DNA from: Phycisphaeraceae bacterium
GTDB taxonomy: Bacteria; Planctomycetota; Phycisphaerae; Phycisphaerales; Phycisphaeraceae
Direction: 5' to 3'
NCBI GenBank assembly: GCA_029260715.1
Contig: JAJDCS010000044.1
Span: 1 to 64,000 of the forward strand
Length of the DNA: 64,000 bases
Notes under the pieces: generated by a model
Told to the model about the DNA's origin: nothing
The model's database searches: none
What the model saw: only the letters and a program-made list of their open reading frames with translations
Translations under genes and position numbers: made by a program
Part shown: positions 1-64,000 of the stretch, in pieces
Numbering within the stretch: the first letter of the stretch is position 1
How the letters are laid out: every line of letters starts with the position of its first letter

Positions 1-18
1 TGCTCTGTAGAAAACCTC
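1..18. repeat. Left terminal inverted repeat of the IS
   Basis: 18 bp, a perfect reverse complement of 1000-1017. The transposase reading frame is still open through these bases. Confidence 0.88.
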
Positions 19-943
19 CGCATTGCCGCCTGAGTATCATGACGTTGTGGGTCAGGCAGTGCAGGAGGATATCGCGGTTGCGGGCGTGATGAGAGCGTCC
101 GGTGACGGCGTGGCCGAGGTTTCGCTTGATCATGCTGAAGACGGTTTCGGCCTGCCAGCGTTGTCCGTAGCCGGTGCGTTTGACATTTTTGAATTGGCGT
201 TGCATGAGTCGGCGGTACTTGCCCTTCGCGGGTTTGGCTGATGGTCTGCCGTGCTTCGGCGGGATGACGCTGCGGATGCCCAGGCAGTCGCGCAACAGTT
301 CGTGGTTCGATTCCGAGTCGTAGCCGGCGTCGGCGTAGAGCGTCAGCAGGCGAAAGCCGGGCGCAAGCTGGGTTTGCAGGATGTCCAGTTCAGCGATGTC
401 GGGCGTCGGGCCTCGCTTGGGGTAGCACGCCAGCACCAGGTGCGTATCACAATCACAGATGATGTGGCCCTTGGGGAAGTGAGAGTAGGTGGTCGTGATG
501 TAAAGCGGATTTTTCGTGTCTTTTTGCCCGCGTTGACGCCGCCGCACGAAGTACGGGCTGATGCGTGAGGACTCGAAGCCGGACGAATCGGCGGCGGCGC
601 GTGGGACGGTGCGTTTGCGACCGAGCAGGAGTTGTGCGGATGTCGAAAACAGTTGCCGAACGATCGGCATGCGTATCAGTCGGCGGTAAGCTTTGTGCAA
701 CGTGGTGAAGTGTGGGGTGCGTTTGAGTTGCAGTGTATCGCACAGCGCCGGGTTGTCTTGAAGGATGGCGACGATGCCGCGGAAGTCGGTCTTGTGGAAG
801 CGCATCAGCACGAGGCAGGCGAGCAGTTGCGGCTGGGTGAATGTTTTAGGCGCGAAGCGGTGTGCGTAGGTTGGCAACGTCCGCTGCCCGATCGCCAACG
901 CGGTCAGCGCCACCTTCCGTGGTGACTTGCTGGTGGTGCTCAT
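1..943 (-). CDS. DDE transposase (IS4/IS5 type), 3' end beyond window
   Basis: Reading from the ATG at 943 gives 314 codons with no stop up to the window edge, so the gene is intact as far as visible and its stop lies outside. It catalyses cut-and-paste transposition through a DDE active site: Asp119 (AADSSGFE), Asp205 (LYADAGYDS) and Glu266. Glu266 sits in a complete Y-(2)-R-(3)-E-(6)-K signature (Y259, R262, E266, K273), which defines the IS4-like DDE_Tnp_1 superfamily. The C-terminal codons run through the left inverted repeat, so the repeat is coding or the stop lies just outside. Confidence 0.9.
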   Translation of the reverse strand, partial: MSTTSKSPRKVALTALAIGQRTLPTYAHRFAPKTFTQPQLLACLVLMRFHKTDFRGIVAILQDNPALCDTLQLKRTPHFTTLHKAYRRLIRMPIVRQLFSTSAQLLLGRKRTVPRAAADSSGFESSRISPYFVRRRQRGQKDTKNPLYITTTYSHFPKGHIICDCDTHLVLACYPKRGPTPDIAELDILQTQLAPGFRLLTLYADAGYDSESNHELLRDCLGIRSVIPPKHGRPSAKPAKGKYRRLMQRQFKNVKRTGYGQRWQAETVFSMIKRNLGHAVTGRSHHARNRDILLHCLTHNVMILRRQCGGFLQS

Positions 944-999
944 GCAATAGATGTACGATGATTCGGCCGATCGCGCAAGCTAACATGCGCCTAACATCA

Positions 1000-1017
1000 G
1001 AGGTTTTCTACAGAGCA
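1000..1017. repeat. Right terminal inverted repeat of the IS
   Basis: 18 bp (gaggttttctacagagca), a perfect partner of 1-18. It lies about 55 bp upstream of the transposase start, where the transposase promoter would be expected. Confidence 0.9.
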
Positions 1018-1115
1018 GTGTTGCCCCCTTTTTCCATCGAGAAACCGCCGGAATCGTGCGCATGGAAACGGGTGTTGGCCGGATCGACTCGCGGCCTCTT
1101 GGGTTTTCCACCGGC

Positions 1116-1144
1116 AGGACAAGATTGTCGGCATCGTGTATAAA
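1116..1144 (+). promoter_or_regulatory. Candidate sigma-70 promoter for the DUF3566-like gene
   Basis: A possible -35 AGGACA (1116-1121) and -10 TATAAA (1139-1144) are 17 bp apart and lie 60 bp upstream of the ATG at 1205. This is a visual consensus match only. Confidence 0.4.
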
Positions 1145-1204
1145 TTTATTGGATGTCGTATTCAGCCGTGGGGCACTTCTTCATCGCGTCGCAAGGAACA
1201 CACC

Positions 1205-1477
1205 ATGAAAAAGCAAGTCGTTCGAATCTCGGTTCTGCAGTCCAGCAAAGTGGTGACCGCTCTTTATGTGTTGATGGGCTTATTATATACGCTCATTGGT
1301 ATCCCGATGATCCTACTTGGCAATACCGAAGTCCGCATCATGGGCATCGTTTACTTCTTCATGCCGGTTGTGATGGCGATATTTGGGTTTATCTTTTTCT
1401 GCATATTCGCTGGGGCATACAACCTCGTGGCTGGCTGGCTCGGGGGTTTCGAGGTTGAAGTCAGTGATATTCTGTGA
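1205..1477 (+). CDS. DUF3566-like small membrane protein
   Basis: 90 residues with two hydrophobic spans (about 17-37 and 45-72) and a conserved-looking C-terminus (YNLVAGWLGGFEVEVSDI). That AYNLVA-x-x-GG-x-E-V-E pattern is typical of DUF3566 transmembrane proteins, whose function is unknown. The ATG at 1205 is preferred over the upstream GTG at 1136 because AAGGAAC precedes it and the extension is not hydrophobic. A GGGGYC palindrome lies between its stop and the next gene. Confidence 0.7.
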   Translation: MKKQVVRISVLQSSKVVTALYVLMGLLYTLIGIPMILLGNTEVRIMGIVYFFMPVVMAIFGFIFFCIFAGAYNLVAGWLGGFEVEVSDIL

Positions 1478-1502
1478 CGGCCCAAGGTGGTCGGGGAACC
1501 CC

Positions 1503-1531
1503 AAAACGGGGTCCGGCCCCGCTCTTTTCTG
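1503..1531. repeat. GGGGYC palindromic repeat copy
   Basis: aaacggggtccggccccg followed by a C/T-rich tail. It is one of a family of short palindromes at 1761, 2674, 5274, 5965, 6273 and 7443 that share the core GGGGYC-N-GRCCCCG and a trailing TTTCATTTCC-like tail. It sits just upstream of the start at 1554. Confidence 0.65.
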
Positions 1532-1553
1532 TCTCTTTTCACAAAGCATCACC

Positions 1554-1772
1554 ATGAAGATTACGGGTTGGATACTTGTTGCGGTGGGTGCTCTATTGCT
1601 CTTTGGAGCGATGTACGGCTACTTCACCGAAGAAGGGCCCGTCGGAAAAGTCGGACCCCGCCTCGTCAGCGGTGTAGGTCTCGGAGGTGTCCCGCTGGTG
1701 ATCGGCTTGCTGCTGCTCTCCAAAGCCGAGAAGAAGAACGCATCAAAGCCCGATGCCAAGAGCGGGGCCTGA
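1554..1772 (+). CDS. Small two-helix membrane protein, unknown
   Basis: 72 residues: a hydrophobic N-terminal span (about 4-22), a short polar loop, a second span (about 38-57) and a Lys-rich tail ending KSGA. Start chosen at ATG 1554, which directly follows the palindromic repeat at 1503-1531; its stop codon lies inside the next repeat copy (1761-1782). No family recognised. The repeats hugging both ends suggest lineage-specific sequence. Confidence 0.5.
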   Translation: MKITGWILVAVGALLLFGAMYGYFTEEGPVGKVGPRLVSGVGLGGVPLVIGLLLLSKAEKKNASKPDAKSGA

Positions 1773-1782
1773 TCCCGTTCAC
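1761..1782. repeat. GGGGYC palindromic repeat copy overlapping a stop codon
   Basis: agcggggcctgatcccgttcac. The TGA stop of the upstream small membrane protein lies inside the palindrome, so the repeat supplies the last codons of that gene. Confidence 0.55.
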
Positions 1783-1786
1783 GCCT

Positions 1787-2407
1787 CTACCCCTTCCGCG
1801 CCAGGATGCAGTGCATCCCGCTCTTGGGGTTGTGGACGGTGCTCTCGATGATCTCGAAGCCGGCGGCCGTGAACATCTTTTCGAGGTTTGCGAGCTTAAG
1901 CGCTGCGACCTTCGGGCACATGCCGACGAGCACTGCTAACCAGATCAAGACACCCCACAACGGGTTCCAGTCGCCCAGGCACGGGGCCTCGGTGAGCAGG
2001 TGCCCGCCGGGCTTGAGCAGATCGTGGAAGCGCGAAAGCGTGCTCGGTACATCGTCGACCAGGTGCAGCAGGCTGTAGTTCGTGATGGCGTCGAAGGAGC
2101 CTTCCACCAGGCTCGGATCGTTGGCGTCCAGCGCTTCAAGCCGGCAGTTGTCAATCCCGCGCTCCCGGGCCTTGGCGTTGCCGGTCTCGGTCATGTTGGG
2201 CGCATGATCGATCCCAAGAATCTGCCCGGCGTGCTGTGCAAGATCCAGCGTGATCTCCCCGGTCGCGCAGCCGACGTCCAGAACGTTAGCATTCTCCCCA
2301 AACACCGCGTCCGCACGCTCAAGCCGGGCGGCGTAGTTCGGGCCTTTGTAGAGCTTGGCGTCGTACTTGCGGGCCCGCTTGTTCCAGAAGGTTTTAGACG
2401 GTGGCAC
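1787..2407 (-). CDS. Class I SAM-dependent methyltransferase
   Basis: 206 residues. Motif I (VLDVGCATGEITLDLA, about residues 42-57) and the acidic end of beta-2 (ILGIDHA) mark a Rossmann-fold methyltransferase of the Methyltransf_11/25 type, and YSLLHLVDDVPSTLSRF fits motif IV/V. The substrate cannot be inferred. A C-terminal hydrophobic stretch (WGVLIWLAVLVGM) may touch membrane, which would fit a lipid or quinone substrate, but that is speculative. Start is GTG at 2407, 8 nt after the stop of the upstream membrane protein (2416-2640), so the two are probably cotranscribed. Confidence 0.85.
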   Translation of the reverse strand: MPPSKTFWNKRARKYDAKLYKGPNYAARLERADAVFGENANVLDVGCATGEITLDLAQHAGQILGIDHAPNMTETGNAKARERGIDNCRLEALDANDPSLVEGSFDAITNYSLLHLVDDVPSTLSRFHDLLKPGGHLLTEAPCLGDWNPLWGVLIWLAVLVGMCPKVAALKLANLEKMFTAAGFEIIESTVHNPKSGMHCILARKG

Positions 2408-2415
2408 TTACTTCA

Positions 2416-2640
2416 TCACTCGTCTAGGGTTCCTGATGCCTTTTTCGGTCCATCCTGTTTTGGCTTCAGAAAACCTGCGCCAATCTTGCCCAAGGTTACC
2501 GCCATGACGCCGATTGTAAGCAGAATAAGCGGCCCGCTTGGTCCGGAGACCAAGAGCAGGACAATGCAACCCCCCAACATCAGCAGGTTGATGATCAGAA
2601 GTACGAGATCCGTTCGGCTAAGTTGAAAATCGCTGGCCAT
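2416..2640 (-). CDS. Small two-helix membrane protein, unknown
   Basis: 74 residues with two adjacent hydrophobic spans (about 11-31 and 35-57) and a charged tail. The start at 2640 has a good ribosome site (GGAG, about 6 nt upstream). Its stop is 8 nt before the methyltransferase, suggesting a two-gene unit. No family recognised. Confidence 0.6.
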   Translation of the reverse strand: MASDFQLSRTDLVLLIINLLMLGGCIVLLLVSGPSGPLILLTIGVMAVTLGKIGAGFLKPKQDGPKKASGTLDE

Positions 2641-2673
2641 ATGATCTCCAATACGCAGTTAATCAAAGGGGAC

Positions 2674-2702
2674 CAACGGGGCCCGCCTCCGTTTCATTTC
2701 CC
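2674..2702. repeat. GGGGYC palindromic repeat copy
   Basis: caacggggcccgcctccg followed by tttcatttccc. The same tail follows the copies at 5274 and 6273. It lies between two minus-strand small genes. Confidence 0.6.
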
Positions 2703-2736
2703 CTCATCACCCTGACTGATGCGCCCCGGCCCCGCT

Positions 2737-2847
2737 TCACTTGTTCTTGGCGGCGGTCTTCCTGGCTTTGCGTTCCTTCTTTTCCTTGGCGGTGAGCTTG
2801 GGCTTGTTCTTGGTGTCCGTCCGCTTGTTTTGATTTTTGTTGGCCAT
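2737..2847 (-). CDS. 36-residue lysine-rich protein, copy 1
   Basis: ATG at 2847 to TGA at 2737: a 36-residue, highly basic protein beginning MANKNQNKRTDTKNKPKL and ending KTAAKNK. Copy 2 lies at 5324-5434. The proteins differ at only a handful of positions (mostly N/D, N/K, T/S, A/V, R/K), while most DNA differences are at third codon positions, which argues that both are translated and constrained. Upstream leaders are also alike, including gagtttatcagatcg at about 2922-2936. Function unknown; nucleic acid or ribosome binding is a guess from composition. Confidence 0.65.
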   Translation of the reverse strand: MANKNQNKRTDTKNKPKLTAKEKKERKARKTAAKNK

Positions 2848-3021
2848 GGGACGCGTGCTTTCATCTGGAGGTTGCCGACACGGGGCAGCCGATCCCCAAC
2901 CACGCCGGGGAACGCTCCGCCATGAGTTTATCAGATCGCTGACGGCGGGATAGGGCCGTGACGAAAGACGGTACCCGACACCGGTTTCCCCCCCCGGTTT
3001 TCCCCGTAGTGTGGGTAGAAC

Positions 3022-4161
3022 TTAGTGCTGATCTTCTTTGTCGAGTCGGCGCTGTGCTTTTTTGCTCGTAGACCGTTGGCCGTCGCGTTTAGTGCGATCG
3101 GCTTTGGCTTGGTCGTAAACCTTCTGCTCGCCCTGGAGTTTTCGGTAGTTTTCCCAGCGACGTGGGTTGAGTTTGCCGGCGGCGAGGGCGGCGGCGATCG
3201 CGCAGCCCGGCTCGTTGGTGTGGCCGCAGTTGGTAAAGCGGCAGTCGTCGATAAGAGCGGTGATCTCGGCGAACGTGTCGTCGATACCGTCGGCGGCCTC
3301 GGTGAGTTGCAGTTCGCGGATGCCCGGCAGGTCGACGAGCACCCCGCCGGCGGGCAGTGGGTGCAACGAACGGGACGAGGTGGTGTGCTTGCCTTTGTTG
3401 TCGTCGCCGCGGACCTCGCCGACCTGCTGGCCCGCCTCGCCGGACAAACCGGTGAGGCCGTTGATGAGGGTGGATTTGCCCACGCCCGACGAACCCAGTG
3501 CCGCGACGGTCTGGCCCGGGCCGCAGAGTTTTCGTATCGGTTCGAGCTGGTCGGCATCACGGGCGTCGATGCACTCGATCTGCAGGTGCTCGCCCAGCGT
3601 CCGGGCCTGCTCAACGAAATACCGGGGGCCGGGGCCTTGACCGGGGGCATTACCGGGGGTGGGGTCGGCCAGGTCGGCCTTGGTAAGCACCAGCACCGGC
3701 CGGGTCTGCGCCTCGGCAGCAAGCGCGAGGTAGCGCTCGATCCGCCCGATGTTGAACTCCTGGTTGCACGCGGTCACGATCAGCAGCGTATCGACGTTCG
3801 CGGCGAGGACCTGCGTGGCGAACCGCGAGCCTGGCGCTTGCCGGGTCAGGGCGCTGAAGCGTTCGAGCCGGCGGGGTCGTTGCGCCCGCTTCGGATCAAG
3901 CAACAACCAGTCGCCGACCGCGGGCAGGCCTTGATCACCAAACAGATTGATCTCCAGCGTGTGCCTGCCACGAGCGCTCCAGACGCGACACCGCCGGGCC
4001 TTCCCCTGACAGACGCGGGCGGGCTGCCAGCCTCCGGCCGCTTCCTCCGGGGTTATCTGATCCTGGAAAAACGATCGCCAGCCTAGTTTGTCGGGGTCGA
4101 AATTCGCAGTGATCTGACACTTCCGATTTGGATTGCCCGGCTCCGCCTGCGAGGCAAGCAT
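3022..4161 (-). CDS. rsgA: Small ribosomal subunit biogenesis GTPase RsgA
   Basis: 379 residues. RsgA is a circularly permuted GTPase that checks late 30S maturation. The permuted motif order is visible: G4 TKAD near residue 157, then G1 GSSGVGKST near 223, then G3 DLPG near 274. A C-terminal zinc site follows (CRFTNCGHTNEPGC) and a Lys-rich tail. The N-terminal OB-fold region is present. Oddity: a Pro/Gly-rich insert (PTPGNAPGQGPGPRYF) directly after G4, encoded by repeated GCCCCCGGN-like units. The start at 4161 is not fixed by a clear ribosome site. Confidence 0.95.
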   Translation of the reverse strand: MLASQAEPGNPNRKCQITANFDPDKLGWRSFFQDQITPEEAAGGWQPARVCQGKARRCRVWSARGRHTLEINLFGDQGLPAVGDWLLLDPKRAQRPRRLERFSALTRQAPGSRFATQVLAANVDTLLIVTACNQEFNIGRIERYLALAAEAQTRPVLVLTKADLADPTPGNAPGQGPGPRYFVEQARTLGEHLQIECIDARDADQLEPIRKLCGPGQTVAALGSSGVGKSTLINGLTGLSGEAGQQVGEVRGDDNKGKHTTSSRSLHPLPAGGVLVDLPGIRELQLTEAADGIDDTFAEITALIDDCRFTNCGHTNEPGCAIAAALAAGKLNPRRWENYRKLQGEQKVYDQAKADRTKRDGQRSTSKKAQRRLDKEDQH

Positions 4162-4377
4162 GAACGGGATCTACCACTCACACCGAGCATGTGGAGGATT
4201 ATAGGGGCTTATCCCCACTTCTTACCCCAACGGAGGGTCAGCGGTGTCAGTTTGTGTAAACCACTGCCCAGAAAGAAGGTTATGCAGGCGAAACGACCGT
4301 TCGCAGCGGCGTCAAGCGTGGATTGGGTGATATTAAGTTAATTTTGTCTTGTATGTCCCGGGGAGGAAATTACACTG

Positions 4378-4443
4378 ATGACTGAGGAACCCGGCGGCGC
4401 AGCCCAGTCGGGTTCAAATGGGGAGTGTCAGTTTAGTGAGTAA
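4378..4443 (+). CDS. Possible 21-codon upstream ORF in the PEP-CTERM leader
   Basis: A short frame, MTEEPGGAAQSGSNGECQFSE, follows a GGGGAGG purine run (4360-4366) and ends 10 nt before the PEP-CTERM start. An imperfect hairpin (aacccg...cgggtt, 4388-4414) overlaps it. It could be a leader peptide or chance; the spacing of the purine run is rather long. Confidence 0.25.
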   Translation: MTEEPGGAAQSGSNGECQFSE

Positions 4444-4453
4444 GGGAATCGCT

Positions 4454-5263
4454 ATGCAGACTACCCATGGGCTCATGGCCGCGGCCTGTTTGTCGTTGGT
4501 GTTCGGCGCACACCAGACGGCTAGCGCCGTTCCGATCTCGTATTACCGCGTCAACATGTGGGCCGATGCCGATCCCTACGGGGATTCTAATCCGACGTTG
4601 GTATTCGATGAGACCGAGGGGGCGACCTCCGCGTTGCTGGACACGGGCCTGAGGATCGGCGGTACGGGCAGCACAGCCGAGGCCGCCGCGAGCGCTGACT
4701 TGACCAGCGGCGCGTTGAGGGTTTACGTCGGCGCTAAAGGGGCGAGCAACAACTTTAACGAGGGCTATGCCATCGCCAGCACCTCGTTCACCGACTCGGT
4801 CCAGTTCGATCTACCCGACGGGGTGACGTCGGCCGACGTTGCGGTCTCCTTCACCGTCGAGGGGATCTACGAGCTCTTCCAGGCCTCGAACTCGACCACG
4901 GGCGCCGACGCTTCGCTCTGGTTCCACAAGGTGGGCGGGACCGGTTACCTGATCCGCGAAGACGTGACGATCTACGACGGATTCACCGGCTCCGGCACAG
5001 GCGTACCGCACACGATCAGCGGCGTCTTCACCGTGGAGCAAGGCAGCGAGTACCGCGTGTATGTAAGGCTGGCCGCCGGCGTCCGCACACGCAACGGGGT
5101 CAACGTGAGCCACTTCGACTTCCGCAATACCGGCGCACTGGCCATCGACACCCCGGCCGGCGTGAGCTTCACGTCGGGTTCGGGCGTACTCCTGATACCC
5201 GAGCCGGCGACGGCTGTGCTCGTGGTGTTCGGCGCGTTGGCTGTTGTCGTGCGTCGTGAATAA
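4454..5263 (+). CDS. PEP-CTERM sorting domain protein
   Basis: 269 residues. A signal peptide (residues 1 to about 24, ending TASA) leads into a beta-rich secreted domain, and the C-terminus is a textbook PEP-CTERM tail: IPEPATAVLVVFGALAVVVRRE, with the PEP box, a hydrophobic span and terminal arginines. Such proteins are exported and processed by an exosortase in bacteria that make exopolysaccharide. ATG 4454 is chosen because AAGGGAA precedes it at proper spacing. No exosortase gene is in the window. The passenger domain is not recognised. Confidence 0.88.
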   Translation: MQTTHGLMAAACLSLVFGAHQTASAVPISYYRVNMWADADPYGDSNPTLVFDETEGATSALLDTGLRIGGTGSTAEAAASADLTSGALRVYVGAKGASNNFNEGYAIASTSFTDSVQFDLPDGVTSADVAVSFTVEGIYELFQASNSTTGADASLWFHKVGGTGYLIREDVTIYDGFTGSGTGVPHTISGVFTVEQGSEYRVYVRLAAGVRTRNGVNVSHFDFRNTGALAIDTPAGVSFTSGSGVLLIPEPATAVLVVFGALAVVVRRE

Positions 5264-5273
5264 AGCGTCTAAA

Positions 5274-5299
5274 CAAGGTCCGACCCCGTTTCATTTCCC
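5274..5299. repeat. GGGGYC-family repeat, half copy with tail
   Basis: caaggtccgaccccgtttca plus ttccc: the right arm and tail of the family, matching 6273-6300 closely. It lies between the PEP-CTERM stop and the end of the second 36-residue gene. Confidence 0.55.
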
Positions 5300-5323
5300 G
5301 TTCATCCCTGTTCCCAACCGGGG

Positions 5324-5434
5324 TTACTTGTTCTTCGCGGCGGTCTTCTTGGCTTTGCGCTCTTTCTTTTCCTTGACGGTGAGCTTGGGCTTGTTCTTCG
5401 AGTCTGTTCGCTTCTTTTGATCTTTGTTGGCCAT
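5324..5434 (-). CDS. 36-residue lysine-rich protein, copy 2
   Basis: ATG at 5434 to TAA at 5324; MANKDQKKRTDSKNKPKL and ending KTAAKNK. Near-twin of 2737-2847 with mostly conservative or silent differences, and with a related leader (tgagtttatcagatcg at 5526-5541). It lies on the same strand about 200 bp downstream of a cold-shock protein gene, so joint expression is possible. The pair brackets rsgA and the PEP-CTERM gene, implying a duplication of roughly 200 bp. Confidence 0.65.
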   Translation of the reverse strand: MANKDQKKRTDSKNKPKLTVKEKKERKAKKTAAKNK

Positions 5435-5588
5435 GGGATGCGGACTTTCAAATAGAGGAAGCCGACACACAGCAGACGACCCCGGACCCCCGGACCACGC
5501 CGGGGGACGTCAGGGAACGCTCCGGCATGAGTTTATCAGATCGGTGGATGGGGGATAGAGTCGTGATACGGGGGGCCGTTGGTTTTCC

Positions 5589-5616
5589 GTATCGACTCCC
5601 GACCCCTTTTCCTCGC
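5589..5616. repeat. Short dispersed repeat (cgactcccgacccctttt)
   Basis: cgactcccgacccctttt (about 5593-5610) recurs almost exactly at about 6324-6341. It resembles the right arm of the GGGGYC palindromes with a different left side. It sits downstream of the cold-shock gene. Confidence 0.45.
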
Positions 5617-5635
5617 CTTTTCCTCGCCGGAGGGG

Positions 5636-5833
5636 TCAGGCGGGCTTGACGTTTTCGGCGCATGGCCCTTTCTCTCCACGTCCTTCGGTGAAGGTCACCC
5701 GCTGTCCTTCCTGGAGGTCGTCGTAGCTTACGCCTTCGAGGCTTGACGAGTGAAAGAACAGGTCTTTTTCGCCCCCGGTGTTGATAAATCCAAAGCCTTT
5801 GTCCGTGAGCCGCTTGATGGTGCCTTCTGCCAT
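5636..5833 (-). CDS. Cold-shock domain protein (CspA family)
   Basis: 65 residues, the usual length for a single cold-shock OB fold. RNP1 (KGFGFI) and RNP2 (DLFFHSS) motifs are intact, so it should bind single-stranded RNA or DNA. Start ATG 5833 is preferred over the longer frame from 5902 because MAEGTIKRL is the normal N-terminus and GAGGA lies just upstream. Downstream on the same strand is the 36-residue lysine-rich gene. Confidence 0.93.
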   Translation of the reverse strand: MAEGTIKRLTDKGFGFINTGGEKDLFFHSSSLEGVSYDDLQEGQRVTFTEGRGEKGPCAENVKPA

Positions 5834-5964
5834 TGTCCAATTCCTCAAATTAAAGGTGCTGCAGCGTTGCCGAAACACAGTGTTCAGGCTGCTCCACAGC
5901 AAGGGGGGTCATTCTATCAGATATTTAGCTGACAAGTCGCTGTTGAAACCGTCCCATAGGAACC

Positions 5965-5993
5965 CTAACGGGGGCTGACCCCGTTTCACTTAC
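5965..5993. repeat. GGGGYC palindromic repeat copy
   Basis: ctaacgggggctgaccccgt followed by ttcacttac. Lies at the 3' end of the small membrane protein 6002-6250. Confidence 0.6.
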
Positions 5994-6001
5994 TCTACTT
6001 G

Positions 6002-6250
6002 CTAGTCGAACCACGAAAGCACGAGTAGAATTAATACGCCGACAAAGCTTATCGTCATGAAGAGCCCGACCGTCGTGATAAGACTTAGGGTGTCCCCACG
6101 GACCCATCGCCACTTCTGGGCCCATTCCCGCCGGCTGAGAATGAACAACACGGGGGCGCCGATCACGACGGTTAATGCCGCCCCAACAACGCCAAGGACA
6201 ACCAGCGCTAGTCCAACCACGTTCGCGATACTGGCGATCATGACCATCAT
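6002..6250 (-). CDS. Small two-helix membrane protein, unknown
   Basis: 82 residues; one long hydrophobic segment (about 7-37) and a second (about 57-79) separated by a basic loop (RREWAQKWRW). The start may be Met1 or Met3; a weak purine run precedes both. Both ends are flanked by GGGGYC palindromes (5965-5993 and 6273-6300), as seen for other small membrane proteins in this part of the window. No family recognised. Confidence 0.5.
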   Translation of the reverse strand: MMVMIASIANVVGLALVVLGVVGAALTVVIGAPVLFILSRREWAQKWRWVRGDTLSLITTVGLFMTISFVGVLILLVLSWFD

Positions 6251-6272
6251 CTCATTCTACGTATTGTCACCT

Positions 6273-6300
6273 AAATGGGCCTGACCCCGTTTCATTTCCC
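6273..6300. repeat. GGGGYC palindromic repeat copy
   Basis: aaatgggcctgaccccgttt plus catttccc; marks one edge of the AT-rich island. Confidence 0.6.
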
Positions 6301-6349
6301 GGATGAACGACACTCAGGAAGATCGACTCCCGACCCCTTTTCTTCTCAT

Positions 6350-7333
6350 TTACTTTCTCTCACGAGTTGGCAGTTCACTCGAGACTATCCATTTGTGGAT
6401 CTTCGACATGTGCACATTTCGACCGCTAAGATATCTAACTCTGTCACTTGGACCAGAAAACAGTGGAATCCGATCAGAAGCAATCACACCATCGCCAAGT
6501 GCAAGTGCATATAGTCCTAGCGTGTCATCGCCGTGTTCTTTCTTATAAGCGTCGATAAGAGCTTTAATTTCACTCCACGCCTTCTCAAATTCGTCAAGAC
6601 AATACGTCCGCAAACCTTCATGGATCGTACCAAGACAAGCGACATATTGCCTTATGTGAGGAAGCAGATCCAATGTTCCATCGGGCGCTACTTCGGATGC
6701 AATCTCACGCCTCATTGACAGGCTGATTCTCTTATTTTCCGCAATAGCATCCGCATTCAGTTTAGGCCGAGTAACAAAAACGAACCGTACTTCCGCATAA
6801 GCCGTACTCGCGGTAGGAACTTCTTCCATCCCGCTGTATCGAGCCACACTGTCTGTTGCAGTCCCCGCGTGCTGCGAATGGTTTCTCAGCATTTCCAACA
6901 GCCTATAGGAGAAGTATGTTTGATGCTGATGATTCCTTAGGTTATCGAGTTCTTCCAACAGGACTTCACCCCCCACTTTCTTTACTATTGATCTGGACTT
7001 ATCGATGTATGCACGAGCAGAGGCAAGTAAATTAAAGATGCGGCGGTCGATTACATGAGTATCATTAACAAATCCCAACCAATCATATTCACGACGTGTG
7101 GCCGATTTTAAGGCAAGGCGCAGACACTCTTGCTCAAGCTCTTCATAACTGCTAAGAAGATAGTCCGCGTTAGACTCAACCCGCAATACATTAACTATCG
7201 TAGACCATGCTTTCTTTGCCGATCTAAACTGAGCGCGCGATATCTCCATCTGCGGCTCTTTGCCGATGACATTCTTTTTGACGACAAAACGCTTCACTGG
7301 ATATCTATCTCGATCATGTTTCAATTTTCTCAT
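6350..7333 (-). CDS. Unknown protein with HEPN-like RNxxxH motif
   Basis: 327 residues, predominantly helical by composition, no signal peptide or membrane span. A LRNHSQH motif near residue 165 fits the R-polar-x3-H signature of HEPN ribonucleases, which act in toxin-antitoxin, Abi and CRISPR effectors; this is motif-level evidence only. It is AT-rich compared with flanking genes and lies downstream of two other unknown genes on the same strand, separated by about 160 bp containing a GGGGYC palindrome. Start at ATG 7333 lacks a strong ribosome site; Met29 is an alternative. Confidence 0.55.
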   Translation of the reverse strand: MRKLKHDRDRYPVKRFVVKKNVIGKEPQMEISRAQFRSAKKAWSTIVNVLRVESNADYLLSSYEELEQECLRLALKSATRREYDWLGFVNDTHVIDRRIFNLLASARAYIDKSRSIVKKVGGEVLLEELDNLRNHQHQTYFSYRLLEMLRNHSQHAGTATDSVARYSGMEEVPTASTAYAEVRFVFVTRPKLNADAIAENKRISLSMRREIASEVAPDGTLDLLPHIRQYVACLGTIHEGLRTYCLDEFEKAWSEIKALIDAYKKEHGDDTLGLYALALGDGVIASDRIPLFSGPSDRVRYLSGRNVHMSKIHKWIVSSELPTRERK

Positions 7334-7442
7334 TAGATCACGGACGTCGCCAGACTCCGTTTAACTTTCCCGCCTTTGACGTCAGGCTTGTAAGTTATCC
7401 ATACTGGTTCAATTTTCATCTACATCCGTACATCAGGGACTT

Positions 7443-7478
7443 GAAACGGGGCCTGACCCCGTTTCATTCCTGACACCT
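7443..7478. repeat. GGGGYC palindromic repeat, best copy
   Basis: aaacggggcctgaccccgtt is a near-perfect palindrome, followed by tcattcctgacacc. It lies in the gap between two island genes and could fold into a hairpin in the mRNA. Confidence 0.68.
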
Positions 7479-7493
7479 TTCCCGCCCCTATTC

Positions 7494-8279
7494 TTATCCC
7501 CCCGTAACAAGCTTTCCAGCCAGTTCATCATGAATTCGCTTAGTCCCCAAGGGAGTAATAAAGTATCGATTAGAGCGATCTTTAATAACTTGCTTACATT
7601 TTGGACCAATGAGTTTAATGAGAGTGTTTGTGATAGTTGGCGCCGCTTTGGCGACGGATTCTCCCAATTCGCCTCTACTCATGCCAGCTTCTCCCGAGTT
7701 ATGAAGCAAGATTAGAATTTCCTCCTCGGCAGAGCAATCAGTCCTTAAAACCACATGCCGCCCATCAAACGAAAGAACTGCAGGTACTTCGTATCGGATA
7801 ATTTCGCGAATCACACGACTCACTTCGCTCTGATCACCAGTCCAAAAGACACGCAGCAATTCCGCCATCACCCAACGAACATTCGCAATGACCAACCCTG
7901 CATCTAGTTCATTTGCGCTGTAATCAGGATCGATATGCACCGCCCCACGTTGTGAGCGAAACTTATAAATAGTCCGGAGCACTCTACAGAGATGTAAAGC
8001 TGTTCGACGGGGCGCGAAATTGTGAGAATTGCTGTTGTTTGAGTCTTCAATATATTTTAGGCATGGATCTACACCTTTCCGCATATTGAGAGTGCCTGAG
8101 TCAATGTGATAAATAAGCCTCGAAGCGATCTCTGCATACTGCCCACCATCTAATGTCGCCGGCTCCCAATCACATAGAACATACCGCCTCTCCTGCGAAA
8201 TGAACTCGTCAAGCAGTAGAGATGTCAACTGCTGATCGAGAGGCGGACATAGTTGCTTAATCAAATCTTCTTTATCCAA
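7494..8279 (-). CDS. Unknown accessory protein, HEPN-like plus C-terminal winged helix
   Basis: 261 residues. The middle has KFRSQRGAVHIDPDYSANE followed by a helix ending WVMAELLRVFW, a pattern (R..RG.vH...ys.n..da) I associate with HEPN-like accessory or abortive-infection proteins; R-x6-H is visible. The C-terminal 65 residues (EEILILLHNSG, GMSRGELGESV, TLIKLIGPKCKQV) look like a winged helix. Its ATG is only 3 nt after the stop of the upstream 147-residue gene, so the two form an operon. Codon use is AT-rich (hand count 19 G+C in 60 at 7561-7620). Confidence 0.6.
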   Translation of the reverse strand: MDKEDLIKQLCPPLDQQLTSLLLDEFISQERRYVLCDWEPATLDGGQYAEIASRLIYHIDSGTLNMRKGVDPCLKYIEDSNNSNSHNFAPRRTALHLCRVLRTIYKFRSQRGAVHIDPDYSANELDAGLVIANVRWVMAELLRVFWTGDQSEVSRVIREIIRYEVPAVLSFDGRHVVLRTDCSAEEEILILLHNSGEAGMSRGELGESVAKAAPTITNTLIKLIGPKCKQVIKDRSNRYFITPLGTKRIHDELAGKLVTGG

Positions 8280-8282
8280 AAT

Positions 8283-8726
8283 TTACCCCAGTTCCTTTTT
8301 TCCTTCTTCCGTAACGAAGAATTCTGAACCAACTTTCTCACAATGCCCCTTGGTAACGTTCTGATTGAGTGTATCCGCGGGATTGCTAATTTTCTTTTGG
8401 TGGTTATCTCGGAGTGCTTTGCTAACTTCAGCGGTCTTAATATTTTTGCGGCCATTCTTCCGGTGAAGCCATTCTGCAGTCGCAAGAAATCGTATAACCT
8501 GTGATTTACCCTTGGCTTTGTCATTGATAAATGAAGCTAATGCCCCGACTTTTGAGTCACCTTTTTCCTCTTTCTTTTCTGTTTTGTCAGTTGCATCCGC
8601 CGGGACATCTTTGGCCAAAGCAGCTAGATGGTCGATCAGGGCAGGAAGTTTTTTTTCTAAAAACTGATCCGAACCCTCATAATCTACTTCGACACTGCCA
8701 ACTTTGATCCTAATTTTAGCTGCCAT
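8283..8726 (-). CDS. Unknown protein, charged linker and winged-helix-like C-terminus
   Basis: 147 residues. The N-terminus (MAAKIRIKVGSVEVDYEGSDQF) is beta-rich, followed by a Lys/Glu/Asp linker (about 50-62) and a helical C-terminal domain ending with a short beta turn (VGSEFFVTEEGKKEL) like a winged helix. A strong AAAGGAGAC ribosome site precedes ATG 8726. It is the first gene of a tight operon with 7494-8279. The promoter must lie in the short gap between it and the groESL terminator. Function not recognised. Confidence 0.6.
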   Translation of the reverse strand: MAAKIRIKVGSVEVDYEGSDQFLEKKLPALIDHLAALAKDVPADATDKTEKKEEKGDSKVGALASFINDKAKGKSQVIRFLATAEWLHRKNGRKNIKTAEVSKALRDNHQKKISNPADTLNQNVTKGHCEKVGSEFFVTEEGKKELG

Positions 8727-8749
8727 ACTTTGTCTCCTTTAGACATTAA

Positions 8750-8784
8750 TTAAAAAGGCGGGACAGCGTTTCAGCCGTCCCGCC
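8750..8784 (-). terminator. Rho-independent terminator of the groESL operon
   Basis: On the minus strand, an 8-bp stem ggcgggac (8784-8777) / gtcccgcc (8764-8757) with a 12-nt loop is followed by TTTTTA. It lies about 60 nt past the groEL stop and separates the operon from the AT-rich island. Confidence 0.85.
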
Positions 8785-8842
8785 GTGTGCGGTTACTACG
8801 TTATGTGACCCGGCCCCGGGTGGTTCATCATGGCATTGTACC

Positions 8843-10471
8843 TTAGTACCCCATCTCATCCATGCCGCCGCCGGCTGGGGCTTTCTTCTTTTCCTTGATC
8901 TCACTGACGACGGCGTCGGTGGTGAGGAGCAGGCCCGCGATGCTGGCGGCGTTTTGCAGGGCGATGCGTTCGACCTTGGTGGGGACGATGACGCCTTGCT
9001 TGATCAGGTCGCCGTAGGTCTGGGTCAGGGCGTTGAAGCCGTAGTTGGCTTCGGTCTTACTTTCGACGTTGTTGGCGACCACGGAACCGTCCAGGCCGCA
9101 GTTGGCGGCGATCTGCTTGACCGGAGCGCTGACGGCACGGCGGACGATCTCGACGCCCAAACCTTCATCGCCGACCAGGCCTTCGATCTTGTCAAGGGCC
9201 TTGCGAGCCCGCAGCACGGCGACGCCGCCTCCGGGGAGGATGCCTTCCTGGACCGCGGCGCGGCAGGCGTGGACCGCATCTTCAACACGGGCCTTCTTCT
9301 CTTTCATCTCGGATTCGGTCGCAGCGCCGACGTTGATCTGTGCGACGCCGCCGGCGAGCTTGGCCAGGCGTTCCTGGAGCTTCTCGATGTCGTAGTCGCT
9401 GGTGGTCCGCTCGATCTGGGCCTTGATGGCTTCGATCCGGCCCTTGATGCCGCTGGTCTTGCCGGCGCCTTCGATGATCGTCGTGGTGTCCTTGTCGATG
9501 ATCAGCTTCTTGGCCCGGCCAAGGTCGGTAAGCTCGAGCTTCTCGACGTCGATCCCGAGCTCTTCCATGATGGCCCGGCCGCCGGTGAGGGTGGCGATGT
9601 CTTCGAGCATCTCCTTACGCCGATCGCCAAAGCCCGGGGCCTTGACAGCCACGACCTTCAGGACGCCGCGGAGCTTGTTGACGACCAGGGTCGCCAGGGC
9701 TTCGCCGTCGATGTCTTCGGCGACGATGAGCAGTGCCTTGCCGCTTTCAGCGATCTTCCCGAGGATGGGGATCAGGTCCTTGGCGCTGCTGATCTTCTTC
9801 TCGTGGATCAGGACGTAGGCGTCTTCGAGGACGGCGAGCATGTCGGTCGTGTCGGTGACGAAGTGCGGGGAGAGGTAGCCCTTGTCGAACTGCATGCCCT
9901 CGACGAGCTCGACGTGGGTGTCAAGCGACTGGCCCTCTTCGACGGTGATGACGCCGTCCTTGCCGACCTTGTCCATGGCCTCTGCGATGATGTCGCCGAT
10001 CTGGGCGTCCTGGTTGGCGCTGCAGGTGCCGACCTGTGCGACCTCCTTGGAGTTGCTGATCTTCTTACTGGTCTTGTGCAGCTGGGCGACCAGCGACTCG
10101 ACGGCCTTGTCGATGCCGCGGCGGACCTGGTTGGCGTTAGCGCCGGCGGTGATGTTCTTCAGGCCCTCGGTGAAGATGGCCTCTGCGTAGATGGTGGCGG
10201 TGGTGGTGCCGTCGCCGGCGTCCTTGGAAGACTTGGAAGCGACTTCCTTGACCATCTGGGCGCCGATATTTTCGATGGCGTCGTCGATCTCGATTTCCTT
10301 GGCGACGGTGACGCCGTCCTTGGTGACGGTCGGGCTGCCGTAGGACTTTTCGAGGACGACGACCCGGCCGGACGGGCCGAGCGTGACCTTGACAGCCTTG
10401 GCGAGCTTGGCGACGCCGCGGCGTATGGCCTCGCGCGCCTCGTTGTCGAATGTGATTGTTTTAGCGGGCAT
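8843..10471 (-). CDS. groEL: Chaperonin GroEL
   Basis: 542 residues, full length for the 60-kDa chaperonin that folds proteins inside a double ring capped by GroES. Characteristic stretches: [23 protein letters not shown] (ATP site), [15 protein letters not shown] and [13 protein letters not shown]. The C-terminus is GGGMDEMGY rather than a long GGM repeat. AAGGA precedes the ATG at 10471. It is last in a groES - 74-residue gene - groEL operon ended by the hairpin at 8750-8784. No CIRCE element was seen in front of groES or groEL. Confidence 0.98.
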
Positions 10472-10481
10472 GGGTGGTTCC

Positions 10482-10516
10482 TTGGTGGTTGGTGTTTCGT
10501 GGTTGGTGGTTGGTTA
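10482..10516. repeat. Heptanucleotide repeat array, groEL leader
   Basis: Five consecutive 7-mers on the plus strand: ttggtgg, ttggtgt, ttcgtgg, ttggtgg, ttggtta. They fill the gap between the 74-residue gene and groEL and include that gene's stop codon. The mRNA carries the A/C-rich complement. Confidence 0.7.
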
Positions 10517-10738
10517 CGAACATGAACGATGGCGTTTGTTAGATGCATTGAAATAATCATTCAAACGTCCAAAATCCGTTTCGTACATCCTCCAGCCTTG
10601 ATCCTGCCTGAAGGGTATTTCCAACTCTCTGAGTGCTGAGACAACCTTTGTCTCAGTGATTGTTATGTTGCCATAAGGCTTCATTTGAAGAATCTCAATT
10701 GCTTCCTGGAGATTCCAGAATCGTAAGTCATTCGACAT
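10514..10738 (-). CDS. Small protein inserted between groES and groEL, unknown
   Basis: 74 residues, AT-rich compared with groES and groEL. A very strong AAGGAGG site 8-9 nt upstream of ATG 10738 supports translation. The sequence (WNLQEAIEILQM, ITETKVVSALREL, GWRMYETDFGRLNDYF) resembles a small helix-turn-helix or MerR/excisionase-like fold, but this is weak. It has 27 bp to the groES stop and 42 bp to the groEL start, so it must be cotranscribed. It could regulate the operon or be a passenger. Confidence 0.65.
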   Translation of the reverse strand: MSNDLRFWNLQEAIEILQMKPYGNITITETKVVSALRELEIPFRQDQGWRMYETDFGRLNDYFNASNKRHRSCS

Positions 10739-10765
10739 AGTGTGACCTCCTTGTCACTTGTGGGT

Positions 10766-11053
10766 TTACTCCACCACGGCGAGGACTTCGTCTTCGCCCA
10801 TGACCAGGTACTCTTCGCCGTCGAGCTTGAGTTCGGTGCCGCCCCACTTGCTGAGGATGATGGTGTCGCCCTTCTTGACGCTGGGCTTGGCGCGGTCGCC
10901 GTTATCCAGGACCTTGCCTTCGCCGACGGCGATGACCTTGGCCTGCTGGGGCTTTTCCTTGGCGCTTTCGGGGAGGAAAATGCCGCTGGTGGTCTTGGTC
11001 TCTGCTTCGAGGCGCTTGACCAGGATCTTGTCTCCGAGGGGTCGGATCTTCAT
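10766..11053 (-). CDS. groES: Co-chaperonin GroES
   Basis: 95 residues, normal length. KIRPLGDKILVKRLEAE at the N-terminus, the mobile-loop region (TTSGIFLPESAKEKP), GKVLDNGDR and the C-terminal GEEYLVMGEDEVLAVVE are all family hallmarks. It caps GroEL. Start ATG 11053 with GGAG upstream. The leader consists of heptamer repeats (11070-11148). Confidence 0.98.
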   Translation of the reverse strand: MKIRPLGDKILVKRLEAETKTTSGIFLPESAKEKPQQAKVIAVGEGKVLDNGDRAKPSVKKGDTIILSKWGGTELKLDGEEYLVMGEDEVLAVVE

Positions 11054-11069
11054 GTCGATACTCCGTGTG

Positions 11070-11111
11070 GGTTGGTGGTTGGTGTTTAGGGTTTGGGGGT
11101 TAGGGTTTGGA
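11070..11111. repeat. Heptanucleotide repeat array 1, groES leader
   Basis: Six consecutive 7-mers on the plus strand: ggttggt, ggttggt, gtttagg, gtttggg, ggttagg, gtttgga. Period seven is exact although the units drift. It lies directly upstream of the groES ribosome site. Confidence 0.75.
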
Positions 11112-11120
11112 TTGTTTTTC

Positions 11121-11148
11121 TAATGGCTAATGGCTAACGGCTAATGGC
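11121..11148. repeat. Heptanucleotide repeat array 2, groES leader
   Basis: Four tandem 7-mers: taatggc, taatggc, taacggc, taatggc. They lie between the stop of the receiver-like gene (11154) and array 1. Confidence 0.8.
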
Positions 11149-11153
11149 CTCTT

Positions 11154-11702
11154 TCAATTCCTCGGCCACGTCCCTTCGTATTGGCGGTCGATGAGTCGGC
11201 GGATCACGTCGAGCATGACCTCCAGATCGCTTGGGCGGTTGATGACGGAGAACGCGCCGAGGCGCAGGGCCTCGTTGAGGAACCGCTGGGCCTGGATGCG
11301 TGCGATGGCCCGGCTGTTGACGACGACGATCGGCGGGCGGGTTGGCAGACGCTTGAGCACCTCCAGGACCCAAAGCCCCCCCGCTTCGCCTACGGCACCG
11401 GACCCACTGCCGGCCAATCCGGGGGCTCCGGGGGCGCTTCCGGGGACGCTTCCGGGGGCGGGGGAACCGGGGGTGGCGGTTTCGTCGTTTTGCGGGGTTG
11501 CCAGGTCGATCAAGGCGGCGTGGATCTGAAGGTCATTGACCATCGCCACCGCCTCCTGCCCGGTCCGCGCGACATAGGCCCGCACCCCCTGGGGCTGAAG
11601 CAGCCGGGGCAGTTGCCGGGTCCAGTGCCCAGCCGAATGCTGGCGGTCCTCGGTCAGCAGCACGTTGAACCGGCTGGCGGGTTGGTGGTGGGTGGTATTC
11701 AT
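11154..11702 (-). CDS. Receiver-like protein with Pro/Gly-rich insert
   Basis: 182 residues. The order FNVLLTEDR (beta-1 acidic site), AALIDLATP (candidate phospho-Asp), PPIVVVNSRA (beta-4) and AFSVINRPSDLEVML (beta-5 with Arg where Lys is usual) follows a response-regulator receiver, but the pattern is diverged. An insert of about 35 residues after beta-3 (PGSPAPGSVPGSAPGAPG and onward) is simple sequence built from GGGGGC-type units. No output domain. The start at 11702 lies in another G/T-rich heptamer-like stretch. It is upstream of groES on the same strand. Confidence 0.55.
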   Translation of the reverse strand: MNTTHHQPASRFNVLLTEDRQHSAGHWTRQLPRLLQPQGVRAYVARTGQEAVAMVNDLQIHAALIDLATPQNDETATPGSPAPGSVPGSAPGAPGLAGSGSGAVGEAGGLWVLEVLKRLPTRPPIVVVNSRAIARIQAQRFLNEALRLGAFSVINRPSDLEVMLDVIRRLIDRQYEGTWPRN

Positions 11703-12025
11703 GACGGACTCTTTTAGGCAGACAGACGCTCCCCGTGGATCTCCCGCAGGTATATAGATAGTTGCAACGGCGGTGCCAGCGGCCGGAAAGGGTGGGTTGA
11801 TACAAGATGTGTACTAAAAGGGGTTTACGGGCCTGAGAGTATGGCCAGATGTCCGCCTGACCTGCCGGGAGAGGTCCTGAGGGTATCTATATGGTGTCGA
11901 ATTGGCAGGCTTCAGTGCGATGAGATTCTTCGAAAGGCTGGATTATTGATCGCTTGATGAAAATTGGCGCTCCAGTGATCCGAACATATCCTTTACAGGA
12001 GTCCCTTCACCTCGCCGGGTCAATC

Positions 12026-13573
12026 ATGTCACACGAAGTCCTCGCATCTTGGATATTCGGATCGATTCTCCTTGTTTTCATGTTCGTGGCCTACTTCATC
12101 ACACCGAACATGACACCCGACCAACGTCGGATCATGCGCTTCGTCGCTTCCATATTGGCGGGTTTGTTTGGCGGATTCATCACAGGATTTATCGTTGTAA
12201 AGATAGATGGTCAGATACCAGTCATTGGAAAACTTGCGGTTCAGGCGGGTGGTGGCATGGCTCTGTTCGCACTGGTCTGGTTTACCTGGCAGGCAACTAT
12301 TCCACACGAGGGAGCAGCTGATTCCAAAACGCTAAAGAAGATAGTAGACCATTACAGCCGCAATGAGACGCAACTTCAACAGACTATTGAAGAACGTGAC
12401 GCAAGGATTCAGACGCTATCTTCAGCCTTGAACCGTATTCAGAAAGAAGCAAAGGCCGGTGATCAACAATCCAAAACCGCTCTAAATGAGGCGCGGTCTT
12501 CGGGCGACACAGACAAACTACAAGCCGCACTCATCTCTGTCGCGGATCAGCAAGAAGCGCATATCGAAGCTGGTACGGCAGACTACATACAGCTATGCCG
12601 AGAGATCGCAGAGATTGCATTCCTGCGCGGCGATATTGATGAGGCAAAGAAACGCCTTGAAGTCATCCTCAAGATTGAACCGGACGATCTGGATGCCATC
12701 AATCGTATGGGCGGCATTCATTTACTTCGCGGCGAGTTGAATAGTGCGGAGCAAGCCTATCTGCGTATGGGCGAACTAGCTGACGAGGACCTAACAGCAA
12801 AAGCGGCTAGCTACGGAAATCTCGGGCTGATATACCGCAAGTTTGGTGATCTTACTCAAGCCGAGAAATTACACCGCAAAGCTATTGAGATCTACGAAAA
12901 ACTGGGAGCACTCGAAGGTCTATCTCGTCAATACGGCAATCTGGGGCTGATCCATCAGACCCGTGGCGAACTCCGTGAAGCTGAAATCCTCCATAAAAAA
13001 GCACTTGAGATTAACAAAAAGACTCATCGACATATTGGTCTTGCCAGTGAATATGGCAACCTCGGGCTGATCTACCGAAAACGTGGAGACCTAGACAACG
13101 CCGAAGAAATGCATAAAAAGTCGCTTGAGATTGATACGAAACTTGGGAGACTCGAAGGTATAGTCAACTCCTACGGAAACCTGGGACTGATATATCAAGA
13201 GCGAGGCGACCTCGACCAAGCCGAAACCATGTACCAAAAATCTCTCGAGATTGAAAATAGACTCGGTCGCCAAGAAGGGATAGCAAATGCCTATGGCAAC
13301 CTTGGTGTAATCAATCATAGCAGAAACAACCTTGGTAAAGCCGAAGAGATGTTTCAAAGATCCCTGAGTATAAATAAGAATATCGGACGACTTGAGAGCC
13401 AAGCCAATCAGTACTGCAACCTTGGTAGGATTGCTTCTATTAGCGGAGACTCAGTAAAAGCTCTTGAACTGTGGACAAATGCTCTCGACCTGTACAAGCA
13501 GATCGGAGTACCGCACAAGGTTGAGAGGGTGCAACGGTGGATTGACAGTTCGCCGAACGAGAACGCGGAGTAA
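12026..13573 (+). CDS. Membrane-anchored TPR repeat protein
   Basis: 515 residues from ATG 12026; a longer frame starts at 11954-11957, and neither start has a clear ribosome site. Three hydrophobic spans at the N-terminus (about residues 5-24, 38-58 and 70-89) are followed by a coiled-coil-like stretch (QLQQTIEERDARIQTLSSAL). From about residue 185 there are TPRs, including at least six 40-residue repeats of the kinesin-light-chain type (YGNLGLIYRKRGDLDNAEEM...). Moderate GC. TPRs here suggest a cytoplasmic protein-binding platform; no catalytic domain. Neighbours give no hint of partner. Confidence 0.75.
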   Translation: MSHEVLASWIFGSILLVFMFVAYFITPNMTPDQRRIMRFVASILAGLFGGFITGFIVVKIDGQIPVIGKLAVQAGGGMALFALVWFTWQATIPHEGAADSKTLKKIVDHYSRNETQLQQTIEERDARIQTLSSALNRIQKEAKAGDQQSKTALNEARSSGDTDKLQAALISVADQQEAHIEAGTADYIQLCREIAEIAFLRGDIDEAKKRLEVILKIEPDDLDAINRMGGIHLLRGELNSAEQAYLRMGELADEDLTAKAASYGNLGLIYRKFGDLTQAEKLHRKAIEIYEKLGALEGLSRQYGNLGLIHQTRGELREAEILHKKALEINKKTHRHIGLASEYGNLGLIYRKRGDLDNAEEMHKKSLEIDTKLGRLEGIVNSYGNLGLIYQERGDLDQAETMYQKSLEIENRLGRQEGIANAYGNLGVINHSRNNLGKAEEMFQRSLSINKNIGRLESQANQYCNLGRIASISGDSVKALELWTNALDLYKQIGVPHKVERVQRWIDSSPNENAE

Positions 13574-13610
13574 GCCGTGACCACTCCGGGCACCCCGTCC
13601 AAGGCCGGGG

Positions 13611-15084
13611 CTATGTGTCGAAGCGCCAATCTGCCACCGTCGCGACCACGATGTCGAGCATCTTTTCGAGGGTTTCGTGATCCATGGCGGGGGCGGGCAT
13701 TAGGACGAGGGTGTTGCCGAGGGGGCGGATGATCAATCCTTGGGGGAGCATAGCATTACAGAGCTGGGCGCCTGCGCGGCGGGCGAAATCGAAAGAATCC
13801 GGCCCGGAATCACTTTGGCGGGCTTTGCCTAGTTCGATGCCGACCATCAGGCCGCGCTGGCGGATGTCTGAGACGAATGGGTGGTCACGGAGGGCGACGA
13901 GCTTGTCTTGGATGAGTTGGGCGCTCTGGTTGATGTGGTCTAAGAGGTTGTTTTCGTCGAAAAGCTTGAGGGAGGCGATGGCGGCGGCGCAGGCGAGGGG
14001 GTTGCCGGTGTAGGTGTGGCCGTGGTAGAGGGTTTTGGGCGGGCGTTCGTCGGGTTCGCTGGTGAAGGCCTGCTCTATGGCATCGGTGGTGATGGTGGCG
14101 GCGAGAGGGAGGTATCCGCCGGTGATGCCCTTGGCGAGGCAGAGGATGTCGGGGGTGACTTGGTCGTGGCCGCAGGCTAAAAGCTTGCCGGTTCGGCCGA
14201 AGCCGGTGGCGACCTCGTCGGCGATCAGGAGGACGTCGTGTTTTTTGGCGAGGTCCGCGACACCTTTCACGAAGCCTGGGGGCTGGCAGATCATCCCGGC
14301 TGCGCCCTGCATGACCGGCTCGATGACGATGGCGGCGGTCTGGTCGGCCTGGGCGGTGAGCAGGTTGTCGAGGGCGGTGAGGCAGTGAGACATCAGGGCG
14401 GTGTTGAGCTCGGGATCTTCACTGGGAAAGACATACGATGAAACATCACTTGCCGTCCCACCCGCAGGAGCGGGTGGGCTTGGGAGGATGTGGTGGGCGC
14501 GTGCGGCGTCGGGGGCGGGGAATGTTTTGACGTCGAAGACCATGGAGACGAAGGGCTTGTGGAAGAGTTCTGAGTAGCCGACGGACATGCTGGCGGTGGT
14601 GTCGCCGTGGTACGCGCCGGCGAGGCCGATGAACTTATTTTTCTGTGGCTTGCCGGTGTGGTGCCAGTAGCCGACCGCCATCTTGAATGCGACCTCCACC
14701 GCGGTCGCGCCGGCGTCTGAGTAGAAGACTGTGGTTAGGGGCTGGGGATTGGGGATCAGGCGCAAGGCATGCGTTGACGCGGTCGCAGAGCATGGCGGCG
14801 AACTCGATGCTCGGGGGTGAAGCGAGGCCGAGGAGGGTCGTGTGGGCGACCTTGTCGAGTTGATCGCGGATGGCCTGGTCGATCTGGGGGACGCGGTGGC
14901 CGTGGACGTTGCACCAGAGGCTGGAGACGCCGTCGATGTAGCGTTTGCCGGCGGTGTCGATGAGGTAAAAGCCCTGGGCCCGGTCGATGACCAGCGGGGG
15001 CTGGGCTCGCCACTGCCGCATGGGGGTGAACGGGTGCCAGACGTGGCTGTGGTCGAGTTTGGCAAGCCGTTTGGGGTCGGTCAT
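13611..15084 (-). pseudogene. bioA: bioA, adenosylmethionine-8-amino-7-oxononanoate aminotransferase, frameshifted
   Basis: BioA makes 7,8-diaminopelargonate in biotin synthesis using PLP. The N-terminal part (from ATG 15084, [12 protein letters not shown]) and the rest ([46 protein letters not shown] with the PLP Lys, HTYTGNPLACAAA) are in different frames. The switch falls at a direct 7-bp duplication, tggggat at 14743-14749 and 14750-14756. Dropping one unit gives a continuous [21 protein letters not shown]-like junction. Everything else looks intact, so this is a recent lesion, a slippage site, or a sequencing error. No other bio genes nearby. Confidence 0.85.
14733..14760. repeat. Heptanucleotide array inside bioA
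   Basis: Four exact-period 7-mers on the plus strand: ggttagg, ggctggg, gattggg, gatcagg. ggttagg is identical to a unit in the groES leader array (11098-11104). The reading frame of bioA breaks here. Confidence 0.7.
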
Positions 15085-15224
15085 TGTGGGTCAGGATAGC
15101 GGTCACGGGGCCTAAGTCCACGGCAGGCGGGGTGGTTGGTGTTCACAGCGGCGGGTCTTATACTGTCTGGACTATTCGGGACCGCCCGAATACCTGACAA
15201 CTAGCGGACGAAGGAGGCCATTCG

Positions 15225-17294
15225 TTGGCGAGCTACAGCACGACAGACATCCGTAATATCGCCCTGGTGGGGCACGCGAGTTCGGGCAAGACGACGTTGA
15301 CCGAGGCGTTGATGTTCAAGGCCGGGGCGATCGGCGCCATGGGCCGGGCCGGGGACATGCTCAGCGACTTCACCGATGAGGAGAAGGAGCACGGTCACAG
15401 CCTGTTCAACGCCGTGGTCCACTGCGACTACCAGGGCCGGCACATCAACCTGATCGACACGCCCGGTGCCCCGGACTTCATCGGCCAGACGATCAGCGCG
15501 TTGCCGGCGGTCGAGACGGTGGCGGTCGTGATCAGCGCCCAGGCGGGGATCGAGTCTCTTACCCGTCGGATGATGGACCGGGCCAAGGACCGCAACCTCT
15601 GCCGGATGATCGTGATCAACAAGATCGACGCCGAGGGCGCCGACCTGCCGGGTCTGGTCGCGGCGATTCGGGAGACCTTTGGCAATGAATGCCTGCCGAT
15701 CACGCTGCCCGCCAACGGCGGCAAGGCCGTGGTCGACTGCTTTTTCAATCCCGAGGGTGAAAGCGACTTTGGATCGGTCGAAGACGCCCACACCGCGATC
15801 ATCGACCAGGTCGTCGAGATCGACGAGAAGCTGATGGAGATCTACCTGGATCAGGGCGAAGTCAAGCCCGAGCAGCTTCACGAGCCGTTCGAGCGGGCCC
15901 TGCGTGAGGGGCACCTGGTCCCGATCTGCTTCACCTCGGCGCACCCGCACAACAACGCGGACAACCCCGTGGGCATCGAATCGCTGCTGGATGTGCTGGT
16001 GAAACTGGCGCCCAACCCCAAGGAAGGCAACCCAAGGCCGTTTATCAAGGGCGACGACGCCGAGCACGAGATCCACGCCGATGCCGACCCGGACAACCAT
16101 GTGCTGGCCCATGTGTTCAACGTGCGAGTCGACCCGTTCGCCGGGAAGCTGTGCATGTTCCGCGTACACCAGGGGACGATCGGGAAGGACTCGCAGCTGT
16201 TCATCGGCGATCCCGACGAGGGCGAAAGCCGAAAACCCGTCAAGATCGGGCACCTGTTCAAACTACAGGGCAAGAAGCACGTCGAGATCGATTCCGCGAT
16301 CCCCGGGGACATCGCCGCGGTCGCGAAGTTTGACCAGATCCACCGCGACGGCGTGCTTCACGACTCACACGACGAAGACAGCATCCACTTAAAGCCCCTG
16401 CCCTACCCCGTGCCGATGGTCGGACTGGCGATCACCGCCAAGCGCCGCGGCGAGGAGCAGAAGATCGCCGACGCCCTGACCAAGCTCCAGGAAGAGGACC
16501 CGACCTTCAAGGTCACCCGCGACGCCACGACCCACGAGACGGTGATCCACGGCGTGGGGGACCTGCACCTGCGGATCATGCTCGAGAAGCTCAAGCACCG
16601 CGACAACGTCGAGGTCGATACCAAGCAGCCTAAGATCGCCTACCGCGAGACGATCCAGGCCAAGGCCGAGGGCCACCACCGCCACAAGAAGCAGACCGGC
16701 GGTGCCGGGCAGTTCGGCGAGGTCTACCTGAGGGTCGAACCGCTGGAGCGCGGCGCCGGGTTCGAGTTCGCCAACGACACCTTCGGCGGGTCGATCCCAC
16801 ACCAGCTAATCCCCGCGGTCGAGAAGGGCGTGAGGCAGGTGGTCCGGGAGGGCGCAATCGCCGGGTATCCGATGCAGGACCTTAAAGTCAGCGTGTACGA
16901 CGGCAAGCATCACCCCGTGGACTCCAAGGAAATCGCCTTCGTCACCGCCGCCCGAAGGGCCTTCATCGACGCGGTGAATAAGGCCAGGCCCGCCCTGCTC
17001 GAACCGGTCGTCGACATGGAAGTCACCGTCCCCAACAACGCGATGGGCGACGTCACCGGCGACCTCTCGGGCAAACGCGGGCGGATCCAGGGCACCGACA
17101 TGCTCCCCGGCGATATGGCGATCATCCGCGCAATCGTCCCTCTGGCCGAGGTCAGCAACTACCAGGGACAATTAAAATCTGTGACCGGCGGACAGGGCAC
17201 ATACACCATGGACCTCAGTCACTACGACCCCGTGCCCAGCCACGTCCAGCAGCAGATCGTCGCCGAGTTCAAACCCAAACACGACGACGAGTAA
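15225..17294 (+). CDS. Elongation factor G-like GTPase (EF-G paralogue)
   Basis: 689 residues, the length of EF-G. G1 is GHASSGKTTL, G3 is DTPGAPDF and G4 is NKID; domain IV/V blocks follow (GGAGQFGEVYLRVEPL, GDVTGDLSGKRGRIQG). The diverged G1 and switch regions suggest the EF-G2/FusA2 paralogue class rather than the main translocase; which of the two it is cannot be settled here. The start is TTG 15225, fixed by AAGGAGG at 15211-15217. It ends just before a terminator hairpin. Confidence 0.9.
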   Translation: MASYSTTDIRNIALVGHASSGKTTLTEALMFKAGAIGAMGRAGDMLSDFTDEEKEHGHSLFNAVVHCDYQGRHINLIDTPGAPDFIGQTISALPAVETVAVVISAQAGIESLTRRMMDRAKDRNLCRMIVINKIDAEGADLPGLVAAIRETFGNECLPITLPANGGKAVVDCFFNPEGESDFGSVEDAHTAIIDQVVEIDEKLMEIYLDQGEVKPEQLHEPFERALREGHLVPICFTSAHPHNNADNPVGIESLLDVLVKLAPNPKEGNPRPFIKGDDAEHEIHADADPDNHVLAHVFNVRVDPFAGKLCMFRVHQGTIGKDSQLFIGDPDEGESRKPVKIGHLFKLQGKKHVEIDSAIPGDIAAVAKFDQIHRDGVLHDSHDEDSIHLKPLPYPVPMVGLAITAKRRGEEQKIADALTKLQEEDPTFKVTRDATTHETVIHGVGDLHLRIMLEKLKHRDNVEVDTKQPKIAYRETIQAKAEGHHRHKKQTGGAGQFGEVYLRVEPLERGAGFEFANDTFGGSIPHQLIPAVEKGVRQVVREGAIAGYPMQDLKVSVYDGKHHPVDSKEIAFVTAARRAFIDAVNKARPALLEPVVDMEVTVPNNAMGDVTGDLSGKRGRIQGTDMLPGDMAIIRAIVPLAEVSNYQGQLKSVTGGQGTYTMDLSHYDPVPSHVQQQIVAEFKPKHDDE

Positions 17295-17326
17295 GTGTCA
17301 CGCCGCCGCGTTGACTGCCCGGACAC

Positions 17327-17372
17327 AGCCCGCCGCCGCGCTGACACACTACAGCTCGGCGGCGGTTTTGTT
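17327..17372 (+). terminator. Terminator after the EF-G-like gene
   Basis: An imperfect GC-rich stem, ccgccgccgcgctg (about 17330-17343) against cagctcggcggcgg (17352-17365), is followed by TTTTGTT. Confidence 0.75.
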
Positions 17373-17740
17373 AGTTGGGTCAGTCCCAGCCGCCGGAAAG
17401 TTATCCACATTGCGTTAATCGCAGCAAGTCGTTCTAAACAAAACACTTTACGTGCATGCGCCTTGCGCAAGTAACCTCCCGATCAGACGTGTCGAGAGGC
17501 CCCACAAAGCGTCCCATTTCGTACAGATCGCGCCTCAAAACACCCACCAACAAGTGTGGTGTGCCAGGATACGGTGATTCATTTGGAGACCTGTTGGCGC
17601 TTTACCGGATCAAGAAACGCGCGCGGTGTGATGCCTTGCATACCGTCATGTCTTGTCATGGGTCGTGATGATGCGCAGCGCAGATCCCGCTTCGATGATG
17701 GTTCGGACATCGGGCCGATCATTTTTTTTTGGTTTTGGAC
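17373..17740. other. Intergenic region without a recognised gene
   Basis: About 370 bp between the EF-G terminator and the promoter of the H1-like gene. It holds one perfect DnaA box (ttatccaca, 17401-17409) but no cluster of them, and an A/T run (attttttttt, 17721-17730). Short open frames here show no ribosome site or recognisable protein. Confidence 0.4.
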
Positions 17741-17770
17741 TTGAACAAAGCGCGTATCGTGTTGTAGGAT
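17741..17770 (+). promoter_or_regulatory. Candidate promoter of the H1-like gene
   Basis: ttgaac (17741-17746) and taggat (17765-17770) with an 18-bp spacer, about 145 bp upstream of the ATG. Visual match only. Confidence 0.4.
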
Positions 17771-17914
17771 ATCCCCTCACAAGTGAATAATGCTCAAGGC
17801 ATATCCAGACCTGTGCCGATATAGCTGGCGCTATCGTAATTTTCGACGACCGGATTTTCTTGTTTGATTCCAGTTGACCCACAGCTCCGAGGGCTAACTG
17901 AAAGGACCGAGCCC

Positions 17915-18157
17915 ATGGCAAAGAAGAAGGCCAAGAAGAAGGCCGCCAAACGCAAGGCGACCAAGAAGAAGGCCACTAAGAAGAAGGCTAAACGTAAGAC
18001 TAAGCGTAAGGCCGCCAAAAAGGCTACGAAGAAGAAGGCCAAGCGTAAGACCAAGCGTAAGGCCAAGAAGAAGGCGACCAAGAAGAAGGCTAAACGCAAG
18101 ACCAAGCGTAAGGCCACCAAGAAGAAGGCCAAACGTAAGGCCAAGAAGAAGAAGTAG
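17915..18157 (+). CDS. Histone H1-like lysine-rich protein
   Basis: 80 residues composed almost entirely of Lys, Ala, Arg and Thr in repeats of the AKKKATKKK / AKRKTKRKA type. Such H1-like tails bind and compact DNA in a sequence-independent way (compare chlamydial Hc2 and similar bacterial proteins). AAAGGA precedes ATG 17915. The coding DNA is itself a tandem repeat of gccaagaagaag/cgtaagaccaag units, so length variation between strains is likely. A structured 3' region and strong terminator follow. Confidence 0.85.
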   Translation: MAKKKAKKKAAKRKATKKKATKKKAKRKTKRKAAKKATKKKAKRKTKRKAKKKATKKKAKRKTKRKATKKKAKRKAKKKK

Positions 18158-18172
18158 CCCTCGGGTTATGCT

Positions 18173-18241
18173 TGGCCGTGACGGATTCACGGCCATAGAT
18201 CAGGGGACCCGCCCGCCGCTCCGAAAACTGGCGGTTGCGGG
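18173..18241 (+). ncRNA. Structured 3' UTR or possible small RNA
   Basis: Two hairpins follow the H1-like stop: ggccgtga...tcacggcc (about 18174-18194) and cccgcccgcc (18208-18217) with ggcggttgcggg (18230-18241). Together with the terminator at 18282-18318 this gives a compact structured RNA of about 150 nt. No internal promoter was identified, so a processed 3' UTR is as likely as an independent RNA. Confidence 0.35.
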
Positions 18242-18281
18242 ACCCAGAAACTTGGAAACAAGCGCCTCGGAGCTTTATCAA

Positions 18282-18319
18282 CAAGAAGACGGCCCCAAAA
18301 GGGTCGTCTTCTTTTTTTA
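18282..18319 (+). terminator. Strong rho-independent terminator
   Basis: aagaagacggccc (from 18282) pairs with gggtcgtcttctt across an AAAA-containing loop, and is followed by TTTTTTT. Confidence 0.9.
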
Positions 18320-18453
18320 TGCCTGTTTCGATGCCTGGAGCGGTTTTTTTGTGAGCAGAAGCGGCTACGCGGTAGGCTCCGGGCGTGGCAGCAAGGGCTA
18401 AACCCGTTTGACAACGCTAGGAACAACGTGAAACCGCTATAGCACGATCCGGA

Positions 18454-19488
18454 TCAAGCCTGTCCGAGCAGACGGTAACGCATGCCCAGGCTTATCAGCT
18501 TGTTGAGCAGTTGTTCGTATTCCACCCCGGCGATCTCGGCAGACTCGGCGAAGTCCTCGCCGTAGGACAGGTTCGGGTTGGGGTTCGCCTCGATGAGATA
18601 GACCCGGTCGTCGGGGGTCAACCGCAGATCCATCCTGGCATAGCCGGAGAGTCCAAGCGCCCGGTAGATCCGTTTGCACAGGTGGCCGATCCGTTTATCC
18701 ACCCCGTCGGGCAGGTCCCGTGCCGGCTGGGTGTTCAACCCGATCTTCTTCTGATATTGCAGATCCCACTTGACCTTGTCGGTCGCGATCTTCGGCGCCT
18801 CGTCCCGGAGCTTGGGGAAAACCATCTCCCAGATCGGCAGCACCTGGAGCCGGTCGTTGCCCATGACCCCGACGTACAGCTCACGCCCATCGATATATTC
18901 CTCGGCGATGGCGTCGGTGTTGACCGTGCGGTGGATAAACGCGACCCGCTCGGCCAGCTTGGCGTCGTCGTACACCACCGACGCCTGACTGATCCCGACC
19001 GACCCCTCCTCGGTCAACGACTTGACCAGCAGCGGGAACCCCAGCTTCTTGGGCCGACGGACCTTGCGGCCGACCGGGAACACCGCGAATCGGGGCACGG
19101 GGATGCGGTGGTACCGGCAGATCATCTTCGACATCGCCTTATTGTGCGCCAGCATCAACCCACGGGGGTTGCAGCCGGTGTAGGGCTGACGCATCAGTTC
19201 CAGGTAGCTGACCACATGCGCGTCATAGACCCCCATCCCGTGGAACTCCTCCAGCAGGTTGAAGCAGACCCCCGGTCTGATCTCCTCGATCGCCCTGCGG
19301 ATCGCCCCCAGGTCGTCGCAGACGCCCAGCGGGTGGACCTCGTGGCCCATGTCGCACAAGGTCGTTACCACGTCAAACTCGGTCTTGAACGGCGCGACCT
19401 GCTCGTCGCTCATGCCGTGGATCGAGTCCGGTGGGACCAGGTCTTCGTGCATCAGCACGACGATCTGCATCTTCTTACGCTTGCTCAT
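18454..19488 (-). CDS. ATP-grasp ligase, D-Ala-D-Ala ligase-like
   Basis: 344 residues from ATG 19488 (MSKRKKMQIVVLMHEDL). The ATP-grasp fold is shown by CFNLLEEFHG, GCNPRGLMLAHNKAMSK, FPLLVKSLTEEGSVGISQ, IAEEYIDGRELYVGV and the metal-binding IEANPNPNL end. These ligases join a carboxylate to an amine using ATP; the family includes Ddl, but this member is distinct and the substrate is unknown. Its start overlaps the stop of the metallopeptidase gene by 4 nt (ATGA), so the two are translationally coupled. The longer upstream frame is an artefact of that overlap. Confidence 0.82.
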   Translation of the reverse strand: MSKRKKMQIVVLMHEDLVPPDSIHGMSDEQVAPFKTEFDVVTTLCDMGHEVHPLGVCDDLGAIRRAIEEIRPGVCFNLLEEFHGMGVYDAHVVSYLELMRQPYTGCNPRGLMLAHNKAMSKMICRYHRIPVPRFAVFPVGRKVRRPKKLGFPLLVKSLTEEGSVGISQASVVYDDAKLAERVAFIHRTVNTDAIAEEYIDGRELYVGVMGNDRLQVLPIWEMVFPKLRDEAPKIATDKVKWDLQYQKKIGLNTQPARDLPDGVDKRIGHLCKRIYRALGLSGYARMDLRLTPDDRVYLIEANPNPNLSYGEDFAESAEIAGVEYEQLLNKLISLGMRYRLLGQA

Positions 19489-20534
19489 AGCGCCACCTTG
19501 CGCCGCCCGGTGTTCAGGAAGTTCATGGTCTGTACGGTCACCATCATCATGGCGTCGGCCTTGGCGCGCCGTTGGGGGACCGCCAGCCGAAGCTTCAGTT
19601 CCATGCAGCGGTCGATCATATCGCGCAGCACCTGGTCGACGGTGTAGGTGTGGGTCCCGGTCCACCGGGCCACCGCGTCTCGGATCTGTGGGCGAACCCC
19701 ACGCAGGAACGATGCGGCGGTCGGCTGCCGGGCGTGCCGGGCGTCGTCTGAGAACAGCTTGCGCAGGTCGGTGTCGTAAAACTCGGGCCACTCGTCGGCG
19801 TAGTACAGCCGTTTTCGCCGGTAGTGCTCACGGAGCGTGGTGTGGAGTTGGTCCAGCGGCTCGACCCTGCGCCTGGACCGTACGGGCGCGGTGGTGCCCG
19901 CAATTTCCGTCATCAACTCGTCCACGTATTCGAGCTTACGAAGCGCCGGCCAGCCTCGGTACCGGGTGCGCCAGCGGGAGTTTGGGGTCAGCCAGACCGC
20001 GAAGGTCTCGGCGAAGTCCTCCGCGGGATGGGCCTGGGCGTACCACCAGTCCAGGTGCAGCACGAAACCGCGGCTGCCGGGCTTGGGGTCGTAATACTGG
20101 GGGTAGGGTGTGGAGAATGAGCCGAACAACTGTCGCCACTTCTTGCGCCGGTGCAGGCGGTACGCGGTGCCGATGCAGTGTCCGGCCTCGTGACGGAGGA
20201 TCCGGGAGCATTGAGTGTCACTGCCGCCTTCGACCTCGAGCATCCGCCTTTGCTCGAGCTTGGCGAGGCGCGGGTGCGCCAGGTAAAACGGGATCGCGAT
20301 CCCCGGCACGCCGTCGGGGCTGAACCACTCACTGGAGAGCCAGACATGCGGGCGGAACGCAAGCCCTCTGTGCGCCAGCTCCTCATACAGCCGACGTACC
20401 CGGCGCTTAAGCGGCGGCCGATCGACCGACAAGCCCAGGTCAGACATCCGCAAGTCCAGCAACGCCTCGTCGCCAAGCCGAGACCAACTGCGGCTGGGTA
20501 TTTTGCGGTTGGATTTTCTTGCGCCTGATCCCAT
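19485..20534 (-). CDS. Putative zinc metallopeptidase (Peptidase_Mx-like)
   Basis: 349 residues, no signal peptide. The zinc site HEAGH (within SRILRHEAGHCIGTAYRL, about residue 114) and a downstream acidic helix HPAEDFAETFAVWL match the putative zinc-binding metallopeptidase family (PF15887-like pattern). The role and substrate are unknown. Coupled by a 4-nt overlap to the ATP-grasp gene, so one enzyme may cleave or trim and the other ligate the same peptide-like substrate; that is inference. Start ATG 20534 without a strong ribosome site. Confidence 0.78.
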   Translation of the reverse strand: MGSGARKSNRKIPSRSWSRLGDEALLDLRMSDLGLSVDRPPLKRRVRRLYEELAHRGLAFRPHVWLSSEWFSPDGVPGIAIPFYLAHPRLAKLEQRRMLEVEGGSDTQCSRILRHEAGHCIGTAYRLHRRKKWRQLFGSFSTPYPQYYDPKPGSRGFVLHLDWWYAQAHPAEDFAETFAVWLTPNSRWRTRYRGWPALRKLEYVDELMTEIAGTTAPVRSRRRVEPLDQLHTTLREHYRRKRLYYADEWPEFYDTDLRKLFSDDARHARQPTAASFLRGVRPQIRDAVARWTGTHTYTVDQVLRDMIDRCMELKLRLAVPQRRAKADAMMMVTVQTMNFLNTGRRKVAL

Positions 20535-20698
20535 GTCGATCCCAGATACGTTGATCCATCCAAAGCGATAAGACTCGCCCGATACGATGGATAGATCATA
20601 TTCGAGGATCGATATGCTTGCAGATCAAACCGGCAACCTGGCGCATGGGATAACGATCGCCAGCGCGACGGCACAGGGTTCTTACTTAGAGAAAGTCA

Positions 20699-21130
20699 CT
20701 ACTTAGCCAAAGACGACAAGACCGCGGCCTGGAGCTTCTCCGCGGTTTGTTGTGACCTCAGTGCGTTCTTGCCGAACCCCTGCAGGGCCCCCGCGTCCAC
20801 CGCCTTCGCCTGGGCTTCGGGGTAGTTGGAGATCAACATCATGGCGGGGGCGTGCTCGCTGGCCGCCAGTTCCTGAATCAACTCGACACCCGAGCCGGTG
20901 GAAAACCGCCCATCCAGCACGCGATTCACCAGCAACAGGGCATCCGGCCCGGCGTGCTGCTGCAGGCCGGCTGTGTCAAAGACCGATTCCAGCGCCGCCG
21001 AGGGCACAGCCGAGGCAACTGCCCGCCCGATCGACGCCTGGTCGAACCCGCAATGGCCGACCAGCACGACTTTCGTGATCGTCTGAATTTCGTCCCCGCC
21101 AGATCTAACACCTGAGCTATCTAAAGTCAT
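20699..21130 (-). CDS. Receiver-like domain protein, degenerate
   Basis: 143 residues. KVVLVGHCG (beta-1), DALLLVNRVLDGRFS (beta-3 region), PAMMLISNYP (beta-4) and LQGFGKNAL (beta-5, with the conserved-type Lys) follow a response-regulator receiver, but Asn replaces the phospho-Asp at the end of beta-3 (LLVN), so it may be phosphorylation-independent. No output domain. Transcribed toward the metallopeptidase pair with a gap of about 165 bp. Confidence 0.55.
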   Translation of the reverse strand: MTLDSSGVRSGGDEIQTITKVVLVGHCGFDQASIGRAVASAVPSAALESVFDTAGLQQHAGPDALLLVNRVLDGRFSTGSGVELIQELAASEHAPAMMLISNYPEAQAKAVDAGALQGFGKNALRSQQTAEKLQAAVLSSLAK

Positions 21131-21300
21131 ATTTACTGTCCATTCAAGAAGATATTGTCCAAAAACCGGTTCTGAGCCGGGCGGTGGCCAAAAAAAAACG
21201 CTCCAAGGCTCAGGTAGTGGAATAACAAGGCCCGCCCATGGATTATGCCAATGATCCAGATTTCATCGGCTTGGATCACCCAACTACGCCACCCCCCTCA
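21131..21300 (+). other. Intergenic segment upstream of an orphan terminator
   Basis: About 170 bp with no convincing gene. A 54-codon frame starts at 21238 but runs through the terminator below, with no ribosome site, so I do not call it. The segment could encode a small RNA ending at the hairpin. Confidence 0.3.
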
Positions 21301-21345
21301 GGTCCGTACGAGGAAACCCCCACTCCTCTGCGGACCCTTTTTATG
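21301..21345 (+). terminator. Rho-independent terminator with no upstream gene
   Basis: ggtccgtacgagga (21301-21314) pairs with tcctctgcggacc (21324-21336), followed by CTTTTTA. It faces plus, but the nearest upstream gene is on minus. Confidence 0.8.
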
Positions 21346-21462
21346 CGCGCATCGGCCAAACACCTAAGCCTGCTGTCGGTCTGCTCAGCTTGTCTTTGAG
21401 GTTGCGATGAATCCTCGGGCACACCTTCAAACACGAACACCCAGCCGGATCAGGCCCCGCCA

Positions 21463-22176
21463 TCAGGCGCCGCGCTGGTTGCCTTGGATCAGCTCGCGCA
21501 TCTCCAGCATCGCGGCCACGTCATCGCGTTGGCCAAGGCGATCGAACACATCCATCAGGTCCTGGATGATACGCAAAAGCCACTGCGCATGAGTCGCCGG
21601 CTTCAACGGATCCTCTGGCAGAGGCGCGTCCCCGGCGGCGCTGTGGAAGGCGAACAGCGCCTCCTCAGACGAGAGCATCCGGCCGGCGTCGAACGGGTCG
21701 ATCAGTGTCACCGCACGCACAGCATGGTCTGACGACGCCCCATCGATCCCGACCATGAAGTGTCCCGGCGCGTTGATCCCGAATACCGGGACCCCCAACG
21801 GTTCGACCACGCACTTGTACACCAGCGACAGTGTCGCCCCCAGGCCTCGGCCGGTACGCAGCACGATCGGCAGGTAGCTGTTGCGCGGGTTGTGGTAGTC
21901 CCCCCGGTTGCCCTTGAGGCCCCGCTCCTCGAACAGCACGTCGTGCGCGTGGGCCATCACCGCCCGGGGATGGGCGCTGTTGATCCGCTTGCCGATCTTC
22001 CTGGATAGCTCGTCGATCTGAGATTCGATGCGGACCGGGTCGGCTCCCGCGAGCTCGTGCATCGATATCGCCACGGCCGAACGCATCAGCCCGCGGGTGG
22101 TATCCAAGGCCGGCAGTTGCTCAGCCAGGCATGAAAAGGCATGCTCACGGCAGTGATCGGGGCGCGGAACAACCAT
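21463..22176 (-). CDS. SirB1-like transglutaminase-fold protein
   Basis: 237 residues. NPRNSYLPIVLRTGRGLGAT followed by LSLVYKCVVEPLGVPVFGINAPGHFMV is the diagnostic core of the SirB1/Transglut_core2 family, although the usual nucleophile Cys position reads differently, so enzyme activity is uncertain. In other bacteria relatives sit near protein-release or heat-shock genes. GAGGAAG is just upstream of ATG 22176. Terminal helices (TQWLLRIIQDLMDVFDRLG type) are TPR-like, as in SirB1. Confidence 0.8.
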   Translation of the reverse strand: MVVPRPDHCREHAFSCLAEQLPALDTTRGLMRSAVAISMHELAGADPVRIESQIDELSRKIGKRINSAHPRAVMAHAHDVLFEERGLKGNRGDYHNPRNSYLPIVLRTGRGLGATLSLVYKCVVEPLGVPVFGINAPGHFMVGIDGASSDHAVRAVTLIDPFDAGRMLSSEEALFAFHSAAGDAPLPEDPLKPATHAQWLLRIIQDLMDVFDRLGQRDDVAAMLEMRELIQGNQRGA

Positions 22177-22425
22177 ATGCTTCCTCGATGAATACGCTCT
22201 CTGATCGGCACCACTTCCATCTGAACACGCCTTGCGCGATGTCTCCCGAGAAAGCCGGGCGACGGCGGTCAGGCCCGATGGATCGGCACCGGTGCATCAT
22301 ACCTTCTCCGACCCAGGCCCGGGCAAACCGACAAGAGCGACGCGCGGCGATGCTCCTGCTATGATGCCCGGTCCGGCCTGCTTAAACACCTGAATCAACC
22401 TCAACCCATCACGGAACCCCCCACG

Positions 22426-23199
22426 ATGAACCGCGCCACCCTGTCAGCCGCCCTGCTCATCACCGCATGGACCGCCTGCGGCACAGCCATAGCCCAGGAC
22501 CAGGACCCCGCCCCCACCACTGAGCAGCCCCAGGAAACGGCAGCACAAACCCAGGAAGCGGCGGCACAAACCCAACCGGCGGTCGGACAAGCCGACTACA
22601 GTGAGGGGCAGAACCTCAGCTTTGCGCTGGGATACAACATGGCTTCCATGCTGAAGCAGAACGGCATCGAGATAGACCCAGACGCTCTGGCGGAAGGGGT
22701 CAACAGCGGCCTGGGACATATCCAGCCCAGGTTGGAACGGGAGCAGATCGAGCAGATCATTTCCGATTTCCAGATCCGTATGCAGAGGATGCAATTTGAC
22801 GCGATGGTGAAGGCGGCCGTGGAGCAGGGCCAGGCGTATCTGGACCAAAATGCTCAGCAGGAAGGCGTCACCGTGACCGAGTCGGGCCTGCAGTACCGTG
22901 TGATCCAATCCGGTGATGGCCCATCCCCCTCGGCAAATGACAGCGTCTTCGCGCACTATCACGGCACACTGATCGACGGCACGGTGTTCGACAGTTCCCT
23001 GGGCGGCGACCCGGCGAGCTTCGAGGTCGGGCGGGTGATCCCCGGATGGGTCGAGGCGCTTCAATTGATGAAGGTCGGCGACAAGTGGGAACTGGTCATC
23101 CCCGCCGACCTGGCTTACGGCGAGGCGGGCATCCCCCAAGCCGGGATCGGCCCCAACGCCGTGCTGGTGTTCCAGGTAGAGCTGCTGGGGATCCAGTAG
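22426..23199 (+). CDS. Secreted FKBP-type peptidyl-prolyl isomerase (Mip/FkpA type)
   Basis: 257 residues: a signal peptide (1 to about 23, ending AIA-Q), a Gln/Thr/Pro-rich spacer, an N-terminal dimerisation region (NLSFALGYNMASMLKQNG) and a C-terminal FKBP domain from about residue 150 (GLQYRVIQSGDGPSPSANDS, GTVFDSS, VIPGWVEALQLMKVGDKWEL, PADLAYGE). It would speed proline isomerisation in periplasmic proteins. Followed 50 bp later by a hydrolase on the same strand. Confidence 0.92.
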   Translation: MNRATLSAALLITAWTACGTAIAQDQDPAPTTEQPQETAAQTQEAAAQTQPAVGQADYSEGQNLSFALGYNMASMLKQNGIEIDPDALAEGVNSGLGHIQPRLEREQIEQIISDFQIRMQRMQFDAMVKAAVEQGQAYLDQNAQQEGVTVTESGLQYRVIQSGDGPSPSANDSVFAHYHGTLIDGTVFDSSLGGDPASFEVGRVIPGWVEALQLMKVGDKWELVIPADLAYGEAGIPQAGIGPNAVLVFQVELLGIQ

Positions 23200-23250
23200 C
23201 AGCCGGACCATGCGACAAACCGGCGATCCGACACCGGCCGATGCCCGGAG

Positions 23251-23991
23251 GTGGTCTTGAAACGCTACATCCCCGCGCGTCTGATTCTTTTTCCCGGGCT
23301 AGGCGCCGATCCCAGGTTGTTCGAGAAACAAAAACGTCTCTTCGGCAACGACCTGGAATGCCCCGCCTGGCTGGCGCCCCAGCGCGATGAGCCGTTCGAC
23401 TCGTATGCGCACCGCTGGGCCCAACGCCTGGAACCTCAACAATCTGATCGCAGGCCGTTGCTGCTGGGCGGGGTGTCCTTCGGCGGGCTCGTGGCGATGC
23501 AGATGGCTAAACACCTTCGGCCCCGAGCGGTCATCCTCATCGGCAGTTGCCGGTCAAAGCACGCCAAGCCGCGCGGCTGGTCCGTGGCGCGCCGGTTAGG
23601 CGATATGATCCCACGGCGGTTATTCGGCTCGGCGGCGATGGCCCTGGCTGCTCGGGGCGTCGCGCTCTTCGACGGCCTGGATGACACCCACCGCGCGCTA
23701 CTGATCAAGATGGCCGGCCAATCAGACCCCGACCGGGTCCGGTGGGGCGGCCATGCCTGCGCGGACTGGGATTTTTCCGCTCATCACGAGCCGGGGTTCC
23801 CCCCTATCCACCAGATACACGGCCGACACGACCCGATCATCCCGCTACATGATGGCGATCCCGACGTGGTCATCCCCGATGGCAGACACCTGATCAACCT
23901 CTCGCACCCAACCACCGTCAACCGATTCATCATGGACGTGGTCCGCCGATACGCGGACGCCCGACCCGAATCTAGACGGCCGCTCGGATAA
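23251..23991 (+). CDS. Alpha/beta hydrolase
   Basis: 246 residues, cytoplasmic. The nucleophile elbow GVSFGG (Ser about residue 77), an acid in HGRHDPIIP and the terminal His in GRHLINLSHP fit the alpha/beta-hydrolase triad. LILFPGLGADPRLF near the N-terminus is the oxyanion-hole loop. Substrate unknown. The start is GTG 23251 or TTG 23257; GGAGG lies immediately upstream, which suits the second somewhat better. Confidence 0.82.
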   Translation: MVLKRYIPARLILFPGLGADPRLFEKQKRLFGNDLECPAWLAPQRDEPFDSYAHRWAQRLEPQQSDRRPLLLGGVSFGGLVAMQMAKHLRPRAVILIGSCRSKHAKPRGWSVARRLGDMIPRRLFGSAAMALAARGVALFDGLDDTHRALLIKMAGQSDPDRVRWGGHACADWDFSAHHEPGFPPIHQIHGRHDPIIPLHDGDPDVVIPDGRHLINLSHPTTVNRFIMDVVRRYADARPESRRPLG

Positions 23992-24188
23992 GCCCCTGTC
24001 GCTCGTATCGATTGCATATACGATTCTTTCCCAGCCGCCATGTAACACACGGCGGGCCCTGCGGGGCGTCGCCCCGCAGCTATCAAAGGCCGCTACGATT
24101 GGATTGCTTGCTCTAGCGGTCGGAGCAGATGCAAGGACCTCTTGATCGAGAAGCGACGAAGTGGCCGGACGTGGTAAAGAGCGATGGG

Positions 24189-24608
24189 TCAGCCCTCGAA
24201 CGACGGCCACATCTCGCTGTTGCGGAGGTAGCCGATCTGATCGACGCCGTCGAAGAAGTGCTGAACGAGCGGGTGATCGATCCGGCCGCCGGTAGCGTCG
24301 GCGATCAGGTTCTCCTGCGCCGCGTAGGTGTTGATCGTCGAGCCATGGACAAGGACGTGGTACCACGGCTGATCCCGGTCGGGGTGGGTTGCGTTCGCGT
24401 CATACCACTGATCATCTGCGTGGCAACTCATGTCGAAGTCCACAACCACGCCGCGGTATCCGTACCGCCTGTGACGGACCAGAGTGCCGGGCATAAACAG
24501 GGGCAACTCGTCGGGGAAGTAATCGGGAACGTGGGGTTGCCCGTCGTTGTGTTGCGGGTCGAAGTCAGGGTTCTGACTGGGGTCGGGCTCGGGGTCGGAG
24601 TCAAACAT
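24189..24608 (-). CDS. HspQ/YccV-like protein
   Basis: 139 residues. An acidic disordered N-terminus (DSDPEPDPSQNPDFDPQHND) precedes a compact domain with LVRHRRYGYRGVVVDFD, QPWYHVLVHGS and YAAQENLI, the hallmarks of HspQ (hemimethylated-DNA-binding/YccV fold). E. coli HspQ is a heat-shock factor that tunes Lon protease. GGAG precedes ATG 24608. The acidic extension is unusual. Confidence 0.85.
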   Translation of the reverse strand: MFDSDPEPDPSQNPDFDPQHNDGQPHVPDYFPDELPLFMPGTLVRHRRYGYRGVVVDFDMSCHADDQWYDANATHPDRDQPWYHVLVHGSTINTYAAQENLIADATGGRIDHPLVQHFFDGVDQIGYLRNSEMWPSFEG

Positions 24609-24876
24609 ATTGTCACTCCACCGTAAACTATTGATGTGCTGTCTATATCATCATACGCACCACCTAACACTTTGGACCAGAAAAAACCGAGAAATTTCAC
24701 AACATTCATCCGATGTGCACGGATCAACATTTCTAGAATAAACGACAAGACGAGCTTGCTAAAACAAGTCGTCTTCCGTTTAACCCCTTAACGTTCATGA
24801 CTGGTTAGAACCAGTTGTGTGAGACACACGAGATACATGTGAGATACAAAGTGCGCTGTGATTCTCGGTGTTACAC
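24609..24876. other. AT-rich intergenic region with small hairpins
   Basis: No gene recognised. Inverted repeats: aagacgagcttg / caagtcgtctt (24747-24775), ctggttagaaccag (24801-24814) and tgtgtgagacacac (about 24816-24829). None is followed by a clear T-run, so terminator function is doubtful. Confidence 0.35.
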
Positions 24877-26109
24877 CTACTTTGCCGGGAGCGCGGCAAG
24901 GACTTCTTCGTAGAGGTGGTCGGGGGGGTAGGGATCGGGGATCGGATCGCGGTATAGCGGCGGCGCAACGATCCGGTTGTGAGTTACATAACGCAACGTA
25001 CTGACCGCACCCCGCTCGACACTCCGGTTGTTGACGAACCCCAGCAGCGCCTGCCTGGGGTCCCACACCACCTTGCCGGACAGCATGATGTACGCGAACC
25101 CGGGATCAAGGCTGACCCTGGCGTAGCCTCGGAAGAACGGCCGGGCGTGCTCGAATTGAGGCCGGATGCCCTGGCTGGCGCTGCGGTTGACGTAGCCGAA
25201 CTTGCTCCCGACGTAGACCATCGCCATCGTGTCGTCGAAGTCGTCGGCTTCGTCGAAGGCCGGCTCCACCACAAGATCCCCCGCCTTGTTGATGTAGCCC
25301 CACTTGTCTTGGACCCTCACCGCCGCCACGCCGTTGGTAAAGTCACGGGCCCCGTCGAAGCGGGGCTTGATCCTGAATTTCCAGGACCGGTCCAAGTAGC
25401 CCCACTTATCCCGGACTTTCACGCGCGCCAGCCCGTCGTGGAAATCACCCAACTCGATGAAGGTCCGGTGCTCGGCGGTGTACACCACACGGCCCCGCCG
25501 GTCGATGTACCCCATGCGATCGGGCCCGCCGCCGGGGTCAGGCCAATGGACGGCGGCATAGCCCTCGTGGAACGATCGCACTTGCGTAAAGGAAAGTGGG
25601 ATGACCAGGTCGCCCGCCACGTTCACGAACCCGCACTTGCCGTCCTTGAGCACCGCCGCCAAGTCATCCTGGAAGCGCAGCGCCCCATCCAACTCAACCG
25701 GGACGATGAGTTTGCCCGTCTTGTCTATCAAGCCGAAGTGCTCGCCGTCACCCACCACCGCCCTGCCCTGCGAAAACCGATCGGCGTAGGGGAAGATCGG
25801 CTGGATCACAAAATCGCCGTTGCCCTTGACAAAACCTGTCTTGCCACGGACCACGACACGAGCAAGGCTGTCGTAGAACGCCTCCGCCCAGTCGAACCGG
25901 GGGAAAACCACCAGTGAGCCCCGCTGATTCATATACCCCCACCAGTTATTGATATTCACCGGGTAGAGGGTGTCGTTCGCGGCGGGGTTGGTCAGGCTGA
26001 TGCGATCGGTCGGGTGCCACCCGGTCTGCGGGCCGTCCGCCAGCACCATTGCGACGGCCAGGCAGCACGATAGAAACCCGGCCAGGAGGCATGTCGAAAA
26101 ATGATTCAC
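24877..26109 (-). CDS. Secreted WG-repeat protein
   Basis: 410 residues with a signal peptide (1 to about 25, MVLADG). Roughly eight WG-type beta repeats of 35-50 residues are visible through WGYMNQRGSLVV, TGFVKGNGDFVI, FGLIDKTGKLIV, CGFVNVAGDLVI, MGYIDRRGRVVY, WGYLDRSWKFRI, WGYINKAGDLVV and FGYVNRSASQGI. WG repeats (PF14903) form propeller-like surfaces of unknown binding. The C-terminal 60 residues differ and contain basic and proline-rich sequence. Monocistronic by appearance. Confidence 0.85.
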   Translation of the reverse strand: MNHFSTCLLAGFLSCCLAVAMVLADGPQTGWHPTDRISLTNPAANDTLYPVNINNWWGYMNQRGSLVVFPRFDWAEAFYDSLARVVVRGKTGFVKGNGDFVIQPIFPYADRFSQGRAVVGDGEHFGLIDKTGKLIVPVELDGALRFQDDLAAVLKDGKCGFVNVAGDLVIPLSFTQVRSFHEGYAAVHWPDPGGGPDRMGYIDRRGRVVYTAEHRTFIELGDFHDGLARVKVRDKWGYLDRSWKFRIKPRFDGARDFTNGVAAVRVQDKWGYINKAGDLVVEPAFDEADDFDDTMAMVYVGSKFGYVNRSASQGIRPQFEHARPFFRGYARVSLDPGFAYIMLSGKVVWDPRQALLGFVNNRSVERGAVSTLRYVTHNRIVAPPLYRDPIPDPYPPDHLYEEVLAALPAK

Positions 26110-26353
26110 AGGTATTACCTAAATCTGACGATCACTACTGCCTGTCATTATAGGCCGCGCAACCCAGCAAGACCGATAACACCCAACAAGTAGGCCCTCG
26201 TTCGTTAAGTACGAGGTTAGGCTAGCCGAGAAAACTAGATCATGGTCCACGAGAGAGACTCGTGGATCACCAGGCTGTGCGCCATGGCGAATGACTTTGG
26301 GGTTCGATGGGTGGGTCACTAAGGACCAACTTAGTGGGGACGGAGTCGGGTCG

Positions 26354-28930
26354 ATGGAAGATCGCCAAGATTATTGGACATCAATCTATAGGGTGGCCTG
26401 TGAGTCGGGGGCGGGCTTTGAGCGTCAGCTTCAGGACCTGCTGAAAATCGGCTGCGGCCGGTTTGGCATGGACATCGGCGTGGTCACTCAGGTCGAGGGG
26501 GACACGTTCAAGGTCCTGGCATCTCATGAGCCCGACAGTGAGGTGTTCTCACCCGGGGGAGAGTTTGGCACCAACGATACCGCCTGCTCCATTGTCGTCG
26601 GCAGGCACGGGCCTGTGCGTATTGACCGCTCTGAACAAGAAAAGGCGTCTTTCAAGAATGTGCCTGTGCCCTTTGAGCATTACCTGGGTACCGCGATCCG
26701 AATCGACGGCCAGACCTTCGGCACGTTGTGCTTTTTCCGCCAGCAAGCTCATCCCCTGCCGACCGATCAGATCCCCGATGAAGAGATCAACATCCTGATG
26801 CTGATCGCCGCCGCGGTGATCGAGCGGAAGCAGCATTTGGATATCGAGGAGGAGACACGCCAACTCGCCTCCATCGTCGAGAACAGCGACGACGCGATCT
26901 ACGGCGAGACATTCGACCGCGTGATCACGAGCTGGAACCGGTCGGCGCAGGAGTTGTACGGCTACAGCAGTGAGCAGGTCGTCGGCCAGTGCGCCTCGAT
27001 GCTCTACCCCCCGGGGGGTGACGATCTCATCCAGGGGCTATTGGCGAAAGCGGAGCGCGGCGAGCGGACCTCATCCTTCGAAACGGTGACCCTCCGCCAC
27101 GACGGCACGCAGCTGCACGTCTCGCTGAACATGTCGCCGATCCGGGATGCCAAGGGGCGCACCGTGGGCGCTTCGGTTGTGGCCCGCGACATCAACAAGC
27201 AAAAGCAGGCCGAGCAGACGCTGGCGAGCAGCGAGGAGCGTTACGCCCTGGCCGCCAACGGGTCCAACGACGGGTTGTGGGACTGGGATCTGCTGACCAA
27301 CAAGATCTACTTCTCGCCCCGGTGGAAATCGATGCTCGGGTTCGAGGAGCACGAGATCGAGGGGAACTCCGAGGCCTGGATCCAGCTGATCGCCTCGTCA
27401 GACCAGTCGCAATTTCAGGCCGACCTGGCCTTCCATCTGGCAGGGCAGGCCACACAGTTCCGCAACGAACACCGGATGACCACCAAGTCGGGGGACCTGC
27501 ATTGGTTCCTCTGCCGGGGTGTCGCGATCCGCAACGAGCGGGGCGAGGCAATCCGCATGGCAGGGTCCTCGTCAGATATCACCAAACAGAAGGAAACCGA
27601 AAAGGCCCTTCTCGAACAGGCCCAGCACGACAAACTCACGCGCCTGCCCAACCGATCACTTTTCACCGAGCTCTTGGGCAAAGCGATAGCCAGGTCCAAG
27701 CGGATCAAGGAATACAAGTACGCCGTTCTCTTTCTGGACTTCGATCGGTTCAAGAATATCAACGACAGTCTGGGCCACGAATACGGGGACATGCTCCTGA
27801 TCAACATCGCCCAGCAGCTTCGTGTCCAGCTCCGCGCGGTCGACACCGCGGCGAGGCTCGGGGGGGACGAATTTGTGGTCCTGCTGGACGGGGTCGACGG
27901 GATCGAAGGCTCGATTGAAGTCGCTAACCGGCTGCTCGAAATATTCTCCATGCCGCACAACCTTGGCGGACACGAGGTGACCTCCACCGCGAGCATCGGG
28001 ATCGTCACCAGCGACGGGACGTACAGCCGGCCCGATGAGGTGATCCGCGACGCGGACACCGCCATGTACCAGGCCAAGGCAGCCGGCAAGGCCCGTTACG
28101 TCGTCTTCGACGAGCAGATGCACCAGCAGGCCCTGCACCGGCTCAACCTCGAGAAGGACCTGCGCAAAGCGATCGAGCGGGGGGAGTTCTCCCTCAACTA
28201 CCAGCCGATCATCTCCCTGGAGGACGCAACGCTCCAAGGATTCGAGGCCCTGCTGCGCTGGAAACACCCCGTGCTGGGTCTGGTCTCACCCGATCAGTTC
28301 ATCGGGATCGCGGAGGAAACCGGAGACATCGTCAGCATCGGCAACTGGGTCCTGGAGCAGGCCTGCCGGCAACTGGTTAAATGGAAAAGCACGATCAATG
28401 GCGCCGAGAACCTCTACGTCAACGTCAACGTCTCCAAGCGCCAACTCACGCAACCCGACGTGGTCCCCAACCTGTCCCGCATCTTCGACGAAGTCGGCGT
28501 CGGCCCCGCAGACGTCAAGCTTGAGATCACCGAGAGCGTGATCATGGACGACCGCCATGAGATCACCCCCGTGCTCGAGTCGATACGCGCCCTGGGCGTG
28601 CAGTTGGCCATGGACGACTTCGGCACCGGGCACTCCTCGCTGAGCTGCCTGCACCGGTTCCCCATCAACGTCCTGAAGATCGACCGGGAGTTCATCCTGA
28701 ACATGGGCGATCAGATCGAGTTCACGGCCGTGATCCAGGCGATCGTCACTCTGGCGCACACGCTGGGGATCAGCGTCGTCGCCGAAGGGATCGAGACCGC
28801 AGATCAGGTCGCGCAGCTACAGGCCCTGGAGTGTGACCACGCACAGGGGTATCACTTCGCCAAACCCATGTCGATTGATCACGCGACGGACTACCTCGTC
28901 AGCCAATACAAGCTGAAGAAGTCGGCGTAA
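26354..28930 (+). CDS. GAF-PAS-PAS-GGDEF-EAL cyclic-di-GMP protein
   Basis: 858 residues from ATG 26354, preferred because GGGGACGGAG precedes it; ATG 26291 is an in-frame alternative. GAF (about 15-155), PAS (175-295), PAS/PAC (300-425), GGDEF (435-595, LGGDEF intact near 501) and EAL (610-855, FEALLRW near 630, with DDFGTGHSSL and AEGIE) are in order. GGDEF makes and EAL breaks c-di-GMP; both look catalytically competent, so this may be bifunctional. No membrane span, so it senses a cytoplasmic signal. Monocistronic. Confidence 0.93.
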   Translation: MEDRQDYWTSIYRVACESGAGFERQLQDLLKIGCGRFGMDIGVVTQVEGDTFKVLASHEPDSEVFSPGGEFGTNDTACSIVVGRHGPVRIDRSEQEKASFKNVPVPFEHYLGTAIRIDGQTFGTLCFFRQQAHPLPTDQIPDEEINILMLIAAAVIERKQHLDIEEETRQLASIVENSDDAIYGETFDRVITSWNRSAQELYGYSSEQVVGQCASMLYPPGGDDLIQGLLAKAERGERTSSFETVTLRHDGTQLHVSLNMSPIRDAKGRTVGASVVARDINKQKQAEQTLASSEERYALAANGSNDGLWDWDLLTNKIYFSPRWKSMLGFEEHEIEGNSEAWIQLIASSDQSQFQADLAFHLAGQATQFRNEHRMTTKSGDLHWFLCRGVAIRNERGEAIRMAGSSSDITKQKETEKALLEQAQHDKLTRLPNRSLFTELLGKAIARSKRIKEYKYAVLFLDFDRFKNINDSLGHEYGDMLLINIAQQLRVQLRAVDTAARLGGDEFVVLLDGVDGIEGSIEVANRLLEIFSMPHNLGGHEVTSTASIGIVTSDGTYSRPDEVIRDADTAMYQAKAAGKARYVVFDEQMHQQALHRLNLEKDLRKAIERGEFSLNYQPIISLEDATLQGFEALLRWKHPVLGLVSPDQFIGIAEETGDIVSIGNWVLEQACRQLVKWKSTINGAENLYVNVNVSKRQLTQPDVVPNLSRIFDEVGVGPADVKLEITESVIMDDRHEITPVLESIRALGVQLAMDDFGTGHSSLSCLHRFPINVLKIDREFILNMGDQIEFTAVIQAIVTLAHTLGISVVAEGIETADQVAQLQALECDHAQGYHFAKPMSIDHATDYLVSQYKLKKSA

Positions 28931-29012
28931 GTAGAAACAGACCGCGGGTGCTGTTAGAAACCCTCAGGGGTCACCACGGGGCCGCGGCGGGCTTGGTGTA
29001 CACTGACAGCCG

Positions 29013-29975
29013 ATGAACCGGACCTTCTGGATCGATACCGACACCGCGTCCGACGACGCCGTCGCCCTGGTCATGGCCTTACGCTGCCGGGGTGTCAGCG
29101 TGCTGGGCATCTCCGTGGTCAGCGGGAACATGCCGCTTGAGCAAGGCGTCCGCAACGCGCTCTACACCGTTGAACTCTGTGGCGCCGAAGTCCCGGTTTA
29201 CCTCGGTGAGGACCGGCCGCTTCAACGCATGCCGGTTCACGCACAATGGTTTCACGGCGAGGATGGGATGGGCAACCAGAACTACCCCGCCCCCAAACGC
29301 GCCGCCGAATCCACCCACGCCGTCGACGCCTTACTCGATGCGAGTCGAAAGTATCCCGGGCTCACACTCGTCACACTCGGGCCGTTGACCAACATCGCCA
29401 AAGCGATCGGGCGCGACCCTGCGTTGGTTGATCGGGTTGGCCGGTGTGTCGTGATGGGCGGAAACCCCTGCTGCGAGGGCAACGTCACCCCCGGGGCCGA
29501 ATACAACATCTGGTGCGACCCCGAGGCCGCGAAGATCGTCTTCGGATCGGGCTTAAAGATCGAAATGGTCGGTTGGCAACTGAGCACCGGCGCCGCCAAC
29601 CTGTCAGAAAAGGATATCGCCCGCGTCCGGGGCCTGGATACGCTGCTGGCGCACTTCGCCATCGACTGCAACGCCCACGTCATGGTTGCCAACAAGACTC
29701 AGACAGGCGACGTGGGTATCAGCTTGCCCGACCCGACCGCGATGGCCGTCGCGCTGGACCCCGCTGTGGCTATCAAGACCAGCGAACACCTCGTCCAGAT
29801 CGCCTGCGCCGACGAGTTGACCCGGGGCATGACCGTCGTCGATCGACTAAACGTCGCCGACGATGACCGCAACGCCGACACATGGCGGGCCGTCAGCAGC
29901 ACCCCACCCTGCCGGATCGTCTGGGAACTGGATATCCAAAAGTGGAAGCAACTGCTCTATGACGCGCTGGGGTAA
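29013..29975 (+). CDS. Inosine-uridine preferring nucleoside hydrolase family protein
   Basis: 320 residues. The N-terminal calcium-binding cluster DTDTASDDAVAL (Asp8, Asp10, Asp14, Asp15), TLGPLTNIAKA, VMGG and the later EYNIWCDPEAA are the nucleoside hydrolase family signature. It should split N-ribosides to ribose and base for salvage. Starts 82 bp after the GGDEF-EAL gene; no clear ribosome site. Confidence 0.92.
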   Translation: MNRTFWIDTDTASDDAVALVMALRCRGVSVLGISVVSGNMPLEQGVRNALYTVELCGAEVPVYLGEDRPLQRMPVHAQWFHGEDGMGNQNYPAPKRAAESTHAVDALLDASRKYPGLTLVTLGPLTNIAKAIGRDPALVDRVGRCVVMGGNPCCEGNVTPGAEYNIWCDPEAAKIVFGSGLKIEMVGWQLSTGAANLSEKDIARVRGLDTLLAHFAIDCNAHVMVANKTQTGDVGISLPDPTAMAVALDPAVAIKTSEHLVQIACADELTRGMTVVDRLNVADDDRNADTWRAVSSTPPCRIVWELDIQKWKQLLYDALG

Positions 29976-30118
29976 GCGGACATTTCACGGAACGCACGGA
30001 GACCCGGCTTCCATCGTATATCTACTTCACACGACGACTTCGCCCACTGCTTGACGCCTCATGCCCGAGACTCATACGGATTCCAATTGAAGCTCGTGCT
30101 TCGTGGATCGGATACCTA

Positions 30119-30145
30119 AGAAAAACCCCCGGCAAAGCCGGGGGC
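30119..30145 (-). terminator. Rho-independent terminator of the TrpB2 gene
   Basis: On minus, agcccccggctttgccgggg forms a perfect GC stem (cccccggc / gccggggg, 30126-30144) followed by TTTTT. It lies about 45 nt past the stop at 30188. Confidence 0.9.
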
Positions 30146-30187
30146 TGAGGGTGATCCGTAACGCCCAGAACTTAATCAGAAACCGTC

Positions 30188-31555
30188 TTAGTTCCCCATC
30201 GGAGGCAGGCCCGCCAGCGCCATAGCGATCTCTTTCTCGGGGTACTCGTAGTCCTGAAGCTCGCCGGCGTTGTAGGCCTGGTAGGCGCTCATGTCGAAGT
30301 GGCCGTGGCCGCAGAGGTTGAAGAGGATGACCTCGCTCTTGCCCTCGCGCTTGCAGCGTTCGGCCTCACGGAAGGCGCCGGCGACAGCGTGGTTGGCTTC
30401 CGGTGCAGGGAGGATGCCTTCAGCCTTGGCGAAACGGATGCCGGCGGCGAAGGCTTCGAGTTGGTGCACACCGATCGGGTCACACAGGCCCAATTCAACA
30501 ACGTGCGAAACCAGCGGCGCCATGCCGTGGTACCGCAGCCCGCCGGTGTGGATCGCCGGGGGGACGAAGGTCGAGCCGAGGGTGTGCATCTTGACCAGCG
30601 GGGTCAGGTGGGCGGTGTCGCCGAAGTCGTAGGCGTATTTGCCGCGGGTCAGCGACGGGCAGGCCGCGGGCTCGACGGCGACGAATCGCCGTTTTTTGCC
30701 GCCACGCAGCTGATCGCCCAGGAAGGGGAACGCCAGGCCGGCGAAATTCGAGCCGCCGCCGGTACAACCGACGATCACATCCGGGTCGTCCCCGGCCAAC
30801 TCCAACTGCTTGATGCACTCCTGCCCAATCACGGTCTGGTGCAGCAGCACGTGGCTGAGGACCGAACCCAGGGCGTACTTGGTATTGGGATCCTTCGCCG
30901 CCATCTCGACGGCCTCGCTGATCGCGATGCCCAGCGACCCGGGGCACTTAGGGTCACCGGCCAGGATGGCTCTGCCGGAATCAGTTTCGTCCGACGGGCT
31001 GGGCGTGCAAGTCGCACCGAAGCTCTCCATGAACGCCTTGCGGTAAGGCTTTTGCTGGGCGGAGCACTTGACCATGAAGACCTTGCACTCGATGTCGCCG
31101 ATCATCGCGCACGCCAGCGCCAGCGACGAGCCCCACTGCCCGGCGCCCGTTTCGGTAGTGAGTTTCTTGACGCCGGCTTCTTTGTTGTACCAGGCCTGCG
31201 GCAGCGCGGTGTTGGGCTTGTGCGACCCGGCGGGCGAAACGCCCTCGTACTTGTAGTAGATCTTGGCCGGGGTCTGAAGTTCCTTCTCAAGCCGACGTGC
31301 CCTAAATAGCGGCGCAGGGCGCCAAGCCTTGTACATCTCGCGCACCGGCTGAGGGATCTCGATGTCGCGCTCGGTCGTCACCTCCTGCGCGATCAACGCG
31401 TCGGGGAAGATCGCCGCGAGGTCTTCCGGCCCAGCCGGCTGGCCCGTCCCCGGGTGCAGGATCGGCGGCATGGGCGAGGGCAGGTCGGCCTGGATGTTGT
31501 ACCAGTTGGTTGGGATGCTTGATTCGTCGAGCAGGTACTTGACTTGGTCTGGCAT
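30188..31555 (-). CDS. TrpB-like PLP enzyme (tryptophan synthase beta chain 2)
   Basis: 455 residues from ATG 31555 (MPDQVKYLLDESSIPTNWYN), the normal TrpB2 N-terminus; a GTG at 31600 would extend it. The PLP lysine is in GSHKPNTA, with ETGAGQWGSSLA and GCTGGGSNFAG (phosphate binding) typical. TrpB2 condenses indole with serine but often works without TrpA. No trp genes are nearby, so it may act in indole salvage. A strong terminator ends the unit. Confidence 0.9.
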   Translation of the reverse strand: MPDQVKYLLDESSIPTNWYNIQADLPSPMPPILHPGTGQPAGPEDLAAIFPDALIAQEVTTERDIEIPQPVREMYKAWRPAPLFRARRLEKELQTPAKIYYKYEGVSPAGSHKPNTALPQAWYNKEAGVKKLTTETGAGQWGSSLALACAMIGDIECKVFMVKCSAQQKPYRKAFMESFGATCTPSPSDETDSGRAILAGDPKCPGSLGIAISEAVEMAAKDPNTKYALGSVLSHVLLHQTVIGQECIKQLELAGDDPDVIVGCTGGGSNFAGLAFPFLGDQLRGGKKRRFVAVEPAACPSLTRGKYAYDFGDTAHLTPLVKMHTLGSTFVPPAIHTGGLRYHGMAPLVSHVVELGLCDPIGVHQLEAFAAGIRFAKAEGILPAPEANHAVAGAFREAERCKREGKSEVILFNLCGHGHFDMSAYQAYNAGELQDYEYPEKEIAMALAGLPPMGN

Positions 31556-31840
31556 GGTCAGGATCCAAAAGGGGTCGCGGGTGGACAGTTGGGTCGACAC
31601 AATGTGGGCTGGATGGTGCTCACACGAGCTAAAGGACGTACCCGCCCATTGTCCCCGGCCCCGGACGGGTATGAATTTACCACTATTTCATCTTTTTTTC
31701 AAAGCCCCGCCTTTGATTTTTGAGGCCTCAGAGCAAAAAGTCTGCCGCCTGACTTGCGTTTGACCGGGGCAATCGAATACCCTGCCAGCATGTATTAAGA
31801 TAACGCTATCTCATTTCTTCCATTCACGAAGGAGGCTGTG

Positions 31841-32779
31841 GTGCAACGACACTTCTTATCCGTCATGGTGGTATGCCTGGTCCTGGCCGGCTTGGGCACT
31901 CAGGAAACACGGGCGCAGGCGCTGCCCTCGGTAAATCTGGGGCTCACATCCTTCATGGACGGCGGCCCCCCCGCCGGCCCCGGATACTACTACCAGCAGT
32001 ACGCCCAGTTCTTCTCGTCCCACGTCTTCCGCGACGCAAAGGGCAATAAGCTCGACTACGACGTCGACGTCTTCCTGAGCATGAACCAGTTCATCTATCA
32101 GTCCGACCAAGCCGTGCTCTGGGGCGGCAAGTGGGGCCTGGACCTGCTCGTGCCGGTCGTGCATATCGACGGTGAAGGCACCGTGCCCCCGCTGCGCGAC
32201 AACGGCGGCGGGTTCGGCGACATCACGTTCGGCCCGTTCCTGCAATGGGACCCGATCATGGGTGAGAACGGCCCGGTCTTCATGCACCGCTTCGAGTTCG
32301 ACGTCATCTTCCCCACAGGCGACTACGACAACAACCGGGAGTTGAACCCCGGGGCCAACCACTACTCGCTGAACCCCTACTGGGCCGCGACCTGGTTCAT
32401 CAACCCCCAGTGGACGGCGTCGACCCGTATCCATTACCTCTACAACTTCAAGAACGACGACCCGAACACACGGCTGTTCCCCGGCGCTGACGACACCCAG
32501 GCCGGTGAGGCGATCCACGCGAACTTCGCCATCGCGTACATGCTCATCGCTGACAAGCTGCGCGTGGGTTTCAACGGGTACTTCCTTGAGCAGATCTCGG
32601 ACTCTAAAGTCGATGGTGTTCGGATGCGCGGCCGTGAAAGAGTGTTGGGCCTGGGGCCTGGGGCTGTCTGGCACATCTCGCAGGACGACCATGTATTTAT
32701 CAACCTGTACTTCGAGACCGAAGTCGAGAATCGACCCGAGGGCATCCGCGGCCAAGTCAGGTGGACCCACCACTTCTAG
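31841..32779 (+). CDS. Outer-membrane beta-barrel, phenol MetA-pathway-like
   Basis: 312 residues. Signal peptide (1 to about 24, ending TRAQA) and alternating amphipathic beta strands with aromatic ends (FGDITFGPFLQWDP, NPYWAATWFINPQW, RVGFNGYFLEQIS, GQVRWTHHF) match the MetA-pathway phenol-degradation barrel family (PF13557-like). Such barrels are thought to move hydrophobic compounds across the outer membrane. AAGGAGG supports GTG 31841 (GTG 31838 is too close). No aromatic catabolism genes lie nearby, so substrate is open. Confidence 0.78.
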   Translation: MQRHFLSVMVVCLVLAGLGTQETRAQALPSVNLGLTSFMDGGPPAGPGYYYQQYAQFFSSHVFRDAKGNKLDYDVDVFLSMNQFIYQSDQAVLWGGKWGLDLLVPVVHIDGEGTVPPLRDNGGGFGDITFGPFLQWDPIMGENGPVFMHRFEFDVIFPTGDYDNNRELNPGANHYSLNPYWAATWFINPQWTASTRIHYLYNFKNDDPNTRLFPGADDTQAGEAIHANFAIAYMLIADKLRVGFNGYFLEQISDSKVDGVRMRGRERVLGLGPGAVWHISQDDHVFINLYFETEVENRPEGIRGQVRWTHHF

Positions 32780-32924
32780 CCCGGTGACCGAGCTCGAAAT
32801 AGGGAGACAGACGAAACCAAGAACTGGAATTGCGCGCTCTAAGAGAGCCGCGTGAGCGATGCGATGTGCATGTGAATCTCCAGAACTCGACACACGTTCC
32901 GATCCCCCCGACAATCCATGGGTC

Positions 32925-33374
32925 ATGGACGATCCGACCCCCGACAACCGTATCCCGATCGCGCCGGGCGTGGCTTTGCCCGAGTCGGTGCTGCGCTTCA
33001 CGTTCTCTCGCAGCGGCGGGCCCGGGGGGCAGAACGTCAACAAACTCAGCACCAAGGCGACGCTGACCCTTGAGATGGCCGATCTTGCCGGGGCCCTGCC
33101 TCCGTGGGCGATCAAACGGCTGGCCGTGCATGCCGGGAGTCGGCTGACAGGCGACGGCGAACGGATCATCCTCACCGACTCATCAAGCCGAAGTCAGAAT
33201 ACCAACCGCCAGGCGTGTCTTGCCAAGCTCAGGCTGATGATCGTCGAAGCGATGAACCGGCCCAAGCGCCGCCGACCGACCAAGCCCAGTCGTGGGTCCA
33301 TCCAGCGCCGGCTCGACGCCAAACGACACCGCGCTAAACGTAAATCCGAACGACGCGAACCCACCGATCAGTAA
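32925..33374 (+). CDS. arfB: Peptidyl-tRNA hydrolase ArfB-type release factor
   Basis: 149 residues from ATG 32925. The GGQ loop sits in FSRSGGPGGQNVNKLSTKA, followed by ITDSSSRSQNTNR-type sequence and a long basic tail (PKRRRPTKPSRGSIQRRLDAKRHRAKRKSERR split by short acidic residues) that, in ArfB/YaeJ, enters the empty mRNA channel of stalled ribosomes. It hydrolyses peptidyl-tRNA on non-stop complexes. Just upstream of namZ; only 23 bp separate them. Confidence 0.9.
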   Translation: MDDPTPDNRIPIAPGVALPESVLRFTFSRSGGPGGQNVNKLSTKATLTLEMADLAGALPPWAIKRLAVHAGSRLTGDGERIILTDSSSRSQNTNRQACLAKLRLMIVEAMNRPKRRRPTKPSRGSIQRRLDAKRHRAKRKSERREPTDQ

Positions 33375-33397
33375 CCCGCCCCTTGAAAGGCTACGAC

Positions 33398-34660
33398 ATG
33401 CCGATCCGTGCAACTTTGTCACGAACCCCGTTCCTTATGTTGGCCTGCCTGGTGCTGTCGGCCTGGGCCTCGCCCGCGCACGCCAAGCCGAAAGTCCTGA
33501 CCGGGCTTGACGTGATGCAGCGCGACGGTTTCGAAGCGCTCAAAGGCAAAAAGGTCGGGCTGATCACCAACCACTCGGGGATCAACCGCACCGGTGAACA
33601 CATCCTCGACCTGATGCACGCCTCGCCAAACGTCGAGCTGATCGCCATCTTCACCCCCGAGCACGGGATACGCGGCGACGCCGACCGTGGGATCGAGTCC
33701 GGCGTCGATGAAGCGACCGGCTTGCCGATCCACAGCCTCTACGGCAAGACGCGCAAACCCACCGACGACATGCTAGATGGCGTCGATACGCTGGTCTTCG
33801 ATATCCAGGACATCGGCGCACGGTTCTACACCTACATCGCGACCCTCGGCGAGTGCATGGACGCCGCCGCCAAACGCGGGATCAAGGTCTACGTGCTCGA
33901 TCGCCCCAACCCGCTGGGCGGGACCGACTTCGACGGCCCGATCCAGGACGATGACCTGGTCGGCAGGTTCACCTCCTTTAAGCCCATGCCGACCACCCAC
34001 GGGATGACCGTCGGGGAGATCGCCCGTCTGTTTAACGGCCCGTACGGGATCGGCTGCGACCTGACCGTCATCAAGAGCGAGGGCTGGCGGCGGGGCATGA
34101 TATTCGACGAAACCGGCCTGCCCTGGGTCAACCCCTCGCCGAACATGCGGTCGGTTAGCGAGGAGATCATCTACACGATGGTCGCGTTGACGGAGGCGAA
34201 CAAGGACGTATCGGTCGGCCGGGGGACGGATCGGCCGTTTGAGTACTTGGGCGCTCCCTGGGTCGACGGCGACGCGTTTGCCGCCGAGCTTCGGTCGCGC
34301 AACCTCCCGGGTATCTGGGTGATGCGCACGACGTTCGTCCCCTCCGGGACCGACATCACGGGGCGAAAAAACTACCCCTACCAATTCATCGGCGAGGTCT
34401 GCCAGGGCGTGCGTTTCGTCGTCACCGACCGCCGGGCGGTGCGTCCGGTCGAAGCGGGGATGCACATGCTTGATGCGTTATTGAAGGTTCATCCCGAACG
34501 TTACAAGGTTGACAAACTGCGGGGCCTGGTCGGTGCGCAGTGGGTGCTGGACGCGCTTAAGGCCCGTGAGCCGGTGGAAGCTATCGTAGCCCGTTGGCGC
34601 GAGGATCCCGCGTTCAAGGGCTTCGCCGAGGCACGGGCGAAGGTTCTTCTCTACGACTAA
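33398..34660 (+). CDS. NamZ-like exo-beta-N-acetylmuramidase (DUF1343)
   Basis: 420 residues with a signal peptide (ending SPAHA-K). GLITNHSGINRTGEHILDLM, FTPEHGIRGDADRG, SLYGKTRKPT, YVLDRPNPLGG and SVGRGTDRPFEYLGAPW are DUF1343 hallmarks. Family members such as NamZ of Bacillus release N-acetylmuramic acid from peptidoglycan ends. AAAGG before ATG 33398 fixes the start. It converges with a GH13 gene and lies within 8 kb of a GH20 hexosaminidase, suggesting cell-wall turnover. Confidence 0.9.
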   Translation: MPIRATLSRTPFLMLACLVLSAWASPAHAKPKVLTGLDVMQRDGFEALKGKKVGLITNHSGINRTGEHILDLMHASPNVELIAIFTPEHGIRGDADRGIESGVDEATGLPIHSLYGKTRKPTDDMLDGVDTLVFDIQDIGARFYTYIATLGECMDAAAKRGIKVYVLDRPNPLGGTDFDGPIQDDDLVGRFTSFKPMPTTHGMTVGEIARLFNGPYGIGCDLTVIKSEGWRRGMIFDETGLPWVNPSPNMRSVSEEIIYTMVALTEANKDVSVGRGTDRPFEYLGAPWVDGDAFAAELRSRNLPGIWVMRTTFVPSGTDITGRKNYPYQFIGEVCQGVRFVVTDRRAVRPVEAGMHMLDALLKVHPERYKVDKLRGLVGAQWVLDALKAREPVEAIVARWREDPAFKGFAEARAKVLLYD

Positions 34661-34666
34661 GCCGCA

Positions 34667-36079
34667 TCAACGCTTCAAGACCCGGTAGCCCCAGGGGGCC
34701 AGGTTTACCTCGAATCCCTCGTTGAGGTCGACGTGTTCGCCGGTGAAGACGTCCTGGTACACATCCGGCCTCGGGCCAGTCGTCAGCGCGACGCGCTGAG
34801 GTTGGTCGGTCAGGTTGACCACGACCACCACGCCATCGCCGTCGCGCTCCCGGGTGAAACCGAATAACCCCTCCGTAAACGACTTGATCGGAGTTACCTC
34901 TCCCCCGAGCCCGCCGACCGCGAGCGCCTTGTTTGTCTTGCGCAGGTTCAATAGCGTCGAGTAGACCTCGGTCATCGGGTGATCGGCCCATTCGATCTCG
35001 TCCTTATCAAAAAACGCCAACTTGCGGTCGATCCCCGCCTCCTGCCCGCTGTAGACAAGCGGCATCCCGTCGAGGGTGAGCGTCAGCACCGCGAACACCT
35101 CGGCCGCGTCGCCGTAGCGCTCGACCGCCGAACCGTTCCAAGAGTTTTCGTCGTGGTTGGAGGTGAAGTACATCCGTATCGCCTCGGGCGAGAAGCTTTC
35201 GGACTCACCCTTCAGGTAGGCCCACAAATCATCGGCCGTCTTCTCGCCTTTGACGATGCCGTGGAACACGCCGTTGAGCCCCCAACTGTAGGTCATGTCG
35301 TAGGCGTCGTTGTGGGCCTCGGGGGCGTCCCATTCGGCGAGCAGGAAGACCGGCTTGATCTGGCTGAGCTCTCGGCGTGCCTGCGCCCAGAAGTCCAGCG
35401 GGACCATCCCGGCGACATCGACCCGGTAGCCATCGACGTCGCCTTCGCGCACCCAGTACGCCAGTGAGTCGAGCATGTATCGCCACAGATCCTCGCTGTC
35501 GTAGTTCAGATCGATCACGTCGTTCCAGTCCGGCACGGGCGGGGCAAAGTTGCCCTGCTCGTCCTTGGTATACCAGTCGGGGTGTTCGACGGTCAGCGCG
35601 TTGTCCCAGGCCGTGTGATTGGGGACCCAGTCGAGGATGACGCGCATGCCGCGCTCGTGTGCCTCGGCGACAAGGGCCTTGAAGTCGTCCATCGTGCCGT
35701 ACTCTGGGTTGACCTTACGGTAGTCCTTGACCGCGTAGTGGCTTCCAACCGTGCCCTTTCGGTTGAGTTCGCCGATCGGATGGATCGGCATGAGCCAGAG
35801 GATGCCGACGCCCATTTCCTCAAGCCGAGGCAGGTGTTCCTGGAACGCCTTGAACGTCCCCTGGGGAGTGTACTGGCGGATGTTGACTTCGTAGATGCTT
35901 GCGTTGTAGCTCCAATCCGGATGGACGACCGCGGACTGAGGCTGCGTTGCGGGCGCCGCAAGGGTGGTTTGGCCGTCCGCGATCTCTGCAAGGACACACG
36001 CCGGCGTTCCCACGCAAAGGGCGGCGAGTAAAAGCAGCGGGAACCGGAAAGGATGATTGGCTGTGAAGTGCTTGGGCAT
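34667..36079 (-). CDS. Secreted alpha-amylase family (GH13) glycosidase
   Basis: 470 residues with a signal peptide (1 to about 31). The GH13 barrel shows all motifs: DWVPNHTAWDN, the nucleophile in GYRVDVAGM, the acid/base in FLLAEWDA and FTSNHDENSW. A C-terminal domain (VVVVNLTDQPQRV) follows. It acts on alpha-glucans in the periplasm or outside. Convergent with namZ; the stops are 6 bp apart. Confidence 0.92.
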   Translation of the reverse strand: MPKHFTANHPFRFPLLLLAALCVGTPACVLAEIADGQTTLAAPATQPQSAVVHPDWSYNASIYEVNIRQYTPQGTFKAFQEHLPRLEEMGVGILWLMPIHPIGELNRKGTVGSHYAVKDYRKVNPEYGTMDDFKALVAEAHERGMRVILDWVPNHTAWDNALTVEHPDWYTKDEQGNFAPPVPDWNDVIDLNYDSEDLWRYMLDSLAYWVREGDVDGYRVDVAGMVPLDFWAQARRELSQIKPVFLLAEWDAPEAHNDAYDMTYSWGLNGVFHGIVKGEKTADDLWAYLKGESESFSPEAIRMYFTSNHDENSWNGSAVERYGDAAEVFAVLTLTLDGMPLVYSGQEAGIDRKLAFFDKDEIEWADHPMTEVYSTLLNLRKTNKALAVGGLGGEVTPIKSFTEGLFGFTRERDGDGVVVVVNLTDQPQRVALTTGPRPDVYQDVFTGEHVDLNEGFEVNLAPWGYRVLKR

Positions 36080-36132
36080 GGGCTAACTTCTCGCTATTTG
36101 AATAAGTAGAGTTCAATGTTTCGGTAGGTGCT

Positions 36133-36741
36133 TCAGGTCCTGGGCGCAGGCGGCGCACCACGTCCGGGCGGTGTGGGCGTGCCCTTGGGCTCCGTCGGCG
36201 TCTGCCCGGGGTCCGACGGCTCTTGCGGCTGTCCCTCGCGGGGTGCGAAGATCATGTCGCTGCTGGTATACGTCGTGCCGAACGTACTCGACAGGCGGAT
36301 CACCTGAGCAAGCCCGTCATCGAACTGATCGTGGGACAGGCTGGACATCGGGTGGATAAACGCCGACCACAATACCCCGCCGTTAAGCGCGTAACGGGCG
36401 TCCAAAGCGCGGTCGAAGTTCGACTCCAGCAGCTTACGGTATTCGCCGTCGTCGAAGTCCGCCTCGCGCGCGACCGGGGTCATGATCCGCATCCGGTCGG
36501 CGGCCCGGTCGGCCATCACCATCACCGCTACGCCCCCGACCTGGAACGCCCAACGCCCGTTGCCGCCCTCCACCTCGTCGGTGTACTCACGGATAAACCG
36601 ATCCAGCGCCGCGAAGTCGGTCGGCCCCTGGGGCTGTGCCTCGGCCGGTACGTCATCCGGCTGGGCCAAGACCGGCCGGGAGTTAATGCTCGTGGTCAAC
36701 AGCAACAGTCCGGCCGCGATGAAATAGAAAGCTGTCCGCAT
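36133..36741 (-). CDS. Secreted protein of unknown function, YbjN/CesT-like fold possible
   Basis: 202 residues from ATG 36741, which begins a signal peptide (MRTAFYFIAAGLLLL...VLA-Q). The central domain (GRWAFQVGGVAVMVMADRAA, RIMTPVAREAD, ALNGGVLWSAFIHPMSSLS) has the length and alternation of the YbjN/type III chaperone-like fold, but I do not recognise a family with certainty. The tail is Pro/Gly-rich (TPTPPGRGAPPAPRT). The frame extends upstream to 36873 without a signal peptide, so the shorter start is chosen. Confidence 0.6.
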   Translation of the reverse strand: MRTAFYFIAAGLLLLTTSINSRPVLAQPDDVPAEAQPQGPTDFAALDRFIREYTDEVEGGNGRWAFQVGGVAVMVMADRAADRMRIMTPVAREADFDDGEYRKLLESNFDRALDARYALNGGVLWSAFIHPMSSLSHDQFDDGLAQVIRLSSTFGTTYTSSDMIFAPREGQPQEPSDPGQTPTEPKGTPTPPGRGAPPAPRT

Positions 36742-36853
36742 GTTCGACTCCGAGCTAAGGTTTTCCATCCGAACTTCTGTGTAATACGCACGGTCGATGG
36801 ATACCACCCTTGTCTGCTCCCGCCGCAAGCGTGCCCCTCGATTAATCTTTTTT

Positions 36854-37447
36854 TCAATCCCCGTGCTTCTCACGCAGCCGGCCGCTTAAGCGCAACAGCA
36901 ATTGCACCCGCTCGAACTCGTCGAGCACCTCACGCAACACCTCGCGCACCGGGTCGGCGGGCGGGTCGGGCAGGGTCGGCTCAACCTCGGGACCGATCGC
37001 TTTGCGCGCCATCGCACGATACCGGCTTAACGTCCGATCCCCGAACCAGCTCACCGGCTCGAAGTCCTCGGCCAGGAACCAACTCACCGGCACACGGAAC
37101 CCGGCGTTGATCTGGCTCTTGACCACCAACTCCGCGTGCTCTTCGCTACGCAGAAGAAACCGCAGGTCGATCGCCTGCGGGTTCGCCTCCGCGATACGCT
37201 GCATCGCCGCCCCCTGCAACACGCAGTCACCGCACCACGTCCCGGTCAGGCAAAGCACGTGCATCTTCCGTGTGAACCCCCCCACCATCGCCGCCTGCTC
37301 ATCATTGAGCGTAAGCTGCGCATACCGCTGGTCCCACGGTGGTCGCTGCCCGTCCGCCTCACCCAGCGCCACAAAGTCGGCGTAGCTGCGGCCCTGCTCA
37401 AACTTGGTCTTCAGGAAGTCGGTTTGATTCATCAGCATGGGAGCCAT
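36854..37447 (-). CDS. Thioredoxin-fold family protein
   Basis: 197 residues. A CxxC active site lies in LCLTGTWCGDCVLQG after a beta strand, followed by IDLRFLLRSE and FRVPVSWFLAEDFEPV (cis-Pro position VPVS). It matches the thioredoxin_9-type family; no signal peptide, so it is cytoplasmic. An AGGA just before ATG 37447 supports this start. Runs into the region upstream of 36741 on the same strand. Confidence 0.82.
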   Translation of the reverse strand: MAPMLMNQTDFLKTKFEQGRSYADFVALGEADGQRPPWDQRYAQLTLNDEQAAMVGGFTRKMHVLCLTGTWCGDCVLQGAAMQRIAEANPQAIDLRFLLRSEEHAELVVKSQINAGFRVPVSWFLAEDFEPVSWFGDRTLSRYRAMARKAIGPEVEPTLPDPPADPVREVLREVLDEFERVQLLLRLSGRLREKHGD

Positions 37448-37469
37448 GGATCCTATTGGTATAGGGAGT

Positions 37470-38264
37470 TCATCGGCAAATCGAACAGATCAGTGGTTCG
37501 CGTTCTGTTTTCATTACTCCACCACGCGCGGTGATGATGTGGTCCAGTTCAGGGAACTCGGCGTCGAGATAGGCGTTGCCCTCTTGCTGGATACGTCCCT
37601 GGTCGGGGCCGCGTCCGCGGGGGGTGCCTTCGCCGTAATCGGCGTAGAGTTGATCGATCACATCCATACCCTCGACGATCTCGCCGAAGGGGGAGAAGCC
37701 CTGGGGGTCCAGGAAGCTGTTGTCGCCGAAGCTGATGAACAGTTGGGTCGTGCGGGTATCCGGGCCGCGCATGGCGAAGGTGATCCTGCCGCGTGTGTTG
37801 CTCTGGGTGTTGGGGTCATCTTTGATCGATGCGTTGCGCCAAACGGCGGAGACTTCCGGATCGCCGTTGACACCGAACTGGGCCATGAACCCTTCGACCA
37901 CACGGAAGAACTTACAGCCGTCGTAGAAGCCGTTGTCGGCGAGGTTATAAAAGCGGTCGGCGCCGTTGGGTGCCCACTCGCGCGTGACTTCGATCACAAC
38001 GTCACCCTTGGTCGTTCGAAACTTCACCTGGTAGACGTCGGGGGCCTGGCGGCTCCAGCTCTCGTGAGACGGGTCCAGCAGCACAGACTTGTCGGGGGCG
38101 CTTTCCGGATCGCTTTCCGGGGCGTCGTCTTGATCGGGCTGTGTTTCGGCGGGCTGGGTGTCAGCGGGTTCTTCCTCGGCCAGCACAGACGTCGTGGCGG
38201 ACAGGAGGCCGACCAACACAAACGTCACCCACCTAAACCGATTGATCTTCTCGAAACGCGCCAT
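37470..38264 (-). CDS. Secreted cyclophilin-type peptidyl-prolyl isomerase
   Basis: 264 residues. Signal peptide (ending SVLA-E), an acidic spacer (EEPADTQPAETQPDQDD), then a cyclophilin domain: GDVVIEVTREWAPNGADRFYNL, GCKFFRVVEGFMAQFG, RGRITFAMRGPDTRTTQLFI and FSPFGEIVEGMDVI. The Gln and Phe of the active site are in place (MAQFG, TQLFI). It assists periplasmic folding, complementing the FKBP at 22426. Confidence 0.92.
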   Translation of the reverse strand: MARFEKINRFRWVTFVLVGLLSATTSVLAEEEPADTQPAETQPDQDDAPESDPESAPDKSVLLDPSHESWSRQAPDVYQVKFRTTKGDVVIEVTREWAPNGADRFYNLADNGFYDGCKFFRVVEGFMAQFGVNGDPEVSAVWRNASIKDDPNTQSNTRGRITFAMRGPDTRTTQLFISFGDNSFLDPQGFSPFGEIVEGMDVIDQLYADYGEGTPRGRGPDQGRIQQEGNAYLDAEFPELDHIITARGGVMKTEREPLICSICR

Positions 38265-38311
38265 GGCTTCTCCTTGACTCTGTGTCTTCGTGCCTGTGTG
38301 TGCTTAATGAT

Positions 38312-39289
38312 TCATTCGCCCTGCTTGGGCTCACGCACTGTCGCTTCGCCCTCAAAGCCGGCGATCGCCCAGTCGTCGACGGCCCGGGCAAGCGCGACGA
38401 TGTATTCGTCGCCGATCGCACGTGGCGGGTCGTGGTCCGGATTTGCCGGGGTGTGGGTGAGTACGGCCAGGACGTAGTGCCGATCTTCGCCGGTGACGAC
38501 GGCCGAGTCCGAGTACCAATCTCTCCACGTGCCGCTCTTGCGGATCACCGAAACGTCCCTGCCATCCAACGCCTCGACGATCTTCGACTGAAGGTGCTCG
38601 ATATCCGGGCTCTCGAAGATTTCGCGCATCGTCCTGGAGGCCTGCGGGCTGACCAGCCGGCCCTGCTTGAGCATCAGGTAGTAGCGCAGCAGTTGCCGAA
38701 CGGTCGCGGCGTGTGACTCGCCGGCCAACGGGTCGCGGTTACGCTCAGCGCCGCTGGCGTAGTGCTTGCCCATCCACAGCCCCCCGCCGTGCAGCGGGTC
38801 GTAGAGCCTGTAGGCCGGGGAGGTAAGCACTTCTGCGATGGTTTCGAGCCCGAGGAGCTTGCTGTACTTGGCGGCCAAGGCATTATTCGACCGCTTGATC
38901 ATCAGCCCCAACTCGCCGCGTGTTTCGTCGTCGAGGTCGGCGGCGGCCTTGGGGTGGGTCTGAAAGTACGCCAGGAGGATCGTGATCTTCGGGACACTGG
39001 CGGCGTAGTACATCGTGTCGGCCCGGAGCATCGCCAGGCGTCCGGTGGTCATGTCCAACAGCCCGACGGCGGTCTGCTCGGCCTCGATCCCGTGACGCAC
39101 GCGCAGCGCGGTGTCCAGCCGGGCCAGCGCCATCGTTAACGCCGGGTCGCCGGTCGTATCAACGTCGAGGTCCAGTGTGGCCCAGGCCGGCTTGTCGGCC
39201 GGGTCAACCGCCTGACCATACGTGGTACCCACCGCCGCCGTCATCACGGCCAACCAAGCGAACACGCATACCGATAGCGATCGTTTCAT
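38312..39289 (-). CDS. Secreted serine hydrolase, class A beta-lactamase-like
   Basis: 325 residues from ATG 39289 (signal peptide ending YGQA). The three signature motifs are SVPK (Ser98-Lys101), SNN (Ser134-Asn136) and KSG in VIRKSGTWRD. No clear Glu166-type omega-loop motif could be confirmed. It could be a beta-lactamase or a D,D-peptidase-like enzyme; given nearby cell-wall genes the latter is attractive, but undecided. Confidence 0.85.
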   Translation of the reverse strand: MKRSLSVCVFAWLAVMTAAVGTTYGQAVDPADKPAWATLDLDVDTTGDPALTMALARLDTALRVRHGIEAEQTAVGLLDMTTGRLAMLRADTMYYAASVPKITILLAYFQTHPKAAADLDDETRGELGLMIKRSNNALAAKYSKLLGLETIAEVLTSPAYRLYDPLHGGGLWMGKHYASGAERNRDPLAGESHAATVRQLLRYYLMLKQGRLVSPQASRTMREIFESPDIEHLQSKIVEALDGRDVSVIRKSGTWRDWYSDSAVVTGEDRHYVLAVLTHTPANPDHDPPRAIGDEYIVALARAVDDWAIAGFEGEATVREPKQGE

Positions 39290-39325
39290 GGTCAACCGCC
39301 CTTCTGCCAAGGCCCGCCACGGATA

Positions 39326-39559
39326 TCAGCTCGGGGAACCGTCGCCCTGAGGCTGCTGAGCTTCCTGCTGGGCCTGCATCTGCTGGGCCATGTTGTGCTG
39401 GATTAACTGCACGGCGAGCACGTGCGTTGCCACTTCCATCGTCACCGGAAATTCGCTGAAGGCGTTCTGGTATCGATCGGAGACATCGCCGGCGGTCTCG
39501 CCGTTGGACTCGGCGGTAAACTTCTCACGGACCAGGTTCAGCGCATCGTTGACTTGCAT
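39326..39559 (-). CDS. Small protein of unknown function
   Basis: 77 residues, no signal peptide: MQVNDALNLVREKFTAESNG then a helical stretch and a Gln-rich tail (MQAQQEAQQPQGDGSPS). AGAGGGA precedes the ATG at 39559. It is just upstream of the serine hydrolase on the same strand with 36 bp between. No family recognised. Confidence 0.6.
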   Translation of the reverse strand: MQVNDALNLVREKFTAESNGETAGDVSDRYQNAFSEFPVTMEVATHVLAVQLIQHNMAQQMQAQQEAQQPQGDGSPS

Positions 39560-39743
39560 GATTCGTCCCTCTGGGTCTTTCAGGTCAGGTTAAGTGTTCC
39601 GCCCGGCTTGGAATCGGCCAAGGCACACGGCCCCAGCATAGCAAAATGAGGCTCACGGCGCGATCCCGCCCCCCCGCTGGCCCGATCGGTGGGTGCTGAC
39701 GTATCATGGCCCCCTGCCTCCAAACGGCCCGCGAAAGGACCCC

Positions 39744-40178
39744 ATGCTCATCGACGACGTCAAACAACAGGTGATCCAGGCCATGCGGGACAAGGACACC
39801 GCGCGGCGTGACCTGCTCAAGGTCGTGCTGGGCGAGCTCCAGACCGCCGCCGCCCGCACCGGCGACACGATGGACGACGACCAGGCCCAGCGAATCATCC
39901 GCAAGATCGTCAAGTCCAACCATGAGATGGCCGAGCTCAGCAACCGGCCGGGCGTCGCCGAGCAGATGAAGGCGGAACTGGTGATCCTCGAATCGCTGCT
40001 GCCTAAGACCCTGAGCATCGACGAGATCATCCAAGCCCTGACGCCCGTCGCCGATGCGGTCAAGTCAGCCGGCAACGACGGCCAGGCCACCGGGGCCGCG
40101 ATGAAGCACCTCAAGTCATCTGGCGCTGCTGTAGATGGCAAGGACGTGGGGCAGGCGGTCAAGCAGATGCGCGGGTAA
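39744..40178 (+). CDS. GatB/YqeY domain protein
   Basis: 144 residues, usual length for stand-alone YqeY. The sequence from MLIDDVKQQVIQAMRDKD through ARRDLLKVVLGEL, IIRKIVKSNHEMAE, ILESLLPKTLS and the C-terminal GKDVGQAVKQMRG is diagnostic. The domain is the tRNA-binding tail of GatB; the function of free YqeY is unsettled. AAAGGA before ATG 39744 fixes the start. Confidence 0.92.
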   Translation: MLIDDVKQQVIQAMRDKDTARRDLLKVVLGELQTAAARTGDTMDDDQAQRIIRKIVKSNHEMAELSNRPGVAEQMKAELVILESLLPKTLSIDEIIQALTPVADAVKSAGNDGQATGAAMKHLKSSGAAVDGKDVGQAVKQMRG

Positions 40179-40213
40179 ACCCTGCCTCAGAAAGCGACGA
40201 CGTTAAACACGCG

Positions 40214-41794
40214 CTACCCCGGGAGCAGATGCGCCTGCTGAACCGCGAGGCGCTGCTTGAAGTCGTCGAAATCCCTCAGCTCGATCGGCGACCAGACCAC
40301 TTCGCTGAACGCGATCAGCCGCGGCGATAGCTGATGGTACAGGTCCGCCTCCGTCGGGACGTGTTCCGTCCACAGGTGCGCCTCACTGCCGAGGATGTGC
40401 CGGTGCAGGTCGGGCTCGAGGTCTTGCGGGATCGGATCGAACTGATAGGTTTTTTCCAGAGGCAGCACCCTCATCCAATCGGGCTTGGTCTCGGCGAGAT
40501 CCTTCTTGGTCGCGGGGTAGTCCAGGTAGACCCACTCGTGCGTCGAGTTGATGGTGTCCATCTTCAAGCGTGCGGCCTTGGCGGACTGATTCGGTTTCCA
40601 GCCGTGGACGATCTGACCGCCGCTTGCTCCGGCGTCGATGTTGTCGCCCCAGGAGATCGACCGTCGGCCAAGACGGAGGTGGATATGCTCGGCGATCCGG
40701 TCCATGAACCATTTCTGAAGCGCCGACTCGTCAGCGAGGCCGTGCGCCTCACGCACCCGCCGGCAGGCCGGGCAGTTGTCCCACACGCCCGGCTTGCGTT
40801 CATCCCCGCCGATGTGCAGGTAGTGGTCGGGAAACAACTCGGCGACCTCGCTGAGGACGTTGCACAAAAACGTAAACGTCGTCTCCTTGCCGGCGCAGTA
40901 AACCCCGTCGAGCAGGCCCCATTGATCGCTCACCTCGATAGGCTGGCCTGAGCAACCGAACTGGGGGTAGGCCGCCAGTGCGGCGAGGTTGTGCGCGGGC
41001 ATCTCGATCTCCGGGACCACGGTGACGTGCCTTTGACGGGCGTAGGCGACGACCTCGCGGACCTGCTCCTGGGTGTAGTACCCCCCGTAGCGCCCCTTGC
41101 CTTCTTCGCCTGCTTCGCCGTTGCTGCGCCAGGCGCCGACGCTCGTTAGACGCGGGTAGCCCAGCACCTCCAGACGCCAACCCTGGTCATCGCAGAGGTG
41201 CCAGTGCAAGCGGTTGAGTTTCATCGCGGCGATCCGGTCGATCAGTTGTATGACCAGCTCGACCGGCTGAAAGTGTCGCGCCGAATCGAGCATGAACCCG
41301 CGCCATCCAAAACGAGGCCGATCTTTGACGGTGGCGCAGGGGATCCGGTGTAGCGGGGCGTTGCCGCTGGCGATATCGGCCCCGTGGCTCGAGCCGGAAC
41401 CTGCGCCTTGGTCGGCGACCGCGCGGGATGCCTCCGCGGTGTGGTAGCGGAGCACCTGAAAAAAGGATTGGCAGGCATAAAACAGCCCGGCGGCCGTGAC
41501 AGCTCGCAGCGTGACCCGGTCAGGCCGGATCGTCAGCTCATAGCCTTCTTCGCCAAGGTCCCTGGGCGGGTCCTGATCGGTCAGCAGCACCGCCCCCGTC
41601 ACGGAATCGTCGGGCCGACCGGTCTTGATGGATACATACTTCCCGGTCGCCACGCGGATACGCTGCACCAATTCATCCGCGATGAAGTGGGCGTGATCGG
41701 GGTCTGCTTTCACCGCGAGGTATACCGTCACCGCCTCGTCGAACAAAAATGCCCCGTCTTCGGCCAGGTGGGTTACGGGCTTGGGGATGATCAT
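40214..41794 (-). CDS. GH20 beta-N-acetylhexosaminidase
   Basis: 526 residues from ATG 41794 (GTG 41806 would add four). The GH20 catalytic pair is in YLHIGGDERKPGVW; other hallmarks are RGFMLDSARHFQPVE, LHWHLCDDQGWRLE and VPEIEMPAHNLAA. It removes terminal GlcNAc or GalNAc. There is no clear signal peptide, so it is probably cytoplasmic, which would fit GlcNAc recovery from imported wall fragments next to NamZ. Confidence 0.92.
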   Translation of the reverse strand: MIIPKPVTHLAEDGAFLFDEAVTVYLAVKADPDHAHFIADELVQRIRVATGKYVSIKTGRPDDSVTGAVLLTDQDPPRDLGEEGYELTIRPDRVTLRAVTAAGLFYACQSFFQVLRYHTAEASRAVADQGAGSGSSHGADIASGNAPLHRIPCATVKDRPRFGWRGFMLDSARHFQPVELVIQLIDRIAAMKLNRLHWHLCDDQGWRLEVLGYPRLTSVGAWRSNGEAGEEGKGRYGGYYTQEQVREVVAYARQRHVTVVPEIEMPAHNLAALAAYPQFGCSGQPIEVSDQWGLLDGVYCAGKETTFTFLCNVLSEVAELFPDHYLHIGGDERKPGVWDNCPACRRVREAHGLADESALQKWFMDRIAEHIHLRLGRRSISWGDNIDAGASGGQIVHGWKPNQSAKAARLKMDTINSTHEWVYLDYPATKKDLAETKPDWMRVLPLEKTYQFDPIPQDLEPDLHRHILGSEAHLWTEHVPTEADLYHQLSPRLIAFSEVVWSPIELRDFDDFKQRLAVQQAHLLPG

Positions 41795-42076
41795 GCTTTT
41801 TTTCACGGCTAGTGTAAACGAGATTCAGCCAAACCCGTGGATATCGCGGGACTTAGCATCGAACGAACCAGGCGTGTCTCACCACGGCCCGGCTCGGGAC
41901 CCCCGGATCGACGCCTGCACTTTACCATGACGATCCCACCAAGGCCTTTCGGGCTTCTCAGAGCAGCCCGCCTGCCGGGACGAGGTAGACGGCTCCGGGG
42001 GGGGGCAACGCGGGGCCTCAAGGCGCCGCCGGACCGTACCGAGCGTAAATGTCGTAGCCGACCTAAACTGCACGGC

Positions 42077-43237
42077 ATGGCAGATAGGCCGGGCATCCTG
42101 TTCACCGCCTTTGAGCCCAGCGGCGACCATATCGCTTCGGCCCTCATCGCCGAACTCAAGCAGCGTCAGCCCGATCGTCCCATCTACGCGCTGGGCGGGC
42201 CTCAAATGCAGCGTAGCGGCGCGGCGTTGATCGAATCCACCACCGACCACGCCGCGATGCTCCTGGGCGCCGCGGCGCAGGCCAAGCAACACCTTCAGCG
42301 CCTCGGCAGGCTCCGCCGTTGGCTGGACAACCACGAAATCGAAGCGCTGGTCCCCACCGACAGCCCGGCGGCGAACTGGTCGATCTGCTCAATGGTTCGC
42401 AAACATCAGCCACAAGCGAAAATAGTCCACCTCGTCGCGCCCCAACTCTGGGCCTGGGCGCCCTGGCGTGTCCGTAAACTCCGTCGGCTGACCGACCACG
42501 TCCTTTGCACCCAGCCGTTTGAGCCCGAATGGTTTCGCTACCGCGACGTCAACGCGACGTTTGTCGGACACCCCCTGTACGACAGGATCACAGGCGAGAA
42601 GCTACCGCCCGCCGACGAGCTCCCCAAGACCGATGGCCCCAAGCTCGCACTGCTGCCCGGGTCGCGGCAAAGCGAGGTCAAGCGTAACTGGCCGACCATG
42701 CTGGAAACCTACCGCCGGCTGCACGCCTCGCACCGCGGGATCGCCGCCGTCGTCGCCGCCAGCGACGAGGCTCGTCAACAGCAGATCCTACGGATGTCTC
42801 CCCTGGGTGTCTTGCCTAGCGGCATCGAGATGAGTGTCGGTGACGCGGACGCCGTCTTGAACTGGGCCGACGCCGCGCTGGTCGTGTCCGGCACCGCGAC
42901 CCTCCACGCGGCCGCCCACAGCACGCCGATGGTCGTCTTCTACAACATCAGCCGCGGGGCCTGGCACTTGGCGGGCCGATGGCTCGTCCAGACACGGACG
43001 ATGTCCCTGCCAAACCTCATCGGTGAATCAATAGGCCTTGGACGGGTCGTCCCCGAGTTGATGCCCCACTTCGGCGATGCCGATGCCCTGGTCCGGGCGC
43101 TTTCGCCCCTGCTCGCCGAGGGCCGTTCCCGACACGCCCAACACATAGCGTTCGCGGCTATCCGAAAGCGCTTCACCCAACAGCGCTTTGAGCACGCTGC
43201 GGCCGACGCCCTGCTCGCGGTGCTGCCAGAAGCATAG
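42077..43237 (+). CDS. lpxB: Lipid-A-disaccharide synthase
   Basis: 386 residues from ATG 42077 (MADRPGILFTAFEPSGDHIA); the open frame extends to 41837 but that part is not LpxB. GT19 features: VAPQLWAWAPWRVRKLRR, FVGHPLYDRI, LALLPGSRQSEVKRNWPTML, VVSGTATLHAA and MVVFYNISR. It joins UDP-diacylglucosamine to lipid X in lipid A assembly, implying a lipid A outer membrane. Divergent from the GH20 gene. Confidence 0.93.
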   Translation: MADRPGILFTAFEPSGDHIASALIAELKQRQPDRPIYALGGPQMQRSGAALIESTTDHAAMLLGAAAQAKQHLQRLGRLRRWLDNHEIEALVPTDSPAANWSICSMVRKHQPQAKIVHLVAPQLWAWAPWRVRKLRRLTDHVLCTQPFEPEWFRYRDVNATFVGHPLYDRITGEKLPPADELPKTDGPKLALLPGSRQSEVKRNWPTMLETYRRLHASHRGIAAVVAASDEARQQQILRMSPLGVLPSGIEMSVGDADAVLNWADAALVVSGTATLHAAAHSTPMVVFYNISRGAWHLAGRWLVQTRTMSLPNLIGESIGLGRVVPELMPHFGDADALVRALSPLLAEGRSRHAQHIAFAAIRKRFTQQRFEHAAADALLAVLPEA

Positions 43238-43509
43238 GTATTATTACGGATTAACCGGGTAGGCGTGACGGGAATGTGAACTTACCCAGGAATCGTGCGC
43301 TTTACCCGCGCCACCCGGTCAGATCACAAGCCTAAGCGGTGGAATCGCAAGCCGACACCCATGCCAGACTCACGCATGGAACAGATCGACGCCGGTGGAA
43401 TAGGCGCTCATGGCCGGCGGATTGCTCCCTCGGAAGACGCAATCCATTTAGGAACTGAACCTTACCGACACGCCCACCCGCAAGCTACCCCCAATTGAGG
43501 GTATTTTGC
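43238..43509. other. Intergenic region without a recognised gene
   Basis: About 270 bp after lpxB. Short frames lack ribosome sites and recognisable sequence. The region leads into the promoter at 43510. Confidence 0.4.
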
Positions 43510-43538
43510 TTGACAATACCAGTGCAATGACTGATACT
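43510..43538 (+). promoter_or_regulatory. Candidate sigma-70 promoter
   Basis: Perfect -35 TTGACA (43510-43515), a 17-bp spacer, and -10 GATACT (43533-43538), 64 bp upstream of the LuxR-type gene. Confidence 0.6.
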
Positions 43539-43601
43539 AGCTGATCTTCTGGCTGTAACTTCGGCCCAGGCCTGACCCACATCCACGGCAAGCGGGGCAT
43601 C

Positions 43602-44378
43602 ATGGGAAAGTCTCAACGATTAAGGCTCTCTGATGTTCGAGGTGTGTTCCGCATCCTCAGCGATGCGCGGGACCTGCGCCACGACCGTATTCAGCAGGAC
43701 ACCCTCATCATCAACTCGTTGTCGGAGTTGCTTGGGAACGACTTCGGATATGCGCTGCAATTCGAAGGGTTCAGGCCCCAGGCCACGACAAGGATTAAGC
43801 AGTTTGTGCGGGGGGACAACTGGGACCCGGTCGCGACCCACTTCATGTCAGAATGGGGCAAGACCTCCGAATTCGAAGAAGACCCGATGATGCTCGCGAC
43901 ATGGGACAAGACCGAACCGGTCTACACCACGAAGCGATCGATGGAGTTGTCGTTCGAAGAGTTACGGCGGTACCGGATATTCGAGGAGCTGGTGGAACCG
44001 GCGTCGATCAGCGACACGGTCTTTACGTTCTTCCGCTACCCGCGGAGCAACCGAGCCCGAATGTACATCTTCCCACGCAAACTGCCCCAGAAAGATTATG
44101 AGGCCAGGCAACTCCGCATCGCCCACCTGTTCATCACGGAACTGCTGCGTCTCTACCATGAGGGCCGGCTCGAGCCACGGGGCCCGCTGAACACCCTGCC
44201 CCCCCGCCTGGCGCGCATCGCCCGCCAACTCATGACCGATCAGAACCAGCGGCAGATCGCCCGGTCCCAGAACCTCTCCTACCACACCGTCCGCAGCTAC
44301 ACAAAGGAGTTGTACGACACCATGGGCGTGAGCAGCCGCGAGGCGTTGGTGACGAAGCTGATGGGTCGGCGGAAGTGA
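43602..44378 (+). CDS. LuxR-type transcriptional regulator
   Basis: 258 residues. The C-terminal 60 residues (LPPRLARIARQLMTDQNQRQ, SYHTVRSYTKELYDTMGVSS, REALVTKLM) form a LuxR/GerE helix-turn-helix. The N-terminal 190 residues show an aromatic-rich, GAF-like pattern (WDPVATHFMSEWGKTSEF, FTFFRYPRSNRARMYIFPRK) and would sense a ligand, but I cannot name it. No receiver Asp motif. Preceded by a good promoter. Confidence 0.82.
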   Translation: MGKSQRLRLSDVRGVFRILSDARDLRHDRIQQDTLIINSLSELLGNDFGYALQFEGFRPQATTRIKQFVRGDNWDPVATHFMSEWGKTSEFEEDPMMLATWDKTEPVYTTKRSMELSFEELRRYRIFEELVEPASISDTVFTFFRYPRSNRARMYIFPRKLPQKDYEARQLRIAHLFITELLRLYHEGRLEPRGPLNTLPPRLARIARQLMTDQNQRQIARSQNLSYHTVRSYTKELYDTMGVSSREALVTKLMGRRK

Positions 44379-44495
44379 GCACGAGTGCGTGGCAGGTCGT
44401 ATCGTTCGGTGTAAGGCCGTGCGCATCGTTCTCTTATTCTCTGGCCTCTGCAAGATCAATACACCGTACCCTGCTAGCTGCAAACCCCTGGAGGC

Positions 44496-44645
44496 TTAGC
44501 CGTCATCCTCTGTGTTCAGCGTGATCCGATACAGGCTCATTCGGGCTGTGACGTAAAGGGTTTGGCCGTCGTTGGCGAAGGTGCAGTTGCTGGGGCGTTC
44601 GGGGTGGGGATGAGGGCGGCGCGTGTGCCGTCGGGGTTGAATGTT
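44496..44645 (-). pseudogene. Remnant of an SMP-30/gluconolactonase gene
   Basis: The minus strand reads RPSNCTFANDGQTLYVTARM then SLYRITLNTEDDG and a stop, the C-terminal blade of an SMP-30/gluconolactonase propeller. Just upstream another frame reads FNPDGTRAALIPTP, the preceding blade segment, so a frameshift separates them; no start or earlier part is present. The rest of the gene is replaced by the divergent oxidoreductase gene at 44694. Confidence 0.65.
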
Positions 44646-44693
44646 TGAGCCCATGATACCCCCGAGACCATGCGGTCGTGTACACTTCAAGGC

Positions 44694-45713
44694 ATGATGA
44701 GCGGACGGCTTGGGTTCGGCATTTTGGGGACGGGGAACATCGCGCACCAGTTCGCTCAGGGGGTCGCGGGTGCTAAGCGATGCACGATTTCGGCGGTAGG
44801 CTCACGCGGCGCCGAGGCGGCGATGGCGTTTGCCAAACGGTTCGATATCCCGTCGGCCCACGGGTCGTATGACGCGCTGCTGGCGGACGAGACGGTGGAC
44901 GCGGTGTACGTGTCGTTGCCGAACTCGATGCACCACGAATGGACGGTCAAAGCGCTCAACGCGGGCAAGCACGTGTTGTGCGAGAAGCCGATCGCCTGCG
45001 GATTGGCTGAGGCGCAAGAGATGTTTGACACGGCGGACCGACGCGGGCTGCTGCTGGTTGAAGCGTTTATGTACCGCTCGCACCCTTTGACCCAGGCGGT
45101 CCTCGAAGCGGTGCGAGGCGGGGCTGTCGGCCGGGTGAAGCTGATCCGGACGAGCTTTTGCTACTGCACGAGCAAGGTCGAGGGGAACGTGCGTTTCAGC
45201 CCGGAATTAGCGGGCGGGGCGCTGATGGACATCGGCTGCTACTGCGTGGACTTTGCACGTCTATTGACAGGTGCGGAGCCGGCGTCGATCCAATGTACCG
45301 GCCATGCTCACCCGACAGGTGTGGATGACTACGTGGCGGGGGCTCTGGGGTATGCCGACGGTGTGCTATTATCTTTTTGCTGTGGGATGACGGTCCAGAC
45401 AGACAACGCGGCGCTGATCTGTGGGGACCTGGGGTTTATCCGTGTGCCGGTGCCTTGGAAGCCGCCGGTGCATGGAGCGGAATATGTGGTGGACGCGATG
45501 ACCCCGCCAAAACAGGACGGCGTACGTAACTTGGGCGGGCCTAAGCGGCGGACGATACGGTTGGATGCCGGCGGTCCGTTGTACGGGTTGGAGGCCGACG
45601 ACTTCGCGGCGGCGGCGCTGGGTCAGGCGGCCGCGATGATGACAAAGGACGACAGCCTGTCGAACATGCGTGTGCTCGATGAGATGAGGCGACAGATAGG
45701 GCTGGGATATTAG
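44694..45713 (+). CDS. Gfo/Idh/MocA family oxidoreductase
   Basis: 339 residues from ATG 44694. N-terminal NAD(P) Rossmann motif GFGILGTGNIAHQFAQG, then VDAVYVSLPNSMHHEW and VLCEKPIACG (EKP catalytic Lys), and LMDIGCYCVDFARLL in the C-terminal domain. Acts on a sugar or polyol; substrate unknown. AAGG precedes the start. Lies head to head with the SMP-30 remnant, whose family often shares sugar catabolism operons with it. Confidence 0.92.
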   Translation: MMSGRLGFGILGTGNIAHQFAQGVAGAKRCTISAVGSRGAEAAMAFAKRFDIPSAHGSYDALLADETVDAVYVSLPNSMHHEWTVKALNAGKHVLCEKPIACGLAEAQEMFDTADRRGLLLVEAFMYRSHPLTQAVLEAVRGGAVGRVKLIRTSFCYCTSKVEGNVRFSPELAGGALMDIGCYCVDFARLLTGAEPASIQCTGHAHPTGVDDYVAGALGYADGVLLSFCCGMTVQTDNAALICGDLGFIRVPVPWKPPVHGAEYVVDAMTPPKQDGVRNLGGPKRRTIRLDAGGPLYGLEADDFAAAALGQAAAMMTKDDSLSNMRVLDEMRRQIGLGY

Positions 45714-45908
45714 CTGGGGGTATTCAATTTCCTACATAAACACTTCTTGTGCAACCGGTGTAGGTGACACCGCTTGTGTAAAGTCTCATCTGCAGATGCC
45801 TGCCTTGGTGGTATCGCCTTTCCACCCGGGTGTCCGCTATGATCTGTGCGCCCTTGCGGTTGTTTTCGTATCGTTTTTCGTACAGTGATTTTTTCGAGTG
45901 AGTTCGGC

Positions 45909-46337
45909 ATGAAACTCCAATTGGTCCACGTCGATCGGATCATCGACCTACGGCACGCGGTGCTGTGCAGGGGACGACACCGCAAGCATGCGCACTTCGT
46001 GGGTGACGCCGAGACGACCACGATTCATATCGGAGCGATCATCGGCAAACACGCGGTGGGCTGCCTGACGATCCTGGATCGGCCGTTCAGCGGCGAGCCG
46101 GCGTGGCAGTTGCACGGGATGGCGGTGGACCCGCTGTACCAGGGCGGGGGTATCGGGCGTTCACTGTTGTCCTTCGCGGAGACCCGGCTGCGTCAGATCG
46201 ACACATACCCGTATGTCTGGTGCAACGCGTGTGTGCCGGCGATCCAGTTCTACGAGAAATTCGGCTGGGTGGCGGTATCGGATGAGTTTGTCGTCCCGCA
46301 CACAGGCCTGCACAGGACGATGCTCAAACGGCTCTGA
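45909..46337 (+). CDS. GNAT family N-acetyltransferase
   Basis: 142 residues from ATG 45909. Motif A reads LHGMAVDPLYQGGGIGRSLLSF (acetyl-CoA pyrophosphate loop QGGGIG) and motif B NACVPAIQFYEKFGWVAV. The N-terminal region (DLRHAVLCRGRHRKHAHFVGD) is the variant seen in ElaA/YjcF-type members. Acceptor unknown. A GAG-rich site precedes the ATG. Confidence 0.88.
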   Translation: MKLQLVHVDRIIDLRHAVLCRGRHRKHAHFVGDAETTTIHIGAIIGKHAVGCLTILDRPFSGEPAWQLHGMAVDPLYQGGGIGRSLLSFAETRLRQIDTYPYVWCNACVPAIQFYEKFGWVAVSDEFVVPHTGLHRTMLKRL

Positions 46338-46691
46338 TGCACATCCCGGTTTTTTCTCGTGCGTTCACCCACGGCAATATCTCCACGTTCGGGGAACTTT
46401 GCGTTTGACCAACGCGCGGATCTGCGATCCGCCGCTAAATGGCGAGTCCACGTGACGGGGAAAGATTGATCGGTGTTAAGAGCGCGGGTACCGCAGACGC
46501 GCGGGGATTCATTGGGATGTGTATGGGGCGGCTGGCGCTTTGTAATTCGGCCCCATGCCTGGGGCTTCGCAAAGCACAAGCGGCTTGCCCACATCGTTTT
46601 TTCAGTTATGCGAAGCCCTGAGCCTGCTGGAAAAAGCTGGGCAGATGCGCGTACCAAACGGGGGCCTCGGTGCGATCCCGTCTGGTTTCGA
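46338..46691. other. Intergenic region without a recognised gene
   Basis: About 350 bp between convergent genes. Short frames exist on both strands but none has a ribosome site or familiar sequence, and I see no hairpin with a T-run. Confidence 0.4.
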
Positions 46692-48203
46692 TTACCCCGC
46701 CTTAGGCACGTTCTGGTCGATTGGCGCGGCTTGGAAGATATTGTTTCCGCCCGCGGCTTTGGCGGCGTACATGGCCTTGTCGGCGGTCATCACGAGTTGC
46801 TCGAAGCTGGCCCCCGCAACGCCTGAGCCGTTGTAGGTCGCCAAGCCTATGCTGACGGTGATCGAGAGGATGCGGCCCCCGTCGATCCCGATCTTGAACT
46901 GCTCAACACGTCGGCGGATCTTCTCAGCGATGGACACGGCCTCGACGGCGTCTATGCCCGGCATGACCATCGTGAACTCATCCCCGCCGTAGCGCCCGAC
47001 GCGCCCGCCGGTCGGAACGCTTTCGTTCATCGCCGAGGCCACCATCTGCAGCACGTGGTCGCCCACGTGGTGGCCGTGATTGTCGTTGATCGGTTTGAAC
47101 TTGTCCGCGTCCAGGAAGATCACTGACAGGGGCTTGCCGGTACGTGACGATTCGTCAAACGTCTGCTTGAGCAACTGGTCCAGCCCGCCGCGATTGAGCG
47201 TACTGGTCAGCGGATCGTAGTGAGCCTGATCGCTGAGCTGCTGGTTTTCATGTTCGAGCTTGGAGGCGTCCTGGATCATCTGGATCGACAGGTCCGACAA
47301 GGTCTGGTTTGCCCGGGTGATCAGGTCCTGCGCGGTCAACTCGACGCAGCTATCGATCTCGAAGAGCTTGCCTAGCTCGGTTGTGCCGGTCTGGATCTGT
47401 TCGAGGAATTTGCCAGCCCGGTCCTGATCCAGGTCGAACCATTGTTTGGCATATCGGAGGTAGGCGCGTGTCCTGGCGTCCTGCTGCTCGGTCGGGCCCA
47501 GGAAACAGTCAGCGGCCTTGGCGCCCAGAGCGATCGACCGGACCAGAGGCTGGTACTCCGGCTCGACCTCGTCGGGGGACTCGTGATGCCGGATCACCGA
47601 GATCAGGATCGGTGGGAGGATCCACTTCTGGGCCAGAGCCTCGCCGACCTCTGCGTGATCCAGTTTCATCGCTTCCAGTTCGAGCATACGCAGCTTGCCG
47701 TGGCTGTGCACGGTCTGCTCGAGGACCTTGACATACTTGCCCCGCAGTGCCTGCAGGAGCACGATAACGCCCAGGTCCTGAAGCATCCCGGAGATGAAGG
47801 CTTCTTCGTGGTGGGGGAACTGTAGCTCCCGCCCGATCGTGTGCGCCCCGACCGAAGCGAACAAACTCCGCTTCCAAAGAAACCCCGGGTCGAAATCCTC
47901 GCCGCCCATGCTCTTTAACTGGGGGACCAGGCTAAAGCCCAGCGCCAGCATCTTCACCGCGTTGAGCCCGAGCATCCCGGTGGCGCGCTCGACGGTGGTG
48001 ATCCGATGGCGCAGGCCGTAGAAACTGCTGTTGATCGTGCGGAGGATCTTGGTCGAGATCGCCGGGTCCTGCGCCAGGACCTCTCCCAACTCCCGGATGC
48101 TGACGTTATCATCACCGCACATCTCGATCACACGCGCAGCGATCGCCGGGAAGCTTGGAAGCCGATCACACTTCAGGATGCGGTCAAGTAACTGCTGATC
48201 CAT
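46692..48203 (-). CDS. HDOD-GGDEF protein (diguanylate cyclase)
   Basis: 503 residues from ATG 48203 (MDQQLLDRILKCDRLPSFP). The HDOD domain (about 10-210: ELGEVLAQDPAISTKILRTI, SSFYGLRHRITTVERA, HEEAFISGMLQDLG) is followed by a helical linker and a GGDEF domain with intact YGGDEF near residue 402, so it can make c-di-GMP. HDOD domains act as signal-transduction scaffolds. With the GGDEF-EAL protein at 26354 it gives the window two c-di-GMP enzymes. Confidence 0.93.
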   Translation of the reverse strand: MDQQLLDRILKCDRLPSFPAIAARVIEMCGDDNVSIRELGEVLAQDPAISTKILRTINSSFYGLRHRITTVERATGMLGLNAVKMLALGFSLVPQLKSMGGEDFDPGFLWKRSLFASVGAHTIGRELQFPHHEEAFISGMLQDLGVIVLLQALRGKYVKVLEQTVHSHGKLRMLELEAMKLDHAEVGEALAQKWILPPILISVIRHHESPDEVEPEYQPLVRSIALGAKAADCFLGPTEQQDARTRAYLRYAKQWFDLDQDRAGKFLEQIQTGTTELGKLFEIDSCVELTAQDLITRANQTLSDLSIQMIQDASKLEHENQQLSDQAHYDPLTSTLNRGGLDQLLKQTFDESSRTGKPLSVIFLDADKFKPINDNHGHHVGDHVLQMVASAMNESVPTGGRVGRYGGDEFTMVMPGIDAVEAVSIAEKIRRRVEQFKIGIDGGRILSITVSIGLATYNGSGVAGASFEQLVMTADKAMYAAKAAGGNNIFQAAPIDQNVPKAG

Positions 48204-48560
48204 ATACGCATCAACTCCCAATCCAAGCCAACCCTACGGGTCGGATCGGTTCCCTGATTCAGGTGGGACCAGTACTGCTTGAGCAGTCCCCCCCCTACGA
48301 AGCCACCGGAGGTATCCAGTGCCAACATATGTAGATTCGACCATTTCGTGGTTAGCCTGAAACAACCCAAACGAGATATGTATCTCTTTCCCACATCTGG
48401 ACATCAGACTTTTTTATCTGATAGAGATGAGTTACCCCCCCCCCACCCCAAGCCGGATATCCGCGCCAAACGAGCGCTTTCTGCCGGCCCGGCGTTGCGT
48501 AAACCGCTAGACAGGGGATAATGCCCGCCGACTGAGCCTAAAGGACCCGGAGCCCGGCCT
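48204..48560. other. Intergenic region between divergent genes
   Basis: About 355 bp that must hold the promoters of the HDOD-GGDEF gene and rpiB. Notable are a small palindrome atcagacttttttatctgat (48404-48423) and a run of ten C near 48436. No gene seen. Confidence 0.4.
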
Positions 48561-49010
48561 ATGAAGATCGCGATCGCATGTGACCACGGCGGCTACCCCC
48601 TGAAACAACCCCTGGCGGACCTGATGCAGGCCCTGGGCCATGAGGTGCTGGACCTGGGGGCCCACGAGCTGAACCCAACAGACGATTATCCGGACTTTGC
48701 CCGATACGTCGGACAGGCCATCCAACACGGACAGGCCCAGCGCGGCGTACTCATATGCGGCTCGGGTGTCGGCGCCAGCGTCGCCGCCAATAAGCTCGAC
48801 GGGGTCCGCGCCGCGGTCTGCCACGACACCTACTCCGCCGGGCAGGGTGTCGAGCATGACGACATGAACGTCCTGTGCCTGGGCGCGCGGATCGTAGGCG
48901 AAGCTTTGGCCGTCGAACTGGTCAAGGCTTTTGTGTCTACCAGCTTCACCGATGAACCGCGCCACACACGCCGGCTTGAAAAGGTCAAAGCCATCGAAGC
49001 CGCCCAATAG
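48561..49010 (+). CDS. rpiB: Ribose-5-phosphate isomerase B
   Basis: 149 residues. MKIAIACDHGGYPLKQPL, Cys66 in GVLICGSGVGASVAANK, RAAVCHDTYSA and HDDMNVLCLGARIVG are RpiB signatures. It interconverts ribose 5-phosphate and ribulose 5-phosphate in the pentose phosphate pathway. Convergent with the large secreted protein at 49031; 20 bp separate the ends. Confidence 0.95.
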   Translation: MKIAIACDHGGYPLKQPLADLMQALGHEVLDLGAHELNPTDDYPDFARYVGQAIQHGQAQRGVLICGSGVGASVAANKLDGVRAAVCHDTYSAGQGVEHDDMNVLCLGARIVGEALAVELVKAFVSTSFTDEPRHTRRLEKVKAIEAAQ

Positions 49011-49030
49011 CCCGGGCCCGGCTCCCCGTG

Positions 49031-51151
49031 TTATCCTGGGTCTACGGCCGGGAGATCGGGCTGATGATCACCAGCTCCTCGTTCAACGTCTGGGACGTCC
49101 GCCGGGTCGTCTTCCTGGGCATCCGCTTCATCCGATGAATCCGCCTGATCGACCACGGGGGCCGGCTTGAGCGACCACAGCGTCTGCTGCAACTCGGTCA
49201 CCGCCAGCAGGCTCATGGCGCTGGGCGCCAGCGCCAGGCGGTTGTCCCACAACGCCATACGCACACCGCCTAGCGCAGCTGACCGGTCACGGACGTAGTA
49301 GCTGTTGACTTCATCCATCATCAATTGCCCGGTGAAGCGGGCGGCGTATCCGCAAGTCAGCAGCCAGCCGAGCTTGTCCCGGTCTTGCGTGGCTGCCGGG
49401 TCGCGCAGTGCGATGGCTATGAGCATCAGCGGCTGGGCATTGCGCCAGTCGGGGTTCGGTGGGCTCCCCGCCGGGCCGGGCGTCAGGACGAACCCGCCGA
49501 GCACATCATCCGGGCCCAGCACCGGGTGCTCGATCACTTGGCGCTGGCACAGCCGACCGATCACCTGAGCCACCCGGTCCCGGCGCTGCGCAAGCGCCTC
49601 GGCCCGCTTGCCGGTCGGGTCGGCCTCCGCCAGTACCCCCCCGGCGAGCTCATCGGTCAGCGCCAGCCACGGCAGGGCCGACAGGTTCGGCGGCCTTTGC
49701 CCGCCCCAGAGATGTTGCAACTGGGCCCACACCACCTCGCCCAGAGCCGCTTGCCGGGTCTGGGCATACCAACTCCCCAGGGCCGCGGTCATCAGCGCCG
49801 CCGACGCATCGCTGGGCGGAGCCTGACCCCCTGCCCCCGAGCCCCGAGCCTTAACCAACGAGACAAGCCGAGCCCCCAGCCGATCGCGTAAATCCTTGTC
49901 GCCCTCGCCCGCCGGGGTTTCCACCAAAGCCAGCAGCACCAGTGCCAGCACCCGCGGATCCGCCGCGTCCCCGGCTTCAAGGGACTTGAGCCCCAACCGT
50001 GTCACCACACGTAGTGATCGCTCGACGAAAATCTCCGAAGCCAGATCGCCCGGCCTGGCCGAATGCAGGTACCGGCTGTGACGCATCAAGGCGAAACAGA
50101 CCAGCGCCGCCTGATCGTCCGGTGCGATCTGTGGCTCGAAACGGCCGCTGGTCGGGTGATACGTCCCACGCACCTGGCCGTCGCTGGTCAAGCGCGCAAA
50201 CAGGTGTTCGACCAGCCGGTCTCCTAAACTCTCCAGCGCGTGGTCGCTGAGCGCAAATCGTGGCAGGTCGGCGTTGCCGCGGATCAAGACCGTCGGCCTC
50301 ATGTCCGAAACCGGACGTGCCAGGTGATGCGTCTGAAACCGAAATAGCTTGACCCCATCAGGCCGGGCGACCCCGGGGGCGAGTGAACGGTCCAGGCTAA
50401 GGCGCTTAAGCCCCAACACAACCTGGCTCGACGGGGAGATGTTGCGTGCGATCGCCTCGCCAGGCCAGACAAACGACACCGACCCGGGACGCGAGCCGAC
50501 AAAACCCAGGCCGTGATAGCTCGGCGCAAATCGGGCGTAGACCTCGTCCGGCCCGGCGTCGGCAGGCACACGGACAGGCTGCATCCCGTAGCCAAGCTCC
50601 AACTCGATCACCACACGTTGGCTGACCTCCGCCACCGTCAACACCTTTGGCTCATGCTGGGGACGCTGCTGCACCAGGCCCCGCACCTGCGCATCGGTAA
50701 GGCTCTGACGGACCCCCGCCATCGCCTGCTCGGTCGCCTGGGCCAGCATCGGCAACAGATCCACAGCCCCCCCCGCCTCTGCGCCTTCCCACGCACCGCC
50801 GCCACTTAGGATCGCCGACCGGTACGCCTGACCTTGGCCGACCTCGAACCCCTCGATCCGTAACGTCATCCTGACACCAAACAGCCCGGTGACCCGGATC
50901 GGATCGGCCTTCTCCAGCGAAGCCTCGCCCAGCGCTAGCCAATCCTCGACCTGGCGGTGGGCCCGCAGGGCGTGGCTGGCGTCCACCAGGGGCGCGTCGA
51001 TCATCTCCCCGGGCCCCGCCCCCGCCTGCGCCTGGGCATCAACCGGCCCCATGAGCGACCCTACAACCGCTATCACCAGCCAGCCGGCCCAGGCCCACGC
51101 GACGCCCCCCCGCAACACAGACCCGCCAGGCATGTGGTTTTCCGGCAACAT
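49031..51151 (-). CDS. Large secreted protein, unknown
   Basis: 706 residues from ATG 51151; the frame extends to 51247 but a signal peptide (VAWAWAGWLVIAVVGSLMG..., ending DAQAQA) favours the shorter start. The N-terminal region (VTGLFGVRMTLRIEGFEVGQ, AYRSAILSGGGAWEG) faintly resembles an AMMECR1-like domain, and the middle (DQAALVCFALMRHSRYLHS, VLALVLLALVETPAGEGD) alternates helices as in alpha/alpha-toroid proteins. The tail is acidic and disordered. Neither domain is certain. Convergent with rpiB. Confidence 0.6.
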   Translation of the reverse strand: MLPENHMPGGSVLRGGVAWAWAGWLVIAVVGSLMGPVDAQAQAGAGPGEMIDAPLVDASHALRAHRQVEDWLALGEASLEKADPIRVTGLFGVRMTLRIEGFEVGQGQAYRSAILSGGGAWEGAEAGGAVDLLPMLAQATEQAMAGVRQSLTDAQVRGLVQQRPQHEPKVLTVAEVSQRVVIELELGYGMQPVRVPADAGPDEVYARFAPSYHGLGFVGSRPGSVSFVWPGEAIARNISPSSQVVLGLKRLSLDRSLAPGVARPDGVKLFRFQTHHLARPVSDMRPTVLIRGNADLPRFALSDHALESLGDRLVEHLFARLTSDGQVRGTYHPTSGRFEPQIAPDDQAALVCFALMRHSRYLHSARPGDLASEIFVERSLRVVTRLGLKSLEAGDAADPRVLALVLLALVETPAGEGDKDLRDRLGARLVSLVKARGSGAGGQAPPSDASAALMTAALGSWYAQTRQAALGEVVWAQLQHLWGGQRPPNLSALPWLALTDELAGGVLAEADPTGKRAEALAQRRDRVAQVIGRLCQRQVIEHPVLGPDDVLGGFVLTPGPAGSPPNPDWRNAQPLMLIAIALRDPAATQDRDKLGWLLTCGYAARFTGQLMMDEVNSYYVRDRSAALGGVRMALWDNRLALAPSAMSLLAVTELQQTLWSLKPAPVVDQADSSDEADAQEDDPADVPDVERGAGDHQPDLPAVDPG

Positions 51152-51293
51152 GCGTCCTGCGCCCAAAGTGGCTAAAAAAAATCTTAACGGTCGTATCTTA
51201 TTGTATTTCAATAAATTATATCCGATAGCCGGGGCCCGCCCAGACATGGCACGGCCGTTGATGGTATCTTAGCGTCCCGACGCGGAGAGTCCC

Positions 51294-51389
51294 ATGATTA
51301 GTGCCGTCTTCATCATGAACGCCGATCAGATCGCCAAACGGCGAAAGATCATCATCCTCGCGATGCTGACCTTCGCGGCGCTGTGCTAG
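51294..51389 (+). CDS. 31-residue small membrane-like protein
   Basis: ATG 51294, ribosome site GGAG 6 nt upstream, 31 residues: MISAVFIMNADQIAKRRKII then ILAMLTFAALC. Positive charges precede a short hydrophobic C-terminus. A clean terminator follows at 51429-51458, so this looks like a self-contained small transcription unit. It could also be a leader or an mRNA-like small RNA. Function unknown. Confidence 0.45.
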   Translation: MISAVFIMNADQIAKRRKIIILAMLTFAALC

Positions 51390-51428
51390 GCCGTCGACGA
51401 CCGCTCAAAACACAACAGGCTTTTCACG

Positions 51429-51458
51429 CCCACCCGAATCCGGGTGGGTTTTTGTTTT
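51429..51458 (+). terminator. Rho-independent terminator after the 31-residue ORF
   Basis: cccacccg / cgggtggg (51430-51449) with a 4-nt loop, followed by TTTTTGTTTT. Confidence 0.9.
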
Positions 51459-51510
51459 AGTCTCCCGCATACGCCAAGTGGTCTGGCCGCCCATATCCCG
51501 AACGGCGGAG

Positions 51511-52260
51511 TCAGGACTCGGTGGGAGAAGCAGCGAGCGCCTTGTACTGTTTGACGAAGCTATGAACTATGTCGAGCGGCATACTCTTGAAATGAGTCCA
51601 CACAACTTTGAATGCACCACGCCAGGTCGTTGTGTAACAATCCTGCCTATGTGAAGCCCAGCGAGCAAGCCGCGACTGAACTGCTAGCTGCACCCTCAGT
51701 TGGTCATGGTTGTAAATGTCAAGGATCACTGTTTCGGAGTCGAATGGCACCACCTCAACTGAATGTGATGCAATTCGACCACAATGATAACGCAACATTT
51801 CTGCGAGGGAGCAACCCGATAGGATCCGGATTAGATACAGACCCGACAGATCCTCCTCTAAATTGAACTCGCTAGTAATCAGCCAAGTATTATCCGCCGC
51901 GCGTGATATCAGTTGATACATATCAACACTCTCCCGCGATGGGTACATCAATAGCATAATCTGACTGTCATCAGACAGACACAGGTCAAGATCTGTCTTA
52001 AGGATGCCTGCTCTCTCATTATTGCAGAAGGTTCCGACGTGGATAAAAGTATTCGAACTCGCTGGGCTCCCATTAATTTCTGCAATGGTTCTGTGTGAAG
52101 CTTGCCCCTGATCACCACACACGGGGACCAGTCGACGGATATAACGACGTTGAAACCTCGCCACCAGTACAAGCACGAAGCAACAGACCACGGCAATAAC
52201 AATCGGCCCGCCGACGATCAACGCGACCAACCAGAAGAGCAGGTTATGTGACCATGACAT
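51511..52260 (-). CDS. Membrane-anchored protein of unknown function
   Basis: 249 residues. One long N-terminal hydrophobic segment (about 7-34), then basic residues (RFQRRYIRRL) and a soluble domain without recognised motifs. GC is lower than in mdh next door, hinting at acquisition. The start at ATG 52260 has no strong ribosome site. Its stop lies 50 bp past the terminator of the 31-residue gene. Confidence 0.55.
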   Translation of the reverse strand: MSWSHNLLFWLVALIVGGPIVIAVVCCFVLVLVARFQRRYIRRLVPVCGDQGQASHRTIAEINGSPASSNTFIHVGTFCNNERAGILKTDLDLCLSDDSQIMLLMYPSRESVDMYQLISRAADNTWLITSEFNLEEDLSGLYLIRILSGCSLAEMLRYHCGRIASHSVEVVPFDSETVILDIYNHDQLRVQLAVQSRLARWASHRQDCYTTTWRGAFKVVWTHFKSMPLDIVHSFVKQYKALAASPTES

Positions 52261-52281
52261 GGTGGTAGCTTAACACACGAC

Positions 52282-53247
52282 CTACGCCAACTCGGGGAAC
52301 GCCTTGCAGACGACTTCGACCAGGCCCTTGACGTGTTCGGTGGAGGCGTCCATCAGCTTCTTTTCATCGGCGTTGAGGTCGATCTCGATGATCTTCTCGA
52401 CGCCGGTAGCGCCCAGCAGGACCGGGACGCCGACGAAGTAGCCCTTGCCGGCTTCGCCGACGGCGTACTCTCTTTCGCAGTAGGCGGCGCAGGGGAGGAT
52501 GCGCTTCTTGTCCTTGATGATGGCCTCGACCATGTCGATCACGCCGAGCGCCGGAGCGTAGTAGGCGCTGGTGCCCATGAGCTTGACGATCTCGCCGCCG
52601 CCGACCTTGGCGCGATCGACGCAGGCGGTGATCTTGTCTTGGCTAAGCAGCTGCGATACCGGCACGCCGTGCACGGAGGTGTAGCGCGGTAGCGGGACCA
52701 TGTCGTCGCCGTGGCCGCCCAAGAGCAGGGCGCTGATGTCTTCGACTGACACACCCAGTTCCATAGCGATGAACGTGCGGTAGCGCGCCACGTCCAGACA
52801 CCCCGCCTGCCCGACGATGCGCTGCGTGGGGAAGCCGGTGGCTTTCCAAGCGGTATAGACCATGGCATCCAGGGGATTGCTGACCACGATGACGATGGCT
52901 TCGGGCGCGTGCTTGGCGATGTTCTCGCTAACCGAGCGCACGATCTTGACGTTGGTGGCTACCAAGTCGTCTCGGCTCATGCCCGGCTTGCGCGGGATGC
53001 CGGCGGTGATCACCACCACGTCGGCGCCGCTGATATCTTTGTAGTCTGAGGTGGCGGAGACGTTGGCGTCGAACCGCTCGATCGGGCCACACTGGGCCAG
53101 GTCCAGCAGCTTGCCCTTGACGCGGTCCTCGGCGTCGGGGATATCCACCACCACAACGTCGCCCAACTCTTTGACCGCTGCCCACAAGGCGCAGCTCGCC
53201 CCGACGTTGCCGCCGCCGATCACCGCTATCTTGGCACGCTTTGGCAT
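52282..53247 (-). CDS. mdh: Malate dehydrogenase
   Basis: 321 residues from ATG 53247, fixed by AAGGAGA upstream. NAD site IAVIGGGNVGASCA, VVVDIPD, substrate loop AGIPRKPGMSRDDL (Arg after Ile-Pro marks malate rather than lactate specificity), VVSNPLDAMVY and the catalytic His in LLGGHGDDMVP. Oxidises malate to oxaloacetate in the TCA cycle. Its leader contains the first copy of a dispersed hairpin repeat (53354-53381), which inflates the upstream open frame. Confidence 0.95.
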   Translation of the reverse strand: MPKRAKIAVIGGGNVGASCALWAAVKELGDVVVVDIPDAEDRVKGKLLDLAQCGPIERFDANVSATSDYKDISGADVVVITAGIPRKPGMSRDDLVATNVKIVRSVSENIAKHAPEAIVIVVSNPLDAMVYTAWKATGFPTQRIVGQAGCLDVARYRTFIAMELGVSVEDISALLLGGHGDDMVPLPRYTSVHGVPVSQLLSQDKITACVDRAKVGGGEIVKLMGTSAYYAPALGVIDMVEAIIKDKKRILPCAAYCEREYAVGEAGKGYFVGVPVLLGATGVEKIIEIDLNADEKKLMDASTEHVKGLVEVVCKAFPELA

Positions 53248-53353
53248 GCTGAAATCTCCTTGGAGTAAAGGTGCGATCCGGATATTTAGGAAGGTGAATG
53301 ATAGGCGAACAAGCCCTATACTCAAGTGTTCGGCTGGCGGTGGAGTTTCCCGC

Positions 53354-53381
53354 CACGAGCCGCGACCGTGAGGGAGCGGTC
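53354..53381. repeat. SRDREGA-type hairpin repeat, copy 1
   Basis: cacgagccgcgaccgtgagg plus gagcggtc: stem gaccg/cggtc around tccctca-type loop. When read in frame it gives ...TSRDREGAV.... The reverse-complement core recurs at 57544-57572. Confidence 0.7.
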
Positions 53382-53517
53382 CGGATGGTGTCGGCACTAG
53401 AGTTGGCCCGGCGTCTGCGGATGGTAAAAGGGCCTTTCATGGACTTATCGCGGGCGTCTACACCGAACCGTGTTTGTCGAGGCGCTTGTACGACGCATTG
53501 GGGGCTTGCTCCACCCG

Positions 53518-53553
53518 GACCGCTCCCTTATCCGCCTAAGGCGGACGGCTCGT
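53518..53553. repeat. SRDREGA-type hairpin repeat, copy 2
   Basis: gaccgctcccttatccgcct then aaggcggacggctcgt: the same ends with an inserted tccgcc/ggcgga stem. It lies 16 bp upstream of ribH and is inverted with respect to copy 1. Confidence 0.7.
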
Positions 53554-53568
53554 AATGGAAGGTTTTTT

Positions 53569-54033
53569 ATGCCAGAAGTACTCGAAGGCGATCTAATGAC
53601 CCGCGACGCGAAGATCGCGCTGGTGGTGAGCCGGTTCAACGACTTTATCACCAGCCGTCTGCTTGACGCGGCGGTGGATTGCTACAGCCGACACGGTGGC
53701 GACGCGGGTCAGCTAACGGTCGCGCACGTGCCTGGGAGCATGGAACTACCGGTGGCGGCGATGAAGCTAGCCAAGACCCGTAAGCCCGACGCCGTGGTTT
53801 GCTTGGGGTGTGTGATCCGCGGGCAGACGAGCCACTACGACCACGTGGCCAGCGAAGCGGCTCACGGGATCGCGCGCGTGGGCATTGAAACTGGTGTGCC
53901 CACGATCTTCGGCGTAATCACGGCTGACACGCTTGAGCAGGCCATCGAGCGGGCCGGCTCCAAGCAGGGCAACCAGGGCGCCAAGGCGATGCTGGCGGCG
54001 ATCGAGATGGTGAACCTTTTAAAGACGATTTGA
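53569..54033 (+). CDS. ribH: 6,7-dimethyl-8-ribityllumazine synthase
   Basis: 154 residues from ATG 53569, with GGAAGG upstream. SRFNDFITSRLLDAAVD, VPGSMELPVAAMKLA, CLGCVIRGQTSHYDHV (catalytic His) and GVITADTLEQAIERAG are RibH signatures. It makes the riboflavin precursor and usually forms 60-mers or pentamers. Followed by nusB 70 bp later; ribH-nusB is a common pairing. Confidence 0.96.
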   Translation: MPEVLEGDLMTRDAKIALVVSRFNDFITSRLLDAAVDCYSRHGGDAGQLTVAHVPGSMELPVAAMKLAKTRKPDAVVCLGCVIRGQTSHYDHVASEAAHGIARVGIETGVPTIFGVITADTLEQAIERAGSKQGNQGAKAMLAAIEMVNLLKTI

Positions 54034-54104
54034 GGGGCGGCGCGGGCTCATGACGCGGTTAGACCATTCCGCTGTTCTTTACTTTATCCGTTTGTTAATA
54101 AGCC

Positions 54105-54605
54105 ATGTCCACACGACACCAGATCAGATGCCTTGCGATGCAGGTGCTCTATCAATTCGACGTGCGCGGCGTGGGAGACGCGGCTGATATTCTCGCGGGG
54201 CTGGATGGCAGCGATGCTAACGAGGGCGCGCGGCAAGAGGCGTTTGAGTTGGCCAAGGCCGCCTGGGGCAGCCACGACCAGGCGGACGGGCTTGCCAGTG
54301 AGTTGGCGCCCCAGTGGCCCGCGTACCGCCAGCCGCCGGTGGACCGGGCGATCTTGCGGTTGGCGTACCACGAGATGGTCTCGGGTCACGCGCCGGTGCG
54401 CGTGGCGATCAACGAAGCGATTGAACTGGCCAAGGCGTACAGCGCCGAGCAGTCGCCTGGCTTCATCAACGGCGTGCTGGACAAGATGGCCAGGCAGATC
54501 AGGCAGCGATCGGCGGCGCAGACGGCGGTGGTCGTGACGCCGCCCGCTGGTGCATCGGATGCTGAGTCGGCGGACGCGGGCCTGGACGCGACAGAACAGT
54601 CTTAG
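54105..54605 (+). CDS. nusB: Transcription antitermination factor NusB
   Basis: 166 residues. QIRCLAMQVLYQFDVRG at the N-terminus and the C-terminal DRAILRLAYHEMVSG, VAINEAIELAKAYSAEQSPG and FINGVLDKMA are NusB hallmarks. It binds boxA RNA with S10 for rRNA antitermination. A short Ala-rich tail extends past the usual end. The stop codon forms the edge of a 135-bp repeat element. Confidence 0.95.
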   Translation: MSTRHQIRCLAMQVLYQFDVRGVGDAADILAGLDGSDANEGARQEAFELAKAAWGSHDQADGLASELAPQWPAYRQPPVDRAILRLAYHEMVSGHAPVRVAINEAIELAKAYSAEQSPGFINGVLDKMARQIRQRSAAQTAVVVTPPAGASDAESADAGLDATEQS

Positions 54606-54738
54606 AAGCTGTTTCGAAACCCCTCTCCCCTTGAGGGGAGAGGCTGGGTGAGGGGTGAGAGCCTGGAAAAAACACAAGCACTCGACCCTCCCCTAACCCC
54701 TCCCTGAAAGGGAGGGGGATATTTTGGAAACAGCTTCT
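54604..54738. repeat. 135-bp cloverleaf repeat (MITE-like)
   Basis: Perfect 12-bp terminal inverted repeats, agaagctgtttc (54604-54615) and gaaacagcttct (54727-54738), enclose two hairpins: ctctccccttgaggggagag (54623-54642) and cccctccct/agggagggg (54697-54717). No coding capacity. It starts on the nusB stop codon and lies upstream of ftsY, where it may serve as a terminator. Confidence 0.8.
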
Positions 54739-54829
54739 TAACAGTACACGGCTGTAAACACGTTCAGGGTTGGGTATCATTTGCCCGACAACGAGCGGCT
54801 TCTTTATTTATCTTCTGCACCGACCACCC

Positions 54830-55759
54830 ATGGCGCTATTCAAAACCGCATTCAACAAGCTCAAGCAAGGCTTAGCCAAGACACGCAGCGGGCTCGTGAG
54901 CGGGCTGCGGTCGGTGCTGGGCGGCAGGGCGCTTAGCGCGGAGTTGCTGAGCGAGTTGGAAGCGAAACTGATCCAGGCGGACGTGGGCGTGGCCACGGCG
55001 GCGAAGCTCACCCAAGAGCTAAGCGACGCGTGGAAAGCCGGGAAGGTCAGCCAGGGCGAGCAGGCGTTGGATTATTTGAAGCAGCGGTTGGCGGCTGATT
55101 GGCCCGACCACGACCGGCGGTTGCGGTACGCGCCGGACGGGGGTGGGCCGACGGTGATCCTGATCGCCGGCGTGAACGGCGCGGGCAAGACGACGAGCAT
55201 CGCGAAGATCGCCAAGAGCCTGCGCGACGAGAACAAGTCGATTGTGCTGGCCGCGTGTGACACGTTCCGCGCCGCGGCAGTCGAGCAACTAGAGATATGG
55301 TCCGGCAGGCTTGGCGTGGAAGTGGTCAAGGGTCAGCAGGGGGGCGACCCGGCTGCCGTGGCGTTTGACGCGTGCGAGGCGGCGGTGGCAAGGGGCGCGG
55401 ACGTATTGATCGTTGACACAGCTGGGCGGTTGCACACACAAGACAGCCTGATGCGCCAGCTCACGAAGATTAAGAATGTTTGCGCCAAGAAAATTCCGGG
55501 GGCCCCGCACGAGGTGATCCTTGTGCTCGACGCGACCGTGGGCCAGAACGCGATCACCCAAGCGAAGGTCTTTGCGGAGGCGATCGACGTGACGGGCATC
55601 TTTCTAGCCAAGCTCGACGGGACGGCGCGCGGTGGGATCGTTGTGGCGATTCGCGATCAGTTGGGTATCCCGGTCAAGTTCATTGGCGTGGGCGAGACGC
55701 CCGACGACGTGGAGCCGTTTGAGCCGGGGCGGTTTATCGAAGCGCTGTTCGCGGAGTGA
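54830..55759 (+). CDS. ftsY: Signal recognition particle receptor FtsY
   Basis: 309 residues from ATG 54830 (MALFKTAFNKLKQGLAKTRSG). NG domain with GVNGAGKTTSIAKIAK, CDTFRAAAVEQLEIW, DTAGRLHTQDSLM and AKLDGTARGGIVVAI. It lacks the long acidic A domain of E. coli FtsY, as in many bacteria. It docks the signal recognition particle at the membrane. Flanked by two unrelated cloverleaf repeats. Confidence 0.95.
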   Translation: MALFKTAFNKLKQGLAKTRSGLVSGLRSVLGGRALSAELLSELEAKLIQADVGVATAAKLTQELSDAWKAGKVSQGEQALDYLKQRLAADWPDHDRRLRYAPDGGGPTVILIAGVNGAGKTTSIAKIAKSLRDENKSIVLAACDTFRAAAVEQLEIWSGRLGVEVVKGQQGGDPAAVAFDACEAAVARGADVLIVDTAGRLHTQDSLMRQLTKIKNVCAKKIPGAPHEVILVLDATVGQNAITQAKVFAEAIDVTGIFLAKLDGTARGGIVVAIRDQLGIPVKFIGVGETPDDVEPFEPGRFIEALFAE

Positions 55760-55778
55760 GCAATAGAGATGCACTCGT

Positions 55779-55861
55779 TGGGTGCCACGCAGCAGCCCGT
55801 CAGGGTGCTGTGTGCATCGGACCCAACACACATCAGCCTTCGGCGTGATGTGTGGCACCCA
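55779..55861. repeat. 83-bp cloverleaf repeat
   Basis: Terminal inverted repeat tgggtgccac (55779-55788) / gtggcaccca (55852-55861) encloses two hairpins, cagcagccc/gggtgctg (about 55790-55810) and catcagcc-ttc-ggcgtgatg (55831-55850). Same architecture as 54604-54738 but unrelated sequence. Located 20 bp after the ftsY stop. Confidence 0.72.
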
Positions 55862-55957
55862 CCGTATCGTGGCACCACGCGAAGTACGTCACAACTACGT
55901 CGTCGGTGAACAAATTATCGAGGCTTTCGAAGAGTGGGAGCAGTTAGGAGGCTTTTG

Positions 55958-56350
55958 ATGTACACGGTAGCACGTTTCACATCGAGTAATACGGCAAGTC
56001 AAATGCTTGATCGCGTTGGTGCTGAACTTAATGCGGTGATTCCTGGGGCGTACTCTGGCCTTCGGCATGCTGGCGATGGATTTGCTTACGACCTTTCTAG
56101 CGCTGATAGCTGGCGCGAGCATCAAGGTGCAATACTCAATTTCATACGTGTGGGCCATCTAGTGATTTCAAAGGCATTGCAAAAACAGTTGGATGTTGAT
56201 ATTGATATTGCGATCGAGCCAGAGGACCTCCACGGGACTAACATTTTTTGTATTTATGTCGATCCTGAAATAACTTCGGCCTTAGCCAAGGTGGGAGTCG
56301 GTTTTACAGTATCGATTTATGGCGGTGGCGATTCTGGCAACAGTTTGTAG
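55958..56350 (+). CDS. Unknown protein, DUF4279-like
   Basis: 130 residues from ATG 55958, with TAGGAGG upstream. A central W..H..AILNFIR pattern, then DIDIAIEPEDLHGTNIFCIY and LAKVGVGFTVSIYGGG resemble DUF4279 proteins, which are common near toxin-immunity loci. AT-rich compared with ftsY and mutY, suggesting acquisition. No signal peptide. Convergent with mutY, 6 bp between stops. Confidence 0.55.
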   Translation: MYTVARFTSSNTASQMLDRVGAELNAVIPGAYSGLRHAGDGFAYDLSSADSWREHQGAILNFIRVGHLVISKALQKQLDVDIDIAIEPEDLHGTNIFCIYVDPEITSALAKVGVGFTVSIYGGGDSGNSL

Positions 56351-56356
56351 GTCAGG

Positions 56357-57496
56357 TTAATGACCTGACCTACTTGTCTTTGTCAAAATTTGAACAACCC
56401 GTCGCTGTGGGTTGGGCAGCGGCAGATCATTAATCTTGTCGAGTTTTCGCCATTGGCCGCGTCCGGGGCGGAGCCGGCCTGATTCAACATCCGCTGTCCA
56501 GCAAATAAAGCCGATCGTTCGGTGCGTGGTCTGGTGTGCGAATTGCGCGGCCTGCTTGGGTGGGGTGATGTTTAGGCCTAGGTGCTGCGACACCCACTGC
56601 TTGATGTGAATGTTTGTTTGTGATCGCTTCGGCGCGTCTTCGACCGTTGGCATCTGCCACATGTTGGACCACAGCCCGCGGCTGGGGCGCTGCTGAAACA
56701 GGTATTGCCCGCCACGGTGTAGGGCTATCACATGGTGCTGGACGGGTTTCGGGAGTTTGCGGGGCAGCTTGACGGGTAGACGCTCGGGCACGCCTTGTTG
56801 GTACGCCTTACACATCGTGGCCACGGGGCAGTCGCCACACAGCGGGTTTCGCGGCAGGCAGACCAAGGCGCCTAGTTCCATCATCGCCTGGTTGAAATCG
56901 CCAGCCCGCTTGGCCGGCACCAACTGCCCAGCTAATAACCACAGTTGTTTCTGCGTGGCGGGTGAGTCGATCGGCTGTTCGATGGCGTGCCAGCGGGCGA
57001 GCACGCGGGCGACGTTTCCGTCTAAGAGCGGCTCGCGTTTCCCAAACGCGATCGAGGCGATGGCCCCGGCTGTGTACCGGCCTACCCCCGGAAGTTTTAG
57101 TAACTGCTCGGCGGTGTCGGGGATGCGCCCGCCGTTTTCATCGACGATCTGTTTAGCCGCGGCGTGCAGGTTTCGCGCGCGGCGGTAGTAGCCCAGGCCT
57201 TGCCACTGTCGCAGCACGTTTTGTTCATCAGCCCCAGCCAGTGCCGCCACACTCGGAAACACCCCAATAAAACGGTTGAAGTAGTCGATGACCGTAGCGA
57301 CCTGGGTTTGCTGGAGCATGGCCTCGCTAACGAACACGTGGTAGGGGTCGGGTTGTTGGCCCGGCTCGGCGCGCCACGGCAAGTGGCGGTGGTGGGCGTC
57401 GTACCACTTGAGTAGCGCCCGGCGTAGTTTTTGTGGGGCGGGCGGTGTGGGCGTGGGGGACGGGGTTGGCGGTGTGCTTTTAGAGCATTTTGCCAT
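56357..57496 (-). CDS. mutY: A/G-specific adenine glycosylase MutY
   Basis: 379 residues from ATG 57496. Removes adenine opposite 8-oxoguanine. Catalytic Glu in SEAMLQQTQV (about 54), helix-hairpin-helix LPGVGRYTAGAIASIAFG, and a 4Fe-4S loop C-x6-C-x2-C-x5-C (CLPRNPLCGDCPVATMC, about 208-224). A C-terminal NUDIX-like domain (HHVIALHRGGQYLFQQRPS) recognises oxoG. The open frame extends upstream to 57610 but crosses a dispersed repeat (copy 3), so the shorter start is used. The N-terminus is Thr/Pro-rich. Confidence 0.95.
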   Translation of the reverse strand: MAKCSKSTPPTPSPTPTPPAPQKLRRALLKWYDAHHRHLPWRAEPGQQPDPYHVFVSEAMLQQTQVATVIDYFNRFIGVFPSVAALAGADEQNVLRQWQGLGYYRRARNLHAAAKQIVDENGGRIPDTAEQLLKLPGVGRYTAGAIASIAFGKREPLLDGNVARVLARWHAIEQPIDSPATQKQLWLLAGQLVPAKRAGDFNQAMMELGALVCLPRNPLCGDCPVATMCKAYQQGVPERLPVKLPRKLPKPVQHHVIALHRGGQYLFQQRPSRGLWSNMWQMPTVEDAPKRSQTNIHIKQWVSQHLGLNITPPKQAAQFAHQTTHRTIGFICWTADVESGRLRPGRGQWRKLDKINDLPLPNPQRRVVQILTKTSRSGH

Positions 57497-57543
57497 TTCG
57501 TGTGCGGGTGTTTGGTTGCGAGATCGGTCTTTTGCCTCATTCG

Positions 57544-57572
57544 TGACCGCTCCCTGACGGTCGCGGCTCGTC
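57544..57572. repeat. SRDREGA-type hairpin repeat, copy 3
   Basis: gaccgctccctgacggtcgc then ggctcgtcg: stem gaccg/cggtc. It is the inverse of copy 1 and lies in the mutY upstream region. Confidence 0.7.
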
Positions 57573-57722
57573 GTGGGGCCATCCACCAAATTGAAAGATG
57601 ATTTTGGCAAGGTGTTGGGCTTTTACGGGGCTTTCATCCGTGCTTGGTGAAACAGGGTCTAAGCGGTATGCTAACGATACATTCACACACTGCCCTGGGC
57701 CACACCATTTGGCACGCACAGC

Positions 57723-58115
57723 ATGACAACCACCCACCGACAAACCTTGCCGACCACGCGCGGGTCCATGACGCACAAGTTCCAGATCATGGGCCACGAG
57801 GGATACCTGACCATCGGGCTATTTGAGAGCGGTCAGCCGGGCGAGATTTTTATCAAGATGTCCAAAGAAGGGTCCACGCTCAGCGGGCTGGTGCAGGGGT
57901 TCTGCCGTGCGTTTAGCTTGGCGTTGCAGTTCGGGCTGCCTTTGGAGGAGGCGGTGGCGCGGTTCAAGGGGATGCGTTTCGAGCCGATGGGCCACACGTC
58001 CAACCCCGACATCCCCGAAGCGATGAGCATTATTGATTATGTGGCTTGCTACTTGGAGCGGTCTTTTATTATCGAGCCCAGCAAACTGAAGCTGCAGCCG
58101 GCGGGGCGGAAGTAA
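57723..58115 (+). CDS. TSCPD domain protein
   Basis: 130 residues. The TSCPD domain (KFQIMGHEGYLTIGLFESGQ, PGEIFIKMSKEGSTLSGLVQ, GFCRAFSLALQFGLPLEEAV, GMRFEPMGHTSNPDIPEAMS) is the C-terminal module of B12-dependent class II ribonucleotide reductase, here as a separate protein. It would pair with a split NrdJ encoded elsewhere. Start ATG 57723 or 57768; no ribosome site decides. Confidence 0.85.
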   Translation: MTTTHRQTLPTTRGSMTHKFQIMGHEGYLTIGLFESGQPGEIFIKMSKEGSTLSGLVQGFCRAFSLALQFGLPLEEAVARFKGMRFEPMGHTSNPDIPEAMSIIDYVACYLERSFIIEPSKLKLQPAGRK

Positions 58116-58233
58116 GGCGGGTTGGCTGGGGCTAGTTCGTTGTAGGTGGACATGCCCCGGGGTTCGTAACATTTGGGCTGGGGCACGCTTCGCTTAGCCC
58201 CAAGCACTCGGCGATCGGTGAAAGGAGCACATC

Positions 58234-58506
58234 ATGGCTGGTTGGACTACTGAATGGAAGTACCCTAGCGAGGAAATGCCCCAGGCGGCGTTTTGGTCTT
58301 ATCAGCGCTGGTATACGGATGTCGCTCATCGGGGCAGCCACCCCAAAGAAGCCGCGGAACGAAACGGCGACATGCACTACGAAAAGCTCAAGGGCTATAA
58401 GAACGAGACCTACTCCGTGCGCCTAAGCCAGAAACACCGCGTCGTATTCGAGGCGGATAAAGCCAAAATGAAGGTGACCATTCTCCAGGTCGGCGGGCAC
58501 TACTGA
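58234..58506 (+). CDS. RelE/ParE-like toxin-fold protein, no visible antitoxin
   Basis: 90 residues; GAAAGGAG precedes ATG 58234. The C-terminal half (YEKLKGYKNETYSVRLSQKH, RVVFEADKAKMKVTILQVGG) follows the RelE/ParE/YoeB core in which K/R and a terminal Tyr-containing strand contact mRNA. Such proteins cleave ribosome-bound mRNA or block gyrase. No antitoxin-like gene adjoins on either side, so it may be solitary, tamed or regulated from elsewhere. Confidence 0.68.
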   Translation: MAGWTTEWKYPSEEMPQAAFWSYQRWYTDVAHRGSHPKEAAERNGDMHYEKLKGYKNETYSVRLSQKHRVVFEADKAKMKVTILQVGGHY

Positions 58507-58565
58507 TTGGGTGTGGGAAAGGGGCTGGCGGGGGCAGGCGTGGTTATAGTTCATCGCCTCGGTAC

Positions 58566-58603
58566 AGACCGCTCCCTGATCCGCCTGAAGCGGACGGTTC
58601 GTG
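58566..58603. repeat. SRDREGA-type hairpin repeat, copy 4
   Basis: gaccgctccctgatccgcct then gaagcggacggttcgtgg: the long-arm variant, close to copy 2. It lies in the purF leader. Confidence 0.7.
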
Positions 58604-58743
58604 GTGGTGCGCTACACTCAATCGAAAAACGTTCTACAGGGTAAAAACCAGAGGTTTTATGGTTCCGGGCGCTATTTCTTGACCGCCCTCACCCGACGCA
58701 CTACCGTTGACCGTTGCGGATAACAACTGGGCCGGCGCTTTTA

Positions 58744-60159
58744 ATGATCAACGAAAAAGGCAAGGACAAGTGCGGCGTGTTCGGTCTGTGGGGCGCGCCC
58801 GACAGCGCCGAGCGTATCTACACAGGTCTGTACGCTCAGCAGCACCGCGGCCAAGAATCGGCGGGCATCGCGGTCAGCGACGGCGCGGGTCTGCGTGCCC
58901 ACGTGGGCATGGGGCTGGTCTCCGAGGTGTTTTCCCGTTCCGTCTTGGATCAACTCACCGGCAAAGCCGGCATCGGCCACAACCGCTACTCGACGACCGG
59001 GTCGAGCCACGCGGGCAACGCACAGCCGCTCATGGAAGGCTACATCGGCGGGCAGGTGGCTGTGGCGCACAACGGGAACCTGATCAACGCCGGGCTGTTG
59101 CGGGACAACTACGAGCAACGCGGCCACATATTTCACACCTCGACCGATACCGAGGTGATTATCCATCTGCTGGCTTCGCACCATTTGTCGAAGGAAGACC
59201 CGCTCACCGAAGCCTTGCAACACCTGCAGGGGGCTTACTCGCTGGTGTTTTTGTTTGCGGATCGTATCGAAGCGGTGCGTGACCCCTGGGGGTGGCGGCC
59301 GCTGGTGTTGGGGCAGACGGAAGACGGGCACGACTGCGTGGCTAGCGAGACGGTTGCTTTCGATGCGATCGGCGCCAAGTTCGTTCGCGAGGTTGAGCCG
59401 GGCGAGATCATCACGCTAAGCGATAGCGGCGTGTCGAGCAGGCGGTTCGCCGATGCGCAGCGTCCCGCGCAGTGCATCTTTGAGCATGTTTATTTCGCCA
59501 ACCCCAGTTCGCGGGTGTTCGGCGACACGGTTCAGATCGTGCGTGAGAAGCTTGGCCGTAAGTTGGCTCAGGAATCGCCGGTGGACGCGGACTATGTGGT
59601 ACCCATGCCCGACTCGGGTCGCGCGGCGGCGGCGGGGTTCGCCGCTGAGAGCGGCATCCCCTGTCGCGAGGGGATTATCCCCAACCGTTACGTGGGGCGG
59701 ACGTTTATCCAGCCCACGCAGAAGCAGCGTAGCTTGGCGGTGCAGCTCAAGCTCAACGCCGTGCCCGAAGTTATTGCGGACAAGCGGATCGTCGTGGTGG
59801 ATGATTCGATCGTCCGCGGCACGACCACGCGCACAAAGATGCACCAGCTCCGCCGCGCGGGCGCCAAGGAGATCCATCTGAGGATTAGCTGCCCGCCCGT
59901 GCGCAACCCGTGTTACTTTGGGATTGATTTTCCTGATTCGTCGCAACTGATCGCCGCGAAGCGGGACGTAGAGGAGATCCGCGAGTTTTTAGAGGTCGAC
60001 TCCCTGCACTTTTTGTCGCTTGAGGGCATGCTTAGCTGCGTGAGCCGTCAGCCGGAGCATTATTGCCACGCGTGCTTTAGCGGCGACTACAGGCTGAACG
60101 TTGCCAAGCCGGTCAGCAAGCTCGATCTGGAGCCGCATCAGTTGAAGATGTTTCGGTAG
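58744..60159 (+). CDS. purF: Amidophosphoribosyltransferase PurF
   Basis: 471 residues from ATG 58744. Cys10 in KCGVFGLWG is the amidotransferase nucleophile after a nine-residue propeptide. Glutaminase domain features: YAQQHRGQESAGIAV, GHNRYSTTGSS and VAHNGNL; PRPP site VVVDDSIVRGTTT. Cysteines in CIFEHVYFA, CPPVRNPC and SCVSRQPEHYCHAC suggest the 4Fe-4S form. Commits to purine synthesis. A dispersed repeat lies in its leader. Confidence 0.96.
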   Translation: MINEKGKDKCGVFGLWGAPDSAERIYTGLYAQQHRGQESAGIAVSDGAGLRAHVGMGLVSEVFSRSVLDQLTGKAGIGHNRYSTTGSSHAGNAQPLMEGYIGGQVAVAHNGNLINAGLLRDNYEQRGHIFHTSTDTEVIIHLLASHHLSKEDPLTEALQHLQGAYSLVFLFADRIEAVRDPWGWRPLVLGQTEDGHDCVASETVAFDAIGAKFVREVEPGEIITLSDSGVSSRRFADAQRPAQCIFEHVYFANPSSRVFGDTVQIVREKLGRKLAQESPVDADYVVPMPDSGRAAAAGFAAESGIPCREGIIPNRYVGRTFIQPTQKQRSLAVQLKLNAVPEVIADKRIVVVDDSIVRGTTTRTKMHQLRRAGAKEIHLRISCPPVRNPCYFGIDFPDSSQLIAAKRDVEEIREFLEVDSLHFLSLEGMLSCVSRQPEHYCHACFSGDYRLNVAKPVSKLDLEPHQLKMFR

Positions 60160-60284
60160 GTATTTTTACCAGGGTGGTAAACAAGGTTTTGGGGCACGCG
60201 TGGAGCCGTGCGATCGATATGGGGGCTTACAAGCTCGGCGTTATGACGGCGTCTCAGTTAGATAACCATTTAATTGCAAATGCT
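60160..60284. other. Intergenic region after purF
   Basis: A short hairpin tttaccagggtggtaaa (60167-60183) follows purF but lacks a strong T-run. No gene seen. Confidence 0.35.
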
Positions 60285-60312
60285 TTGACACCCGCTTTCT
60301 ACGGGCTAAACT
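60285..60312 (+). promoter_or_regulatory. Candidate promoter of the pseudokinase cluster
   Basis: Perfect -35 TTGACA (60285-60290), a 16-bp spacer and -10 TAAACT (60307-60312), 112 bp upstream of the first cluster gene. Confidence 0.5.
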
Positions 60313-60424
60313 AATGAGTGAGTATCGGCACAGCAGGGCTGCCCGTTGGGGGGGGCTAGAGGGTCGTCTTCCCATACCGTGGTAGCTCATCGGACTCATA
60401 GGTTTAGCGTTATTGTGAGGGTCT

Positions 60425-62416
60425 ATGCCACCATCGCCGGAACATCGGTCTAGCCTCGGGCGGGTTCCTCAAGGGTATGCGGTGATCCCGGTCAGCGAGG
60501 ACCAGGCGGCGGCGTCTTTGCGCATCGGGGTGCTGGTGCGCCAAGAGCCGGACCCCGTGGCGGGGCACTTTGTGGTGTTGCGCGACACGGTCGATGCCCA
60601 GGTCTTCCTGGGCGCGGTCACGGACACCGTCGGACGCGTGACGCAGTGGGTGGAGGTGTGGGTCCAGAACCTGGCGGGTCTGACGCAGGTCGTCCCCGCG
60701 TACCTCGAAGCGTTATCCAACCACGCGTTGGACCAGCGGTGGAAAGAGCAAGCCGCCAGCTTCGCGCAACTCGACGAAGCGACCGTCATCCACACCGGCT
60801 GGGAAAGCCACCACCCCAAGCCGGTGTTTTTAGACCTGGACAAGAAGCAACCGATCCACCCGCTCGACGCCCAGTCGGGCGAGCATTGGGCGTTGTGCCA
60901 GGACGATGGGTTTTTAGAGCAGAAGAAACTGCCGGCTTACAGCACGTCGCTGCACCGTTATTTGTATCTGAAGGAGATGGGGGGTCAGTCGCCGGTTGTG
61001 ACGGTGACTGCTGATTCGCCCAGCAACGATAGCTGCTGGCCGATGTCGAAGCTGACCGACAGCCAGGGCGGGCGACTTGTGCCCCTGAACGCGGGCGGTG
61101 GGCTGATGATGGTGCGCCCGTTCGCGCCGATCGGGTTCGAAGCGTTTGTGGACCTGCTGGGCAGCGGGCAGTGGGACGGGATCCGCCACGGCAAGTCGGT
61201 GCTGGACTTGGGGCTTGGCGTCCAGTCGCTGCAGGGCACCGACGGCGACGGCGAGAAGCGGGCGTCGGACGGGTGGCTATTCTTGGGCGCATCGGGGCGG
61301 TGGAGCCGGCTGATTGAAACCATGCACCTGAAGCTGCGCCTGCTATCCGACACGATCGCCGCGGCCAGGGCCATCACCCAGCACACGCAGAAGCCGATCT
61401 TCAACCTGACCCCCGCCAGCTTCCGTGTGAGCTTGGGACAGCGGGGCAGTGAGCTGCCGTTTTTGTGGACCGCGAAGAACACGCTGGTTGATCCCGGCGT
61501 GGCGATTGCGTTGCCGCTTCAGACCAGCGACTACCGGTACTACATGCCCGGGCGTGGCGAGGCGGCTTCGATCTACCACCCGCAGACCGCCGGCCGGTCG
61601 GTGCAGGGGCAGGGGGCGCTACGCATTAGGGAAGTATTGGACAGCAGCGGGGGGGTGATCACGCTCGAAGGCACGCTGACCACGCAGGATAAGATCGCCC
61701 CGGCGCGTCACGACCTTGCTTGGCTGCGGCTGAACCTGGGGTCGGGGCGTACTGATTTGTACGCTCACCTGGACCGCGAGGCGGCGATGGCCGAGGGCGA
61801 GTGGCGGTTCCGCACGGTCAAGCAGAAGCTATCGAAAGAAGCGCAGGCGGCGCTCAAAGCGGCTGAGGGCGTGCCCATGCCCGACACGCCGTTCGAGATT
61901 GTGCCGCTGCTTAGCTCGCCGTGTGACATGTACGCGCTGGGCGTGTTGGCGGTGCGCACGCTCTTGGTGGATAACGAAACAAAGCTGTCGGTGGCGTTGG
62001 ACGAGGTGCTGAGCCTGGCCCGGCAGGTGGGGCAGGACCAAGACGCGTCCGCGGAATTGTCCGACCGGATCGAGGCTGTATTTAGTCAGGATGACCGGTG
62101 GGTCGGTTCGCTTGGGCCTCACCGCATGAGCCACGAGCCGCTGGAGCCTGCCGACGCGTTCGACGTGGTGCCACCCAAGCTGTGGTGGGACGTGCTGGCG
62201 ATGGTGGTGCGATTGTTCCCGGGGATGGCCGGCGACTGCCCGTGCCACGATTTCGGCGACGCGCCCCAAGGCGGTATCCACAAAATATACGAGCGGTCGC
62301 TTGGCGACCTAGGCTCTTTGATCTTGCGCACCAGGAGCTTGATTGTGATCGATTGGAGATTCAACCGCGAAGTCCATATGGTGTTGCGCAGGTTACAGGT
62401 GGGGCTGTCGTCGTAG
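60425..62416 (+). CDS. Large cytoplasmic protein with degenerate kinase-like domain
   Basis: 663 residues, no signal peptide or membrane span. The middle and C-terminus follow protein-kinase order but with altered catalytic residues: NLTPASFRV stands where DLKPxNILI is expected, LVDPGVAIAL where DFG is expected, and SSPCDMYALGVLAVRTLLV matches the sDvYalGvll helix. It is therefore a probable pseudokinase. The N-terminal 250 residues are unrecognised. First gene of a cluster with a lipoprotein and a second pseudokinase, all on plus. Confidence 0.65.
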   Translation: MPPSPEHRSSLGRVPQGYAVIPVSEDQAAASLRIGVLVRQEPDPVAGHFVVLRDTVDAQVFLGAVTDTVGRVTQWVEVWVQNLAGLTQVVPAYLEALSNHALDQRWKEQAASFAQLDEATVIHTGWESHHPKPVFLDLDKKQPIHPLDAQSGEHWALCQDDGFLEQKKLPAYSTSLHRYLYLKEMGGQSPVVTVTADSPSNDSCWPMSKLTDSQGGRLVPLNAGGGLMMVRPFAPIGFEAFVDLLGSGQWDGIRHGKSVLDLGLGVQSLQGTDGDGEKRASDGWLFLGASGRWSRLIETMHLKLRLLSDTIAAARAITQHTQKPIFNLTPASFRVSLGQRGSELPFLWTAKNTLVDPGVAIALPLQTSDYRYYMPGRGEAASIYHPQTAGRSVQGQGALRIREVLDSSGGVITLEGTLTTQDKIAPARHDLAWLRLNLGSGRTDLYAHLDREAAMAEGEWRFRTVKQKLSKEAQAALKAAEGVPMPDTPFEIVPLLSSPCDMYALGVLAVRTLLVDNETKLSVALDEVLSLARQVGQDQDASAELSDRIEAVFSQDDRWVGSLGPHRMSHEPLEPADAFDVVPPKLWWDVLAMVVRLFPGMAGDCPCHDFGDAPQGGIHKIYERSLGDLGSLILRTRSLIVIDWRFNREVHMVLRRLQVGLSS

Positions 62417-62504
62417 CCTGGTGTGTATTTAAAAGCCTGTTCGGAACGTTAAAACGCAATGGGGAAGAAAGAACAGGGTGGTGTATCAATCGAAAGGGTC
62501 TTCT

Positions 62505-63128
62505 ATGCATCGCAGATTTAATTTTGCTGTCGGGCTTACGGTTGTCCTGCTTTCGGTGATTGTGCTTGGTGGCTGCGGGGGAGGCAAGACGGTCGAGGGC
62601 TTTAAGAAGATCCGTTACGGCGGGTTGCTGCCCAGCGCGGCCAAGCCGTTCGACGTGGTGATTAAGCTCGATGAAGATAGCTGGCGTCGCGCGTACGGCG
62701 ATGTGCTGCCGTCTTTGGAGATCGACCTAGTCGGCATCAACGACGGCGAGAAGCCCACGTGGGAGAACTACCCGATCAACAAGTACTTCAGCCCCAACGA
62801 CCACTGGCGCCGCGACGCCGACCGGGTGACCAAGACCTTCACCACGAATGACCGGGAAACCAAGACATTCTCGCGTTACAACCCGATCTGGGGCGAGTGG
62901 ATCGGGCGGCCGACGATCCTCGGGGGCAGCGGCACGGGCAAGGGCGCCAAGTGGCTGTTTGTGATCGCCAACATCCCCGGCGGGCAGGACCAACCCGGCG
63001 CCCAGGACGCGAGGCGTGTGATCCTTCCGCTTAGCGGCAGTAGCTGGCCCATGGGCACCAAGGAAGTCGAGGTCGTGATCAAGAGCAGCATGATCGTCTG
63101 CACGACACCTACCAAGGACCAGAATTAA
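62505..63128 (+). CDS. Lipoprotein of unknown function
   Basis: 207 residues from ATG 62505; GAAAGGG lies upstream. A signal peptide ends in the lipobox-like VLGGC, so the mature protein should be lipid-anchored. The domain (KKIRYGGLLPSAAKPFDVVI, SLEIDLVGINDGEKPTWENY, PINKYFSPNDHWRRDADRVT) is beta-rich, and the sequence mentions aromatic residues in pairs but has no known motif. Conserved position between two kinase-like genes suggests it is the extracytoplasmic part of the system. Confidence 0.7.
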   Translation: MHRRFNFAVGLTVVLLSVIVLGGCGGGKTVEGFKKIRYGGLLPSAAKPFDVVIKLDEDSWRRAYGDVLPSLEIDLVGINDGEKPTWENYPINKYFSPNDHWRRDADRVTKTFTTNDRETKTFSRYNPIWGEWIGRPTILGGSGTGKGAKWLFVIANIPGGQDQPGAQDARRVILPLSGSSWPMGTKEVEVVIKSSMIVCTTPTKDQN

Positions 63129-63173
63129 TCGGGTCATTTTTGACAACGCCGAGCAATCACCCGGATCGACCTG

Positions 63174-64000
63174 ATGGCGAAGACTTACGGCAGCTACGAA
63201 GCGGTTCAAGAGCTGCATCGTGGCTGGCTGACCACGGTCTTTGGCGCTCGGCGCACTGACGCCGGGCCCGAGACGCGGTTCGCGGTCAAAGTGTTCGAGC
63301 CGCCGCCGGGCAGCCTCACCCCCGAGGTGCTCCAACAAGAGATAGAGTTTTTCTTGCAAGCCGCGAAGGACCAGCAGGCCCTGGCGGCGGGCGGCGCGGC
63401 GTATTTGTCGCCCATCCACGAATCCGCGGCGACCGCGGAAGGCGCGTACTACGCCACGGACCTGTACGAACGCCCGGCGGATCGGCTGATCGTCGGGCAC
63501 GTGAAGATCAACACGCACGCGCTGCACACCACCATCTCCTCGGTGATGAAGGGTTTGGTCCAGTGGCAGGAGGCCAACAGCAGGCCCCACGGCAACGTCA
63601 AGCCGACGAATGTGTTTTTAATTGAGGCGCAGTATGGCGTGCTGAGTCACGCGGTGCTGGCCGACCCGCTGGCGGCGGGCAAGCTCAAAGCAGGCAGCGG
63701 CCCGCACACCGACCTGCACGCGGTCGGCGAGTTGATCCACAAGCTGATCCTGCACAAGCCGTTCACCGAGTTGGGCGGTTGGCCCGTGCCCGAGTCGCCG
63801 CACTGGGCGCACCTGGGCAAGAAGGCAGACCCGTGGCGGGAACTGTGCAACAAACTGCTGGACCCGGACCTGGCCAAGCAGTGCCCCACGCTTCAAGAGC
63901 TGATCGAGCAGGAACTGCCGGGGCTGGCGGCGCCGCCAGCGAAGTCGGTTTCAAAAGTAGCGGTGGCCGCGGGTGTGCTGGCGGTGGCGGTGGCGGGGGG
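63174..64000 (+). CDS. Pseudokinase with membrane anchor, 3' end beyond window
   Basis: ATG 63174 opens a frame with no stop through position 64000 (275 codons visible). Kinase features: RFAVKVFEPPP (beta-3 Lys), then HGNVKPTNVFL in place of HRDLKPxN (catalytic Asp missing) and VLADPLAAG in place of DFG. A hydrophobic stretch (SKVAVAAGVLAVAVAG) begins a likely membrane helix at the window end. The missing catalytic Asp marks it as a pseudokinase. Separated from the lipoprotein by 45 bp, so cotranscribed. Confidence 0.72.
   Translation, partial: MAKTYGSYEAVQELHRGWLTTVFGARRTDAGPETRFAVKVFEPPPGSLTPEVLQQEIEFFLQAAKDQQALAAGGAAYLSPIHESAATAEGAYYATDLYERPADRLIVGHVKINTHALHTTISSVMKGLVQWQEANSRPHGNVKPTNVFLIEAQYGVLSHAVLADPLAAGKLKAGSGPHTDLHAVGELIHKLILHKPFTELGGWPVPESPHWAHLGKKADPWRELCNKLLDPDLAKQCPTLQELIEQELPGLAAPPAKSVSKVAVAAGVLAVAVAG

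What the first reader, a model, noticed from the sequence alone, without database searches (positions are those of the whole stretch)
60425..64000. Pseudokinase - lipoprotein - pseudokinase cluster
Both kinase-like proteins lack the catalytic Asp (Asn or Gly-Asn where HRD is expected) and have Asp-Pro in place of DFG, yet keep other kinase landmarks (Lys in beta-3 of the second, KPxN, and the D-x-YALG helix). Between them sits a lipoprotein of unknown fold. A good promoter (60285-60312) precedes the first gene, and the third runs off the window. Two divergent pseudokinases with the same DFG-to-DP change and a lipoprotein suggest a signalling or envelope scaffold rather than a phosphorylation cascade.
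Basis: partly seen in the sequence, partly recalled or inferred. Interest (0 to 1): 0.75.

Follow-up and report, generated by a model that had tools for sequence, protein, structure and literature searches.

The report
Dead-kinase module of planctomycete T6SS
Two kinase-like proteins that have lost the residues needed for catalysis, and the lipoprotein between them, are the start of a type VI secretion gene cluster (a bacterial toxin-injection machine), and they suggest that in this group of bacteria the machine's usual phosphorylation switch has been replaced by non-enzymatic scaffold proteins.

Summary
Beyond the window edge the contig continues with TssK, TssL, TssM and a TagF-like gene, so the three genes are the left end of a type VI secretion (T6SS) operon. 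Sheath, baseplate, ClpV and VgrG genes lie on two other contigs of the same genome. The 'lipoprotein of unknown fold' has the TssJ fold: Foldseek's top PDB hits are all TssJ, best Z 11.2, although Pfam's TssJ model misses it. The third gene is really 1862 aa: pseudokinase, one membrane helix, a long stretch, then an FGE-like domain without catalytic cysteines. It has PpkA's architecture with a dead kinase. The first gene is a degenerate kinase too: its AlphaFold model failed, but profile comparison with real kinases beats all controls, and distant relatives keep HLDLKPEN. The triple is conserved as a block in about 10% of Phycisphaerae, nearly always with T6SS. The next gene is the C-terminal part of Fha/TagH without its FHA domain, and no PppA-type phosphatase was found. 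I read this as a T6SS whose threonine-phosphorylation switch has been replaced by non-catalytic scaffolds. The identities are well supported; the scaffold mechanism is inferred.

The parts
60425..62416 (+). ORF1, 663 aa, cytosolic kinase-like protein without catalytic residues (pseudokinase); first gene of the T6SS operon
   Evidence: ORF; 36-member family with invariant helix-F Asp, HRD Asp replaced; profile vs real kinases P 5.8e-5, above all controls; distant relatives keep HLDLKPEN; AlphaFold model failed
61382..61435 (+). ORF1 degenerate catalytic loop, HTQKPIFNLTPASFRVSL (N327 at the HRD Asp position)
   Evidence: family alignment, aligned with HGNLK of ORF3 and with PHLDLKPEN of L173
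61484..61498 (+). ORF1 degenerate DFG site, LVDPG (residues 354-358)
   Evidence: D 20/36, P 19/36, G 34/36
61914..61948 (+). ORF1 helix-F motif SSPCDMYALG (D501 invariant)
   Evidence: aligned with kinase helix F
62505..63128 (+). Diverged TssJ, outer-membrane lipoprotein of the T6SS membrane complex (lipobox LGGC, Cys codon at 62574)
   Evidence: AlphaFold model; Foldseek top hits all TssJ; VIA Z 10.5-11.2 against 6 for the next unrelated fold; TssJ profile P 5e-4
63174..64000 (+). ORF3, first 275 of 1862 aa (gene continues to contig position 68762): N-terminal pseudokinase, then membrane helix; coil-like stretch and FGE-like domain lie beyond the window
63588..63614 (+). ORF3 degenerate catalytic loop HGNVKPTNV
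   Evidence: HRD Asp is Asn in 21/35 and Asp in 1/35 of the family
63939..63995 (+). ORF3 predicted membrane helix (residues 256-274)
   Evidence: hydropathy scan; the same place in most relatives

Best explanation
The three genes are the first part of a T6SS membrane-complex operon: ORF1, tssJ, ORF3, tagH without FHA, tssK, tssL, tssM, tagF-like. ORF3 is a PpkA/TagE-type trans-envelope protein whose cytosolic kinase domain has lost catalysis. It would span the inner membrane once and reach through the periplasm with its long coil and FGE-like end towards TssJ/TssM at the outer membrane. ORF1 is a second, cytosolic dead kinase that works with the Fha/TagH scaffold. In known systems PpkA phosphorylates Fha or TssL, an FHA domain reads the phosphothreonine and PppA resets it. 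Here the catalytic Asp, the FHA domain and a PppA-type phosphatase are all missing, so the two pseudokinases most likely act as phosphorylation-independent scaffolds that recruit or hold the Fha C-terminal domain, TssK and TssL at the membrane complex. Shown: gene identities, loss of catalytic residues, conservation and linkage. Inferred: topology, absence of phosphotransfer, partner contacts and the scaffold role.
For: Downstream TssK/TssL/TssM and the remaining T6SS genes in the same genome. Lipoprotein has the TssJ fold; no other TssJ in the class by Pfam. ORF3 kinase domain homologous to kinases and to T6SS PpkA with catalytic Asp lost family-wide; kinase-TM-FGE layout in relatives. ORF1 kinase-derived. 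Triple conserved and T6SS-linked. Gene before tssK is the TagH C-terminal domain without FHA. ORF1 fused to FHA-TagH in L172. No PP2C_2 in the genome; FHA proteins and PF00069-recognised kinases only on other contigs. ORF1 under purifying selection. PpkA has a structural role in Acidovorax (PMC12607579); EssB is a precedent for a pseudokinase in a secretion system (PMC10765036).
Against: No experiment. ORF3 keeps beta-3 Lys (21/35), DFG Asp (23/35) and catalytic-loop Asn (24/35), so nucleotide binding or weak activity is possible. ORF1's fold was not modelled. Hcp and TssE were not located. PppA could be a phosphatase of another family; kinases and FHA proteins exist elsewhere in the genome and could act in trans. 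The genome is 96.5% complete in 44 contigs. Topology rests on hydropathy only.
Confidence: 0.65

Rival explanations
1. ORF3 is a catalytically divergent but working enzyme: a weak kinase, or a kinase-fold transferase with another chemistry, that still modifies a T6SS component as PpkA does.
For: Beta-3 Lys, DFG Asp and catalytic-loop Asn are kept in most ORF3 members. An HRD Asp-to-Asn change does not always abolish activity (own knowledge, e.g. HER3).
Against: The Lys is lost in 14/35 and the loop Asn in 11/35, so these are not under strict constraint. The reader domain (FHA) and the PppA family are missing too. The FGE-like domain is also without its cysteines.
Confidence: 0.2
2. The triple is a sensor module like TagQRST-PpkA: the FGE-like periplasmic end senses envelope damage or contact and passes it conformationally through the pseudokinase to Fha. 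A regulated switch and not a static scaffold.
For: TagR is the periplasmic activator of PpkA (PMC10482370) and, from own knowledge, FGE-like; ORF3 carries such a domain on the same chain. The triple can sit apart from the T6SS core, as a regulator might. ORF3 evolves faster than ORF1 and TssK.
Against: No direct comparison with TagR was made, and nothing shows sensing. It differs from the best explanation in degree only.
Confidence: 0.1
3. ORF1 and ORF3 are decaying remnants of kinases without a role.
For: Loss of catalytic residues; faster evolution of ORF3 (dN/dS 0.30-0.49).
Against: Intact reading frames and conserved order in many families; ORF1 dN/dS 0.11-0.14; the same losses fixed across the class.
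Confidence: 0.03

Closest known systems
PpkA/TagE, the T6SS threonine kinase (Pseudomonas aeruginosa, Serratia, Agrobacterium, Acidovorax citrulli)
   Same: N-terminal kinase domain, one membrane helix, periplasmic C-terminus, encoded with tssJKLM and Fha (PMC12607579)
   Different: Catalytic Asp lost; C-terminal FGE-like domain on a very long periplasmic part; no PppA found; Fha partner lacks FHA
TssJ (SciN/Lip), T6SS outer-membrane lipoprotein
   Same: Lipobox, transthyretin-like fold with TssJ as the best structural match, linked to tssKLM
   Different: Sequence too diverged for PF12790; encoded between two pseudokinase genes
Fha/TagH
   Same: C-terminal domain of the gene before tssK
   Different: FHA domain missing in the Phycisphaerae family; present in planctomycetes of other classes
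EssB/YukC, pseudokinase of the type VIIb secretion system
   Same: Cytosolic pseudokinase, one membrane helix, extracytoplasmic C-terminus, core part of a secretion machine (PMC10765036)
   Different: Another secretion system; binds FHA domains of EssC, which the Phycisphaerae TagH lacks; homology beyond the kinase fold not tested
TagQRST sensor module of Pseudomonas H1-T6SS
   Same: TagR is a periplasmic activator of PpkA (PMC10482370) and, from own knowledge, an FGE/SUMF1-like protein; ORF3 carries an FGE-like domain on the same chain
   Different: Fused instead of separate; no TagS/T seen in the cluster; direct comparison with TagR not made

Membership tests
Type VI secretion system | TssK, TssL, TssM in the same operon | tested here: met
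Type VI secretion system | Sheath, baseplate, ClpV and VgrG genes in the genome | tested here: met
   TssC on C14 and TssF on C32 by family search; TssA, TssB, TssG, ClpV, VgrG by sequence reading and matches in relatives
Type VI secretion system | Hcp and TssE | not tested
   no family search made; C14 begins and C32 ends where these genes would be expected
TssJ | Lipoprotein signal and TssJ beta-sandwich fold | tested here: met
   lipobox LGGC
TssJ | Sequence homology to TssJ | tested here: inconclusive
   PF12790 does not match; profile of four TssJ aligns over the whole length at P 5e-4
PpkA/TagE kinase | Catalytic HRD Asp | tested here: not met
   Asn here; Asp in 1 of 35 relatives
PpkA/TagE kinase | Kinase domain, membrane helix, periplasmic part, T6SS gene context | tested here: met
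   periplasmic location itself inferred
Protein-kinase fold (ORF1) | Bilobal kinase structure | tested here: inconclusive
   AlphaFold model failed, pLDDT 36
Protein-kinase fold (ORF1) | Homology to kinases in the C lobe | tested here: met
   hhalign score 41.6 vs control maxima 26.2 and 21.3; relatives with HLDLKPEN and Pfam Pkinase 7e-6
Fha/TagH (gene before tssK) | T6SS Fha C-terminal domain | tested here: met
   hhalign with 7 TagH, prob 82, P 1e-5, controls 0.2 or worse; PF20232 itself only weak
Fha/TagH (gene before tssK) | FHA domain | tested here: not met
   no FHA match in 26 members
Formylglycine-generating enzyme (ORF3 C-terminus) | FGE-sulfatase domain | tested here: met
   PF03781 4e-5, over cut-off
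Formylglycine-generating enzyme (ORF3 C-terminus) | Catalytic cysteine pair near the C-terminus | tested here: not met
   only conserved Cys is in GCRLPT
EssB | Cytosolic pseudokinase, one membrane helix, outer C-terminal domain | tested here: met
   layout only, compared with PMC10765036
EssB | Sequence homology to EssB | not tested
   only the architecture was compared

The most novel reading that the evidence does not exclude
A lineage of T6SS in Planctomycetota has given up the PpkA-Fha-PppA threonine-phosphorylation switch and replaced it with two obligatory pseudokinase scaffolds: ORF1, a previously undescribed T6SS-linked family found upstream of tagH/tssK in several planctomycete classes and in one case fused to FHA-TagH, and ORF3, a dead PpkA fused to a dead FGE-like domain. 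Assembly would be set by conformational coupling across the envelope, with no phosphotransfer.
Probability: 0.45. Interest if true: 0.75.

Novelty: new variant of a known kind. Interest (0 to 1): 0.6.

Why it matters
T6SS post-translational control is usually described as PpkA phosphorylating Fha or TssL, with Fha reading the mark. A conserved T6SS in which the writer is dead, the reader domain is gone and the eraser family is absent separates the structural role of PpkA and Fha from the catalytic one by natural experiment. It makes testable the idea that PpkA is first of all a structural element of the membrane complex. It also supplies a diverged TssJ that standard annotation misses, and a new T6SS-linked protein family (ORF1).

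Tried and rejected
Single-sequence Pfam, PDB and NCBIfam searches of the three proteins gave nothing usable; the NCBIfam hit all3515 to ORF1 (0.003) is far below its cut-off and is treated as chance. ORF1 and lipoprotein profiles against PDB sequences gave only chance hits. The promoter was rejected as evidence. The weak Pfam T6SS_FHA_C hit alone was not accepted; the genome scan with that model found nothing, and acceptance rests on profile-profile comparison. A shared ancestral DFG-to-DP change in ORF1 and ORF3 was rejected, because ORF1 relatives vary (RHSG, DLA). The decay explanation was rejected on dN/dS and conservation. Literature searches found no paper that combines T6SS, Planctomycetes and pseudokinases; one reports T6SS in freshwater Planctomycetacia without details (PMC6461901).
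Full report
What is there. The window is bases 1-64000 of contig C39 (127,494 bp) of a 3.32 Mb genome. The three ORFs are at the stated places. Reading on past the window, the third ORF is 1862 aa and ends at 68762. It is followed on the same strand by a 329-aa ORF (69340-70329), TssK (70503-71927), TssL (71931-72647), TssM (72665-76144) and a 397-aa TagF-like ORF (76202-77395). TssK, TssL and TssM are clear (PF05936 2.5e-65; DotU 6.2e-12; IcmF-related 9.3e-59). TagF is weak. Upstream is a gene that reads as amidophosphoribosyltransferase, so ORF1 is the first gene of the block. The rest of a T6SS is in the same genome. Family searches placed TssC on C14 and TssF on C32. Sequence reading and profile matches in relatives give TssA, TssB and TssC on C14, and an ImpE/TagJ-like gene, TssF, TssG, ClpV and VgrG on C32. 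An annotated cluster on a Pseudoalteromonas plasmid has a matching order: ppkA, tagH, tssJ-K-L-M, tagF, a PP2C phosphatase, tssA-B-C, tagJ, tssE-F-G-H.

The lipoprotein. No sequence library recognises it, and PF12790 finds no TssJ in any of 397 Phycisphaerae genomes although 71 of them have TssK. An AlphaFold model from five sequences (pLDDT 71, pTM 0.71) matches TssJ structures first in Foldseek (4a1r, 3zhn, 6ixh, 4y7o, 3rx9), followed by the Francisella lipoprotein IglE. In VIA-align the TssJ entries stand at Z 10.5-11.2, IglE at 6.7 and transthyretins at 6.0. A profile of four annotated TssJ proteins aligns along its whole length (P 5e-4; controls 0.1 or worse). I take it as a diverged TssJ.

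ORF3. The N-terminal domain profile (35 relatives) finds bacterial Ser/Thr kinases in the PDB (StkP E 4e-14), real Phycisphaerae kinases (hhalign prob 99.5) and a T6SS PpkA-type kinase (prob 97.8). The HRD Asp is Asn in 21/35, another residue in 13/35, and Asp in one member that lacks the other motifs. The typical motif is HGNLKxxNV. The DFG site is xDP. The beta-3 Lys is kept in 21/35. The helix-F Asp is invariant. A single hydrophobic helix follows the kinase domain in most relatives (256-274 here), then a long stretch, then an FGE-sulfatase domain (PF03781, over cut-off). That domain lacks the C-terminal cysteines of the enzyme; the only conserved Cys is in GCRLPT. So both recognisable enzyme folds appear non-catalytic.

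ORF1. It has no library hit on its own. Three lines support a kinase origin. First, the profile (with the beta-rich insertion left out) against 34 real kinases scores 41.6 (P 5.8e-5), while 120 column shuffles reach at most 26.2 and ten unrelated profiles at most 21.3. Second, against ORF3's domain it aligns LLNL with HGNL, LVDP with LTDP and CDLYALG with DLHALG, score 26.9 against a shuffle maximum of 21.6. Third, distant relatives from other planctomycete classes link the families: L173 matches the ORF1 profile at 1e-33 and carries SPHLDLKPENIMV and IIDLA at the aligned positions, with a Pfam Pkinase match of 7e-6, below the Pfam cut-off for a whole protein. Catalytic-loop residues were therefore present in relatives and lost here. 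ORF1 is under purifying selection (dN/dS 0.11-0.14 among three MAGs).

Conservation. ORF1 is in 43 of 397 Phycisphaerae genomes. 37 of those 43 also have TssK, against 34 of the 354 without ORF1 (Fisher 4e-26; relatedness is not corrected for). In nearly all loci read, ORF1, tssJ and ORF3 are adjacent and in this order, either directly before tagH-tssK-tssL-tssM or as a separate island. The island arrangement is seen in the single-contig genomes G345 and G063 and so is not an assembly artefact. Two relatives have the block without ORF1 (L096, L097). Outside the class, more distant ORF1 relatives sit close before tagH/tssJ-tssK-tssL-tssM, and in L172 ORF1 is fused to an FHA-containing TagH. A fusion of this kind suggests that ORF1 and Fha act together.

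The missing phosphorylation parts. The gene before tssK in the window's genome aligns with the C-terminal domain of TagH (P 1e-5), and no member of its family has an FHA match, whereas TagH of L171, from another class, has both FHA and FHA_C. The genome has no PP2C_2 protein. Its FHA proteins and PF00069-recognised kinases are on other contigs than the T6SS. In described systems PpkA phosphorylates Fha or TssL, Fha binds the phosphothreonine and PppA resets it (PMC10482370, PMC3953482, PMC12607579). PpkA in Acidovorax is also called a structural component, and the polar placement of its foci without TssW does not need its catalytic activity, although Fha foci there do need active PpkA (PMC12607579). 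A pseudokinase with the same layout, EssB, is a core part of type VIIb secretion and binds FHA domains of EssC (PMC10765036).

Mechanism. The most likely reading is that ORF3 is a trans-envelope scaffold tying the cytosolic assembly platform (Fha C-terminus, TssK, TssL) to the TssJ-TssM complex, and that ORF1 is a cytosolic partner of Fha. Both would use the kinase fold for binding and not for catalysis. The gene identities, the loss of residues and the linkage are shown. The contacts and the absence of catalysis are inferred. An Asp-to-Asn change in HRD does not exclude weak activity, so a divergent enzyme is the main rival.

Novelty. T6SS, TssJ, PpkA and Fha are known kinds. A T6SS with dead PpkA, FHA-less Fha and a second pseudokinase family was not found in the papers searched, which cover only open-licence full texts. 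I rate it a new variant of a known kind.

Noticed in passing
L172 7907-12172 (-): An ORF1 relative from another planctomycete class is fused to an FHA domain and TagH-like C-terminus in one 1421-aa protein.
   Followed up: partly
L173 7514-10747 (-), L176 7707-11135 (-): Distant ORF1 relatives keep HLDLKPEN and a DLA in place of DFG, so they may be active kinases and would date the loss in Phycisphaerae.
   Followed up: partly
G000 contig C8, L013 10235-11884 (-): A second TssC-like sheath protein (549 aa) stands alone beside ribosomal protein genes, away from the T6SS loci.
   Followed up: no
G000 contig C32, L045 335-4725 (-): A pentapeptide-repeat protein and a DUF2169-like protein lie directly after VgrG; candidate T6SS cargo or adaptor genes.
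   Followed up: no
L091 351-10253; L098-L105: Other Phycisphaerae families have a different T6SS type: one with a 1720-aa kinase-like protein (HGV, EFG) beside a divergent ORF1, others with TssKLM, no ORF1, and (seen in L100) a lipoprotein directly before tssK.
   Followed up: partly
L005/L006, ORF3 and the gene before tssK: ORF3 and the TagH-like gene diverge much faster (dN/dS 0.3-0.5) than ORF1, TssJ and TssK (0.06-0.14) between the same two MAGs.
   Followed up: no
L004 11781-12665 (+): The ORF3 reading frame of this MAG breaks after 294 aa near the contig end, whereas the near-identical L005 copy is open for 1387 aa; probably an assembly error.
   Followed up: no
L076/L077 (G345), L088/L089 (G063): In single-contig genomes the ORF1-tssJ-ORF3 block lies far from the T6SS core cluster.
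   Followed up: partly
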